Shown: piece after piece, positions 1 through 64,000 of the stretch | How positions within the stretch are numbered: the first letter of the stretch is position 1 | Layout: each line of letters starts with the position of its first letter | Source: Glossina fuscipes | Taxonomy: Eukaryota; Arthropoda; Insecta; Diptera; Glossinidae | Reading direction: 5' to 3' | NCBI RefSeq assembly: GCF_014805625.2 | Contig: NW_023998465.1 | Location: 1,054,361 to 1,118,360, forward strand | DNA length: 64,000 bases | Position numbers and translations under genes: made by a program | The notes under the pieces: model-generated | Database searches by the model: none | Told to the model about the DNA's origin: nothing | Seen by the model: the letters and a program-made list of their open reading frames with translations, nothing else

Positions 1-639
1 TTGTACATACATAAGTATATGCAATATTAAGAATATTAATTCTATGCAGCATCATAATTGAGTAACATGCTACTACACCTAATCTTTAATTTCATTCAAA
101 AAAGGACACGAAAAAAGTATACACAAAAATAAAAAAGCGATCACGTTGTCTGTAACTTATGTAATTTTTTCGATTTGTCAAATGTGCTTATATACGTTCG
201 TGTAAAAGAAGTGAATGCATGCATTTTGTTAGTGTAAGCACAAATTTATTATTTTGCACGAAAATATTATTGTTATTCGTTTTAATTGTTCTATAAATAC
301 GTAATAAAATTTTGCAATGGCAGTCAATCGACTAAAATCTTGTCTTGTTTAATTAGTTTCATGTTTCCTTCAAGTTCCAAGTGCTTGAAAGGAAAAATAG
401 GCAAAAGGTATAAAAAATAGTGTCAGTCCAAATGTATATGTTTGGACTGATCAACGCTAATTCACATGTTAACAATTTTGTTCTTTAAACATATTTGGGT
501 TCTATATTATAATAGGTTTTGTAATAACTATATGAATTTTTGTTGCTTTCGGATTTGTCATCCGCAAAGTGTTGTGTAGACCTAGCAGAAACTAGGTTGT
601 GTGTGTAGATGAAACATATCCTAACAATCAAAGTGTAGA

Positions 640-1600
640 TAATAGTACAACACTAGAATGCGATGAAAATTATATACATAATCAAGTGGAAGAAGAGTAA
701 TCCTTTCTTAAGAGGGAGGACAACGGTACTGACGATAATCATGAAAAGTGACGTCATTTTCAGAAGGAAGGACCCAGGAAGACTTAAATTTGCATGTTGT
801 GGAAAGCGGACAATCTGAATAAATGATATAACATCTTGAGTATTGTCTAAGTTCCATAAACAGAAAAAATGTTTCATTAAAGCCGAGTTTAACTAATTGG
901 AAAAATGCACTGAAGAGAGTGCACATCTAGTTATCGAAAAAAAGACTTCGGTTGATTTTCCAAACGGCCGGAAAGCCATAGGGTGAGAATGGGTGTTTAC
1001 GTTTAAAAGAAATAAAGATGATGACCTTGGAATATGCACAGCCAAATTGATAGCGAAGATATATATTTAGCAATTTAGTATTGATTACAAAGATGCTGTT
1101 TTTCTGTAGTAACGTGCTCTACAATGCTAACAACTACTACTATTTATCATAAAATGCATTTGGTTAAGGTGGACATAACGCACGTAAAAGATGATCTTCT
1201 TGGCTACGTGAAACAGTCGTTGAAAATGAGTTCTATCTGCATAAGAAGTAACAAGACGGAAAATTAAAATTAGCAATTTATATTAACGACACGCTCATTG
1301 GGAGCAAGGATAAAAATCTTCTAGGGAACACAAAAATTCAGATTACGATTGAATTTGAAAAGGTGGACAAAGGCCGCCCGCATCATTTCCTTGGAATGGA
1401 AAATGAATGGAACGAGCTTTGGGTTCTATTACTGTCGCATAAATAACGTAATAGTGTCTACATCCTTCCTGTCTGTTTATAAAAAATTTTATGGCAACTC
1501 GAAAATTCCACTTTAGAAGGGTTGCAGGCGTATGAGACCGATGCACATGCCTTTGCTGAGCTAGCAAGTTCGTGAAATGTAGGAGTGGATTCATATTTTT
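640..1600 (+). pseudogene. Ty1/copia-type reverse transcriptase relic
   Basis: Translating the plus strand across several frames gives the order expected for copia RT. There is a W-x-N-A-L-type segment near 890-910, then PNGRKAIG followed by W-V-F at about 960-1,000. A further block reads YLHKK, KLKLAIYIND, TLIGSKDK and HHFLGME between 1,225 and 1,400. The catalytic YVDD box is at 1,279-1,290 but reads Y-I-N-D, so the first aspartate is lost. Several frameshifts and stops break the frame. No LTR is visible on either side. The family call rests on the YVDD-LIGS context and the FLG(M/I)E motif. It is a dead fragment of a virus-like retrotransposon polyprotein that once copied RNA into DNA; its exact ends are uncertain. 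Confidence 0.72.
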
Positions 1601-2884
1601 GGATCACTGACACTCCTCAGACTATTACAACTAAATTGTACACTTTCCGTTACATCCATCTGGAGTATAATTTTTCGTATATTTTGTGCTTTAAAAGCCT
1701 GATCCCATGTATGTCTCCCTTATAGCTTTAGACATTTATGCAGTAAATGTAAAGCTGAATTTTCATGCCTGACATTGTCGTTTTGCATCTTTCTGTATAC
1801 CATACAGTAACACAAACAAATTAAAGTGTCCAGTTTTTAGGAATTAGTTTAATTTTTTGTATTTTTATTTTTCTTCATTCATTCATTCAAGTACATAAAC
1901 GTTACTTTTCTCAAAAACATATATCATAAGAAAAAGTTTCTTCTATTTCTCCTATATATTTCCCAATCTGTGCATTTTATTTAAAACTCAAATCTGTTTT
2001 GGTTGTCATTACAAATAAGCATAGTAAACTTCATTGAAAGTCATTTTTGTGCTTTTCTGTTGTTATTATTGTCATTGCACACTTTACAAATATGCATTAG
2101 TAAGATTTCGCAGAATTTACATTAGAATAGTATTGCAAGAATTCTTTTTAATATTCTAGACTTCACTTAGTGTCTTATTTTCTTAAGCAATTTCTTGATT
2201 TGTATTTTCTATCGTGGTTACATTCCCTTACGCAAATGGCACGTATTTTTTATCTTTTTTTTTCATTCACTTCAATAATTAAATAATTTTTCTTTTTACA
2301 TAAAGACCCTTACATTTTCAAACATTCACAAGTGAATGCTGCGGAGCGACTGAGTCAATCAACCACATAGACGAATTAAAATCGCATATCTTAATTTACT
2401 CAATATTTCTTTGTTGACGTTTCACAATATTTCAATGTGCGTTTTATTTCTTTTTCTTTCGCAACCATTCACTCTTTAATCGCTCTACCCCATCTCTCGT
2501 TCCGAAAATCGAGCTAAGGCCGACAAACCGACAAAAATAATGTCAAGACATCTCCCTTCATTAAATACTCTCCGCTCCGAGGGCTTAACAACCTGTCAGT
2601 GCATGGTTGCACTCTCTTTTTAACGCTAGAACAACTAAAACCGCTTATATTACATTTCCCAAAAGCAGTCGAAATGACTAATTAATTTTTAATATTTTTT
2701 TATATTATTTAAAGTTATATAATATGTTATTACTAAATATTAAATAATAAAGAAAACAAGAAAAAAGTACTTTACGCATTATTACATGCATTACGTAAAT
2801 TTTTTGCAAATTTAAAATTGAAATTAAATATTATACGTTTTGTTATTGTGACAAAGTCGCACTTGACAAATCCTGTGTCAGTTA
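1601..2884. other. A/T-rich stretch, no recognisable feature
   Basis: About 1.3 kb of A/T-rich sequence with T-runs and no open frame or repeat that I can assign. The only locally G/C-richer part is about 2,330-2,600, where I see no coding pattern. Confidence 0.5.
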
Positions 2885-3340
2885 GGATGGTTTGCATTTG
2901 GTGAGGTTGCAGCTGGCCTCTATGAACATTTTGGGTCTTGTAACATCAAATTTTTTGCTATTAGAAAATTTAATAGTTTTCGGTAAAAGTTTTTTATTAC
3001 TTTCATGAATTTTCACGAATTTGTGCTTCAAAGTTAGAACAGCCACTTTCTTATTTGATTTGGTAAGAAAACAATTCTTTGATTTATATAGCAGAAGGGA
3101 AAAACGCGGCAGTTTATCCATTTGTTGGTTGGCTGCTTTTGGTAGTTCGTTTCTGTTTCCTCTAATAGTCTCCACTAGAGTTTTTTTGAGAGCTTTTTTT
3201 TAGAGATGTGCTTTGTCGCTAGCGCCAGGCTAGTGAAGAAGTTGTCGGTCGTAATATTTCTTCCACATTCTATACATGGCTGGAGAAGTTTCATAACAAC
3301 ATATTCACTCAGAAGCTTTGACGATGGTCATTATTCATTT
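2885..3340 (-). pseudogene. piggyBac-like transposase, C-terminal half (relic)
   Basis: Read on the minus strand from about 3,340 downward, the translation gives ITTDNFFTSLALA, then a VETIRGNRNELPK segment, then SNKKVAVLTLKH and TIKFSNSKKFDV. These are the landmark blocks of piggyBac-type transposases in the right order: the D-N-(F/W)-F-T-S box with a catalytic aspartate near 3,245, the T-(V/I)-R-x-N-(K/R)-x-(E/I)-(L/I)-P block, and the K-K-x-V-x-(L/V)-L block before the K-x-G-V-D region. The G-V-D of the last block is degraded to F-D-V. One frame is open for 97 codons (2,885-3,175). The N-terminal half of the same protein lies at 4,310-4,885 in the same orientation, so this looks like one copy split by about 1 kb of other DNA that includes the sequencing gap. 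Confidence 0.75.
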
Positions 3341-3359
3341 TTCCCCAAATAAAGAAAAC

Positions 3360-3684
3360 GATTCAAAATATGCACAAAATATTCAAGCATTTGGAGCCTG
3401 CTTTAAGCACTCTTACTTGTTCAAAGCAATTGTATCGGCCCACGACAACACTCGATGAAGAGCATTGAAGCAGGTTTAAATAGGAGAAATATGCAAAGAG
3501 TACAAGTATTGCAATTACATTTAAGAACTCCACCGGTAATACGCTTACATACATAAGGTATAGCGCAAACTACAATTATAGTTGTACTACCCGTATGAAG
3601 CACAAGTTCAACTACGAACGTTGTAACCGCAAGAACTTTAATATACGCTATTGGAGCTGGAGTTACCGCGGCTGTTGGCACCAG
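3360..3684. other. Unassigned sequence interrupting the piggyBac relic
   Basis: This lies between the two halves of the piggyBac-like transposase, left of the N run. It is less A/T-rich than its neighbours and stays open on the minus strand into the gap. I do not recognise the translation. It is probably part of an insertion whose core is missing from the assembly. Confidence 0.4.
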
Positions 3685-4084
3685 NNNNNNNNNNNNNNNN
3701 NNNNNNNNNNNNNNNNNNNNNNNNNNNNNNNNNNNNNNNNNNNNNNNNNNNNNNNNNNNNNNNNNNNNNNNNNNNNNNNNNNNNNNNNNNNNNNNNNNNN
3801 NNNNNNNNNNNNNNNNNNNNNNNNNNNNNNNNNNNNNNNNNNNNNNNNNNNNNNNNNNNNNNNNNNNNNNNNNNNNNNNNNNNNNNNNNNNNNNNNNNNN
3901 NNNNNNNNNNNNNNNNNNNNNNNNNNNNNNNNNNNNNNNNNNNNNNNNNNNNNNNNNNNNNNNNNNNNNNNNNNNNNNNNNNNNNNNNNNNNNNNNNNNN
4001 NNNNNNNNNNNNNNNNNNNNNNNNNNNNNNNNNNNNNNNNNNNNNNNNNNNNNNNNNNNNNNNNNNNNNNNNNNNNNNNNNNNN
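3685..4084. other. Assembly gap (400 N)
   Basis: An uninterrupted run of N. Reading frames drawn across it carry no information. The round length of 400 may be a placeholder rather than the true gap size. Confidence 0.99.
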
Positions 4085-4309
4085 CCCAAATCGGACAATC
4101 CGAAGCATGTTAAATAAAGTCCTGAAGTTCACATAAAAATAATGGATTTCTTTTTCCCCTAACTAATATATTATTATTCCTCAATTTATTTTTCCCATCT
4201 TCTGCATTATAATTTGATTTAATTTTAATGCTCCAACAATTTGAATTGAAATAAATAATTTCAAAATTCGCTTTATTATCTTTCCCCTTTTTTCTTAGGT
4301 AGAATGACC

Positions 4310-4885
4310 TAATATGTTTGCTGCTGACATCTGATGCAAGCCAAAATTTGATGCTAAATGTTTTGGGTTTATTAGACCTGCATCTAGCTGTCGAGGGAAA
4401 TAACCAACTGTTATATTTTGCTCTGGTTTATAGCAAGCTTGACTGTTTGCAATGAACTTTTTTAATATTTCGAAAGCAAGGCAAATTTATCTGTTTTTAG
4501 GCGCTTACTTCTCTCGGTTCTTCTATCAAAACGAATAAACCGTAGAATTTGTTTAACTTTTCTCCAGCCACAGTTTTTCTATAAAATTTGGAATTTTGGA
4601 ACTTATTGACCATAAATATCTCTATTTTAAAGTTTTTAACTCGTAAGCTCCACGACCATACAGAATCCCAATAACGTTACTGTAACGTTTCTCCAAATTC
4701 GGTGATCTTCTTCTTCTATGCACACTCTTATATGTTTTATAAAATGGTTATCTATTATGAACGAAAATGCACCGACAACATTGTCTGTCATAATATTCCT
4801 TTTTGCATAGCTTGTTGGCGCTTCCAAATCCTTGAAAATACAAGTAGATGCTAATCTACTACCTTCATCAGATTTTAACACAAAT
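4310..4885 (-). pseudogene. piggyBac-like transposase, N-terminal half (relic)
   Basis: The minus strand reads, from 4,885 down, an 81-codon open part (IIDNHFIKHIRV, then NVTVTLLGF) and then, after stops and shifts, RFDRRTERSKRLKTDKFAL at about 4,480-4,545 and later K-H-L-A-S-N-F-G-L near 4,330-4,360. The strongly conserved piggyBac block (I)RFD-x3-(T/E)R-x2-R-L-x-T-D-K-(F/L)-A is plainly recognisable. The first part matches the position and pattern of the N-terminal domain, where a V-T-x-x-E-(I/L)-x-x-F-x-G block is expected. Two in-frame stops and at least one frameshift show it is dead. Terminal inverted repeats and TTAA duplications were not identified. Confidence 0.75.
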
Positions 4886-6639
4886 TAACGTCTGCTTTGC
4901 CCTCCTGAAAAATGTTTTCAGTTTTTTTCCACAGCTATTTCTGGCCATATTGAAACACTGCAATAGAACCTGCATATAGAACATGTATGCAGAACAGAGC
5001 CCCAACTATCATAAAAAACTTTGGAGAATCAGAAAATTTCGTGTACTTTCCTATAGGCATTTGTAAGTTATGCGTTCGTGGGATTCTTGCTTATATATCG
5101 TGTATATAAACATGTATGAAATAGTTGGCATTGTCAGCGATAACACGTGCGCAAATATTTATATTCAATATGGAGAATTCAGAGTTTTTCTACTTGGACA
5201 GTACATCAATTGGCTCTTAAAAAAAAAAAATAAAGTGACAATCAGACATGCTGAACTTATTTGCAAGCGTAACGAAACTAGCATAGTCCGAATGGCAGTT
5301 CGCAAGATTTGGATACTTAAACAATACAATGTGATCAAACGTAGCAATTGAGTTAAGCTAAAGAGAGTAAATATAGAAGGTAGGATAAAATCGTATATAC
5401 CCCTATAGCTCCTAAAAATACTTATCACTTAGTAAATTTATCAAAATAATCGACAATGTTAACAAAAGCTGAAGAAGGAAAACAGCTGTAAAATGTGTGG
5501 ACATAAAGCGTGCCAGTTGAATTAGATAGGAAAACAGCTGTAGAATGTATAGAAATTATGCAATTATGGGTTGTGCTCCAGGCATGATAATGATCAAGGG
5601 ACGGCAGCTGATGTCTGATCAGATTTGGTGAAAATTTTACGCATATACGGCGAAGAAAGAGCTGCTTGACACACGCTAGGCTCTAAGTCCTATAGAAACT
5701 ACTAAACAATTAGCCGACTTGGTAGCCAGTTGCCTGCTCCTTTTCGTTTCGATAAATTACAGCGACCCACATATGGGGCCAATAACACGTTTCAAGCTTT
5801 ACGTATATTCGTTAACAATGAGTTAAATGAAATTAACTACGGCATGGTTCTGGCAAATGATTGTCTACATCTGTAAGGTCGATTAGTAGCTCTCACCTTC
5901 CTTCTTTACGGTTTCTTTTACGGCATCTTTTATTGACGGCTTAGCGAATCCAGTACCTTTAAAATATTGCGGGTATGATGTTGTCCATGATGAGGAGATA
6001 ATGCAATCAATTAATTCAAGCAGTTGGAAACAACTACATAGACATGTTTTTTTACCAGGCGAAGAAGAAATAACGCACAAGAGTCGCAGTCGTTCGGCAA
6101 AACTTATAGCCGCGGTTAAACTTAAGTAATGGGAATAAAATTTACATTTTTTAACGCTTTTCTCACAAAATATGCTTTAATTGCATTAAGTTGAAAAATT
6201 CACCAGACAAAAAACAAGTAAATCGTGGCAGGTGTTAAAAAACTATTTTAGATGAAATTTGTGCTTGCGTTGATATAAGGAAGAAATATACTAAGTTGTA
6301 TAGAAACCAAAAACAGTTGTATTCATATATGAAATAAACACTTGGGATAGGACACGAAACGTAATTGACGTATTACATTGCGTTACGAATTTATTAACAG
6401 AACACTCTGTCAAATAAACATCCCTTAATCGGTTGCCTTACTATCGATAAGGATTATCTACTTTTTTACCATTATTGAAACGTGTTTATTAGAAATAATT
6501 ATCAAAAGAGATGATATACCCACATTTATTTAATAGTTTGATGACGATCGCCGGCTTCTTTGCTTCCTGTGGAAAACAGGCAGAATAACAGTGGTATTAA
6601 ATCAAAAAAAAAAAAACCATTAGGGATGTGCATCAAGAA
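4886..6639. other. Intergenic-like sequence, no supported gene
   Basis: Short open frames at 5,070-5,428 and 5,883-6,080 have no recognisable motif and A/T-driven composition. I see no repeat, terminator-like structure or transposon motif that I can defend here. Confidence 0.4.
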
Positions 6640-7060
6640 ATTGGCTGGAATATCTGTTTTGGTGATCAAATTATTTGGGATCACATGTTATGTTGCATCG
6701 TTGATGGTGTGTTGGGCTGTGCTATCTATGATTGTGTAATGTTGTTTCAAACTGTTGAGATCTGCTCTGAGGGTTAATGAGGAGTAAGTAAATTTCTTCT
6801 GGTTTCATTACGTCCGGTTTTTTTCGAGCATCTTGCAGGGGGCAGAGCTTTTGTTATTATGTTTATCTTCTCTATTAGTTTATGCTTCCGGTCTAATACA
6901 AATACAAATAGTTTACTTACACTTGTTACTTCGTACTCTTTTGTTACTACTTTTAATGTTTTGTTTAATGGTTTTGGGATAAGGTGCGCAAAGTTGAAGT
7001 TTTCATAAGACATTATTGGGATTAGTATGTCGAATATAATATTTGTGTTGTTGTAAATAT
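6640..7060 (-). pseudogene. Unassigned retroelement-like coding fragment
   Basis: The minus strand has a 79-codon open frame (6,774-7,013). In a shifted frame it continues to about 6,640 with a plausible coding texture (a leucine/aspartate-rich stretch, then N-N-L-I-T-K-T-D-I-P). The flavour, with its Lys, Asn and Ile-rich helices, is like errantivirus gag or envelope protein, and an errantivirus envelope relic lies 2 kb away on the same strand. I could not match a specific domain. If it is not retroviral it is a chance frame. Confidence 0.25.
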
Positions 7061-7419
7061 TGTCACAACTTTGACATTAGTGGGGTGAGTTGATTTATAC
7101 TTTGTGCATTTACAGGTAGAATAATATTGTTCAACGCTGTGCAGTTGGTGCGGTATTTGGTCACTATCCTACCCTATATATCCTCAGTTATTTTGGCTGA
7201 TGGCGTCGGCAAGAACGGCAGTACAGTAGCAGTAAGTGCTTTGCATAAGGTCTATTTTTATAGTAGTAGAAACTCCCTCCCTTTTACACCACTTCTGTTA
7301 ACCGTCTCTTAATTGTCTAATTAATTCAAATTATATCATTTTTGCCCAACCATCTCTTCATCGCGTAGCTGTTACATAAAAATTGAACCAAAAAGCGCTC
7401 CAACGTTATCTTAGAATTT

Positions 7420-7890
7420 CTAAGAAGCATTCCAACAGTCTCTCACTCAGAATGTGTATGAGAAAAAGTACATCTCTGTTTTGATACGAGTAAACAAAAG
7501 CTGAGATAAATTTCTTCCCATAGAAGCATTCTCCAACAGTCTTCATGCTGTCGTTGGGGTGTATACAACCAACTTCAGCGTGTTACTCAATTGAAATAAA
7601 GAAAAGAGTCAAACATAACCTAGAAAGCAAAAAAATCAAAAAATTTAGTAAAAAAAGCATCATTATTTCATCATCACGTGAAATTATGAATATCAGCAAT
7701 GCATTTCTATATAGTTACTGGATTATGGATCTAAATTTAAGTTAAAAGGTCCAATCCATATCAAATACAAACAAAAAAATAAATAAAAAATAGAAGCATT
7801 CTCTCTCAGGATTTGTAAAAATCAAACGTAGTGTCTCTAAAAATGAACAAAAGTCACTCAGAATGTGTATGAGAAAAAATACATCTGTTT
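7420..7890 (+). repeat. Local imperfect repeats with a 'CACTCAGAATGTGTATGAGA' core
   Basis: The 20-bp core occurs at about 7,444 and again at about 7,856, both followed by an A-run and TACATCT. A second short unit, AGAAGCATTC, occurs at about 7,424, 7,523 and 7,791 next to AACAGTCT or CTCTCAGG. The pieces are shuffled, which suggests a partly duplicated and rearranged repeat. Confidence 0.6.
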
Positions 7891-8090
7891 TTTTAATTAC
7901 TTTGATTACAAGGAAAAGCCAAGTTTTAACCATTCAAAAGCGTTGCTTGTCTGTAGGTTAAGTTAGTATGAAACCTTCAATGTTTCTAAGATGTTCAAAC
8001 ATCCTTTTTTTATATATTATATTTTAAATGAACTTTATTGTATAGAGCTTCCGTTTCTGGCAAAAACTTTTTCTTTAGAGGCAATTTCGA

Positions 8091-8471
8091 TTAAGGGAAC
8101 ACTGCAACAGATGAAATACAGGGCATCAGGTACCACGGGGCGAAACTCCCGTCCGCATAAAAATTTCCTAGCCAAGCTCTATCATTTTCTACGGAACTGT
8201 TAAAGGCATATGTTATTTGGTATTGGTGAAAAGGTAATGAATTCTTCAATTTAGAACGTTTCAACTGCGCACTTTTTGTCATGACGTAGGGTGAGTCCGG
8301 CGCAGCAGCGTTGTTACTCCCAACTTTCTCAGGTCTCCTTCGCAAGTTATTGTCGTAAGTGTCGGTAAACAATAGACAACAATATTGTAAGATATTAGCC
8401 GTATTGTGGATGACACTTGTGGATATAAAAGAAGTCGACTTTCTTTTTAAAAATGGCTCAATATGTTGCAA
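8091..8471 (-). other. 126-codon open frame, unrecognised
   Basis: This open frame has no motif I recognise, no convincing start context and no membrane segment. It ends near a 31-bp minisatellite. Its amino-acid mix is not obviously A/T-noise, so I list it, but a chance frame is the likelier explanation. Confidence 0.12.
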
Positions 8472-8542
8472 TAACTTTGACGTCTGGCAACTCTATAAAA
8501 TTGTGGAGAGAAACAATTTACAATTTACTTACACGAGCTTGC

Positions 8543-8622
8543 TTAACAGATCTGTGTTACATAGCTTTGTGATTTAACAGATCTTCGTTATATTGCCTTG
8601 TCAATTAACAGATCTGCGATAC
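8543..8622 (+). repeat. 31-bp minisatellite, 2.6 copies
   Basis: Units start at 8,543, 8,574 and 8,605, each beginning TTAACAGATCT followed by a variable GTGTTA, TCGTTA or GCGATA. Units 1 and 2 are each 31 bp and clearly homologous; the third is cut after 18 bp. Each carries the palindromic BglII-type hexamer AGATCT. Confidence 0.85.
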
Positions 8623-9129
8623 TTAAATATAAGTTACGCTAATATCACAGACACATACATTAAGTTCGAAATAAGTATTCTTTTCCAGTATTAAAAAAAA
8701 GTAAACAATAAAAGAAGAGAAATCTAATCACTATAAAGTGCGTATGTGCAAGAAACTAAGAAAAGGGCACATTCTAACCATTCTATTCAAGGTAATTTAA
8801 TTTATGCGGAACTAATAAATATTCCTTTAAATAATCAGAAAATATAATTAAAGGACATATAAGCCACAAATCTATTGGCTTAGTCCATCTCCTTGTTCAA
8901 CATACCAAAAAAAAAAAAAAAAAAAATATAATTAAAAATAATACAAATGAAATTTTTATAGAAAAATTTTATATCCTGCGAATCTATGATAACACATGAA
9001 TATAAGTGAAAATAACATTATTACTAACGATGAATAAGAAATCTATATTGGCTTACAAAGAGGATCGCATATTAACAACACAGTTGAAAAAACTTTCGGA
9101 ACACAAATATCAATGTAATAATGCAAGTT

Positions 9130-9840
9130 TATTGGACCCTTAGCTGCAGCCATGGTGGAATTGTTTGGTCTCGAAAACTCCTCTGTGGTTGGCTCCGAAT
9201 TTAATTACAATTGTCGGTCTAATAGTAGTGTGTTAGTGTTAGTTCTAGTAATTGGTACATGTGCTCTCCTGAAAGTAAGTCAATTTCACCGTTTAATGTA
9301 TTTTGTATACGCGTCAGTTCTGTTGGGTCTAGAATTAGTTTTGGGAATGATGTTGGGTTTGGCTACTATTAATGCTTCTGGTATTCTATTTAAGTGTTGT
9401 GTTAATGTATCAGTGATGTAGTTTACTTGGTTGAGTTTTTGAATTTCTGTGAGTGTATTAATCGCGCGGTTGAGTGAGTTTCGGGGTTTGTTCTTGGATG
9501 TTCTCAAAGGATTTTGCTACGTTCTCTTGCTCTATATAAATATGTTTTGTTATTTTCTGGAATCTACTGATCATGTTTGTGTTGAATATGACTTGATTGT
9601 CTAGTATGGTATTAATCTTCTTGTTCTGGTTAGTTAAGTCGTTTATTTCCTAATTAATTCTTTCAGCGTCCGTGCAGTTCATATTTCCCATGATAAATTT
9701 TATAGTCGACCCTAAGCCGGTTATAAGTCCTTTTTTTCTACTTTTTGCTAGTTCTCTGAATTTTGGACTGGTTGTGTTTATTGCTGCTTTTATAAAGCTT
9801 GAAATTGAATTGATAGTCATTGAATATATACGCGATCAAA
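9130..9840 (-). pseudogene. Errantivirus-type envelope (env) relic, transmembrane-subunit region
   Basis: Read on the minus strand from about 9,800 to 9,490, one frame carries a short basic stretch (Arg-Lys-Lys) directly followed by a Gly-Leu-rich hydrophobic stretch, then a long polar heptad-like helix. That is the arrangement of the cleavage site and fusion peptide of insect errantivirus Env proteins (gypsy, yoyo and ZAM type). An in-frame TAG lies at 9,650-9,652. A frameshift near 9,490 moves the frame to the open run 9,286-9,507, which continues the helical region. The downstream part near 9,130-9,280 is degraded. No gag or pol of the same copy is adjacent; the gypsy-type pol relic of the window is 11 kb away in the same orientation. 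It is a dead endogenous copy. Confidence 0.6.
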
Positions 9841-9849
9841 TTTAATTCT

Positions 9850-10968
9850 CCACAATCCAACAACCAGGTAGATCGCGGGAATTCACCGAATTTAATTTGC
9901 GCATAGCGCGAATGGTTGGATTAAGATGATAATTTGAAAAAAACAGTTAAAAATTTATTTTCAATTTTTTTATCTATCCTTGACATGATTTTATCCATTA
10001 CATAACATGGCAATCCTGATTTGATTGCATCACTACATGATTTGCCCCTACGCCCTCAATATCCATGCTGCTAGTCTAGTAGTAACCAAATTTTGTAGTA
10101 ACTTGGGACTTATGTGAGATTTTGAAGAACCGTAGCACTGAAAACTCAGCTGACAAACAAAATTTGGATAAGTCATCTTGCACCACTTTACGAAGCGATA
10201 ATAAGTAAAAACACTATATATAATTGTCCACAGCTTATCATTAAACGCCTTACTATCCTACGGTGAAGTGCACGAATAAGCGGTAGGATACGGACAAATT
10301 TCGGATAGCGTCCGTCCTCGGGCAAACATTTCATTGTACCAAATTTAATCAAAATATCTCAAAGATGCGATCTGTAAGTTGAATACAAAAAGCAAGCGGA
10401 CACGAAATCTCAAACCGATTCAGAAAGTGATACTGAATAAGTCGGTATGATAAAAAGTGGGTCCACATAAAGCCCTTCAATGTGTTGCACACATCCATAC
10501 AAACGTACGCTCTTGTACGACAAGTGGTGTAGATTACACAAGATGATACAGAAAGGGATCAAAGGTAATTTGAGGTATTGAGGGAAGGTGATAAGAAATA
10601 GTCCGAAAGGACTATCAGTTGATCATTCTCTCTGTAGCTAAAAATACATATCAGTGGTGGCGTATAGTTTAGTCGCGAAATAGAAAATAGTTTTAAGTTA
10701 TTTATTTATGAATAAAAATGTGCGAACTAGTTGGAGCTCTAGTCAAGTTTCAGCATCTAATATTAGATAAATGTAGTGTATTAAATGATTTTTAAAAAAA
10801 AGCTGCATATTAGTTGCGACAGAATAAAGCAGCATAAGGTCACACCCGAAGGTCCCAAAATATTTTGTTTTCTTAAATCATAAATTGTCTTGGAAAGAGT
10901 CCTCGAGTGGCTGAGTTTACCCTGCCCAAGAAGACTAGGTACAATATAAAAGGCGCTATAAGCGTCCA
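9850..10968. other. No supported gene
   Basis: This part contains a short inverted motif around GATCGCGGGAATTC at about 9,870 and a simple A/T-rich remainder. The 80-codon frame on the minus strand at 10,781-11,023 runs into the minisatellite and looks like a by-product of it. Confidence 0.4.
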
Positions 10969-11395
10969 ATTTGTTTACAATCTTTAATAATTGTTCAAGT
11001 ATTTGTATAAAAATTGCGAGCATCTGAGAATAAGCGTATAAAAATTTGCCGCCAACTGAAAATGATTCTCAATAATTCCAAACATGTGAGAATAAGCGTC
11101 CAATTTGTTTACAATTTTTAATAATTGTTCAAGTATTTGTATAAAAATTGTGAGCATCTGAGAATAAGCGTATAAAAATTTACCCCCAACTGATAATGAT
11201 TCTCAATAATTCCAAACATGGAGAATAAGCGTTCAATTTGTTTACAATTTTTAATAATTGTTCAAGTATTTGTATAAAAATTGCGAGCATCTGAGAATAA
11301 GCGTATAAAAATTTGCCGCCAACTGAAAACGATTCTCAATAATTCCAAACATGTAAGAATAAGCGTCCAATTTGTTTACAATTTTTAATACATAT
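10969..11395 (+). repeat. Minisatellite array with 'GAGAATAAGCGT' core, about 130-bp period
   Basis: The core GAGAATAAGCG(T/C) recurs at about 11,029, 11,090, 11,158, 11,221, 11,295 and 11,354. It alternates between two contexts: '-TATAAAAATTTGCC' and '-TCCAATTTGTTTACA'. This gives a higher-order unit of about 130 bp, present about three times. Each unit also contains ATTCTC, the reverse complement of GAGAAT, so the monomer can form a hairpin. The same repeat family makes a second array at 55,297-55,650. Confidence 0.85.
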
Positions 11396-11796
11396 GTTTT
11401 ATTCAACATTGTCGTCAGAGAACAAAAGCTGACCCAACTCGTTTGAATGTATTTGAACTTCGAATATGGTAACTTGTGAGACTAACTAAATGAACGAACT
11501 TCGAATTTGTTAACTTGAGAGAGTAATTAAATGAGCGACCACCATTGCTTATGCCTAAGTTTGGAAAGCTGTAGCTCCGATTATAAGCAAACCTTTTTTA
11601 ATTTTGCTATATACAAATAAAATATTTTTTTATTTTCACTGACTTCATTTTCACATCAATCCGTACTGGATAGAACATAGAAAATTCTAAATATCTACGT
11701 ATTATAATGTTTCATACGGCTTTTTTTGTTGGCAAAAAAGAAGGTAACATTCCATCTTCAAAATCGTTCGTTTCTTTTTGACTTCAAGGGGAAAAT

Positions 11797-12300
11797 CAAT
11801 GCCACGTACAAACATACAATGCTGATATGTTTGCTGAAATAAAGTCAATAAAATTTCTCGAAATCTCTACGTAACAGCAACAGCATGAAAGAAACATTTG
11901 GTTGAAACGTTAACAGTGCCTAAAACAAACGTAGAATTGTGCCAAAAACTCCATTTCGTTTCGTCTAATATTTTTTAAAGATCGATTTCGGTTGTACTAG
12001 AGTTGCATTAATCTGCAAAGCTCGTATAGGTGACTACGTAGTAAAATAAAGTAAAATCGAATAAAGTAAAGCAATAATGCTTTTGAGAAGAATGATCTTT
12101 ACAGTTAAATGATCATTGCAGTGTGACTGCATACGATTGCACAGCCACTTAAAGTGTGCCACAGTTTTAAAACATGGTAAAAATTGTAAAATAAAAGGCA
12201 ACAAAACATGACACACTTTAAGACCCTTCAAGTTCCATATCTCAGATAACCCAATTATAAACCCATGCAAAGTGTGCAATATGATGCTAATCGAATGAAA
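11797..12300 (+). repeat. Dispersed repeat, copy 1
   Basis: Strong similarity to 15,233-15,950 in the same orientation: shared blocks include ATGCCACGTA, TGCTGATATGTTTGCTGAAA, AAACTCCATTTCGTTTCG, the ATTTTTTAAAGATCGATTT block, and GTATAGGTGACTACGTAGTA. This copy lacks the roughly 280-bp segment present in copy 2 after GGTTGTAC, but has about 80 extra bases at 12,180-12,260. It carries the AATGATC...GATCATT hairpin at 12,088-12,115. No coding capacity is visible, so it may be a MITE-like or LTR-derived sequence. Confidence 0.8.
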
Positions 12301-12314
12301 TTGATTTTGCAGAT

Positions 12315-12608
12315 GTCTACCAATGTTAATTGAGCAAACTGAACTATGTAGCGTTGCAAAAAAGACAGCGAAAGCGGTTAACAGACGCAAAGTCATCTTG
12401 ATGCTTGACAACGCTCGGCCACATATAGCGCCTTCTGATCACCGCTTGTTTAGATCGATACAGCAAGGTTTCGAAATGCTGAAGAAGTGCAAAAATGGAT
12501 CGATTATTGGACTGCTGCCAAACCAATAAACTTCTTTCAGCACGGTATCGCCATGTTGGCGGAAATACAGGAAGAAGTTGTAGAAAATGATGGAAAATAT
12601 ATTAATTA
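12315..12608 (+). pseudogene. mariner transposase, C-terminal relic
   Basis: The plus strand translates to RRKVILMLDNARPH followed, after an internal deletion, by A-P-S-D-H-x-L-F-R-S, and then in another frame WIDYWTAAKPINFFQHGI and V-V-E-N-D-G-K-Y up to a stop at about 12,608. These are diagnostic mariner blocks: the (H/L)-D-N-A-R-P-H motif with the second catalytic aspartate, the (D)-(L)-A-P-S-D-(Y/H)-H-L-F block near the third aspartate, and the closing K-P-x-x-F-F-x-x-G-I-x-x-L. The segment between the first two blocks, which normally holds P-P-Y-S-P-D-L, is deleted. The N-terminal half and terminal inverted repeats are not seen. It is inactive, and lies directly right of dispersed repeat copy 1. 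Confidence 0.88.
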
Positions 12609-12874
12609 ATATATAATTTATTATAACATTATGTCTTATTGGATACAGGTACGGTATCATTATGTTTACGCAAACTCCAGTATATGGAATTTGTATTCAC
12701 TGCAATCGGCATTGGTTGGTCGTTATTTCAATTATCTTATTCAAAATTGTTTTCCAAACATCTAACTTATGTTGGTTTCTATTATATTCTGCTTCGTATA
12801 GTTCGACATAGGGTTTTGTAAATGCGGCTATAATTTTGTGTTGTGTAAAAACTGAATAGATTGTCTAGTAGGCC

Positions 12875-12964
12875 AATTTTGAATTATGTGAGAGTATGGA
12901 ATTTTGAATTATGTAAGAGCACGGAATTTTGAATTATGTGAGAGTATGGAATTTTGAATTATGT
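12875..12964 (+). repeat. 25-bp tandem repeat, 3.6 copies
   Basis: The unit AATTTTGAATTATGTGAGAG-TATGG repeats at 12,875, 12,900 and 12,925, with a partial unit from 12,950. The second unit differs by a few bases (GTAAGAGCACGG); the first and third are identical. Confidence 0.95.
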
Positions 12965-14470
12965 TTCGATCATCAATATTCATTTTTCACAGCGTATATA
13001 TTTTTAAAAATGTTTGCATACGTGGGATTTACTGAACAAAATCGTGGGGGCGGCAGTCGTGCTATTTTATAATTATTTCAGATGTACCTGGTTCGTCATC
13101 TCGGTCAATTTCAGCGTCATTTTCCTCTACATAAGTATCAGAAACAAATTGCAGGGATAAGCTCTTCGGGCTCCCTTCAAGGTCGTTTTTCTGCTCTGAA
13201 ACCCTTGGGCCTGGTCAATTCACTTATTCGTATAAATGTCGTTTCATATTAGTTACTCGAGATACGTCATTATGTATGTTAAGCATTATTAATACAGTAC
13301 CTATGGACGGATTAGCGCTTTTCGCGTTTCGTTGCTTTTTCGGATTAATTAATTGGTAAATCAACGCGAGAAGAAGGAAGACTCAATTCCTTTTCTCCAT
13401 CGGCAAAATTTTGCGGATTCGTATTCCTACGGAGCGAAAACTTTAATTTTTTCGATGAAATTAGACCAAGATAGTTTTTGATCCAAGAGAACATCGAAAG
13501 TATTGAAACAATAAATGCGCTCCTCCTTGAATAGAAGAGCTTCACCCATTGTATTTTTTTTGCTTATATTTAATGTCATAGAAAGAAGTGAGTGCTCTTT
13601 AAGAAAAGTCGCTAAATCGGGTTGAAGGAGGTAGGAGTTATAAGATAATCTACAACGACATCCGCATAAACTAAGATAAGGCTTAACTTAAATATGGTTG
13701 GGAGATCATTAATGAAAAAGAAAAATAAAAGTGGCCGTCTTGAAGGAACTCTTAGTAATCCATTATGCGTTAATGATTCTGAAATTATACGCTCTGGACA
13801 TTGAATATATGAGTGCTAATTTTTTTCGCAATGGATGCAGATTTTATTTTGCGTACACTCTACAATTAGTGGTATATCATTACGCAAAACTTGTTCGTAT
13901 TCTCCTCCCTTTTCTGATATGTCTGTTTATAGGGAGCATATGTCGTCCATTTAAGCGGTTGTTAAACGTTTGAGTGTCAAAATATTTTGGTTCATGTGAT
14001 TATAATTTCCCGCAGCTTTCTTGGTATTTTGGCGAAGGGCTTGGTCACTACACTCCACTTTCCTACCCTTACATTTTTACTAAGCTTTTCGACAAAATCC
14101 GTGACCTCTGTCTTTTTCTGTGAGGCAGTGTGTACTGTGATTATGAATGATAGATTGATTTGGCTTTTTCCAATGGTACTAACTTTAGAGTCTCCGACCG
14201 ACTCTTTGGTCCTTCTTCTCAATATCGACTATGCTAATCTATTTTTCGCTTTGAATAGCGCGCTCACCTCTGATAGGTCTGCTTCACCTAGGCATAGATA
14301 ATTGGTAGTAGTAGTTAGTTTAAATAAGCATACATATGTATCAGTATCTATTCATGGATTGATTCTTGTTTCGTTGCTCAACCTCTAAATTTTTAAAAGA
14401 GTAGCAAAATGGAAAGCATAGTCGGCATGGAAATAAATCGATACAAGGTTTTTTAATTTATTTATAGTTT
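12965..14470. other. No identified gene; one unassigned minus-strand frame
   Basis: A 76-codon frame at 13,992-14,222 (minus) is charged and soluble-looking, contains no motif I know, and can be read a little further upstream (to about 14,295) past a stop. The region could be a decayed transposon. A frame at 13,345-13,545 (minus) shows nothing recognisable. Confidence 0.3.
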
Positions 14471-14570
14471 ATAGCGAATTCGAATGAAAAACAGATGGAA
14501 TTGTTTACAAATCATTGGGTTGTATAGCAAATTCGAATGAAAAACAAATGCAATTGTTTACAAATCAATA
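14471..14570 (+). repeat. About 50-bp tandem duplication
   Basis: The sequence TATAGC(G/A)AATTCGAATG followed by AAAAAC(A)-ATG-AATTGTTTACAAATCA occurs twice in a row, from about 14,471 and 14,523, with few differences. Confidence 0.85.
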
Positions 14571-15232
14571 AATAGATTTATTAGATTTATGTTTTGGATG
14601 TTAAAAAATTGCTCCATATCGGATTTATTTTTTTAATTAGTTAAAAATGACGGTAAACAATTTCTACAAGAAATCTAAAAAACTATAAAAAATTCATTAA
14701 ATTTAAGAAAAATATTTTTAACTACACTATTTCGCTAAAAGTACTCCAAATTTGATGCCAAACGTCGAAAAACCCTATCGTAAAATTGAAGAGAAGGACA
14801 TCGCTGAAAAAGCATGTCAAGTTACATTTAGGTAAGCTCGCTCAAAAAATTAAAAAGCATTGTTTAATATGAATCAATGAACAGATCTTACTGTATACAA
14901 ATCTCAATGATGCACCCACGAAAGTCGGGGACGTCTTTGTTTGGATGAGTACTAGAGCATAACCACTAAAACCAAACAGAACAACTAAACCAAAACCCTT
15001 ATCCCCACAAAAGTGGGGCTGTATCCACGATAATCCGCAAATAAACGAAAACGAAAATACTGAACGACACAGCACTACGAACAGTAAACCCATGCCAACA
15101 ATCAGAAGTATGAATGAAGTTCACACATGTCCTAATAAAAAAATGCTGGCTGAAGATAGTCCTTTAAAACAAGAAAATTTAGGCGGTGAGTTATATTTTG
15201 ACAGAACATAAAATCACATTGCTTTATTTTTG

Positions 15233-15950
15233 AAATTCAATGCCACGTAAAAACATACAATGTTGATATGTTTGCTGAAATAAAGTCAATTAAATTTTTC
15301 GAAAAAGATCAGTCAAGGGCTGTTTAAAATCTATACGTAACATTAACATTTGGTTGAAACGTTAACAGCGCCTGAATCAAACATAGAATTGTGCCAAAAA
15401 CTCCATTTCGTTTCGCCTAATATTTTTTAAAGATCGATTTCGGTTGTACTTTTATTCAATTTTGCAAACAAAATAAAAGGTGAATCACAAACCAAACAAT
15501 GGCAAGCTTAAAATATTTGAACAAAATTGAAGTGAATTTTTGGTATTAAAAAACCTGATATATTGTATATATACGAGTCAATACGAACCTTACATTTACT
15601 TTATTGCTCACCATTCATCTATCGAAAGTTGCTTACAGGTGAATTTATATCATAACTTATGTTAACTTATTTCGGTTACCCTCGAATATTTGCTAGTTCA
15701 AGTCTAATAGCTAATTTAGGTTGTTGGGTTGTAACTAGAGTTACATTAATCTTATTGCTAAAAATAAGCAAAGCTCGTATAGGTGACTACGTAGTAAAAT
15801 AAAGTAAAATAAAATAAAGTTAAACAATAATGCTATACCATGCTTTTTGAGAAGAATGATCTTTACAGTCAAATGATCATTGTAGTGTGACACAGTTGTT
15901 ATAAACCCATGCAAAGTGTGCCATATAACGCTAATCGTCACCGTTGATAA
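15233..15950 (+). repeat. Dispersed repeat, copy 2, with an internal insertion
   Basis: This is homologous to 11,797-12,300. After ...CGGTTGTAC the alignment stops and resumes about 280 bp later after GGTTGTAACT, so 15,449-15,729 is either an insertion with a short (about 7-8 bp) imperfect target duplication or a segment lost from copy 1. The hairpin AATGATC...GATCATT sits at 15,858-15,886. The right end (CCCATGCAAAGTGTGC..GCTAATCG) also matches copy 1. Confidence 0.8.
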
Positions 15951-16646
15951 TTATGCGGGCCACAGCATTAAATTTCCACATCCCTGAAATAAATCTGACG
16001 AATCGAACAACAAATGAAATGTCTTCTTAAATAACAATAAACCTTCTTGCAACGAACGCCTGGGATTAGTCCTGATTACACCCCAGCCATAGTAGGGGAA
16101 ACCCGAAGTGAATTGTGGCAATGCTTAAAATGCCTAATTTCATCGCCAAATCCGAAGATAATTTAATTTCCTTTCTACGATGTTGCATTCTTCCTTTTTG
16201 CAATTCAATTACAATATCAGATATAGATCTAATGATTTAAAAAAAAAATGTCATTATGGCGCAAGATATAACGGCATTGCATATTAAAAGCTTATGTAAA
16301 CAATTTTTTTACCATTAATTTTCGGAAACTTCATGAACGTTTTAATTCTACGGTTCTTTTTCGAGAGTTCCATTACATACGAGGCACATACATAACAATT
16401 ATATATAACATTTCATTTTTCTATTACTTACCGTCAAAAGAAATTTTTATTTACTTATATTACATTTATTTGATATAAGCAAATGTATACTACAAGACTG
16501 TTCACTGATGGAGTCAACTAGAACCCATTACTAATGCTCTTGGGTTTGCGGTAAATCTGACTAGCTTATTAACGTTATCAACGTTAAGACACTTTTAACG
16601 GTTCCCTTACAATACATAATGCAAATTTAAAGCTGGTCATCCTTAT
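15951..16646. other. No supported feature
   Basis: A/T-rich sequence without a usable frame or repeat that I can identify. Confidence 0.4.
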
Positions 16647-16790
16647 ATACTTATGCACATATATAAACGTAAATCCATATACACATTACAAAACTTTAAT
16701 AAATCGTCAATCAGAAATATACTTATGCACATATATAAACGTAAATCCATATACACATTACAAAACTTTAATAAATCGTCAATCAGAAAT
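16647..16790 (+). repeat. Perfect 72-bp tandem duplication
   Basis: Positions 16,647-16,718 and 16,719-16,790 are identical as far as I can read, both beginning ATACTTATGCACATATATAA and ending CGTCAATCAGAAAT. Perfect identity in a region of otherwise decayed repeats suggests a recent slip or duplication, or an assembly artefact. Confidence 0.95.
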
Positions 16791-17900
16791 GTTTGCCTAC
16801 ATTAATTACGTCTTCTTTTATGCATAAATATGTAGATGATCTTTTATATCTTTTGTACAGTTTCCATATTTCTTATATAGTTCCTGTTTGTTGTATGCGT
16901 ACGTATAAGATTACATACATTTTCTTGTATATGTTATTTACTTTATTTAATTTAATTCATTAATAGCTTTTTGATTTCAGGTGCGTTAGTTTCTTTTCTT
17001 TATAACTTATTTGCATATGTTTACTTTTTTTCTGATTTTTTTCAACTCACTTCCATCAACAGTCGCCATTTTTTTTTTTTTCTAATTTCTGCAAGGTGAA
17101 ATTCTAATAAACTTGTTCTTATCGATTCAATGTTTATTACTGAACTTTTATTTTTGTCTGAATTTCATATGAAAATTAACAATTTAAAATTTCAAGAAAA
17201 TAGTGAAAATATTTTTGTAAGCTAAATTACGAAAAAGATGAAATTTGATTTCACACAAATTCGATTAAATACTTTGACCATTCATATGGCCAAATATAAC
17301 TATGTTGTCAGTGCTACTTACCAGAAAATGAAGCTTCGTATCGTCGTAGTCATAGTTGGCAGCCTAATAATAACAAAGTCCAAGATGCTAGAGAGATTTT
17401 CAAGTTTCTAAAAAACAAAAGAAATAGCTTAATTAATAAAATAGTACAAATGAATTCCAAATATATAGTGCCTTAACTTAAACCCAAGAGAACATCAACA
17501 TTGAGGAATATTATAGAGCAGCACAATGGTGCACTTGCATTTTCACTACGAAATCGTTCAACTGGACTACCTATGCGTTAAGGATATCAGTGTTAATAAA
17601 GCTAAAGCCTTTTAATAATTTTCTGTTACTAGTTGGTTTGATGATTATCCAAAAAGACACGTGAATCAATACTGCCTCGTAGGACGTCACTCGACTTAAT
17701 GGAAAGGTCTTTGGCGTACGCCACATTTGCGCACGTACATTGAACTAAATTTAATTAAAATCTTCCCTTTGGCTAAATAGTAGCTGTGCTGTAATTTCAC
17801 ATTTGTCGCCTTAACTTTGTACTGCAATCTCAAACACGAATTAAATTTTTAATGCCAGCTGCCAAGCCGCTCATTATAACATCGAACATGTTCAAGCCGC
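16791..17900. other. No supported feature
   Basis: T-rich sequence to about 17,100, then mixed sequence. I see no open frame above noise and no transposon motif. Confidence 0.4.
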
Positions 17901-17924
17901 GAAGCTGCGACTTGTGTAGGTACT

Positions 17925-18227
17925 TTAATGTAGGTACTTTATTTTAACCAATGTGACCTTCATATCGCTCAATTCATGTTGCGTAGCCAGTTGACCGGCG
18001 GACATCTCGTTCCGCACTCTAGCAATGTTCGCATCAACATGCTCGCTGTGCTGCAAAAGTTTGGCTCGCAATTCGATAATTTCCTGGGGACCATGATTAT
18101 GCCGTTCCAGCGCGAAATCACACATCTTTTTCTCTAAATTCGCCAGACGGTTTTCTACACTCGAACTTCTAAATGCAGAAGTGCTATGTTTATGTTTAAA
18201 ACAAACACTTGTATATTTTTCTTCCAT
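17925..18227 (-). CDS. Coiled-coil reading frame, unidentified (possible gene fragment)
   Basis: This is a 100-codon frame starting with ATG at 18,227. From about residue 22 it is strikingly unlike its A/T-rich surroundings: higher G+C, and a charged heptad-like protein with SVENRLANLEKKM, then a long helix with E-I-I-E-L-R-A-K-L-L and N-I-A-R-V-R-N-E-M. An acceptor-like CATTTAG at about 18,172-18,178 precedes that part. The true unit could therefore be an exon of about 80 codons rather than an ORF from the ATG. No known domain is recognised. It could be an exon of a host gene, a captured or dead copy, or part of a gag-like protein. Nothing flanking confirms expression. Confidence 0.35.
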   Translation of the reverse strand: MEEKYTSVCFKHKHSTSAFRSSSVENRLANLEKKMCDFALERHNHGPQEIIELRAKLLQHSEHVDANIARVRNEMSAGQLATQHELSDMKVTLVKIKYLH

Positions 18228-18539
18228 CTATTTATATATTTTAAAAACAGCTTTAATTCATATATTTTAATTCTGCGGGTTAATTTTAATGGGATTTCCC
18301 TTAAAATGCAACGAACTTGGCGGAATACGGAACTTATGCAGACTATTTTTTCATTTGTTGTAAAAGAACGATTTTGGCTAATAAACAAGTGGAGCCCCTA
18401 GCGTATGCACTTTTTACTCTTTTCCTTATCCTTATACATAAAATAATTCCTCTATTTATTTTTGTCCCTGCCAACCGAAAATTTTATTTCCTTTGCACCT
18501 TTACTAATTTATATTCTTTCGCGACCACTTAAATTTAAT

Positions 18540-20045
18540 GAAGCTTGTTCTTTACGTTAAATTTTATTTACACATTTTCAACAAATTATACTTGAATTGC
18601 ATCAGAGTTGCCAGTCCAATTTCATCAACTATTGTTAACTTAATCATTAATATAACTAAGCGTGAAACATTAACCTATATAAACCTACGTTTGTCCAGTG
18701 AAGGTAAGGCAGTCTACCTTCTTAAGGTGCCAAGAAGATTAACGATCGCTATCCCAAATTCCTAAAGGCAGAAAACAAAAATCGCCCGTTAAGTGATATT
18801 ATTGAATCAATATAACACTTGTATGAGGGTCTGGCTAAGAGATTCCTAGAAATGCTTATAAATGAGAAATAGAATCCCCATTCCTACTAGATGGGATTAA
18901 CTTCAACGTTCCAGTAAGGGTCTCAACTCATTATGCACCCATGAGATTATCTCAATGTCTTATAAATTACGAACTCTATTCGTATTCGGGAGTCAGTAGT
19001 AAAATCTTTAATGACTCGCGTCACGAATTCTCCTTAACAGATAGCGGTGAAATTAAATGTTACAAGAACTCAGGAACTAAGCTGATGGAACGATCGCCTG
19101 ATAACAGTTTATAATGCTATATAATAGATATTATATTTATCTCCTTGTCGCACTTAAACAACTCTGAATATTATGAATTTATATCTCTTTTTTCTTCTTC
19201 TCATGACTGGTCTAAATATTGCTTGTGGATGAATTTTTTAGTCACAATCACAAACAAAAAAAACCTTCCTTTTGCCATAAAGTGTGTAAACAATCGTACA
19301 TCCGTTTTTCTTACCGTCATTTGGAAAGGTCATTTTTGTTATTCTTATAATGCTAAAGTATTCTGTTAAATCGCAGTGGGCACATGATTGAAACAGAAAG
19401 TTGCCTGATCGGAATGGCAGCAGAAACAACTAAGTATGCAATGCTGTAAAACGAGGATGTTCGGGCTTGCATGTTTCCAGCAGCGAAACTATGCCTAATT
19501 TTTAGCGCGTTGGGACGTAAAGTATTGGTGAAGAGCACAATGCGATATAGCATGGTCGGATGATTCATTGAATTAGCGTACTCGTACTACTCGTGGTGAA
19601 TAAGATGAGTTTTCAGGTGGACAGCGATTTACAACAATTTGTATTTAAATATTTGCTCGATAAAAGCGTTAGCTCCATCAGGACCATATAAAGGGAATTA
19701 TTAGGGTAGACTCATATAATGAGCGATAGGTTAAAATCTCTCAACATACTAAACGTAGATCCTGAAGTTGCAATTGCATCTCGAAAAAGAGTACCATTTT
19801 TCATACGGATAGAAACATCCATTTTCATCCACTCAAATAAATACAATGGAAAGGATTTAGCAAATGAAACACCACCACCAATACCAATTAACTGACCTTT
19901 TGGGAAAACGTGGAACATGTTGGAAAAAAGTTCTAACGAATAGCGACTAATCTTCGGCTGGTTTCTTGTAAAAACTAAACAAGGAAATTTTGCGCTCAAG
20001 GAATTTAGGTAAGTGAGCCGAGTTTTGGAGTTTAGACTCCTTATA
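18540..20045 (-). pseudogene. APE-type LINE relic, copy A (endonuclease part plus 3' part)
   Basis: Two pieces of the LINE also seen at 23.8-25.4 and 56-58.8 kb, same orientation. At 19,650-20,040 the minus strand carries an open run whose start (L-N-S-L-S-A-K) and G-I-G-G-G-V-S-F block resemble the N-terminal part of APE-type LINE endonucleases. At 18,620-18,830 the sequence aligns with 56,540-56,680 of the better copy: shared blocks include CCTACGTTT, GGTAAGG, and ATCCCAAATTCCTAAAGGCA-like text. The reverse transcriptase between them is missing, so the copy is internally deleted or scrambled. The endonuclease assignment is the weaker of the two. Confidence 0.45.
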
Positions 20046-20841
20046 TTTTGGTAAATGATAGTTACGTTGCCTCAGGAAGCATTCAGGCGTTAGTAGATGG
20101 AAGGGCTATAGGGTTAGTATTTTGAAGCCTGTCACAGAGCAAACGCTTTTACTAAGGACGCTTCTGGCCCAACGATTTATTTAAAAAAATTTTTTTATTT
20201 TGATGCGGAAATAAAATCTTAAAGTTAAAGATATAGATTTTGTAAAAATGCTAACTCAATATAAATTGATAGATGGAACTTTTGTCGAACGATAACTTTT
20301 AACGTTTTCACATGAGGTATTAGGTATAAGTTTTGACACAAATATTGCTTAAAACGATGGTATTACCGTTAAAGTCACACTATTCGTCATAGATTTATCG
20401 GAAATTAGCGGGGAAAAAATCGAAAGAAGAGTTCTGTTTGTATGTTCGACTTGGTATCCCACTATTTGACCTATGGTCATAAAATTCACCTATAACATAA
20501 AGAAAACTTACGGTTGAAAAACGCATGATACTGTAGTGAAACACATTTGATTGAAGAAAATACTTCGGCTTTTATTTAATTTGTATTTGCACTGCCATAA
20601 TTTTGGCTTAACTCTGACTTAACTCTACAGTGGTCAGTGTCTTATATAATAAGTAAACATCCTGGCTTAAGCAAACTAAGTCATTACTCAAATTACAGTG
20701 AGTGAAAATATGTGACAATGGATCCACAATTATATCGTGTGAAAATGTGTGAAAATGGATACTTAAAGTGCATACTTATCATAATATTAGTACATAGGAG
20801 GAATGCAATGAATAGAATATGCTCCACCTTTCCTCTTGGGA

Positions 20842-20875
20842 AAAATGATCTTTAACAATAAATGATCATTCTGGG
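20842..20875 (+). repeat. Third copy of the AATGATC...GATCATT hairpin motif
   Basis: AAATGATCTTTAACAATAAATGATCATT closely resembles the hairpins inside the two dispersed-repeat copies (12,088-12,115 and 15,858-15,886). Arms AATGATC and GATCATT pair perfectly, extended by TTTA/TAAA. Flanking sequence is not obviously shared, so this may be a remnant end of the same family; it lies just downstream of the gypsy pol relic. Confidence 0.55.
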
Positions 20876-20989
20876 GTTTATTCATTATCAATGCTATTAT
20901 TTTTTTTTTTTTTTTTTTGTCATGTTTTTTTTTGTTTATTTATTTGTGTAAAAATTTGTTACACTTAATTTTATATAGCTTCTTTATAT

Positions 20990-23345
20990 AGTTTTAATTT
21001 TTGTGTATTATTTGATTTTTGTTTTTATTGTCCTTAATTTTAATGTTGTTGTTCTTCTTAATTTCTACGACCTTATACGGGCCTAAATACTTATTTTGTA
21101 ATTTATGCCCTACTTAATTTTTTAGTAATACTAAAGTACCTATTTCTAGTGGTAAATTGTTATTATTGTTTGTCGTAAATTAATTTTTGCTTTTCTTTTT
21201 TCTTGTCTAATAGTATTCTAGAGCGTGCATATGATAGTCCGTAGTTTAGTATGAAATTTTCGAAGATTGCTTTTGCTATGGTTACAGCGTTTTTGTCTGT
21301 GACCGGAATTGTTAATAGATATTTCGTAGGGTCGCAGATTAGTGTTACTGCGTATTCGTTGCCTTTTTCCGTCTTTGGTAATGGACTGATGATGTCAATT
21401 ACAACTGTGTCAAAAGCATTTGCTGGTGTTGGTGTTAGGATCATAGGAGTTTTGGTATGTGTTGTGATTTTAGCCTTTTGGCATAGTGAGCATCCTTTGA
21501 CACGCTTAGCTATTATTTTTGCCATTTGTGGCCAATAATAGTATTTTCGAATTTTTGACAAGGTACGTGTAATTCCTTTATGACCGCCTTCCATAGGGCC
21601 ATTGTGATATTTTTGTAGAATATTTTTGATTTTGGACTCTTAATTTTTGTTTATGATTGTCACCTTTCGGAGTAGCGGTATTCTTTTCTCTTAATATTTT
21701 GTTGCCCATTGCTTTGAATTGATTTTGCGAAACAGAATTGAAAATTTTCTTGCTTGGTGACAATTTGAATTTTGGCATTCCTAACATACCGGCTTCTGTT
21801 TCAAGCCTTTCGAAAAACTGGCCTAAGTCGAGTTTTCCATTATTAAAAATGTCGTTTATTTTGAATTTGGTAATTATTTTTCTCCCATGTTTCGTAGAAC
21901 ATATGTCGGATTCAAATTTTATTTGCACAAATTTTCAAGCGTCATTATTCTTAATGACTTCATAGAATTTGGGCTCCATATTTTTATGTTTATTTACTCA
22001 TTTCTCTTCTGAGCACGTATTCTTCTGCCCTGTTGCCGATCTTGTCATTGCACTGTGTATTTTATTGTGTATTTCTTTGGGGTCCTTAATTGTTATGTGG
22101 GATAGGGCGTCCGCTATATGATTGTCTTTCCCCTTGAGGTATTCTACCGTAAAGTTGCATCTAAAGTCCAAGTCTAGTCGTAAACGCGTGAGTTTTGAAC
22201 TTGGATTCCGCGTAGAGAATAGACATACTAGTTGTCTGTGGTAAGATTTTACCAAGAAATGTCGTCCGTATATGTAGACTCTGAAATGTTTGATTGCCCA
22301 ATGTATTGCGATTAGCTCTTACGCGGTAGTGGATTTATTTGCTTCTTCTTTTGTGATTATTCTTGAGGCATAGGAAATCGGGAGTTGTACTCCGTTATAC
22401 TGGTGTATGAGTACAGCGCCACAGGCGTACTTGCTAGCATCCGTTGTTATGCAGAATGGTTTTTTGAAGTCTGGATATTGCAGTAAGGTCGGTCTCATTA
22501 ACTCATTCTTTAGGTGCTCAAAGGCTTGATTACATGTTGGTGTCCATTCGAATGGGACTTTCTTTTCGCAAAGTTTAGTTAAATGGCACGAGTATTTTCA
22601 AAAAATTTTTTATAAATTGTCTATAGTAGTTGCAAAATGCAACGAAACGTCTTACACTGTCTGCATCTTTTGGGATTTGGTAATTTTAGATGATGTCATA
22701 TTTTTTTATCACCGGGAAGTATTCCTTTGTCAGTGCGCTTATGTCGTAAGAAGGTTACTTCGTGCATGAATAAAGAACATTTCTCTGGATTTAGTTTTAA
22801 ATTGTGTTGTTGGAACACATCTCTTAAATTTGTGAGCATATGTTGCTCGGAACATCCTATTACTACTAAATCATCCATGTAGAGAAATGCTTGAGATGGT
22901 TTTAGACCGGAGAAAGCATGAGTCATCATGCACTGGAATAAGTTTCGTGCTATTTTCAGGCCTTATGGGGGTCGCGTGTAGCGGTATGAGCCATTGCTCG
23001 TTGAGAAGGAGGTTATGTTTCGCGATCTCTCTTCGAGTTCGATTTAATGAAATCCAGACATTAAGTTCAGACAAAATAAGTATTTAGCTCTTCCTAGTTG
23101 GTCAAGAATGTCTTCAATTTTTGGAAGTGGGACCTTATCTGCTGACAATTTCTTCTTGACTTGACGATAATTCACTACTGAATGCCATTTTTCTTCGTTA
23201 GAGTTTGGTGGAGATTTTTTTGGCACTAATAGAAGTGGCCTATTGTATTCGGATATGGACGGTTCAACGGTTCCGTCTTTGATCAATTTAGTGACCAGTT
23301 TATCTATTTCTGATTTTTATTATTCAGGAATTCGGTAGTTTTTAA
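20990..23345 (-). pseudogene. Ty3/gypsy (17.6/297/errantivirus-like) pol relic: RT, RNase H, integrase
   Basis: On the minus strand, in order from high to low coordinate, there are several domains. The RT N-terminal part (23,044-23,340) has a D-G-x-(V)-E-P-S-x-S-x-Y-N-x-P block. The catalytic F-L-Y-M-D-D-L box has its YMDD codons at 22,870-22,881. The RNase H end and connection region (21,998-22,255) has an N-H-I-A-D-A-L-S block. The integrase zinc-binding part and core start (21,163-21,594) has G-H-K-G, Y-Y-W-P, C-S-L-C and V-V-I-D-I-I. A GPY/F-type tail has K-Y-L-G-P-Y at about 21,076-21,093. The frame is broken by stops and shifts between these blocks, and the integrase core is deleted after about residue 120, before a K-E-K-Q-K tail. 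Neither LTRs nor gag are recognised. It is a dead endogenous copy. Confidence 0.9.
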
Positions 23346-23769
23346 TACATTGCTATAAAATTCGCTTTTGTAAGATACAGTCCGTATCACGGGATCATGG
23401 ATATTTTGTTCAAGAAAAATACACTTCAAAGTTATTTTATTCACAACTATATTTCTTCAAATGTAGGATTATTTACAATTTATTTTTGGCAATACTTTCG
23501 ACTGCTTAACTCAAATATTCGTTTTCTATTAACTCTCCCCTCTCTCACTTGGCTTTTTCCTCTTTAGGGATTTCATTACTTAGCTGAAATGAACAAGTTT
23601 GGGATTTCCGTAACAGTATGTTGAACATTTGGTCTAGGAGATTCATTAACCGTCAAAAACATTTTCGATACTCAGTGCAGAAATTTCCAGCGATTTTAAA
23701 TTTTTGTACGGCATATTCAACAAATATTAGGTTTAATGTTTAAACTTTAAAGTCAATTGAGTACTGATC

Positions 23770-25440
23770 TCAAATATTCCATATGTGCTGATTCTCACTC
23801 ACTTCCAGCCGAAATGTCGTCAATGTATATCTTTTGAACAGTTCCACAACACACTTAGTTGAACGAACCTTTGAAACGTCCTTGTTGAATTTCTTACCCC
23901 AAAATTGAATGTATTCACTGAGTTTCTTCTTAAGAAACAAAGCTTCTGGCATATTTTTAGGTTTAATTTCATAAAATTTCACGAGCAACATGCAACCAAA
24001 TTATTTGAGTCAGTTTGAAACCGGTACGATTGCGATACCAACTAGAAAGAAAACAACAGGCTAATGTCATCAGCGTACATGAAGATCTGAGTGGATTTTA
24101 TCTCTGAGAGGACATCATTAATATATAAATTAAATAAAAGGGGTACTAAGTGGCTGCCTTGAAGGACGCCAGACGTCAAGGGAAATTCATCCAAGGTGAT
24201 GAAGTTAAACTGAACCCTCAATGATCTATTATACAGGTACGAACTTATCCATTTCATTAAGTAGAAAGGGAAGTCAGAAGCATAGAGCTTAAAGATCAAT
24301 AAATTATGGCTGACTAAATGAAACGCTTTGCTAAAATCAGTATATACAACATCCGCGCGAGAGCTACTAGAAAAAGCCTTGAAAGTATGGCAAGTAAACT
24401 CTAAGAGATTCGTGACAGTACATTTTCCTTTCCTAAAGCCATACTTCAATGGAAAAGTACTACATTTGATAGCAAAAGCTAGATGCTGAATAAACAATGC
24501 CGTTAAATAATTTAGGTGAAACCTTCAACTTGGCACTACCCCCATAGTTGTCAATGTGATGTCTATTTCCACCTTTGCTAATTGGAATAAGGAAACTACT
24601 CTCCCAACACAAAGAGAAACCACCTGATTTTAAGGATTGATTAATAAACCTTGAAATAACACTACATTGTTAGTCAGAGTATGATTTGAGCACACATGGT
24701 TGAATCCCATCCGGCCCAAGCGACTAACTATATTTTAAAGACCTCAAGTCATGTAGAACATCATTTTCTGAAATTACTAAACTACGAACCGACACCGGGT
24801 TAGTTATCAAAAACAGATAGCTGACAGTTAAATTGGAATCAGCAGTCGAAAAATTTCGTCCGTAGTATTCAGCAAAGATGTTTAAGGTTTCAATATCATC
24901 AGAGGATTCAGAGCCATTGAAAGAAACATGCGAGGGATATATGGAAATTTTGGAGTTGACAAACTTAAAAAAATAGTTAGGATTAACAAGCCGTGAGAGG
25001 TTTATCAACTGAAGGCATCTGAAATAATATTGATGATTGAGGTAATTAAATCTATGCGTTGATGTAGAATAGGCAAAATACTCGTAAGCAGAACTATCAA
25101 TTTTTTAAAAAGTTTGTTTTTCCTATTTTTGTGTTATTTAATTGTCTTGTTAAACCACGGCGGGCGTTCACTTCGAGGGCAAGGTTGCTTGACCGGAGTG
25201 GCTGCACAAATAGCTAGTTTTAACACCTTAAAGAATGAAGACAGTAAGGTTTCAATATTTTCAGCAGAGTAATCAAGCATAATGTGTGAAAGGTGGGATT
25301 TAAGCAGCAAAATATTAGTTTCATTAAAATCATAATGTTTATTTGAGCTCTGTCAATAGTTCTGTCAGATGTAGAAATTGGGACCATAGAGTCAGAATTA
25401 TCACTATAACACCAAGGGGATTGTGGCATATTGAAGTCTT
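23770..25440 (-). pseudogene. APE-type LINE relic, copy B (endonuclease end and reverse transcriptase)
   Basis: The minus strand reads, 5' to 3': remnants of the endonuclease end (P-Q-S-P-W-C-Y-S-D, about 25,380-25,429), the linker and N-terminal RT region (24,724-25,008), then an open run (24,042-24,497) with GFRKGKCTVTNLLEF, YTDFSKAFHLVSH, T-S-G-V-L-Q-G-S-H-L and M-Y-A-D-D-I, the YADD codons lying at 24,066-24,077. The segment 23,770-23,991 matches the region after YADD in copy C (K-x-x-x-L-x-F-x-x-x-x-S). Stops and frameshifts show it is dead. These elements nick DNA and prime reverse transcription at the nick. I do not assign a clade beyond APE-type with an S-G-V-x-Q-G-S-H-L RT. Confidence 0.9.
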
Positions 25441-26725
25441 TCTCTCAACGCTATGACTATATCAGCAGGTTTAGTCTTTTCGGTCACATCGCAGATGATG
25501 GCAGCGTGTTTCTTATAAAGGCGAATATAGGAGCAGGTTGCGTATAACTGTTTATTGACCATTTTCGTCGAATTGAGTGCAACTTAAGAGAAAATCGTAC
25601 ACTAATTGTTTTAAAAACTATTATACGATAAAAATGAAAAGAGAGAGAAAAAAAGCATACACAATAATTAGGATTTTTCAATGAAATATCAACCATTCTT
25701 ACAACAACAGACACGAGTTGCAATTACGGATCGAAAATACTGCTCCGCACATTGCTTAAAGAAACACACCTTAGACATCCCCGACATCTGACATCCGATT
25801 TTAAAAGGCCATGCACATTTCTCTAATCCGCTTGTATACAAATTAATCAAGGTTATTCATTCTTTGCACATATATTCCATTCAACCAAACTTTTCCACTA
25901 AGCGATCTCATCTCATTCACTTAAATTCCTAAGCCGAAATATCAAAAGATGAGCTTAACTTTTCACGTAGGCTTTGGGGATTTTGTGTAGATTGGAACGA
26001 TAAATACGCAGTTCATCAGAGTTGTGAAGCGGCTAGGACAGAAACAATAATATTGACTGCTGAACATTACGTTGTCCTCCAATAGAATCACAAGAACCAG
26101 CTTAAACATGTCCCATAGTGGACCCTCAACTTTCACTTTTTCGAAACTGTTAATATGGTAGTCTATAAAAGAGCAAACTCTATTCTGAAATTAACATGCA
26201 AGCTCTTTAAGAGAACATGTGTGGAAAAATTCACTATGTTCATTAACCCTTTTTCATCCCCACAAAAATTGTAGTTCAAAATTAACAGATCCTGTAGTTC
26301 AAACTCACACGTGGTCCACACACAAACTTCAACAATGACGTATGAATTTGATGAGTCATGGCCCAAGAATGCAAATAACTTTAATTGTCTCCTGCGTTCA
26401 TAGGCTCTAAAAAAGTTATTTTAAACGATGCGTCCCCACAGCGAGCATTACCCATTCCTGTTCCGGCTAAACTCATTGAGCCTCCAATTGCCACAAATCA
26501 ATTCCAGTCTTCTTAATCGAGGAAAATCGCTTGGTTTCAACAGAATATATTACGCAATGATTACTAATGTGCCTAAAAATCTAAGACAACGTATCGCCAA
26601 TTTATGCAACAAACGTACAAAAAAACCATAAAATTGGAAAACGACTATGGTGCCAATTCCTAATCCAAACAAACGTAAAAGAGCTTTGAAAGGATATAAT
26701 CAAATTCTTTTGCTCATATGCACAA
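25441..26725. other. No supported gene
   Basis: Mixed-composition sequence with short frames (25,484-25,723 and 26,163-26,366 minus; 26,428-26,631 plus) that show no recognisable domain. Confidence 0.4.
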
Positions 26726-26825
26726 AAAATTTGTCATGAAACTCTTATGGCGACCAACGTTGATCATTTAAAAAAAGAAAAAAATATTTTATGTTATGTC
26801 CGCGTTTGTGTTGGGCGCCACTTTG

Positions 26826-27231
26826 TCATGAAACTCTTTTTCTTTCCTCGCCGCTGAGGATTTAAATTTTTTCTTTAGACAAAGAAAGAGAAAAAAAAAA
26901 TAAAAAAAAAACAAACTAAAAGAACGAAAGGGTCCCGTCGGTTTCCTGCCGTGCGTCTGTCACCAGTGAGTCCGTCGGTCATCGTCTAGCGTCGGCCCTA
27001 CATGGCCACCATATGCACGCCCCTACACCTCAGCCACAGCGGTGGCAGCGCACGCTTAGCCACTCATGGGGAACAACAAAATTAGATAGCTTAAGAATAA
27101 CTTACAGTACAAGTATGGTGGTGGTGGTGATGGTGATCGTTCACTTGATGAATATTATCACTTTCACTGTCGGCTGCAGCTATCACAATGCTACCAATAA
27201 GTTGTTGCTGTTGTTGTTGCTTCTGCCGTTC
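26826..27231 (+). repeat. Direct repeat block A, copy 1 (partner at 27,784)
   Basis: This aligns over about 400 bp with 27,784-28,230. Shared text includes TCATGAAACTCTT, CTCGCCGC(T/C)GAGGATTTAA, the TCTAGCGTCGGCCCTACATG block, CACCTCAGCCACAGCGGTGG, and the CTGTCGGCTGCAGCTATC block. The offset between copies is 958 bp near the left end. The short leader GTCATGAAACTCTT also occurs alone at about 26,733. The repeat includes a Q-rich exon-like part on the minus strand with its splice-donor-like sequence. Confidence 0.92.
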
Positions 27232-27390
27232 TACTGGTGAATCTTTAACAACTGCAGGCGAGTGCTTCGCAGGATAACCAAAGGCTGAGAATGGTTGATG
27301 TGACACCCCATCGGTAATTGTTGGCTGTTGCCGTAAATGCTGTTGATAATTAACACGTCGTTGTTGCTGTTGCTGTTCACCTTCTTTTAA
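27106..27390 (-). CDS. Poly-Q/poly-H exon-like open segment, copy 1
   Basis: The minus strand is open from an in-frame TAA near 27,395 down to a perfect donor-like GTAAGT at 27,105-27,100. It encodes a run of glutamines, a middle part with S-A-F-G-Y-P-A-K-H, a second glutamine run followed by L-I-G-S and A-A-A-D-S-E-S-D, and a histidine run from a GTG/ATG triplet repeat. No ATG is needed if it is an internal exon. The second copy (28,118 upward) keeps the Q run, A-A-A-D-S-E-S and the same GTAAGT position, although the sequences upstream diverge. It may be an exon of a host or captured gene, or the leader of a retroelement. No protein family is recognised. Confidence 0.35.
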
Positions 27391-27783
27391 TTTTATTTAT
27401 TTCTTTTGCACTATTTCCGTTACTCCTTAATTCTGGGACGTATTATGAAGCAGACAAAAAGAAAAAAAACACTCGTTAAATTGTTACCACAGTGCCGAAT
27501 AGAGAAAACATTTAAAGCGGTTGGTTTGGTTACGAGCGAGAAAAAAAAACATATTTCCTTATCTTTCCGTGGACGTCACTGCCTTTCCATCCACTCAGTT
27601 GTACCGGTAACCACGTAAACCTTTTTGCTTCACAGGTACAGAATATAATCAAACCCGTCAATCTTTTTCAAACTGCGTGTTGTTGCGCTTCCTAGGCGTG
27701 CAATTCGACTCCGGTAAACCCCTATCGAGTTTAGAAAAATGAACTTGCAAAAATGTTCGGTCAATCAATCACCAGAAACCGTG

Positions 27784-28230
27784 TCATGAAACTCTTGAAT
27801 TTTTTCTTTTCCTCGCCGCCGAGGATTTAAAAAAAATTTTCTTTAGACAAAGAAAAAAAAATAAATAAAATAAAATAAAAATAAAATAAAATGAATGAAA
27901 TAATAAAAAAAACAAACTAAATGAACGAAAAGGTCTGGTCAGTTTCCGGCTGTGCGTCTGTCGCCAGTGGGTCAGTCGGTCATCGTCTAGCGTCGGCCCT
28001 ACATGGCCACCATGTGCACGCCCCTACACCTCAGCCACAGCGGTGGCAGCGCACGCTTAGCCACACATGGGTAACAACAAAATCGGATAGCTTAAAGGAA
28101 AAGATAACATAACTTACAGTACAAGCAAGGTGGTAGTGTTCGTTTACTTGGTGAATATCACTGCTTTCACTGTCGGCTGCAGCTATCCTAGTGCTCCCGA
28201 TAAGCTGTTGCTGTTGTTGTTGCTTCTGCC
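27784..28230 (+). repeat. Direct repeat block A, copy 2
   Basis: Partner of 26,826-27,231. It contains an A-rich expansion (AAATA repeats at 27,855-27,900) that copy 1 lacks, and a shorter CAC/GTG run. Similarity ends just after the glutamine-encoding GTTGCTGTTGTTGTTGCTTC stretch at about 28,228. Confidence 0.92.
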
Positions 28231-28345
28231 TTCAATTTTATTACTTCCCTCTGATTCGTTGCTGGTGGTGTAACAAGGTGATGGTGACTGCTTCACTGGC
28301 TGCCGAATAAATGTATGCGTAGTAGTTCATGGAGTCACTTCTCTG
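28118..28345 (-). CDS. Poly-Q exon-like open segment, copy 2
   Basis: The minus strand carries R-Q-K-Q-Q-Q-Q-Q-Q-L-I-G-S and then A-A-A-D-S-E-S-S, as in copy 1, running to the donor-like GTAAGT at 28,117-28,112. Upstream (28,241-28,429) the frame differs and is open for 62 codons with M-N-Y-Y-A-Y-I-Y-S-A-A-S-E-A. The poly-H stretch of copy 1 is absent. The coding reading is supported only by the conserved protein text and donor in both copies. Confidence 0.3.
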
Positions 28346-28429
28346 CATCCATGCCCATAAAAGCGGCGATAAATCTTCAGGACTTTGTTGTAACAAACCA
28401 ATTAAAAGCCCTTTTTTTGTTTTTCGCAT

Positions 28430-29368
28430 TCATTCATATATTTATTATTCTTTTTTTTTTTCAAATATCTTATTTTTCGCGAACATCAGTATTTCCTACG
28501 TTAATATACTTTGTATTTATAATATTAATGTCAACAACAATAAGTATATTTAATTTTTATCAACTATATATTCAACTGTTCATTGTGGGTTAATGGGATA
28601 GATTTCGTTGTTTTTTTCTTTTGATTTCATTCCCAAGTTGGTCTGTTTTAACTCAAACCACACAACGAAATGTTTGAAAGTATTTCTATTTTTATTAACT
28701 ATAAATTTTTTTGTTAACAATAATAAATAGATTCTAATTAATCAATTATATGTGTAAGTGTTCATTGTGTGTTAAGGGTTTTTTTTTTTTTTTTTTTTTA
28801 TTCCCAGCATCACATGGGTTTACGTGTATTATTTGCACAGGCTCTCGCGATAAGCATCTCTAACTAACTTTATATGCGACGGCTGTACCCGTTCTATATG
28901 AAAAAAAAATAACGTTCTACATATGCTGTTCTTTGCTTTTCGATAATTTTCCTCCACAATAAGCGCGAACTGAGGCAAAAATGAATCATTTAGTTATTTT
29001 AATTAAATCGAAGAATTATGCCAACACCTATGTGATATTAAGACCGTGTCAATCAACAAGCCCTTCATTATCAGTCCTTTCTTTTTTTCTTTTCAATAAT
29101 TAGAATGGCCTCTTTTATAATGTTAATCAAAATTATTGTATTTTGTTATAATTTTCGTTCGCTTTTAATTTTAATATTAACTTCTGGCAATATCCGGAAA
29201 AATATTTTACGCGAAATGTCCGAAAAATGTTGACACATGATTTTCTTAAAGTTCGCAAAAAAAAAAATGGATCATTATCCTTTTATTTGTTTTAACAAAT
29301 ATGATATTTACATTATTTTCTTTTCTTTTATGCCAGTAAACAAAGACTACCACTGGATAAAAAAACGA
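28430..29368. other. A/T-rich linker with long T-runs
   Basis: This holds T homopolymers at about 28,450 and 28,780-28,799 and no frame or motif that I can assign. Confidence 0.5.
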
Positions 29369-30010
29369 CAAGAACCGCACTCAGCGAGTGCCTAACTCCG
29401 ACTTTATTTGCTGCGGGGTGATACGTATATTTCCTTAAAGCCTTCCCCTTTTTTTTTGTGGCCCTTAACAAAATGTGTCGTTTTCGTTCTGTTTTTGTTT
29501 TCGATGACGTTTTCTCCTTATAATTAATCAAAACTTTCTTTGGTGCAGAATAAATTTAAAAGTGCAAAATCTTTGCAATTTTCTTAAGGAACACTTGTTT
29601 ACTTATTTTACTCTAGTTTTTCTTTTGCGATTTATACACTTTTGCCCACTAGAAAATCGATCGTTCTCACTGAAGTCTAACATCTGACCGTTTTATTGCG
29701 GGGTGATACGTATATTTTCTTTTGTAGCTTTTTGTAGCCCTTAACAAAATGAGTCGTTTTCGTTTTGCTTTTGTTTTCGGTGACGTTTTCTTCCTATAAT
29801 TAACCAAAACTTTCTTCGATGCAGAATAGATTAAAAAGTGCAAAATCTTTGCAATTTTCTTAAGGAACACTTGTTCACTAATTTTACTTTAGTTTTTCTT
29901 TTGCGATTTATACACTTTTGCCCACTAGAAAATCGACCGTTCACACTGAAGTCTAACATCTGACTGTTAATGGATAAAGCGCGACAAGAACTGCACTCAG
30001 CGAGTGCCTG
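29369..30010 (+). repeat. Tandem repeat block C, about 285-bp unit, two copies
   Basis: GCGGGGTGATACGTATATTT-like text starts at 29,413 and again at about 29,698. The following roughly 270 bp (CCCTTAACAAAATG, CGTTTTCGTT, AAAGTGCAAAATCTTTGCAA, TTTTGCCCACTAGAAAATCG, GAAGTCTAACATCTGAC) is repeated with few changes. The pair is bracketed by a second short repeat, GCACTCAGCGAGTGCCT, at about 29,374 and 29,988. That sequence is itself a hairpin (GCACTC-AGC-GAGTGC). Confidence 0.92.
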
Positions 30011-30048
30011 ACTCCGACTGCCTTCAACTCAGAATTCTATCCTCTGAC

Positions 30049-30536
30049 TTTAATTTTTGAAACGCAGACAGACTTCTCCTTTTCATTTCATTTCCCTCTT
30101 CTTCTTCCTGTTGCTCTCTCTCTATAACGGCTTGCCGTTACTCTCACAAGAGCAAGCATAGATCCCGCAAAATCATACGATTTTGCCTATGCTTGCAAGA
30201 GCAAAAGGAAAAAAAGGAGTACCGCAAAATCATACGATTTTGCCTGTACTTGCAAAAGCAAGCAAGGGTACCGCAAAATCATACGATTTTGGCTGTACTT
30301 GCAAAAGCAAGCAATGGTACCGCAAAATCATACGATTTTGACTGTACTTGCGAATAAGGAGATCAGACAAGAAAAAGAAAATAAAATAATAAACACATAT
30401 ACCGCAAGATCATGCGATTTACTAGCGGTACCACAAAATCGCATGATTTTGTCTAACGGCATGCCGTTATTGCTCCGCTTGCGGTTGACACAGACCGACA
30501 GACACCCTACCCAAGGTTTGTTCGCGGCCGTTACAA
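30049..30536. repeat. Palindrome-array block D, copy 1 (LTR-like?)
   Basis: Repeats at 31,523-31,946 in the same orientation. It contains four copies of the interrupted palindrome GCAAAATC-ATAC-GATTTTG at 30,167, 30,224, 30,273 and 30,322. Between them are CTTGC-AAAA-GCAAG palindromes. Then comes ACAAAATC-GCAT-GATTTTGT near 30,432-30,451 and the perfect 16-bp palindrome TAACGGCATGCCGTTA at 30,454-30,469, echoed by TAACGGC-TT-GCCGTTA at about 30,124-30,139. The right edge ends ...CGGCCGTTACA, so read on the minus strand the block begins TGTAACGGCCG, as an LTR might. No coding sequence. Confidence 0.9.
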
Positions 30537-30559
30537 CCGTTTTGAAATTTTATTAACAG

Positions 30560-31520
30560 ATATACACAGGAATATATATACATGTAGGTATACAGTACAG
30601 TTTAGTTTCTTAATACATTTTGTTCGGTATGTTGTACACATACACAATTCATTTCCTTATTAGCCTTTTGCTTAACATCTTTTCGTTTATTCAACTATTC
30701 CTTTTGCAATATGAACTTCCTACACTTATTAATATAATTTCTTTCGATCATTATGAGTATTAAAAACGTTCTCCATTGCTTTTATTTCTTTTTTTTTTGA
30801 ATGGTATATATATATAAAAGCAAAAAAAAAAAAAATAAACTTATGAAATTGCTCTACTTTATAATTTCGTTTTTTTTTTCTTTTTGCAGTGCCGACATTG
30901 GTTACGTTTTGTTAATTTTTGCTCCTTTTTTTTTTTTTTTTTTTTTTTATTCTTTTAATTGCTTTCAGTTGTTTACATTTTTGTTGCTTTCGATTTCTTC
31001 TAGACTTGCGTATAAAATACAATGTTTGAATCTTTTTTGATAATTATTCATGTGCATGGGTTTGAGGTATGTAACACAAACTTATGTCTAGAATTTGACT
31101 TTGTTAGTAAAGTTCTTTTCTTGAATAAATCTTCATATGTACGTAGGTGCAATAGCACACAATGGAAAGTTTCCTTTTCTTTATATTGGAATCGAAAAAA
31201 AACAACGCGAATCTCCGTCACATCAAATTGTACTTCTCCAACGTTTTTTTTTTTTGTCTATTTAATTACAATTGCATTATTTGCTTAATGAAGGCAAAGT
31301 AGAGAAAACCAACAACACATACTCTTTGATATCACCTTTTTCTTTCAGAAAAAAAAGCAAAATAATCAAAAAAACTCAACTCCATCACATTATTAAATTA
31401 TTCCTCCTTAGAGAAAATGTCTATCAAAATTGAACAAAACTTCTTCGCGGACTTACGTTGTGCGATCACAACCAATTCCATCCTCGGCTCAAACTCAACT
31501 AACTCTATCTCCCCTCACTT
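30560..31520. other. Spacer between palindrome blocks D and D', no coding
   Basis: About 960 bp, very A/T-rich with long T-runs (30,920-30,950). It is too short for gag-pol if the D blocks are LTRs; if they are, this is a stripped-down element. Confidence 0.5.
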
Positions 31521-31522
31521 AA

Positions 31523-31946
31523 ATTTTTAAAACGCAGACAGACTTCTCCTTTTTACTTCATTTCCCTCTTCTTCTTCCTGTTGCTCTCTCTATAACGGCT
31601 TGCCGCTACTCTCACAAGAGCAAGCATAGATCCCGCAAAATCATACGATTTTGCCTATGCTTGCAAGAGCAAAAGAAAAAAAAAGGAGTAACGCAAAATC
31701 ATACGATTCTGCCTGTACTTGCAAAAGCAAGCAAAGGTACCGCAAAATCATACGATTTTGCCTGTACTTGTAAGTAAAGAGATCAGAAAAGAAACAAAAA
31801 AAAACACATATACCGCAAGATCATGCGATTTACTTGCGGTACCACAAAATCGCATGATTTTGTCTAACAGCATGCCGTTATTGCGCCGCTTGCGGTTGAC
31901 ACAGACCGACAGACACCCTACCCAAGGTTTGTTCGCGGCCGTTACA
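31523..31946. repeat. Palindrome-array block D', copy 2
   Basis: Same order as block D with three instead of four GCAAAATC-ATAC-GATTTTG units (31,634, 31,693 with one mismatch, 31,741). The downstream ACAAAATC-GCAT-GATTTTGT palindrome and the tail GACACAGACCGACAGACACC are conserved. The 16-bp palindrome has one mismatch (TAACAGCATGCCGTTA at 31,865-31,880). The right edge again ends CGGCCGTTACA. Confidence 0.9.
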
Positions 31947-31949
31947 AAT

Positions 31950-33980
31950 TCTTTAAAAAATTAACCGTATTGGATCCAATGTTGTATTGGACAAACTTTG
32001 AACTTGGAAAGCAGGTCCTAGAACACACCTCGCATCTCAATTTTGTGAAATGATTCTGTAAAATCTATTTTTTCGATCGCGACAACATTTGTTTACCCAA
32101 TGTAGTTGACAACACTATTTTTTTGTTTTGCTCATTTAACAGCATGCAATCAATCACGTATCTGAAAGATCACTTTCCTTCGCGACCAAGCACTTGCTAA
32201 GGTTTTTTTGCAGTCACGTATGAGTTCGGTGTCACTTTCGTCGCTATCATTCATGTGTAAATGAAAAGGGAGAAAAAGAACCAAATTTTTGTGTGTATTT
32301 GTTTGCGAAATCCAGAAAATAACAGTTCGTTGTGCTCTTTGATAAATTAACAAACAAACCAACCATTGTTTAAGTAATGAGCAACTTAGTTAAAGGGGTG
32401 CCTAAGCTCCGAGCCATTGACGAAAATCGCAAATTTGCTAACAAGGAAATGGGCATGTCCTGATGTTGGAGTCGACGTCCGCTAGAACCCATGTAGTTTA
32501 AGGGTGTTTAGTAAAGTAATTTTTAGCTCATTTTTTATATTACTTATATATAAATAAATTTACAATAATTTAAATTATTTTTTTGATCTTGCTTTGCTTT
32601 ATCTAGTAGTAATTATAAAGTTTTGGAAATTCAATCTATGCACGGATGTATTTGTTTATTTTTTCTCTTTTTTTTTTTATTCGCATGTTTTCCGGCCTGG
32701 CTCGTCGGATGGGATAGGTCCAAATGAAATGTATTCAGATGCATGATAGGTTCTTGTTTCGCTACAATATATCATTATTTTAATTAAAACAAGCTTACTA
32801 AAAATTTTAAAATTTTTGACTAAAATAAATCTATGCCCTGACCATACTACTTTTCCCTCGCCCCTCCGACACCCCCAGGAAGTCTTACCAGTATTTTAAC
32901 ATTTAATAATAATACATTTCTTTTTTTTTATTTTTCCAATGAAAGTGTTATAATGAATTATATCAATTTTACAAAACAACATTTTCAAAATTAACAATCG
33001 TTATTAAACAATTTTATAAAAAAAAACTTGCCAAAACTAACAACCACGTCGATGCGCATCGCCGCAGTTAAAACAATTTGTAACAAATTATACGTTTTAA
33101 AATAAAAAAAAAATTGTTTAATGTCAAGGAAAAATAACACAAAAGGAATGTCAATTATTGATTCGACGTCTTAAGGATGCCACGCACAAACCCAAGTTAA
33201 GTAACACGGTGTGAAGAGGAATGCTCTTTTAAAGTTTTATTGATCTTTTCGTGTTTTTCACTTCTTCTTTTACATTAGCTTGATAGTTTTTTTTTTAGTT
33301 TTGAGATTTTGTCTCCTTTTTATATGTCACAGTTCTTAATAATGAACGAAGAAATTGTTTGTCGGTTTTTTATAAGAAATTAGAAAACTCCTTTATTGTT
33401 TCCTTGTTATTTAAAGGACTCTCGTACAACATCCGCAGCCGACCAACGATTTAGCTAATCAATTTACGCTCTTTTTTTTTTAAGTTTTCTCCTTTTCATC
33501 ACTCTGTCGTGTACGTTTGTTCATCTTGATATTGGTTTTGCCTTTTTAAACCATTTCGCATTGAAGATTGGATTTCAAAAATCAAAGAAATATTAAGGTG
33601 ACACTTTTGCACACTTTCTCAGGTTTTTTTTTTTATCACGATTCAGCGGATATATCGACGGCATTTTCTATGTTTTTTCCCAAAAAAAACTCAACTTCCG
33701 TCCCAATCAGAAAACTGTTTTTTTCTTCTTTTTTTTTGACAAAAAAACCCTTTTTCTTCTTTTTTTTCTTTTCTTTTCATTTCTTCTCTTTTTTTATATA
33801 CTACAATCTCGTATGTTCCTGTGCTATTTCTACCCAATATTTTACTTCCTAGCATAGTTATTTAAATTGTAGAATGGGTCCGATTTACCTACTTTATTCG
33901 GATTTGTTGTCTGCCTTCCTAACTCTAGCTAGTAGGGACAGTATTGATGTATCGTCATACTACTCGTTCATTTCAATTGA
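31950..33980. other. A/T-rich region, no supported gene
   Basis: A 70-codon minus frame (32,150-32,362) contains an acidic stretch, M-N-D-S-D-E-S-D-T-E-L-I, that looks non-random but has no recognisable domain. The rest holds T- and A-runs (for example 33,720-33,800) without a usable frame. Confidence 0.35.
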
Positions 33981-33984
33981 TATA

Positions 33985-34265
33985 TATGAAAGGATGCATT
34001 CATTCAACGTTTGGTGGCTGCGTTCCGCTGTACCAAGCGTCCGATGATGACGAGCTGTTGATACCATTTCTTCTATTTTGAGATTTTTACATAGTTCTTC
34101 CATCAAAGCGTTTTCATATGCTGTACCTTGATCAATTATTCATGAGGATAAAATTTTTGAAGATTTGCTTTGCGACACTCTTGTCTGCAACTGGGATTAC
34201 TGCCATATATTCGATAAGGTAGCAGACTAATATAATTACATATTCGTTAATATTCTCAGAGAAGA
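33985..34265 (-). pseudogene. Ty3/gypsy-type integrase core relic
   Basis: On the minus strand a stretch begins with a V-(I)-P-V-A-D-K-S-V-A block and K-N-F-I-L. After frameshifts it contains the remains of the second catalytic region (a Q-G-x-A-Y-E-N-A-L-M-E-E-L-C type block at about 34,095-34,140) and of the S-T-A-x-H-H-x-T-L-G block at 34,020-34,060 that precedes the catalytic glutamate. This is the order of gypsy-group integrase cores. The sequence differs from the gypsy pol relic at 21 kb, so it is a second family or lineage. No RT is adjacent. Confidence 0.65.
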
Positions 34266-34704
34266 AGAAGAAGAAGCCGAAGGTCAATGTAATGTGTATA
34301 GTATAAGTAATCTTAATAACCGTATTTATTTTTAATGCAATTCTAGTGACCTTGTTTATATTAGCGGTTATATTTATTAGTAATTTTTTATTATTTTTGA
34401 TTACATTTTAGTGTATAAGACATTTTTAGTATATAAGACATTTTTAGAATATCTAGGCATAGGAATTATTTAGTAAATTAAGTTAGAATCAAAATAATAG
34501 CAATCAATTGGATTTAATCAAAATGTACTTTTAATAACTTAAGGGCGCGGAAAATGATTAGGTGGGTACGGGGTTTTTGGCTTTGCCTTCGGAAAGAACC
34601 ATCTTCATCATAAAATTTGACTTCATCAGACATTGCAAACAGAATATTTTCTTGAGGGGTCATATATTACGCGAATTTTACCTTTCGCTGTGTTCCTGGC
34701 TCCG

Positions 34705-34727
34705 TAAATATATATATATATATATAC
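34705..34727 (+). repeat. (TA)n microsatellite
   Basis: About eleven TA dinucleotides just downstream of AAATA, ending before CACCACC. Confidence 0.9.
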
Positions 34728-34814
34728 ACCACCTATAGTGAATGAGCGAAATAAAAAAAAATATATTTTTTTTCAATTGTAAACAGAATTACAATTTGAA
34801 TGTAAGATACGTAC

Positions 34815-35325
34815 TGTGATGGCTTCTGCCCATTTCTTGGCGCTGGGGTGTGCTCACGGACACCAGGCTCCCAAGACTCACAAGACATGTTTAGTTGCTT
34901 TATTTACAATCGAAAGCGAAGTTTAAATTACTTGTTATTACTCTCTGCTTCGTTGTTAAATTCACTCAAAATACATTCTTTTTTTGTTTTAAATTGTACA
35001 AGGGCGGGAGTTGCGACATTAGCTTATCACTAGAAACCGGACAGTCCTGTTTCGTCGCTTGCTCTCAACTCTTCCCTGACTTTATCTGCTACTAGACTGG
35101 ACCGGTCTTTCCCTCGACACGGACAACTTCAAGCCAGCTGTTTTACGACTCCCGTCAAGGTTGCCTTTTAGCGACCTTACCATATCCCAATCAGAAAGCA
35201 TCTGTTTCTAATTGGGATTCCTTATCTCCTGTCGTCCATTTGGCACTTTAATTAATACCATTCTCAACTCTTAACTTTACTTAGCCTAGCACTCTCCCAT
35301 CAGACACGAAGAACCTATGAGACTT
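34815..35325 (-). repeat. LTR, family L, copy 1 (5'-truncated)
   Basis: The reverse complement aligns with 37,195-37,722: shared blocks include AGGTTCTTCGT, GAGTGCTAGGCTAAG, GCCAACCTTGAC-like text with GGGAGTCGTAAAA, GTCCGTGTCGAGGGA, and the closing ACCCCAGC...AAGCC-TCACA. The 3' terminus ends ...ATCACA at 34,815 and is followed by GTAC, the same tetranucleotide that flanks the complete copy. About 40 bp at the 5' end, corresponding to TGTGAGCAGCCAAAGTCGTC in the complete copy, are replaced by other sequence. Confidence 0.82.
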
Positions 35326-37190
35326 ATAGAAATTATCGACCCCGGCATTTTAGCAGAATTGATGCACTGCCAAAATATGAATATTTAATTGCAAAAAAAT
35401 AAATTATTCTTATTATTTATTTACCGACTGGGAGCAAGCGAAACCGAAACTGAATAAAATTGAAGGCGTCGTTTATTGCAAATTTATTTAATTTAACGTC
35501 TGGTCTGCCCTATGTGATGAAATAAAAGAATGACAGTTCACCAGATTTAAGATTCATCTTCGTATTAGCTATCAAAAATAATGATGCAAATATACCGCCG
35601 AGTTGTACAGATTTAAATAAAAACTTTCCGCAATTTTACAAAATTTATTGATTTCATTTTAAAATTTCGTGCTTTCAAAGAAAAAAAATGTATTCATTTT
35701 AAAAACTGCTAGAGTTGAGTTAGGCTGTATTTACACTCAACCTACAGCTGTGTTCAGAAGTGATCTGATCTGAAGATTTATTTACAGCCGTATAGATTTA
35801 TATTAATGGGAAAATTTGTGGAGCTTTGTCCTACTAAAGCTCTATGTCGTCGTTCGGTTATCGTTTAATTATATTACAGGTAGAGCTATTAGTTTTAGTT
35901 AATATTGTCACACGTTTAATAAAATGATAGTAACATAGATAGATAACGAAATAACTCGTTGGATGATAATAAAATACCAAATTGACGTGTAGGAGAACAC
36001 TAGGTTGGCTTGGTCTATCTTTTGTACTCGAAACAATTGGAATACCGAAGGTTTATTGTGTCCAACCTGGAAGGGTATTGTAATATATCTTTATTGGAAT
36101 TGCGACATTAACAATCAGATAAAGTATGGCAAGCGCACTCCGAAACAGATGGGTCTATACACTTAGGAAGGGAGATCTAATCTCACCGAATTTCAGCTGG
36201 GTTCCAGTAGAAAAGTTGCGGCCGCCGGAGTTTCAAATCCTGGGATACCCACACCTACGTGTAATGAAATTAAAATACAAGGACAATCATTCGACGAGAT
36301 CGTCGGACAATTTGCCAATATGACGGCGAGTTTGCAAAGAGGGAAATCTGAAAGGCTATCATCAGCCGATATTACTGCCGCTGAATTAGTTTCATAAACA
36401 AAACTACAGTTAAATAGCCGATTAATGCAACTATATACATGCCATGGGGCCCTAATTATTGAATATGGCTTCTGAGGACAATACGGGACGTTGGGTCCCT
36501 TACAGTTTATTGAACCGAAACATTTTACCTAGCGTAGTGGTCATTGTAACATGTGATTTTAACTTAGAAATTTTAGTTTGCTAAGAATACAAATCTGCGT
36601 GACCAAAATTATAAAGTTCACGCACGCAGAGAAATTCTTTTGACATAGCTTTGATTTTTCTGCTATGTAATGTTTTCCGGTAGGAGAAATGAGAGAGTAG
36701 AAGAGGCGAAAAAAGAAAGAGGAAGAGTAAGAACTTTGGTTAAAGAGGTTCTAACGTCTCAATCGAAAAGAAGAATAAGAAAAAAAATTCATATATAATT
36801 CATATTTCGGAGGTACAATGAATAATATATCCAGAAAAAGAAAAAAAACTCTGAAAGCAGCACAGCATTAATAGACGGAGAACCAATTATGAAGTATTTA
36901 AAATGTAAGGTAAATTAAGGTCCAGAATATGGTGGCTCTAAAGAAAGAAAAAGAAAAATAGCGGACGTTTTTGCGAAAAGAAAAAAAAGAAAAGACCGAA
37001 CAAAGATAAAGTATATGTAAAGTATATACAAAGTAAATTACGTACAAAAAGGTAAATATATATATGTGAACATCTCGACGTAGTGGAGAAACAGATCCGC
37101 AACTCCAGAATAACAACAGCTAATAAATGAGCTGTACACGTTAAGCGGGTGTAAAAGTTTCCCAAAAAACGAAATATAGTTCCTTCTTGC
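35326..37190. other. Unassigned; possible short coding remnant at 36,126-36,400
   Basis: Between two inverted LTR copies. The plus strand at about 36,126-36,380 has 65- and 50-codon overlapping open stretches. One reads G-I-P-T-P-T-C-N-E-I-K-I and then F-A-N-M-T-A-S-L-Q-R-G-K-S, which looks protein-like but matches nothing I know. The rest is A-rich (36,780-37,050). Confidence 0.3.
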
Positions 37191-37194
37191 GTAC

Positions 37195-37722
37195 TGTGAG
37201 CAGCCAAAGTCGTCTCTTCTTTTGCCCTCACAGGTTCTTCGTCTCTAAGGGTGGTGTGCTAGGCTAAGTTAGGTTAAGAGCAGGATTAAGTAAACTACTA
37301 GACAGGCGACAGGTAGATAAGGGAACCCCAGTCAGAAACAGACGTTTCTGGTTGAGATAAAGTAAGGTTGCCAAAAGCCAACCTTGACAGGAGCCGTAAA
37401 AGAGCTGGCTCCAAATAGTCCGTGTCGAGGGACACACTGGTCCGGCCGAGTAGGGAAGTTAGAATGAGGGTAGACACACGACGGCAACAGATTAACTGAA
37501 CAAAATATCAAAAACGTATTATTAAACAAGAAGAGGGAGAACGCTCTGAATGGACGAACTATTGTGTTGTAAGCAAAGTAAAAAAAATGAATAAACAAAG
37601 TGAAAACTTCCGAAAGTCAAACTATTCTTTAACCATTCAAAGAAAACATAAAATTCATGTGAGTCAAAGACTTGTGCCGCTGAGCTTACCCCAGCATCAG
37701 GAAATGGACTAAAGCCCTCACA
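37195..37722 (+). mobile_element. Solo LTR, family L, complete with 4-bp target duplication
   Basis: It begins TGTGAGCAGCC and ends ...AAAGCCCTCACA, so the ends form the short inverted repeat TGTGAG/CTCACA typical of LTRs. It is flanked on both sides by GTAC (37,191-37,194 and 37,723-37,726), a 4-bp target duplication as made by gypsy-type integrases. It is 528 bp long. No internal sequence remains, so this is a solo LTR left by recombination between two LTRs. Confidence 0.85.
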
Positions 37723-38078
37723 GTACATACACAGATAAATTCCATGGTACTTTCAAACGCGTTCATAAGTAACAGCGTCGTCAAATTATATGCAATAAAT
37801 TCGGCGAATAGGCAAGGCGAGTATAGAAAAACCCAGGTGCACAAGGGACGCCTGTTCAGTAGGTTAGATTGCGTCCGTCCGTGTGTTTGTTAAAAACTAT
37901 GCACGTGCTGTTATATGTCGTGAAATATTTAAGGACCTTGTTGGCGCTTCTGGCTCTAATGGGCCATATGTGGTGTACAGAGCCACAAAAATGAAAACGG
38001 ATCTGCAGTAACATCTTCCTTCATGTCTTCGTACGTATTATTTATATATATAAAGGTATTATGTGTACATATATATTA

Positions 38079-38400
38079 TGAGGAACCAAAGTCGTAACTC
38101 GTTTTGGCCTCACAGGTTCTTCGTCTCTGAGGGGGAGTGCTAGAGTAAGTTAAGCTAAGAACTTAAGCAAAGAGAAATTAGAGTGAAGAGAAATCATAAG
38201 AAGTTGAGAATAATTAGTTTAAGACAAATTTTAGTCAGTGCTAAAATAAGTTAGAGAAAGTGAGTTGGTCGCGGGGTGAGTTAAAGAGCGGACGATTTGG
38301 CCTCATTGATGCGGTTACAAGGAAGTCGGTGCTATGTCTTGAGATTAAGAAAAGTGAACCGATATTTTAAGTAGAGAAAAGGAAAAATTGTAAATGTCGA
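38079..38400 (+). repeat. LTR, family L, copy 3 (divergent, end uncertain)
   Basis: TGAGGAACCAAAGTCGTAAC followed by CTCGTTTTGGCCTCACAGGT and TCTTCGTCTCTGAGG matches the 5' part of the LTR at 44,805-45,173 and, a little less, that at 37,195. GTGCTAGAGTAAG also aligns. Beyond about 38,180 the similarity fades, so the right end is a guess. Confidence 0.7.
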
Positions 38401-39740
38401 GGAAGAAATACTGAAACATATTTTAAAGAAATATAAAAATTCTTATATAAATTCTAATTGAGAAAAACCAAGTTTTTATCAAAAGCAAAAGAAAGCTGCA
38501 AGAATTTTATGTTTCTGCAGCGATGATCAACAGGAGACAGATACGTAGAAAACGCAAGGTAAACGAAGAAATTTCCCCTAGTTTCCCGAATTGGCTGACA
38601 GCTTGAAGAGCGTGTCGATGCCGAATCAGCGGTAGTCGCTAGGCAACAACCCCGGAACCAAATACGAACGCCCCAACACGAGCGACATAGAATGCTATGG
38701 GTAACTAGCGACAGCGGCAGATCAGATCCACTTGATATGCCTGACTTGTTCTATCCAAATTATATCCGCTGGAGCATCACGACCGAGGTAAGAAGCAGGT
38801 ATTTACTAGCATGCCTAATTGAAATTTTTAATACAATTATCGATTTTCATCACTTTTACTAGCACATAACTAGAAAATCTATTGTTATTCCGTCCAACTC
38901 GTAATTGTTAGCTCCGTCGTAGTATTCATTGCTATGATTATCCTCATCCGGTGACATCTGCACATCTTCCCATAATATGTCGTCCTCACTGCCAAACTCT
39001 TCGATGTGCCGCATGTGAGCAAGGTTTGTTTAATTATAGATGGATTTAATTCATGCCCTGATGAAAGCTTTTTTCAATGTCAAAGAGGGTCGTTTGACGC
39101 ATAAGGTCACCTGCAGTGTATGTATGATTATCTTCGCCTAACCATTTACGATTTCCTTCATCGGCATATTGACAGAAACGTTTAAAGAGTGAAGTGGACG
39201 CAACCTGGACTAATGACAAGATCCAAGTTTATTTGCTGCATTCTGTATGAAAGGCATCCAATGACACTGAAACGAATCGAACACCGACATGAAGAGCGGC
39301 TTTCGTGCACCACTTAGGGGATGGCCCCAAATGTATTACGACCAATAAATGGTAAATCTGTTTAGCCCTTCTTATAAATACGAATATATACACACTATGA
39401 AAATTGTAGTTTTAGAAGAGTTTTTTTTTTGAAAACGATTTACGGCGGTACATGTCAGCATAAGAGTGAAATGAGACTTCTTGTATTCAGTTATTCGAAT
39501 TGACACAGTTTTTTTTATATATATTACTATCTACTGTCTTAGAGTAGTTGATGTTTGACTGTCAAGTTATCAACGCGTGTGTTGCGCAAGTAAGCGATAA
39601 TTTGGTGATTAATAATTCGTAAGTGATTAACTCGGTTGATAATAACGTGCGCTCAGTGCGATTTGATGAGAGAAGTTGATGGATGCTTGAATAAAAAGGT
39701 GTTCGGTTCATAAACTATTGTTTGAAAGCATTTCCTTTTG
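38401..39740. other. No supported gene
   Basis: A G/C-richer segment at 38,575-38,790 ends in a donor-like GAGGTAAG but has no sustained reading frame. The rest is unassigned. Confidence 0.35.
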
Positions 39741-39744
39741 TTTC

Positions 39745-42150
39745 AACGACGGTTCCTCCCCCCGTTGTTGAGGCTGCACGGACTGTCGTACCGCCAAAGC
39801 CAGTGGAAACCTGGTCTGTGGTTGTCCGTAGTAAGAATACTGCGGACACACCTGAGGAGATAGTTAAAAAGGTGGTGGAATAGGTGGGACCGATGGTGGG
39901 TGTTAGATATTAAGCCAATCCGCGGGGGTGGAGCCGTAGTTCGTACGCCATCCGTTGCGGACAGGGGGAAGATTGTGCCCAACGCAAAGTTTTGGGGCTT
40001 GACGTTTCTATTACGAACAAATTAGGCCCGAGAAGTTTGATTCAATCCGTTCATCAGAAGTTGAGTCCGTCCGCTTTATGGATAAACCGTATGAGGTGAA
40101 CCTTAAGGGTTAATTCCACAGGCGGAAGGAATTCGTGAGGGTGCTCGTCTTGTGTCGAAACCATGAGCAGATGCTGACAGCCAGACCAAAGTTATTTTGG
40201 AAGGCTCTAACACTGCCATGGATTGCCTTTTGCGCGCTGGCAGGATATACGCCGAGTGGATGTCGTTCCCGGTACGCCCCTATGATGACGTACCCATGTG
40301 CTACCGCTGCCTCACCTTTGACCATATTGTTAAAGATTGCACTATGAGGGGAATAATTCGCCGTCACTGTGGTCAGAGTGGCCACAGATCGAGCGTGTTC
40401 ACGAACGCCGCACACTGCAGAAATAGCGAATTTAGGGGGCTTCCAGAGAGTCAACCTATGATGTCTTGAATACAATGGTATGATTGGGCAGTTAGCAGCT
40501 CGTCATTAAAAAGGCCTTGCTCATGCTCCAATATAACTCCAATCGCAGTTATAAGGCGCGATGTGATTTCGGTCAGTGTATACGTGAGGTAGGCAGCGGG
40601 GTGGCGTTGGTACAGGAGCCGTGCGTATCCGGTGGTAGGGCTTGCCAACGGATATGCGTGTGTTTCTTGACCACAATAGCCTCTCTGCTGTCATTGTGAA
40701 TGATGTAAATGTGGCAGCCACACTTGCTCTAACAAGTAATCACGGTGTCTGTGTGTCCGTTGAAGGCCCTTATGGAAGATTGCTTTTCGCAAGCCTTTAT
40801 TGTAAGTTCAATCAGGAACTGAATGCGTATCTTAGGTATATGGATTCGGTGTTGCTGCTTGCTGGTGACACCCCATTGATCCTGGGGCTGGTTAACTTTT
40901 CATGGTCCAGTTGGGGCTAATGACATTGATATCACTATTGCCAGTAAGGCCAGCAATGGGTTTGTTTGACTTCTCATGGGTGGTGAAAGGAGGGTGGGAA
41001 GTTAGCGATCACCAAGTGGTGATGAGCTATGCCCGGGCCACTTCTGTTGAAGTGGACGTTAAACGTTGGTGTACTTCTGGGATAAACCGGGAAACCTACG
41101 GGGTCCTTGTTTGGGAGGCGATCACTGTGGTGTCGCTTGGGAAACCAGCTTTCAGAGGAAACCCTTAGATGAGCAGTCAGATCACGTAACTGAATCGGGT
41201 TGGAGTGTCAACGACTTCCTCTTTGAGAGAGGCCCCTAGGCAAGCCAAAGAGGGTAAAGTGGTGAACACGTCCTCTGTCCGGAAGAAGAAAAATTGTCCG
41301 TCGCCATAGAAGGCGGTTCTAATGTTGCGGACGCTATTCAGCTAAAAGTTGAATTGAGGCAATGTCTCAATGACTACAAACGCATGCTTAATGAGACTAA
41401 ATTGGAGAAATTTTGTCACCCGAAACCGTGATGATCCTTGGGGTCTGGTCTACCGGGTTATCAAAAGGAGAAGATCCTTGGAGATAAGCGGTATTCGCAC
41501 TTCAAATGGAGTGCTATCCACGTGGAGTGAGTGTCTGGATGCATTTCTGGCAGCATTCTTCCCTGGGCAGGATACTTACTCCTCCCTTGGAAAAGTGTGA
41601 AGTTGAGCACGTAATTTCCAAAGTCAGATCAAAAAGATTGCCAGGCGTTGACGGAATCACCAGGGGAGATGGCTAATGCCATCTAAAAGGTGATTCCTGA
41701 TTACCTGTATACGACTGTGTCTGTCTGAAGGTTCTTTTCCACTGCAGTGGAAAATCGCAAATGTTGTGGTCCATCGTCGTATCCGGGTATCAGTCTTCTC
41801 CCGGTGCTTGGTAAAGTTCTGGAGAGGTAAATTGCCTGGAAATTAAACTCTGGACAAGTTATTTCTCTTAGAGGCGAACTTGTATTGTTGGCAGAAACGA
41901 CATTGTCTTCAGGGATGCGGTTAGAGGTTGCCCACCGGGATCCATCAGTGGACATTTATATGGATCATTGCGATGGATGGTTTGTTAAGGCAGCCAGAAG
42001 GCATTTGCGGCGAAGTTAATGGAATACTTGGCTTCTCTGCTTATGCAGAATACCTGCTCATCTTAGTGAAAAGTAGGGCTCGGAATACCGAATTTCAGGT
42101 CGTATGGGACCTGACGCTAAATCTGACCGGAGGCTTTCTTGTTCTTCTTT
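39745..42150 (+). pseudogene. R1-clade LINE relic: ORF1 zinc knuckles, endonuclease, reverse transcriptase
   Basis: Plus strand, in order. ORF1 remnants come first, with CCHC zinc knuckles beginning at 40,299 (C-Y-R-C-x4-H-x4-C, then H-C-G-Q-S-G-H-R-S, then C-R-N-S-E-F-R-G-L-P-E-S). The APE endonuclease follows: L-Q-Y-N-S-N-R-S at about 40,525, V-A-L-V-Q-E-P near 40,600, the L-I-L-G block near 40,880, D-I-D-I-T-I at 40,925, and W-E-V-S-D-H-Q-V-V at about 41,000. Next is the linker D-P-W-G-L-V-Y-R-V. The RT start has P-G-V-D-G-I-T (41,640) and I-S-L-L-P-V-L-G-K-V-L-E-R (41,800). There are many frameshifts and stops, and the RT is cut off before its YADD box. R1 proper inserts in 28S rDNA; no rDNA is present, so this is an R1-like family with other target sites or a displaced copy. 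Confidence 0.9.
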
Positions 42151-44780
42151 GATTACTTATTTTTTTCTTTATATCCGGTACGATGGGTATCAGAGTCTTA
42201 TTATCTGCTACCCTATCGATGGCATTGAGAACAAAAAGTTTATCAACCACGTCGTAACGCTCGGGATACTTAATTTAGAATTAACACACTTAGCTTGCCA
42301 CTTTCTAGTGGCCAATTTCTTTTATTTGACTTCCATGTCAACGAGGTTGTGAAAAAAAAATTGGTCCGCCAGACATAGAGTCATTGTTTTTAAGATATTC
42401 ATGTAACAACAGCAAATAAAAAGTTCCTCAAAAAAAAAAAAAGAAAAAATAACATTACTCTTCCTATATATGAACATATAATTAGACACTTTGTTATAAT
42501 TTACCAGAAATCTCTATTTCGAACATATTCATACTGCATTATTTGCGGGAATATTATAGTGACAGTGAGCTGATAGGCAAGCAGGTATAACTATACCAAT
42601 GTCATTAACCAGAACATATACTCTGTTTGATGAGACGGAAGTAATCCAGGTATATCCAAAACATCGTTTTGAATATCACCGTTCTGCCCCGACGAAAACG
42701 CTAAGATACAAAATTTTTCAAGCAGGCAGATTTTTATGCGCTACGGAGCACAATACAGTGGTTAACTTTCTTACCTTGTAACAAGAGGGATTGTTAAGTT
42801 CTCGCGGGAGAAAAAGTATAATAAAGATGTGTTGATGCCATTTTTTTTGGGTTGGTCTTGAGATTCGGGACGGGTGAAGGAGCGCGGTGACTGAAAAGAA
42901 AAAAAGTTGTTGCATTTTTGTGATGGATAAAAGAAAAAGAAGTTTTGGGTTTAAGAAAAAGGGCAACAAATTTTGATTGAAGGAAAGAAAAATTAAAGGT
43001 TGATTGTTTTGATATCAGAAAGAAAAAAATAATTAATTTCAAATAGATAAGAAATAAAAATATAAAAATAAAGAAAAACAGCAAATGGAGTGACGGTTCA
43101 GCTGGTGACATTTTTTTTTTTTTGATGTAAAGTCTGTGAATATACGTTTATTTAATTGGAATATAAACTAAGCGCAAAGGACATCTAACGAAATAAAAAT
43201 ATTTTTAAAAAATGATCACTAAACTGTTGAATTTAAGCAATATGCAAATAAAACTACTCGCAGTATATTTTTCTAAATAATCTAAAAAAGAAAAATAAAG
43301 CAAAAGATTGTTGAGTCTGCCTAAGTTCAGTAGAAGGTCGTAATTTTAGGATTTCAGAATGATTAAAAATATATTGTCTGAAGAAGTGGCCAAGTGGTAT
43401 GCGTGAACAATAAGAAAAGTATTACATAACAGAATAATTATCGAAAAAAAAGAGCAAGTAGCAATTGATTTGCCACGTAAGGGAACAAACAATGAGCAGT
43501 CGGTTAACAATTAAACGACATTTATTGCTTTGTTGTCGAAAACTCGATGTAAAAATTTTTTTCGTTTATCGACATTTGGTTAAGAAAAAGTTATCGGTAT
43601 TTGAAAGAAAAGGAAACTTGGAATTTGGGCTACACTGAAAAATAAATATAATCTGAAAATTGCACTTATGTCATATAATTAAATAAATAATAATTAAAAG
43701 AAAGACAAGAAGATAAACAGAAAAATTGCATAATAAGAGAGGGGAAAACAAGTTGTTCTTAATCATTAATTTGTAACAAAACATGTATGAATTCAGTTTT
43801 CCAATCCATAACTACGTGGGATGAGGCTTTCAAAGCACAAAGTTTTCGGAAAATTGTTCGCAACGTGGTTGGAAAGCAAAGTGTACAATTTAGACGATCG
43901 TAACCAATGGGTTCCTGATAGAGCCAATATTCCCAAGGTGAGAATGTGCTGCTGAATGGGAGGTGGTTACTTGATTATTGAGATTTTGAAGTCAACTCAC
44001 ACTAATTTAACTCTATTTTTGTGTTTGTGCCGGGTGCGGAGTATATTTGTATTGACTTGTCCTACAAGCACGAGCGAAAATAGAATTTATTTTTGGTTGC
44101 ATTAAAATATTTGTATTTGTATAGACTTTTTTTTGGGCCGAAGGGAGGCCAAGAGGCAGGATGGGTATCGAAAGGCGCCAGGAGCAGATAGGACCCCGTT
44201 CGGTAGGTTAGAATTTCGCCTGTCCGCATATTCAGTATGGGGCAAGTGCGCGTAATTTCTTTTGCTTGTAACCGGCTGTGAAAATGTCCGCGAAAAAAAG
44301 TAGAATCCCTCACACATCTCATGAACCAGCTAGCACCTCTGTGGCAAGTACGCCTGATCCATAGGCCTCCATTCGTCTTATAATAGCACTGAAAGGTTAA
44401 AATGCATTTCATCCCTTATTCAGTTGAATAACGGGAAAGTTTGTTGTTTGTGTTTTTCCTTTTTTGGCCATATAGTTTTCATATTTAAGTTTTTTTTTTT
44501 TGTTTCTTTTTTTTCCACTTAAATTTTATTTTGTGCTTTGCGCGATTATGGTAGAATTTTATTTAAGACATTGTTCTTTTTTTGTATATAAATTTTCTTG
44601 TCTTTTTTTTTTGTTCCATTGTTTGTGGTTTGTTTGTGCGTATTGCTTATTTTATTTTTATTGCTTTACTTCTTTGGTTATTTATCTATTTTCCCTTTTT
44701 TTTTAACCTTTTCTTTGGTTTTTTTGATGCTGTTTTTTTTTTCACTATTTTCCACTCGCGTTTTTTTTTTGAAAATAATA
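42151..44780. other. No supported gene; A-rich spacer
   Basis: The text TTAATTTAGAATTAACACACTTA near 42,268-42,292 recurs at about 45,784-45,807. The region 42,820-43,140 is A-rich with low complexity. A 116-codon minus frame at 44,062-44,412 has an overlapping alternative frame with a G/C-richer core but no recognised motif; it lies downstream of a primer-binding site on the same strand, so it could be a gag remnant. T-rich sequence fills 44,490-44,780. Confidence 0.35.
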
Positions 44781-44782
44781 AA

Positions 44783-44802
44783 GAGTCCCTGCTCGGGCGC
44801 CA
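44783..44802 (-). promoter_or_regulatory. tRNA-Lys-type primer binding site
   Basis: On the minus strand this reads TGGCGCCCGAGCAGGGACTC, two bases after the LTR end TCACA. It is the complement of a tRNA-Lys 3' end, the usual start site for minus-strand DNA in many retroviruses and gypsy-type elements. Its position right after an LTR terminus makes the assignment firm. Confidence 0.88.
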
Positions 44803-44804
44803 CT

Positions 44805-45173
44805 TGTGAGGCTCAGCTGCCCAGCTGCCAGCTGGGAAAAAAACAGAAGAAATTTATAATTTCACAGGGACTCTTTATTTCAATAATTCTCTTTATGCTT
44901 AAATTCAACTCTCTACCTCGGGGACAAAACCGTGACCTTTCGTGTCGACGTCCCAAGCTCGACTCTCTAACTCAACTAAAACTAATTAAAGTTACCTCAT
45001 TCTATTCTTAATCTATCACTATCCTATCTTAATCTATTCTTAATCTATATTAGTTTACTCCTATCCTATTCTTACCTATTCTTACGCTACCTTACTTCCT
45101 AGCACTCCTCTCTCCCCAACCAGAGACGGAGAAACCGTGAGGCCAAAACGAGGAACGACTTTGGGTCCTCACA
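44805..45173 (-). mobile_element. 5' LTR, family L, copy 4
   Basis: Read on the minus strand it starts TGTGAGGACCCAAAGTCGTT and ends GCTGAGCCTCACA, giving a 7-bp TGTGAGG/CCTCACA terminal inverted repeat and 369 bp. The block CTCGTTTTGGCCTCACGGTT is shared with the LTR at 38,079. The primer binding site follows directly, so the internal region of this element should extend to lower coordinates, where 44,062-44,780 is T-rich and mostly non-coding. No gag-pol of this copy is visible and the matching 3' LTR is not obvious (34,815-35,325 has the right orientation but belongs to the longer subtype). Confidence 0.88.
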
Positions 45174-45419
45174 CAACGTACGAATATGGTTACAATCTAG
45201 TCGAAATGAAATGCCTTTCATAGTGAATAAGGCAGGTAATAATTTAATTGAACAACTGTCAAGGCGAAATACTACGAATAACTCAATAGCAGAAGTAAAT
45301 TCACAAGAGACTCTCTTGTAGAAACGACTCTGTTGAACGTATTCCACATGGCAGATCAACTTCGAGCTCAAAAGAAGAGCAGACACTTTTTAGATGTGTT
45401 ACTTGGTAAAGATTCGGCG

Positions 45420-45770
45420 AAGGTGTCTCTTCTTTATTTACTTATTTGTTTATTTACATTTATTAATATATTTATTTGCACATGAAATTCAGCTAAAATA
45501 AATTAACAGTCGTATTCAGTCGACTCTTAGAAGTAAATCTTTTATTAATTATTTTAAAAACTAATACAAAGTATATAAAGAGAACTAAAGAAAAACAAAA
45601 TTCATCTATAAGAAAGAAAAAAAAAGCAAGCAGACCATTAGCACAGTAAACCCGTAGGGTATTGCAAACATTCACAAACTCAGAAACCGATAACGGTAAA
45701 TAACACCAGTTAATATTCAATCCATAGGGAAAAGTGCAAGTTAGTTTAAATACGAAGTACGCAAATGGCG
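45420..45770 (-). pseudogene. LINE 3' end fragment (same family as copies B and C)
   Basis: TTTATTTACATTTATTAATA, then CATGAAATTCAGCTAAAATA, then ACAGTCG-ATTCAGT, CTTTTATTAATTA, AAAAAAAGCA-GCA, and GCAAACAT-CA-AA-C-AACCGATAA align with 55,964-56,250, the 3' end of LINE copy C, and partly with 53,890-53,960. Only the 3' UTR-like part is present; 5' truncation of this kind is normal for LINEs. Confidence 0.75.
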
Positions 45771-46026
45771 GTTAATGAACCATTATTAATTTAGAATTAA
45801 CACACTTACCTTGTCCATTCCGGCCGATGACCACTGACGATTGAAGCCAAACATTGGCATTTAAATTTTAATTTTTAGTCGCTAGACAATTTCTTTACTC
45901 TTCGAACTATATATTTTAGTTAATGACATAAGTGAATTAATATTAGGATTTTTATTCAAGTGAGGGATATAACTAAAAAATTCTAGGACGATATTTTAAA
46001 ATTACGATTCATGATTGCTACAAGAA

Positions 46027-46400
46027 ACGATGGACGAAATTCGCTGCGGAAATCAGTTTGTCCGCCTACGATTGCAAGGTATTGGCAACAAATTTATATC
46101 GGCTTTTGAGATCTCTCAAGAAGCCTTTTGCAATATATTAGGAATGACTTTTTCGCAACGTAGTAGTATCCAGCGAATTATCAATCTCTGTCCCCGAGAA
46201 AAAAGTCCTTATAGACTAGCCCAAAAACAATTAAGGAACATGCCAAAAAATTCGGCAGATATATTTCAAACAAATGTCTTAGATCACTATATTCAGCAAC
46301 TCACGCGCACCATACATCAAGCCATACAAGATTTGGTGAAACTGCTGGGATTGTTGCATTAAAAAACGACACAGGTTTTGAACAATGAAATCCCCAAGAA
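46027..46400 (+). pseudogene. Possible Helitron-type replicase/helicase fragment
   Basis: An open run of about 100 codons reads F-I-S-A-F-E-I-S-Q-E-A-F-C-N-I-L-G-M, then Q-R-S-S-I-Q-R-I and, later, M-P-K-N-S-A-D-I-F-Q-T-N-V-L-D-H-Y-I-Q. The first block resembles the (Y/F)-(I/V)-S-(A/S)-x-E-A-x-W-R-(I/L) ... S-x-x-V-x-R-L segment of Helitron replicases, and the second the D-Y/H-Y-x-x-R-P region. I recognise this by pattern only. There is no HUH motif in view and no Helitron ends were found. It could equally be an unrelated frame. Confidence 0.3.
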
Positions 46401-46439
46401 GGAGGATATCAAGCACAAAGAATGCTGGACAACGTCTGT

Positions 46440-48430
46440 TGCTAAACATTAAGTAGACAGACAAAGACGTGCTGGGACCAACAGTCGTCAAAGCCAGCGA
46501 AAATCTAGCACACACTGAAGCAGGGTAAAAGTGAAGCGCAAGCAAAGACCCGATGGCAGATATATTGGTAAAAAGAGCAAGAAGAGAAGTCGCACGGTTT
46601 AATAGTGAAAAGAAATGGGCAACATATTATACAATGGCATTTTAAACATTGTTAAACGAAACGGCAAGAGATTCGCAAAAACTAAAACTATAAATGCTCT
46701 TTAAGCTTAAAAGAACACCGAAGGGGAATTCGCAAGAATATAAAACCCAAATAGAGAAGGTGCTACATGAGCAAGATAAGGTTAAATTGCTCGATAATGA
46801 CAAGGAAATAATTATTAAAGATGTGAAAGAAGCCACCATAAAAAATGATGTTGTAAAGATTGTTGCAAATAATCGATGACAATGTCAACGAGGATATAGT
46901 CACAGCCTTAAAAAAAACGTACACAGATAGGATGGCTATATCGCACATCATCTCTAATATATCCACGGCGCTTTTGCAAAGCAGATAAATTAATATTGGA
47001 TGGGTTGTACGCAGAGTGCGCGCATATAACATCCCTACCCGGTGTTTCAAATTCGTTGAATTTGGCCTTATCGTCAATCTTGCAAATGCGACGAACATGA
47101 AAGCATTGTTGATTGAGAGAGTCACGTAGGCAAACAATGCATGAACCAAATCGCATTTCTTGCATAGCCAAGGCACTAAATACTAATCACGTCGCAAGTG
47201 ATGCCCATCGCATAAGGAGATTTAAAAAAAAGATACAAAATGAAACTCATGCAGTTGAATAGCCATACCGTAAGATGTACTATGGTACCTGGATCATGGA
47301 CTGAGTTAACATGACATTTATTCGGGGTTGTGGTGAACTAAAGGTAGAAGAGATTCCTGAGAAAAATAACAAATAAAATAAATGGCATTTTAATCTCCAG
47401 TGGGTATTTACCACCAAGTCTCAAATCCAAGAGTATATTTTAATGAGTGGGCAACAAAATGTGGTAGCAAGTGTACCACCCATAGAGGCGAAGCCTTGAT
47501 TAAAGCCATCTGAAAACTAGAAATTGTGGCAAAAAAGAACATATAGGAGAAAAATGAAACTTGGTCAATAATGGACATAAGTGTTCTCAGCAATTCTTTG
47601 GTTCGTTACTGTGAATGACGATAGCGATACTTACACTCAATCTAACCCTCATGCAATAATCGCAGATATGCGGCTTCAGTCTCGAGCAGGAAGCAGGGGT
47701 GGACATTCCAAATGATCCTCTTTCCATGAAGGACGTGGTCGAAATCCTGTTTTCAAAACATCAACTTGTTTCCAAACTATGAACCAGCAGGTTGACGCCC
47801 GGGAAAATGCAATGTTGATTGGTCGCCGTATGACATTAATTCTGACGAAATTAAGAAGGTAGCAACGGAGTTGAAAAACAACAAGGCATCAGTGCCAGTA
47901 TTTGCAATGTCCAGTTAAAATGTCATTCCAAAAAAGACGTAAACAAACATACAAGAAAATGAAATAAAGGATAGCCTGGCTTGGATTGCAATATGCACTT
48001 ATTGGCTATGGTCAGTAATTAAAAAAACTGCATAGATAAACAGGCAAACAAATACGTCTAATGTAAATGTTGAAATTTATCATTAAATGAGTAAAAATTA
48101 ACAAGTTGGATTAAATCAAATATACATATTAAGTCCCAAACGAAGATATAAAGATAGTAGCGGAGCACAGGCCGACTCTCTTCTCAAAGTTCTATAGAAG
48201 CTGCCTTGGTAGAGATATATCCCCAGGATGTGGAAAACGCAGAAGTTAGTGTTGATACAAAAACCAAACAAGCGCGAAGGAGAGCCCGGGTATTACCATT
48301 TCCTATGTGTGATGGCTGGAAAGGTATTAGAAATTCTGATTAGGACATGCCTAGACGACCGCCTCACTGGTGCAGAAGGTATACCAAAAGCTTAACAGGG
48401 AAAAGTATGCGAACGGTACAATGTTGCGCA
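46440..48430 (+). pseudogene. Second APE-type LINE relic (R1/LOA-like): ORF1, endonuclease end, RT start
   Basis: On the plus strand there is an ORF1 piece with K-Q-R-P-D-G (46,530) and a 61-codon open run (46,694-46,879) containing L-F-K-L-K-R-T. It is followed by a zinc-knuckle region with I-G-W-V-V-R-R-V-R and T-R-C-F-K-F-x-E-F-G (46,990-47,060) where cysteines are partly lost. The endonuclease end has Y-F-N-E-W-A-T-K-C-G, R-G-E-A-L-I-K-A-I and N-E-T-W-S-I-M-D-I-S-V-L-S (47,430-47,590). The RT start has E-L-K-N-N-K-A-S (47,870) and Y-I-P-R-M-W-K-T-Q-K-L-V-L-I-Q-K-P (48,210-48,265), then G-K-V-L-E-I-L-I-R (48,320). There are numerous frame breaks. It is distinct in sequence from the R1-like relic at 40 kb. 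Confidence 0.82.
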
Positions 48431-51235
48431 TGTTTATTAATCCACTTTGTTTCATCTTATAACAAGATTTATATATTTATTTGCCTCTATTTACATTTAC
48501 ATGATCGTGTCGTTAATTGTTGCATCTTGGTAGTTTATTGCTTTTTGTTGGAAATGAATTTCGTAACTCAAAAGTCATATGAAGTGCACAACTAAATGAG
48601 TGCCGAGTTTCATGATCGAAGCAGAAGCTGGTTAACCAAGAGGTACATAATTAGTATTGAGAAACTACCAGCTACTTTCTATGCTTTATGTAATTGAAAG
48701 TTTGCCGTAGAAATTTTTTTTATGTTATTGAACTGTGCGTTGAGTGCTTGGTGTAGAGGCGGGTTTTTTTTTAGGCTGCCTTGCTGGTCCAGCTACACTC
48801 ACCTTTTCTTTTTTTTTAAGTCAAGAATAATCTAAACCAGTGAGCGAGTCTTGTCGTCTGTTAGTACCGTTCTTTTATTCGTTAGTATAGTTGTTTTTTC
48901 CGTTAGTCAGTACCCCTGGTCATTTTCTTATGCCCCGTCTTCACGGAACCTGTAGGATGCTTAGTTTTTTTATAACATTATAATACCCTACCCTAATGTC
49001 TACAATTTACAATAAGGAGATAACAGCGGTGACAGTGACGATGACAAAACGGCAACGACACATTGAAGATGATTGCTTAATAGGAGCGTAAGAAGACGGC
49101 CACCACCAATTGAGGTTAGGAAGAACAACACAGAAAGTTTTGATTAGGCCACTAAGTACAGGCACTCGCTCACCGTTGGTTTCAAAGAAGTCTTTTTAAT
49201 ATTGCTTCGATTTGGGTTTATTGGACTTCTTAGAAAATTTTCTTCCAATTTGGAGGTGCATAACACTCCTTATTTTTTTCTATATTTATTTTCCTTTCTT
49301 TTCGATGTTAGTTGTCTTCTTTCACTTTTGCTGATCGTGCTATAATAAAGGCAATCATCAAAAAAACGGGTGCACAAATTTTAAGTGCTTAAATACAAAG
49401 AAATCGCTTTTACAAATCTATATATTGATGTGCGCGATGTTTTACATAATTAAGTTCACAGATCGAACACAACAACCACTTGCAACCACGTGTACTTTCT
49501 TCAAAATGAGTTTATCGTTTCAATTACTTTTAAATTATTATAATTTTTTTTCGTGTCTTACAATTCTTTAAACTTTAATTAACGATTTATTTAAAATACT
49601 CCTTAATTATATTATATCCTATTTTTGATAATAATAGCCCATAAATTTTAGGTAATAAACTCAATTTTATTTATTTATATAATCTACCAGTACATCCGCA
49701 ACATTCAGGAGGGGAATATTGTGACCAACTGATTATCGTACTACTCCATTTTTAGATCTCCCTTTTACTTTCTTTAAAACCTCTCGGAAAATTATCCTGT
49801 TGAGGGACTTCGGACTTTGTTGCTACTACGCGAGCTGATAATTATGAAAACCAAGTTTACTTAACGGGACTCCGTTATTACGGACACGCTACTCTTTTGG
49901 GATAGAGCAGGGACATGATGATTGTTATGGTACTCAAAAAGCAGCAAACTGCATACAAACATTTTGGTTTTGGTTTGATTTGGTTATATTGGAACTTTGG
50001 TTTGCCTGTATTTGCAAAAGGCAAAAGGTATTAGCACTAAAAAAAGGAAATAGCCGTATCAACATCGTCAATGTCATCATCATTTTCAACATTTTCAACC
50101 GCCGTTACGCGAAGCTACACTCAGCCATCATTTCATGAGATTTTTTGTTTGTGCACATCACTTTTATATCATAGCGTAAGTTAGGACGTTTACCTACATT
50201 TATCTTACTATACTTATATAAATATATGCATATATATTTTTCTTTCAGCTTTAAAAAGTTTATATAGAATTATATATTCTTATTTACTTTATCAATCAAA
50301 CCAACATAAAAATATTTTTTATCATTTGAAAATAGAAAAAATGAGAGGAAGATACAACCTCGGGCACTATCATGCAAATTCTTGGGCGAAAAAGACCATA
50401 GGTAAGGTAAAATCGTCCCATCCGGTGAGTGAGTTTCGTCCGTCTGTTTGTATCCATAAGGATTTTTTCAGATGCACTTCATGAATGTAACGTTCTGTGG
50501 AATCTATTGGATAGAGAGTGAAACTCCCCACTGCTACCGGACTAGCTAGCTTTGCAATGACACATACATCTCTCCAACGGAACCTCCAGTCATCTGACTG
50601 ACTAATTATAACAAACTGTAAACTTATGGTTCAATTGTTGGTACGTTTGTTTCGATGCGAGGATCATTACGACGAATTGCGGAAATTTCCTCCATAATAA
50701 AAATTCTCTCTTCAACAACCAAATTACAGTTGCAAATAAAAAAACGATTTCTGTAGATTCTACTGGTGACGTCAACTAATTGGTAGACAACACAAAATAT
50801 ACTGAAAGTCTCATTGTTAAAATCGTAGAACTAACCTATCGTACGTTCGACAGGTGTTGAAATATTGTAAAAGAGTGACATTGCAAGGCAAAGCAAACAA
50901 TGTATAACAGGGACCTCACTGTATAAGATAACTTTAATTTGTAACATCTTAGGCTAGATCACATATTTGACAGAAATTCAACGAGAGTACAATAATCATG
51001 TGTGAGTTTTAACACGGCTAATATCGTCGATTGCAAGGTTTGCCTCTAATTTGAACAAAAGAGAGGATTGAACAAAGAAGTAGGAGGGAGAACAAAGGAT
51101 TTATTATCATGCAATGTTAGATCCATTAAAAGCCAAGTCATTCTCAGCCACAAATTATTTGTTGTCCTCTGTAAACGATATCTCCCGTCTCGTGGTATAG
51201 AAGAAAACCAGATCTAAAATTCTTAGCGATTTTTG
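48431..51235. other. No supported gene
   Basis: About 2.8 kb of A/T-rich sequence with short T-runs. I see no frame above noise and no transposon motif. Confidence 0.45.
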
Positions 51236-51239
51236 TACG

Positions 51240-52590
51240 CATGGAAATGGGTCATGCATCAAGATCGTGTTTGGGTACAGCTTGAAAAACCCAGCATATT
51301 GGTAGTTTAATTCTAACACTAAACAAAATTGTTAGCAAGAACGTAACTTTTTTTGGAAATGGATTTCCGAGTTGATGCATGTGCCGATTCGTTATCGTTA
51401 GAGCGTTATCTGCATTGAATCACCAAATGAAAAAGAAGTGGCAATTGGAAGCAGTTTAGAGAATATTGTTTCGGTTGATTAGTCACACGAATGAAGAGCG
51501 AATACCGAAAGCGGTTCTTATGAATATGAAAGTACTCTTGCAAACACCATTGCCGAATATGCAGATACGACGCTTCGGAAGAATTGCCTATAGATCAAAC
51601 AAAATCCATTCATTTTGCTATATGGAAATCGAATCCAACAATCCTATTTCAGCGCAAGAACCAAAGTGGTTCGCCAGTGTAATTGGGAAATTGCAATGAA
51701 ATAAGATGTGAATTCTTTGACGGATACCGCTTGGGTGTTTATCCAAACCACAAGAACGGACAAAAATAATAAATAAACGGGTTTCTCATTAGCAAATATG
51801 ATAAAAGTGGCGCTCCGATTGGAAGAAAAGCTAAGGCTATACATAAGCTAAATGTGTAAGGTATAACCAAACGTTTTTGTCAGTAACAAGTAGTAAATTT
51901 GCACTCTCTTTAAAGTCGCTAGCAATGAAGTGGGACTTAATGCTCAAACAAATTGATGTCGTCTACCTGAACGGTTTATTAGGAGAGGAAATATATACAC
52001 CACAACCAGCTGGCTTTGATGATGGGTGTATATATTATTAAAATTCCTCTACGACCTTAAGCAATAATTGCAAGCAATAGAGTATTGATTATTTGCAGCT
52101 CAAAATATTAGATCTGATATAAATTACGCTGTAAATTCACTTACCAGCCTTACACTAATCCAAGAGGGGTTTTCTGGGAAGGCGTAAAAAATAATGAGTT
52201 ACATGAGAGGCACTACTAATAAAGCTTTAGCCGAAGCCGATTGGGTAGATCACACGCAGATGGAGCGAATCAGACGATCGGCATTCTTCTGCGCATTTGC
52301 GTATATATCAGTCTGCAGCTATCTTCAGCGCACAGAAAGACAAAAGATTATTGTATTGGCTTTGACGGCTGCCATACAAAAATCCAAAAGTTTGAAACGT
52401 TTGGAATCAGAGTTGATACCAAGGGAAAAAGAGTTTATAATAAGAAGAGCGCTATACAAATTATTACAAATAATTAATATTGAGCGTATACAAAGCACAA
52501 TGAGCAAGATAAAATTTATTCGTGAAAAGATTGATAGCAAAGAAATTATGCTGAAGAAACGATTGCATCCGCACAAGGAATAAAGATATG
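51240..52590 (+). pseudogene. Ty1/copia-type pol relic: RT and RNase H
   Basis: On the plus strand a linker region (51,420-51,700) leads into RT blocks. The first is R-Y-N-Q-T-F near 51,870, followed by A-M-K-W-D-L-M-L-K-Q-I-D-V and Y-L-N-G-x-L-x-E-E-I-Y-x-x-Q-P-x-G-F (51,920-52,020), which is the canonical copia block around the first catalytic aspartate. A deletion removes the YVDD part. The RNase H side follows: R-S-D-I-N-Y-A-V-N-S-L (52,105), Y-M-R-G-T-T-N-K, A-(E)-A-D-W, then in other frames R-K-T-K and I-A-L-type text, N-K-K-S-A-I-Q-I and F-I-R-E-K-I-D-S-K-E-I (to 52,580). It is dead, with frameshifts. It may be the same lineage as the relic at 0.64-1.6 kb, since they cover complementary parts. 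Confidence 0.85.
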
Positions 52591-53884
52591 TATGTGATAA
52601 AATTTATAATCAATCAAATACAAAGTTCACTTGCGTTCCTAAAGAAAAATCATATGGCTAACCTTTGTTTGTGTAACCATTAATGAAGAAGTGCAAAATT
52701 AATCAAGTGAAAAATTTGTTTAAAATGAGATTATTTAAAGAAAACAACAACCGAAATTGTAAAATGTGGATTGTGGGAAACAGAAGACAGTTCAGAAGAT
52801 GTTCATTCTACAGTTTTACATTTGCAATTAGTTAGCAGTCTTTAATGTTGCCGTTCTTCTTGGTTTATAGGAAATCATTGGAACGACAAAGGGAAATATA
52901 TGTCGCGATTTTATTATATTATGTATGGATACATATTAATTATTAACAGAAATTTTGCGACAGCGATATTTTCATCGCTGTAAATAAAAACGAAAGCACT
53001 GGGTAAGATATTTATATGAAAACCAAAATGTTGTAACCATCCTTCATCAAATGTATTATATGGGCGCCTAGCAATTCAACGCAAACGGATCCTGAAGCAT
53101 TTGACCTTCTTTTATATTTGTGGTGCATTATAGAGAAGAAGACAAGACTGCTACATAAAGCAACCAGATTGTGTAATTGGGAAATAATGATAGCAGGAGT
53201 TCCGTTCGTCCTCGTGGTATTTTAAAAAATTATAAAAAAAAATTATTTATGGATACTTGTTTACGAGTAGAGTTAAACAAAATATGAAATAATCGAAATC
53301 AAAATGTGGATTTTCTTTCATAATAAAATAAATATAAAACAACATATTCACACAATTTTTTGAAGCAACCCGAAAGTGAAATAGACGACTTATCTTACAA
53401 CTTTGCCGGTTTAGTTTAAAATCTTTATTTTCCATCTGGCCAGACGTTTTGAAGCGCTACTTGAAACTGACTTCCTTTTTTCCCTGTTGTATACTTATTG
53501 GCATACTGTTCTGGTTAGCTGCTCCTACAAAAAATTTTTTCAAACAAATTTCTGTGGCACCACATCATTTAATTTTATGTTGTACCAAATAATCTTTATT
53601 TAATTTAATCTTTCCCATTTTAAGGCTGAAGTAATTGTCACATGATTTTGTTTTGTTTTCACAAATACATCGTTGTTTTGCTTTTCAAAAAGGACACACT
53701 AAGAAGTTCTTTAAAATGTAATAAATGATGAGGGGAAAAGAAATCATATTTCCTATTTTATCCACTTATATGTAAACTATGGCGCATATTCACTTAAAAA
53801 CACAATTGTGTGTGCTTCTGCTTTACAAGAAACAAGCACACACAAATAAAGACAATGAAAGGTCGAAGAGTCAAATGGGCTACA
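52591..53884. other. No supported gene
   Basis: A/T-rich sequence with no recognisable frame or repeat. Confidence 0.45.
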
Positions 53885-54340
53885 ACTTCTGTTATTATTT
53901 TCTTTATTTATATATTTTCATATGAAATTCAGCTAAAATAACAGCTGAAATTACAGAACTTTTAGAAATAGATCTAATGCCGAGTATTACCAACTATTAG
54001 AAAGTATTTAAAGAAAAATGAAAAAACTTTAAATAAATAAATACAACAAATTTCATGTGTAAATACACAGCATGTACATATTTAACACAGCGGCACACCG
54101 AATGGATTTGAATATAAAGAATCCGTTATTAAGATCCGGTATTAGATATCATTTTGGTTTTGCAAAGGGCTCTAACATCTACATTGACTAAGCTTCATGA
54201 AGATAAAGTTCCAAACAAACGGTGCGGTACATTGAAGTTTATCTCACCAAGGAATGTCGGCGAATCGATAGTGCAATTGATTAACTTAATTAAGAAGGAA
54301 ACACCAAGAATAAATCTGCGTTTCTCAAATATTGTTTGTA
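53885..54340 (-). pseudogene. LINE 3' fragment (same family as copy C)
   Basis: The left part (TTTATTTATATATTTTCATA, then TGAAATTCAGCTAAAATAAC) matches the LINE 3' end at 45,450. The right part (ACATTGACTAAGCTT, GATAAAG, TTTATCTCACCAAGGAATG-like, GCGAATCGATAG, GGAAACACCAAGAA, TGCGTTTCTCAA) matches 56,425-56,580. It is 5'-truncated and overlaps only the last part of the reverse transcriptase ORF and the 3' UTR. Confidence 0.8.
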
Positions 54341-54959
54341 AAGTTATGCCTATAGCAATTTTCTCTGTCTATCTAACTATCATGCTGCTGACGTCATTAT
54401 TTTTAGAGCTATTCTTAAGTGCCACTTGAAGAGTATCGGAGGTTGTAGACGTAGACGCACGTTTCGTTGCTGAGCTGGCTAGTTCGGGAGGTATGGGAAG
54501 GTTTTAAATTTCTGTTCCACGGACACTCCACAGATAGTAGGAACGAAATACACGTCTTTGGCCCTTATCCGCAACAGCGAGTGGACGAAACCTACTTACC
54601 CAAAGGGCAGATCATAAACCCTGGGCCATTCTTTACCCTACCCAACCTATATCCCCTTCAATTTGCAATAGGATACACCGAGGTTGGAAACTACTTTAAC
54701 ACATTTTTACATATATTCTGTTTCTTTTCTTTTTAATTCATATTATTTCTTTCGATAGCAAAAACAATATCAATATCTCTGTATTAATGAAAAGGGAGAT
54801 TAATTTATAATTTGGGGATATAGATGTATGATTACCTAAATTATGTTAGTTACTAAACAAATTGTATAAATATCTTATATATGTTATATAAAAAAAATAC
54901 GATGAAGATACGCCGACTGTTTGCTATTGCAAACGATAACTTTGATATTGACTATTGTT

Positions 54960-55296
54960 TGTAGGTCGCAAAGGAATTGAACATTCCCTTAAAAATTTCC
55001 CGCTCTTTTGGTGTTAAACTTCCATGGATCTTGAAATATTGCTCTTTTGACATCTCACTGTCTATGCACAAGAAAGAAGATACTCCAAATTACGTCTTCA
55101 GGAATCTAATAGCTGTAAAAACCCTAGTATTGGAGAGTACTGGTTGGAATCTTTTATACACAGACGGCTCAAAATCTTTTGGCCTGCCTCCTGCTTGTGC
55201 CGTGCTAGATGCTACAGGGCAGATTTTTTTCAATCACATTTTTCACGAAAGTACCTCAACGTTCACAACCGAAGCCAGAGCTATCCTTGGTCACAT
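54960..55296 (+). pseudogene. LINE RNase H-domain relic (I/R1-like group)
   Basis: The plus strand is open from about 54,977 to 55,306. It contains W-N-L-L-Y-T-D-G-S-K-S at 55,147-55,180, with the catalytic aspartate in T-D-G-S, then C-A-V-L-D-A-T-G-Q and S-T-F-T-T-E-A-R-A-I, with the glutamate of the T-(A)-E-A box. This is the RNase H layout of I-type LINEs: TDGS then (F/T)-x-A/T-E-A about 40 residues later. Upstream text (I-P-L, M-D-L-E-I, C-S-F-D) fits the variable linker. The domain stops abruptly at G-H-I-G-E where the minisatellite begins, so it is truncated by that array. The lack of stops in 110 codons suggests it is younger than most relics here. Confidence 0.7.
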
Positions 55297-55650
55297 AGGA
55301 GAATAAGCGTACAAAAATTTGGCCACATACGAGAGTAAGCGTATATATTCTCAATAATTCGAAAAATGTGAGAATAAGCGTCCAATTTGTTTACATTTGT
55401 TGAGTAATTGTTCAAGTATTTGTATAAAAATTTGGCCACATACGAGAATAAGCGTACAAAAATTTGGCCACATACGAGAGTAAGCGTATATATTCTCAAT
55501 AATTCGAAAAATGTGAGAATAAGCATCCAATTTGCTTACATTTGTTGAACAATTGTTCAAGTATTTGTATACAAATTTGGCCACATACGAGAATAAGCGT
55601 AAATATTCTCAAAAATTCGAAAAATGTGAGAATAAGCGTCCAATTTGTTT
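55297..55650 (+). repeat. Minisatellite array, second locus of the 11-kb family
   Basis: The same GAGAATAAGCGT(A/C) core as at 10,969-11,395, with contexts '-ACAAAAATTTGGCCACATA' and '-TCCAATTTGTTTACA', plus ATTCTCAATAATTCGAAAAA. Cores occur at about 55,299, 55,333 (variant GAGAGTAAGCGT), 55,371, 55,444, 55,479, 55,516, 55,589 and 55,627. Period is about 145 bp, with a shorter internal period. Units at this locus are more alike than those at 11 kb. Confidence 0.88.
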
Positions 55651-57240
55651 ATTATTATTATTTATTTTACATAACTCTATGTATTTCGTGTTCTACGCAG
55701 CTAATTGTTTATCTTTAATCATTCGAAATATCTTCTAGCTTGTCTATTTGTACCTGAATGACACGGACCTCCTTTAACATCACCTTTCAAGAATATTTCA
55801 AGTTCAGCTGGCATTAATTGCGAAACATAGTCACTAGTCTAAAAATTTCACAGCATTTCTAAATAGTCAGTCAAGTCAAATGGGCTTCTTACCTATTCTC
55901 AGCAATGTATAAGTGATTTTAACGGATTAGGGCAGTATTGTTATCAATTTTTCACAATCTTTTTTATATATTTATTTATTTATCTTAATTCTACTTATAC
56001 ATGCAACTCAACTAAACAAATAACAGTCGAGTTCAATTGGCTCTTAATGCAAAACTTTTATTAATTAATAATAAAACTTAGTATAAATATAATAAAACAA
56101 ATAGGAAGAAAAAAAAAAGAAAAAAAGCATGTACACCATCAGCATGCAGCTACACTTACAACTGGTACAGGATCAAATTGCAAATGAACCCCTAAGCCAT
56201 CGCAAACATGCATAAGCTTGGCAACCGATAATAATTAACAATAATTCATTTTCGAATCGTAACGACTTTTTAAGGATAAAAGCTAGTTTAAGTACGACAT
56301 AGGTAAATAGCGCGTATTAAGCAATGTTGCTTTAATGGACTTTAAAGAGTCCGATAATGAGAATAGACTTTATTTAGATTCTTGCAAACGACTCTGAGCG
56401 GATTAAACAGCTCATAATTATATTTACATTGACTAAGCTTAACCAAGATAAAGCGTCTGGAGAAGCGGTTAGGGACATTAAAGCTTATTTCACCAAGTAA
56501 GGAAGGCGAGCCAAATAGCACCATTTATTACTTTGATTACAAAGGAAACGCCAAGAACACACCTACGTTTCTCAAGAGACGGTAAGGACAGCAGAAGCAA
56601 CCTATTTTCATAGGGAGGCAAACGTATCCCAACCTAAATTTCTAAGGGCAAATAGCAAGAATTGCTTTTGAACAGATTCGATTGAATCTACGTAGCACCC
56701 ATATGAAAGAGACCACACAACTGAGGCATACTCGAGTATGGGTCTAACCAAACAAATGAACGCCTAAATCTGTGATCGAATCGACGTCCTCCAACTTATG
56801 CGAACCTATGAAATACTGAGTAATGAATGACTTTCTTCTTGAGAAGGAAAGCTTCTTACATTTACTCAGATTTAGCTTCAGAAGATTCATAGAGCAACAT
56901 GCAACAAAATTATCCAAGTCACCTTGAAGCTGATGTGATTGGGATTCAACAGAGAAGGAAGAAAACAGTTTCACATCATCAGCATACATTAAGATCTTGC
57001 TGGAATTAACCACCGATGGGAGATCGTTAATGTATAAACTAAATAAAATGGGACTTAAGTGACTTCCTTGAGGTACGCCAGACATAACGGGGAATTCATC
57101 CGAGGTGATGAAGTTAAACAAAACCTTGAAGGATCTGTTGTGCAGAAAAGAGCTTATCCATTTCACTAAATAGAAAGGGAAGGCAGAGACTTGGAGTTTG
57201 AAGATAAGTAAGTTATGGTTAACCATATCAAATGCTTTGC

Positions 57241-57249
57241 TTAAAACAG
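57241..57249. repeat. Target-site duplication, left
   Basis: TTAAAACAG, identical to 58,296-58,304. A preceding C is shared as well (57,240 and 58,295), so the duplication is 9 or 10 bp. Removing one copy and the DNA between restores the LINE text at this point as seen in the related copy B. Confidence 0.93.
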
Positions 57250-57306
57250 AATTTTGTGGCGTGGGTTCCTGCCTGAAAGGCTTAACCCCACGGTGGCCCA
57301 AGCCAC
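57250..57306 (-). other. 3'-terminal nested stem-loops of the non-autonomous element
   Basis: On the minus strand there is a hairpin GTGGC-TTGG-GCCAC (57,302-57,306 with 57,293-57,297). It is followed by an outer stem CGTGGGGTT/AACCCACG (57,284-57,292 with 57,260-57,267, one bulged G) that encloses GCCT-TTC-AGGC (57,278-57,281 with 57,271-57,274). Ordered hairpins at the 3' end are the expected recognition site for a LINE reverse transcriptase. Confidence 0.75.
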
Positions 57307-58195
57307 TTTTAAGCGTACTACGCCCCCTGGCGAGTTAGACAATCCCCACAGAGTAGGGGCCTAAACAGCACCAGAGTCCAGAACAGTTTATTGTGTATGG
57401 AATAATAAACCCCACTCTGGTGAATGGCGAGGCCTAGCTGCACTCAATTGTTCCATTTTAGCTAGGAACTCGCCAACCACAACCACCACAAATACTCCCC
57501 GAAGGGCCGCACCCAAGCAGTCAGGACTCACAAATTGATCAACTGACTGCTTCCGCCATAAGGCTTCCACTGTGCTGTTGATCAATTACCACCATTACCC
57601 GCAGGCATCCGTGACATGTGTTCAAAAGTAAAAATAGGTAAAAGGGGAAAACTTATTCGTCATATCCCTTTTCCATTTTTGCATGTATTAATTAATTTAC
57701 CAGACATTTTCTATCAATCGGCCAAAGGGAAGGCCGTCCGTCAATTCCTTTTTGCATTAATAGTATAATTAATTTATTTATTTATTACGACTTAAGGACA
57801 AAGTCCATCATATACCCGCAGGCATACGTGGCTTTGTGAGGCGAGCTTCCTGACCCCCGTGGCTCCCAGTTTGTTTTGCAAAGCCTTATGGCATACTTTG
57901 GGCGGTTGTTAAAAACAACCGTACTTGCTTCGGATTCTCCATACTTTCCTGGTTGCCAGCCCCAAGTGAACTACTTTTCTTCAAGATATATAGGTCTCGG
58001 GTATTGCACTGAACATGGTAGACTAGTCTAATGCACTCTACCATGCACTCGCTAGATTACTACCTTCATTGTACTTAAATACCATTCAATATATTTCCTC
58101 GGTAGTAACTAGCTTATTGAGTAAGAGCTCTTCTTCCAGCCAACCCCTCCACCATCTCTCAGAAACTCGTCGCCGAGTTAGCAGCCCAAAACCTT

Positions 58196-58295
58196 AAACT
58201 CTTCTTAGCCGGCCGAAGCCGTTGCCCGGGGATCACCGCTGGGAGGTGAGAGTTTCGGCACATCTATGCTTCTCATCAAAGCATAGTTCATCTCC
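58196..58295 (-). ncRNA. HDV-like self-cleaving ribozyme
   Basis: All core elements are in HDV order on the minus strand. P2 is AAACTCT (58,255-58,249) with AGAGTTT (58,202-58,196), 7 perfect pairs. P3 is CACC/GGTG around a 7-nt L3 loop TCCCAGC (58,244-58,238). The J1.1/4 strand is GGGCAAC (58,227-58,221). P4 is GGC-TTCG-GCC (58,220-58,211). J4/2 is GGCTAAG (58,210-58,204), with the presumed catalytic cytosine at 58,208. P1 would be the first bases GGAGAT (58,295-58,290) with ATCCCC (58,233-58,228), including one A-C mismatch. J1/2 is extended by a hairpin CTATGCTT/AAGCATAG. GGGCAAC and GGCUAAG match HDV strands as I know them. The P1 mismatch may reduce or abolish activity in this copy. Confidence 0.85.
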
Positions 58296-58304
58296 TTAAA
58301 ACAG
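58296..58304. repeat. Target-site duplication, right
   Basis: TTAAAACAG, partner of 57,241-57,249. It directly abuts the first G of the ribozyme, as expected when cleavage defines the 5' end of the inserted RNA. Confidence 0.93.
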
Positions 58305-58942
58305 TGTAACTAACATTTGTGCGAGAGCCACTAGAAAAAGCTTTGAAAACTTGACAGGTAAACTCTAACAAGTTGGTGACTGTAGATCGCCCTTTCCGAA
58401 AGCCGTGCTGGTGCGGAGAAATATACGAATTAATGGCAAAGGCCAAATGCTGAGCCACAATACGCTCGAACAACTTGGGCAAGACACTCAACTTGGCTAT
58501 GCCTCTGCAGTTCTCAACCAATTGCCTACTTCCACTCTTGTAGATAGGAATAAGGAAACTACTCTTCCAACATGAAGGGAAAACACCTAAATTCAAGGAC
58601 AGGTTAAAAATCTTCGAGATCACACCGCATAACTCGACAGCGCACGATTTAAGTACACATGATGGAAAACCATCAGGTCCAGGCGAACAGCTATATTTTA
58701 GAGAACTCAACCCTTTAAAAACGTCATCTTCCGAAATAACCAAGTTAGGTGTTGAAACCGAGTTAGTTATAGGATATGGGTAGTTCAAAATTTTTGTTTG
58801 TAAAAAACCAATGAATCAAAGCGTAAAGAAAAAATACTTCTTTTACTTTGGATTCGCGGCACTTTCTTCTCAAAGTATATTATAAATTCACACACTGTAA
58901 AGAAAAATAGCCACGAAATTCAACAAACAATTAAAATATTAA

Positions 58943-58995
58943 TTGCCGAAACAAAATATAGACGACTATACCCCGAGACAGAGTTGCCAGACTGC
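58943..58995 (+). repeat. Terminal inverted repeat, left (about 53 bp)
   Basis: TTGCCGAAACAA-ATATAGACGACTATACC, then GAGACAGAGTTGCCAGACTG. The reverse complement of 63,948-64,000 matches with about four differences, and similarity stops right after CCAGACTG on both sides. The core TATAG-ACGA-CTATA is itself an inverted repeat. No target duplication can be judged because the partner ends at the window edge. Confidence 0.88.
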
Positions 58996-59419
58996 TTTTG
59001 TTTTCAATATCAATGTATATATATACCTTTCTCCCAGCAGGAACTTCCAGCTAATTGTTTCATGCGAGTTAGCTCAAATAGGTGCTGTATACAATTTTTG
59101 TCGACCTTTGGTAAGAAGAGCATTCCACTACCTCTAAGGAGACAATCTTGTCAGAAAGAAAATTCACCGTCAAAAGCGTACAGTTGAACAGATAATAAAA
59201 TTAAAGACATAACTGGTACTGCTTGTAAAATATTTCATCTAATATTTTGTCTAACTAAAAATTTGGAATCAATCAGCTTTGGCAACGGGCACAACCTCTA
59301 AGTGACGACGTCTCAAGTCAACTGCGAGAAACATTTATAAATTTACTTATTAAGTGCGTCTATATTTTTATCCACTCCTGTTAATTTTTGATATAATTGC
59401 TGAACTTCACTCTTGCAGC

Positions 59420-60480
59420 GAAAAATTTGCGAATTTGTATAGTCTTTGGCTAGAATTGGGACAGCGTGTATTCAAAGGTCCAAAGGATTATTCAATTATG
59501 GAGCCTTCCACATCTCAGATGCGTTCGGCTTTGGAACATTCAATGAGCCGTCGAGAGCTTTTCAAGCAAAAGGCTTAGAAAGATTTGGAGGTACATTCGA
59601 AGTTGTCTTTCAAAAACCGATGAATATTATTTAAGTTTTTCTAATCATTATTAGCTTATTTTAGGTAGCGTGAAAAATTGTTCGATGGCCGAAATTTTGA
59701 GCGAATTTGTTACGTATGTTGGGTACACTAGACCGTCTATTAGCAGAACAATAGTAAAATTAATAATTTCGTTTGTAACGGGGTTTTATTTATAGCTTGG
59801 GTTTCGCTCAGGTCGGTCCAGCGGTCCGTTCCAAGAAAATTTGTTCGCTGAACATACTTCGGTGTTAGATCAAAAATATATATTTATGGAATCCAAGAAG
59901 CATACAAGATGGTGACGCAACGTTATTTATTTTTATTTATATTTACACAACAAATCTTTTAATCGGAGCCGGTAACGATGTCTGCTTCCTTACACGTTTC
60001 GTGTTGAAACTTCCACTCATGTAAGAATTCAACTCCTTTTTAATAAGAACAATTATTTGCAAATAATTCGAAATTTATTCCAGGAAGAAGATATTTGGAG
60101 ATCGTCCGAAGCTTTCGTTGCTTTAATGGATATGTTTTCCCATAATGATTGGCGTGAAATTATAATGTAAACGGACTTAGCTAAAGAAGTTCAGAAACTG
60201 GAGAAGACGTTTAGGAGTAAAGCTCGTTCGGCCTACCTAGCTCCACAACAGACTGACTGTAATTCAGAGCAAAAGAAAGTTTTTATTGCCTTACTTTATA
60301 ATTTCTTTCAAGTTTCTTTCATCCAAAATCTTTGTTATACTGGGTATTTACTTTTTTCTTCCAATAAAGTGCATTTCCGTCGTTTAAACGCAGAAGATTC
60401 GGTTTTATTATATGTTTCAAGTTGCGAAAATTGTCAACACTTGCTACGTGCTAAGGAGCACTGATTTTTGGTGGTAAAAC
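59420..60480 (+). pseudogene. Exon-like coding fragments of an intron-containing gene (5' part), unidentified
   Basis: After an acceptor-like CTCTTGCAG (59,411-59,419) the plus strand is open for 52 codons (L-W-L-E-L-G-Q-R-V-F-K-G-P-K, then M-E-P-S-T-S-Q-M-R). A second acceptor-like TTATTTTAG (to about 59,665) precedes V-K-N-C-S-M-A-E-I-L-S-E-F. At 60,021-60,083 a 63-bp GT-AG intron (GTAAGAATTC ... TTCCAG) fits in frame between Y-T-F-R-V-E-T-S-T-H and E-E-D-I-W-R-S-S-E-A-F-V-A-L-M-D-M-F-S-H. The frame is then broken by TAA near 60,168, continuing D-L-A-K-E-V-Q-K-L-E-K-T-F. The protein family is not recognised. The intron argues for DNA-level capture or a dead gene rather than a processed copy. 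Confidence 0.5.
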
Positions 60481-62220
60481 GGTGAAAATATTAAGGTCGG
60501 CTGTAACAAACAGCACAACCGGTGCTCGAATTATTTCGGTGACTCTTAGCATAGTTAGCAAGTAAAAAACTTTATATTAACTTCAAAGAGGATCTCTGCC
60601 ATGACATCTAATGAAAGAAAATTAAGTAACAAAACTATATTTCCTGGATTCGGGCCGTGGCATTAAAATTAATCTGCAATAAGTAATGAAACTTTACCGA
60701 GATTTTGGTTAAATAAGATTTCACTGCAGAATGCCAGCCAACACTTTCTTTGGCCCGGGATAAAGCACTGCAACCTTTTAATTTGCGCAATATTGCGTTC
60801 CCATCCGTCTTCTGAAACGTCTGCAATAGAGGCCGTTGCTGGTAAAACTAAAGAGAAGTCTAATGCTAGTGACGGTAATGGAAACAGCGGTTTAGAGAAA
60901 CGGAACGCTAATAAAAATCGTTTTACCAATGTTGTAATTTACGTGAAGTGAGCAAAATTGCGAATGATACATGGTCTAATTTTCAACGCTTCGTGATGAA
61001 AATCAGACCACAACTATAACATACTTATTTTTCATTTAATAATTTTTCTTCAACAATAGATGGCTCATTGGACTGTACAGAACAGGTTCAAGCATAAAGT
61101 TCTTTACACGAGCCTTAAGAAAGTTAATGATTAACTTTGCGTCCTCTCGCGTCTGCGACGTAACCAAAATCATTTCATAGGAAGTTTTGTATTTTCTTGT
61201 TTTTTAATTGGCTTCTTATTTCATTTTATGGCACTTTATTTTTTAGAAGATTTTTATTATTTTAAATATTTTGGGATTTTGTTTATTTCTCGAATAATTT
61301 TAAGTTGATACAGAGCAATGAGAGCAACAACAGCAATTTAAGATATGTATTAGCGTGAAGATAGTAAATATATATGTATATGTATTAGAGTCTCATATAG
61401 GAGTGCAGATATATGAGACGAATAGAAGGATTTGTGAAGGAATATAGTCTCTATTTGATTCAGATCATTTATAAGTTCAAATTTCATTACCTTACTATTC
61501 AATATAAGTTATAAAATTTAGACAAATATTCTACTTCTATTATCCACTTTCTTTATAGCAGACCTACTCTACAATGACAATGTATGACTACAGCTCTTCT
61601 ACACCAGAGGATATATTGTCACAATATTTATAATTGGTCCAGTATCAACGGATGGAACTGAGAGCGAAGAGAAATCGTCTTTTAAACATGAATAAGATAT
61701 TGCCACCAAGAACTATCTGGAACCAGTAATGTTCGGATTTTTAGTTGTATGTAGCTTAATATACCGAGAGACAGAACAAAGACATGAGCAACATCTAAGT
61801 ATAATATACCCGGTACCGCAAGTGGTGTAGGGTATAAAAAACACTTCCAGAGAGCAATTGGCACACTCGAGTTTGACATTGAAGGGAATGCGCTACAACA
61901 TGTCAATAGATAACATAAGATAGATTGCTTCTTCTGTGCGATAAGACTTAACCACACATCCCAAAAACGTTAAAAACACTGAAATAAATTGAACTGAACT
62001 GTATGCTGCTTTGCTCCTTACATCTATCTATATGTGGACTTATGAAATGAACGAAGAAAAGCAATTCTTTCATGCATAGCCTCAAATGATGATTTGTTCG
62101 TTTCACACGGAATTCATAGGCTATCAGAAAAATAGGCTTTGGAAAAATGCAATTGCAATGGGAACATGCGTCATTAGGATTGTGGTTTTATCTTATGATG
62201 TTTTAAAACCGTATACTTTT
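60481..62220. other. No clear coding, inside the inverted-repeat segment
   Basis: Short frames on the minus strand at 60,635-60,929 and 61,682-61,957 have no recognised motif. TA-rich microsatellite-like text lies at about 61,360-61,390. Confidence 0.35.
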
Positions 62221-62221
62221 A

Positions 62222-62386
62222 TCGTGGACTATTTGAATTGTTAGAGTTCGCGCAAGATCCGGGCGTTGAAGACGATATGCTTCGTATTATTAATCACATT
62301 TTGGAAAATGATTGCAGTATTATGATTACGGATCACCAAAATGCGATTAGAGCCGACGTCGACCATTCATGTGCATTTTTATGGTG
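62222..62386 (+). pseudogene. Exon-like open segment, unidentified
   Basis: The plus strand is open for 54 codons with L-F-E-L-L-E-F-A-Q-D-P-G-V-E-D-D-M-L-R-I and then N-D-C-S-I-M-I-T-D-H-Q-N-A-I, ending at TGA. The composition is protein-like compared with surrounding A/T sequence. I do not know the family. It lies between the two exon-like groups at 59.4-60.5 and 62.7-63.8 kb. Confidence 0.35.
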
Positions 62387-62665
62387 AAACGAGCCCAAAT
62401 CGTAATATAATTAAAAGTCCATTTCCCATCGTTTAAAACTATAAAACGAGTAACCAGAAAGTAGCATTACTTCTTAATGTGTTAGGTATTGAACAATTTC
62501 GAATGATCGCCACGATCGAGAAAGTTTACTGCCAGAAAAAAACAACGGTACACAAGAAAATTCAAAAAGCTTATTTTGGTAAACAATTTCTTATATTTTC
62601 CTGAATTTCAAAAAATTATATCCGTACATTCAAACTTTTTCGTATTTATTTCAAATTTCTATAGA

Positions 62666-63850
62666 TTGAATCAAAATGGTCATCACACGTTCAAAATAGC
62701 ACACATTCCAAAAGCCCATTCATCAGCCTCGATTAGTGACTTTTTCAAGAATACAATGAATACACAAAATAAATCTGATCTGCCATATTTATTCGCTCTG
62801 GCTCAAAATCAAATGTTAAATTATCGCAAATCCCTTCAGTGCTCATACTACTCATACTACAACCCACACTAGTCCTAAGAAGGGAAACAGTATTAATGCC
62901 GATGCGAAAGAAGGAGGTACAGAAAACATTCGAAAATTCGTAAGCCACTTAGACACTTAGTGTATATACAAGCAAACTCCTTCTTGCAATGACGAAAATC
63001 ACGCATATTCGCTGTTTAGACAATTTTATCAACAAAAACCAAGCATTATGCAGTCATCGATGACGATTCACTAGACATACAGTAAACACAACTTTTTTTT
63101 TACAGCACCAGCAGAAAGCTGTCCTCTTCACTGCATTGCAACTGAAGGGAATTTTAAGTCGTCCAGAAGCCCAAATGCTGCTGATCGGTTTATCAAAAGG
63201 TAAGCTAGGTGTGTAAGTAATGCGTCGATGGATAAGCAAATAAATGTTTTAATTTAGGTGAAATTTCTAAACATGACTAGTCAATCCCCGTTTGATTCAT
63301 CGCGATCGTGAAGCCATTATGTGGAACTTACATAAACATATGGTTTACATATGGTCAACAGCAACAGCAACAAATTCTGCAAACCTTAGCTGCTGAGCAA
63401 CAACAGCATACACAATATTCAAGGTACATCTTATAATCGGAATCGGCGGACATCGCTTAGAAACTATGGACAATATTCTCTATGATTCTAATGGTTTAGT
63501 AGATAATCCCCACCAGCAACCCCAACAAAGCAGTGTAATGCAGGAAGTAGTTTTGTGTATTTACGCAGTATTCCTACCTATAGCGGACAATTTCAGCGCA
63601 GACGTTTCCCTGGGCCTAACACAGCTACTATTGGTAATCACATTAGGCGAAATTTCTAAACATGTCATTAGGCTTGCTTCTAATTCTGATTCTCAACAGT
63701 AACAGCACACGAATCAACAGTCCCACTACAGAGCGAAAGTTACATCAAATAATCATAATAAATGCATGTACCATCCCCGCAACCAACTGCAATTTTATCC
63801 GTCGGCAGAAGCAAATATAAATGAAATGATAATGAGTTAAATAAATTTTT
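62666..63850 (+). pseudogene. Exon-like coding fragments of an intron-containing gene (3' part), unidentified
   Basis: After an acceptor-like CAAATTTCTATAG (to 62,665) the plus strand reads I-A-H-I-P-K-A-H-S-S-A-S-I-S and L-F-A-L-A-Q-N-Q-M-L. A second exon follows acceptor TTTTTTTTTACAG (63,106-63,199; A-L-Q-L-K-G-I-L-S-R-P-E-A-Q-M-L-L-I-G-L-S-K) and ends at a GTAAGCT donor. A 58-bp intron (63,200-63,257) then rejoins in phase 1 to G-E-I-S-K-H. A small frameshift leads to N-P-R-L-I-H-R-D-R-E-A-I-M-W and a Q-rich part (63,357-63,400). The text GAAATTTCTAAACATG recurs at 63,649. Low-confidence guess: a Q-rich eIF4E-transporter-like protein, from the look of the P-E-A-Q...G-E-I...N-P block; I could not confirm this. 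Confidence 0.45.
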
Positions 63851-63947
63851 ATCAATTTTTTGTCAATTTTTGATTTTTCTTAAGAAATTTTCCTTAGTTA
63901 ACAAACTTCAACATTTCTTATTCGTTTTAAATAAACAAATGTCTTAA

Positions 63948-64000
63948 ACAGTCTGGCAACTCTGTCGCGCGGTATAGTCGTCTATATATTGTTTCGACAA
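63948..64000 (-). repeat. Terminal inverted repeat, right (reaches the window edge)
   Basis: Reverse complement of 58,943-58,995 with about four mismatches; it begins at the last base of the window, so it may extend beyond. Together the pair encloses about 5.06 kb. Confidence 0.88.

Follow-up and report, generated by a model that had tools for sequence, protein, structure and literature searches.

On the minus strand of the window (the whole stretch of 64,000 nucleotides of Glossina fuscipes DNA that was analysed), the interval 58295-58196 very likely forms the 5' part of a retroelement of the SIDE or SINE kind, non-coding and non-autonomous, whose RNA would be released by a ribozyme and copied by a LINE. 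The sequences hold an HDV-like fold with paired changes, a fixed 5' end, target-site duplications, 5' truncation, a 3' stem-loop and a target preference.

All the HDV strands named in an earlier note on this DNA are present in the interval, and the 9-bp target duplication that it had reported, CTGTTTTAA, is found on both sides of the element (Table 1). The empty site, made by joining the flanks with a single CTGTTTTAA, restores an unbroken frame of 338 aa with reverse transcriptase motifs (motifs by eye), so the boundaries of the element are firm. The LINE reverse-transcriptase frame split by the insertion is found at 56744-57334 and 58288-58815 (minus strand). A copy of the type named D below (L077) likewise adjoins a LINE of that kind, in the opposite orientation (by eye). 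Local direct repeats around ttggccacatacgagaataagcgt are also seen by eye in the window at 55290-55660.

No stop-to-stop frame longer than 68 aa lies wholly within the window element, which thus has no coding capacity. The window copy has three A-box-like matches at up to one mismatch, but neither a tRNA gene (ARAGORN, bacterial code) nor, with up to two mismatches allowed, a B box. Since both the tRNA gene and the B box are missing, a SINE transcribed by Pol III from an internal promoter is unlikely, and transcription from outside followed by ribozyme release would be the natural reading.

Table 1. Features of the element copy in the window (positions of the window; alignment columns refer to 75 distinct 5' ends).
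Feature	Position	Strand	Remarks
Target-site duplication, 5' copy, CTGTTTTAA on minus strand	58296..58304	-	9 bp
Whole non-coding element	57250..58295	-	1046 bp here, 5' end at 58295
P1 5' strand remnant GGAGAT	58290..58295	-	first two G's of family GGGG absent
J1/2 hairpin (P1.2), CTATGCTT/AAGCATAG	58264..58286	-	at least 8 bp, -9.5 kcal/mol
P2 5' strand AAACTCT	58249..58255	-	helix 97.7% paired; columns 47-98 UA 49, CG 22 of 75
P3 hairpin CACC/GGTG, 7-nt L3 TCCCAGC	58234..58248	-	P1.1 partner CC in L3
P1 3' strand ATCCCC	58228..58233	-	
Joining strand GGGCAA, with P1.1 GG	58222..58227	-	columns 72, 74-76 invariant in 75
P4 hairpin CGGC-TTCG-GCCG	58210..58221	-	columns 80-85 CG 60, UG 6, UA 4, other 5 of 75
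J4/2 GCTAAGA, putative catalytic C at 58208	58203..58209	-	column 90 C in 75 of 75
P2 3' strand AGAGTTT	58196..58202	-	
Hairpin with GCGA loop, directly downstream of ribozyme	58164..58179	-	in most type A-D copies, by eye
Internal domain, types A-E	57393..57532	-	by alignment; type D by eye
3' stem-loop, CGTGGG/CCCACG and GCC/GGC around TTAA/AGG internal loop	57260..57292	-	
3' tail CCACAAAATT	57250..57259	-	window copy without TTAAACCCTTG
Target-site duplication, 3' copy, CTGTTTTAA	57241..57249	-	9 bp

The fold in a single copy is weak evidence, because a loose HDV-fold descriptor, with one mismatch allowed in P1, matches about 0.2 sites per window by chance (13 sites on both strands of 60 first-order Markov random windows, and one site in the window itself). 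A first, strict descriptor matched neither the window nor 10 random windows, and one with four perfect P1 pairs missed the window copy and found the copy L002. A chance resemblance to the HDV fold, which this background rate might suggest, is nevertheless extremely improbable given the paired changes and coincident 5' ends of the family described below. The case rests on what the copies conserve and on their paired changes, not on the fold of one copy.

The search with the Rfam HDV-like models on the minus strand, which the earlier note had proposed, gives a match below cut-off. RF02682 (HDV-F-prausnitzii) aligns over 58264-58196 (minus strand) through the strands CACCUC...GGUG, GGCAACGG and CCGGCUAAGA, with an E value of 9e-4 in a 1.2-kb search; its score of 31.9 bits is below the cut-off of 44 bits, and the P1 of the model is not matched by the real P1 of the element. 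No Rfam model matches at its cut-off across the whole window. Throughout the genome, 62 RF02682 matches scored out of 11281 candidates reach 29.6-38.7 bits, all below 44, and sub-cut-off matches occur also in 6 of 14 control genomes. RF00094 gives no match genome-wide at E values up to 10.

The search for copies covered the animal's own genome (366 Mb, 709 contigs). At least 43 genome matches to the whole element were obtained with 40 of 945 candidates scored, most of them aligned to 58295-57260. Many of the matches listed are 98-100% identical to the window copy, which makes recent activity probable; the family is also large and dispersed. A 33-nt ribozyme core is found at 287 places with up to three mismatches; for the 21-nt 3' end there are 327 places with up to one mismatch, reversed-pattern controls giving none for either; the first 100 places of each were listed individually. 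Flanks of the other copies are unlike one another, and the window copy lies in the LINE reverse-transcriptase frame, not in 28S rDNA. Copies of different types (L012, L018, L066, L072, L080, L109, L145 and L147) are seen by eye in near-identical sequence, ...TTACTATACCTAAATTT, mostly at the same position, a site that by eye is an insertion hot-spot within another repeat.

Diverged types, lettered A to E for this analysis only, were reached through 40 fetched RF02682 matches. Type A is that of the window copy, type B is about 835 bp long (L081-L083), type C comprises L067-L070, type D has GGCGAAG as J4/2, and type E is seen from its 3' part. Element length in the family is about 0.8-1.2 kb. The ribozyme is common to types A-D, and types A-E share the internal domain and 3' end as far as those parts are seen. 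The internal domain of about 140 nt at 57393-57532 (minus strand), which begins GACTGCTTGGGTGCGGCCCTTCGGGGAGTA, aligns among types A, B, C and E while much of the flanking sequence does not; it is possibly a structured RNA. A coding reading of this domain was considered and is doubted: an indel separates type A from type B in it (by eye), so it is probably not coding.

The 5' ends of the copies lie at one place, as had been anticipated. Of the 42 loci examined, 32 reach the minimum duplication of 9 bp, with lengths of 11-16 bp, and the ten without a clear one were excluded from the count of 5' ends; L001 (9 bp) brings the total to 33. GGGG stands at the 5' end in 28 of these 33 copies, exactly at the junction in 21 and behind one to four extra bases in seven. 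The remaining five, L001, L003, L014, L015 and L057, have less than GGGG, with one G ambiguous in L014. The extra bases before an intact GGGG in some copies speak for a templated GGGG. In R2, whose ribozyme cuts at the element end, 5' junctions are described to vary in this way (PMC3774820).

The earlier note had equated the predicted cut with the insertion boundary in the window, which does not hold: the family has GGGG and the window copy only GG, so the predicted cut of the family would lie 2 nt 5' of the first base of the window copy and the boundary is 2 nt short of it. The P1 remnant of the window copy, GGAGAT/ATCCCC, contains one A.C mismatch. At the other end, TTAAACCCTTG or a variant of it is present in all 29 other copies printed and missing from the window copy (11 nt of 3' tail). 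Judged by its sequence, the window copy is 5'-truncated by 2 nt and 3'-deleted, and as a predicted ribozyme it is probably poor or weakened.

The HDV-like fold proposed for the window copy is kept by the family. Alignment A3 is made up of 75 distinct 5' ends; it omits L029b, L120 and L076, whose 5' end is lost, L134, L139, L141 and L142, which the script left unplaced, and further L179 and L184-L193. The nested double pseudoknot order P1, P2, P3, P1.1, P4 is kept in all 75 sequences. For P1 (GGGGA/UCCCC), P1.2, P2, P3, P1.1 and P4 together, pairing reaches 94.8% of cells and falls to 31-49% in controls with slid partners. Cells changed on both sides number 31, with a mean of 8.8 in shuffled alignments and none of 500 shuffles as high. 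They are found in P2, where columns 46-99 are CG in 66 sequences, UA in two and UG in two and columns 47-98 exchange UA for CG, in P4 (columns 80-85), and in the J1/2 helix, where columns 17-29 are CG in 70, UG in three and UA in two of the 75. Covariation counted by pairs is modest: double changes affect five pairs where shuffles give 2.6, with 17 of 500 shuffles as high, and a slide of -2 gives six. Because the copies are related, the paired changes represent few independent events, four to six by our own estimate. The compensatory changes looked for among copies are thus seen in P2, and the GC pairs of P1 show none among the 75 distinct 5' ends.

The exact form of P1 had also been stated differently. 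A contiguous 6-bp P1, GGAGAU/AUCCCC, drawn from the first six bases of the insertion, is a register-shifted, mismatched substitute and is rejected as the P1 of the family: it is 81.1% paired, and 67 of the 75 sequences cannot form its third pair (columns 5-68). A register of GGGG/CCCC plus AU/AU around a 2-nt bulge is 91.1% paired and the 5-bp register GGGGA/UCCCC 86.7%. P1 is thereby either 4+2 bp with a 2-nt bulge or 5 bp, shorter than the 6-7 bp of most HDV-like ribozymes, a length described as usual and not strictly defining (PMC4908430).

A short, bulged P1, together with Rfam matches that all stay below the cut-off, would suit a 5' fold that is real and non-catalytic, either a structure for reverse transcriptase binding or packaging or a decayed ribozyme. 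Such a fold is unlikely, since the nucleotides expected in the active site are kept: T54 and C55 of L3, G72, C74-C77 and C90, the first C of J4/2, are invariant in 75 of 75 sequences. By analogy, we take C90, at 58208 in the window, to be the putative catalytic C. P1.1 is 96% paired in the 75 sequences and the genomic 5' ends lie at the predicted cut, which also speaks for a ribozyme.

The family 3' end consists of a six-pair stem, the TTAA/AGG internal loop and the tail TTAAACCC. In its alignment, made without L179 and with L176 outside the search pattern, 27 distinct forms are 93.4% paired, slid controls giving 20-41%. Fourteen cells are changed on both sides, with 2.9 in shuffles and none of 500 as high; counted by pairs there are three double changes against 1.9 in shuffles, 120 of 500 being as high. 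We regard this stem-loop as a probable recognition hairpin for a reverse transcriptase.

Frequent copies begin at an internal break point, and 16 of 20 such breaks carry a duplication of 10-17 bp. These come from two sets of loci. Of the 26 exact 3' ends listed on C1, 21 lie in 20 loci that have an exact 3' end and no exact core listed upstream, the other five having an exact core upstream; 12 of these loci have their break within the fetched stretch, 10 of the 12 being duplicated. Twenty more loci (C2, C29, C31) give eight breaks, six of them with a duplication. L093, L164 and L169 have no duplication at the break, and L094, which holds two tails, had its break left out of the scoring. L097 is 5'-truncated with about 100 nt of foreign filler between duplication and element, as after a template jump (by eye). 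Duplications of 32 copies start with CTG in 16, TG in nine, CTA in three and otherwise in four. LINE-type retrotransposition is what the truncated copies and the covariation in the 3' stem-loop suggest.

Five of 90 distinct 5' ends (L029, L040, L058, L111 and L133) have the 3' tail of another copy within 45 nt upstream and start about one target-duplication length behind that tail; in L193 a type E copy is followed by a ribozyme (by eye). Insertion head to tail would follow from the 3' end and the duplicated target re-creating ATT|CTG. Such neighbours could also be expected of a repeat propagated as DNA only, a MITE or a satellite, in which the fold would be incidental. This is very improbable: the duplications vary in length between 9 and 17 bp, 5' truncation accompanies a fixed 3' end, double changes occur in two RNA structures, and the one copy compared, L002, has no terminal inverted repeat (4 of 25 letters alike).

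The partner LINE was looked for in several sets of loci. None turned up in the 40 loci sampled for a 3' end that has no exact core listed upstream, in the 13 loci fetched out of 24 places with a variant 3' stem-loop, in stretches of 6.5-7.5 kb behind three B-type ribozymes, or in the 10 loci fetched out of 44 matches to a diverged 3' domain. All these searches yielded only further copies of the same superfamily. Translation of L164, L093 and L097, which have no clear duplication, and of four variant-end loci reveals no reverse transcriptase by eye, and the further 1.4 kb upstream of L173 (L183) contains no ribozyme match.

Within the preferred explanation, there is about an even chance that the element is a true SIDE, derived by internal deletion from an autonomous LINE with this same ribozyme. 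R2 SIDEs and NARTc are described as having originated in this way (PMC3414825, PMC4035085), the frequent 5' truncation is LINE-like, and L179 shows that internal deletion occurs, although no LINE with the same 5' or 3' end was met in the sampled loci, which cover part of the copies. L179 (G000:C346:4331050-4331730, minus strand) is an insertion of about 143 bp that, by eye, consists only of the ribozyme, partly deleted around P4, and the 3' stem-loop, the two being joined at TTAAG microhomology; its duplication TGTTCCAAAACGT is 13 bp long. It is a natural minimal element. A long-lived, true ribozyme-SINE lineage, in which a non-coding RNA that never was a LINE keeps just two functional ends, a bulged-P1 ribozyme and a 3' stem-loop, and parasitizes an unrelated LINE, while head-to-tail arrays arise via ATT|CTG, is a tentative and rather doubtful reading.

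For the ribozyme-headed retroelement that we privilege, cleavage, co-transcription and a LINE partner are what we infer. Read-through transcripts of host loci would include the element, and its HDV-like ribozyme would cut just 5' of GGGG and so define the 5' end of the RNA released. The reverse transcriptase of some LINE may bind the 3' stem-loop and tail; it would favour targets that start, behind the nick, with (C)TG or CTA, copying the RNA by target-primed reverse transcription.

Two traits that the earlier note had called novel have precedents in the literature. The first is the extended J1/2 hairpin: a structured J1/2 that accelerates cleavage is described in the mosquito ribozyme drz-Agam-2-1, where a stable J1/2 helix (P1.2) is a strong activator (PMC4908430). 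That ribozyme shares with the Glossina element the HDV-like fold and a paired J1/2 drawing P1 and P2 together, but it has a P2 of 12 bp instead of 7 bp (PMC4908430). The stability of the J1/2 helix in the Glossina family goes from -9.5 kcal/mol in the window copy to -3.3 in one B form.

The second trait is the short element itself, known from ribozyme-headed R2 SIDEs (PMC3414825) and from NARTc, RIME and SIDER (PMC4035085). R2 SIDEs and R2/R1 hybrid SIDEs of Drosophila are likewise short and non-coding, with a 5' HDV-like ribozyme and a LINE-type 3' end; their 5' junctions are variable and the hybrids have 14-bp duplications (PMC3414825). They reside in 28S rRNA genes and derive from R2/R1 (PMC3414825), whereas the Glossina family is dispersed with a preference for (C)TG sites, and the sampled loci yielded no parent for it. 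NARTc, RIME and SIDER, which carry the Pr77/L1Tc ribozyme, are also non-autonomous, headed by an HDV-like ribozyme and spread genome-wide; they belong to trypanosomatids as relatives of L1Tc/ingi (PMC4035085). Pr77 is described to double as a promoter (PMC8190864). Hammerhead retrozymes are non-autonomous retroelements with a self-cleaving ribozyme as well, but they use a hammerhead and circular RNAs in place of the 5' HDV-like fold seen here (PMC7229834, PMC4918200). No description of the Glossina family was found among the listed titles and abstract openings of an open-access collection. The general idea is already known.

The two HDV models of Rfam miss their cut-off on this Glossina family, in which a single HDV-like ribozyme is available in many naturally varying forms whose 5' ends are mapped. 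If the proposed explanation is true, the family would be a large and dispersed addition to the few non-autonomous elements that may exit host transcripts by means of a ribozyme.
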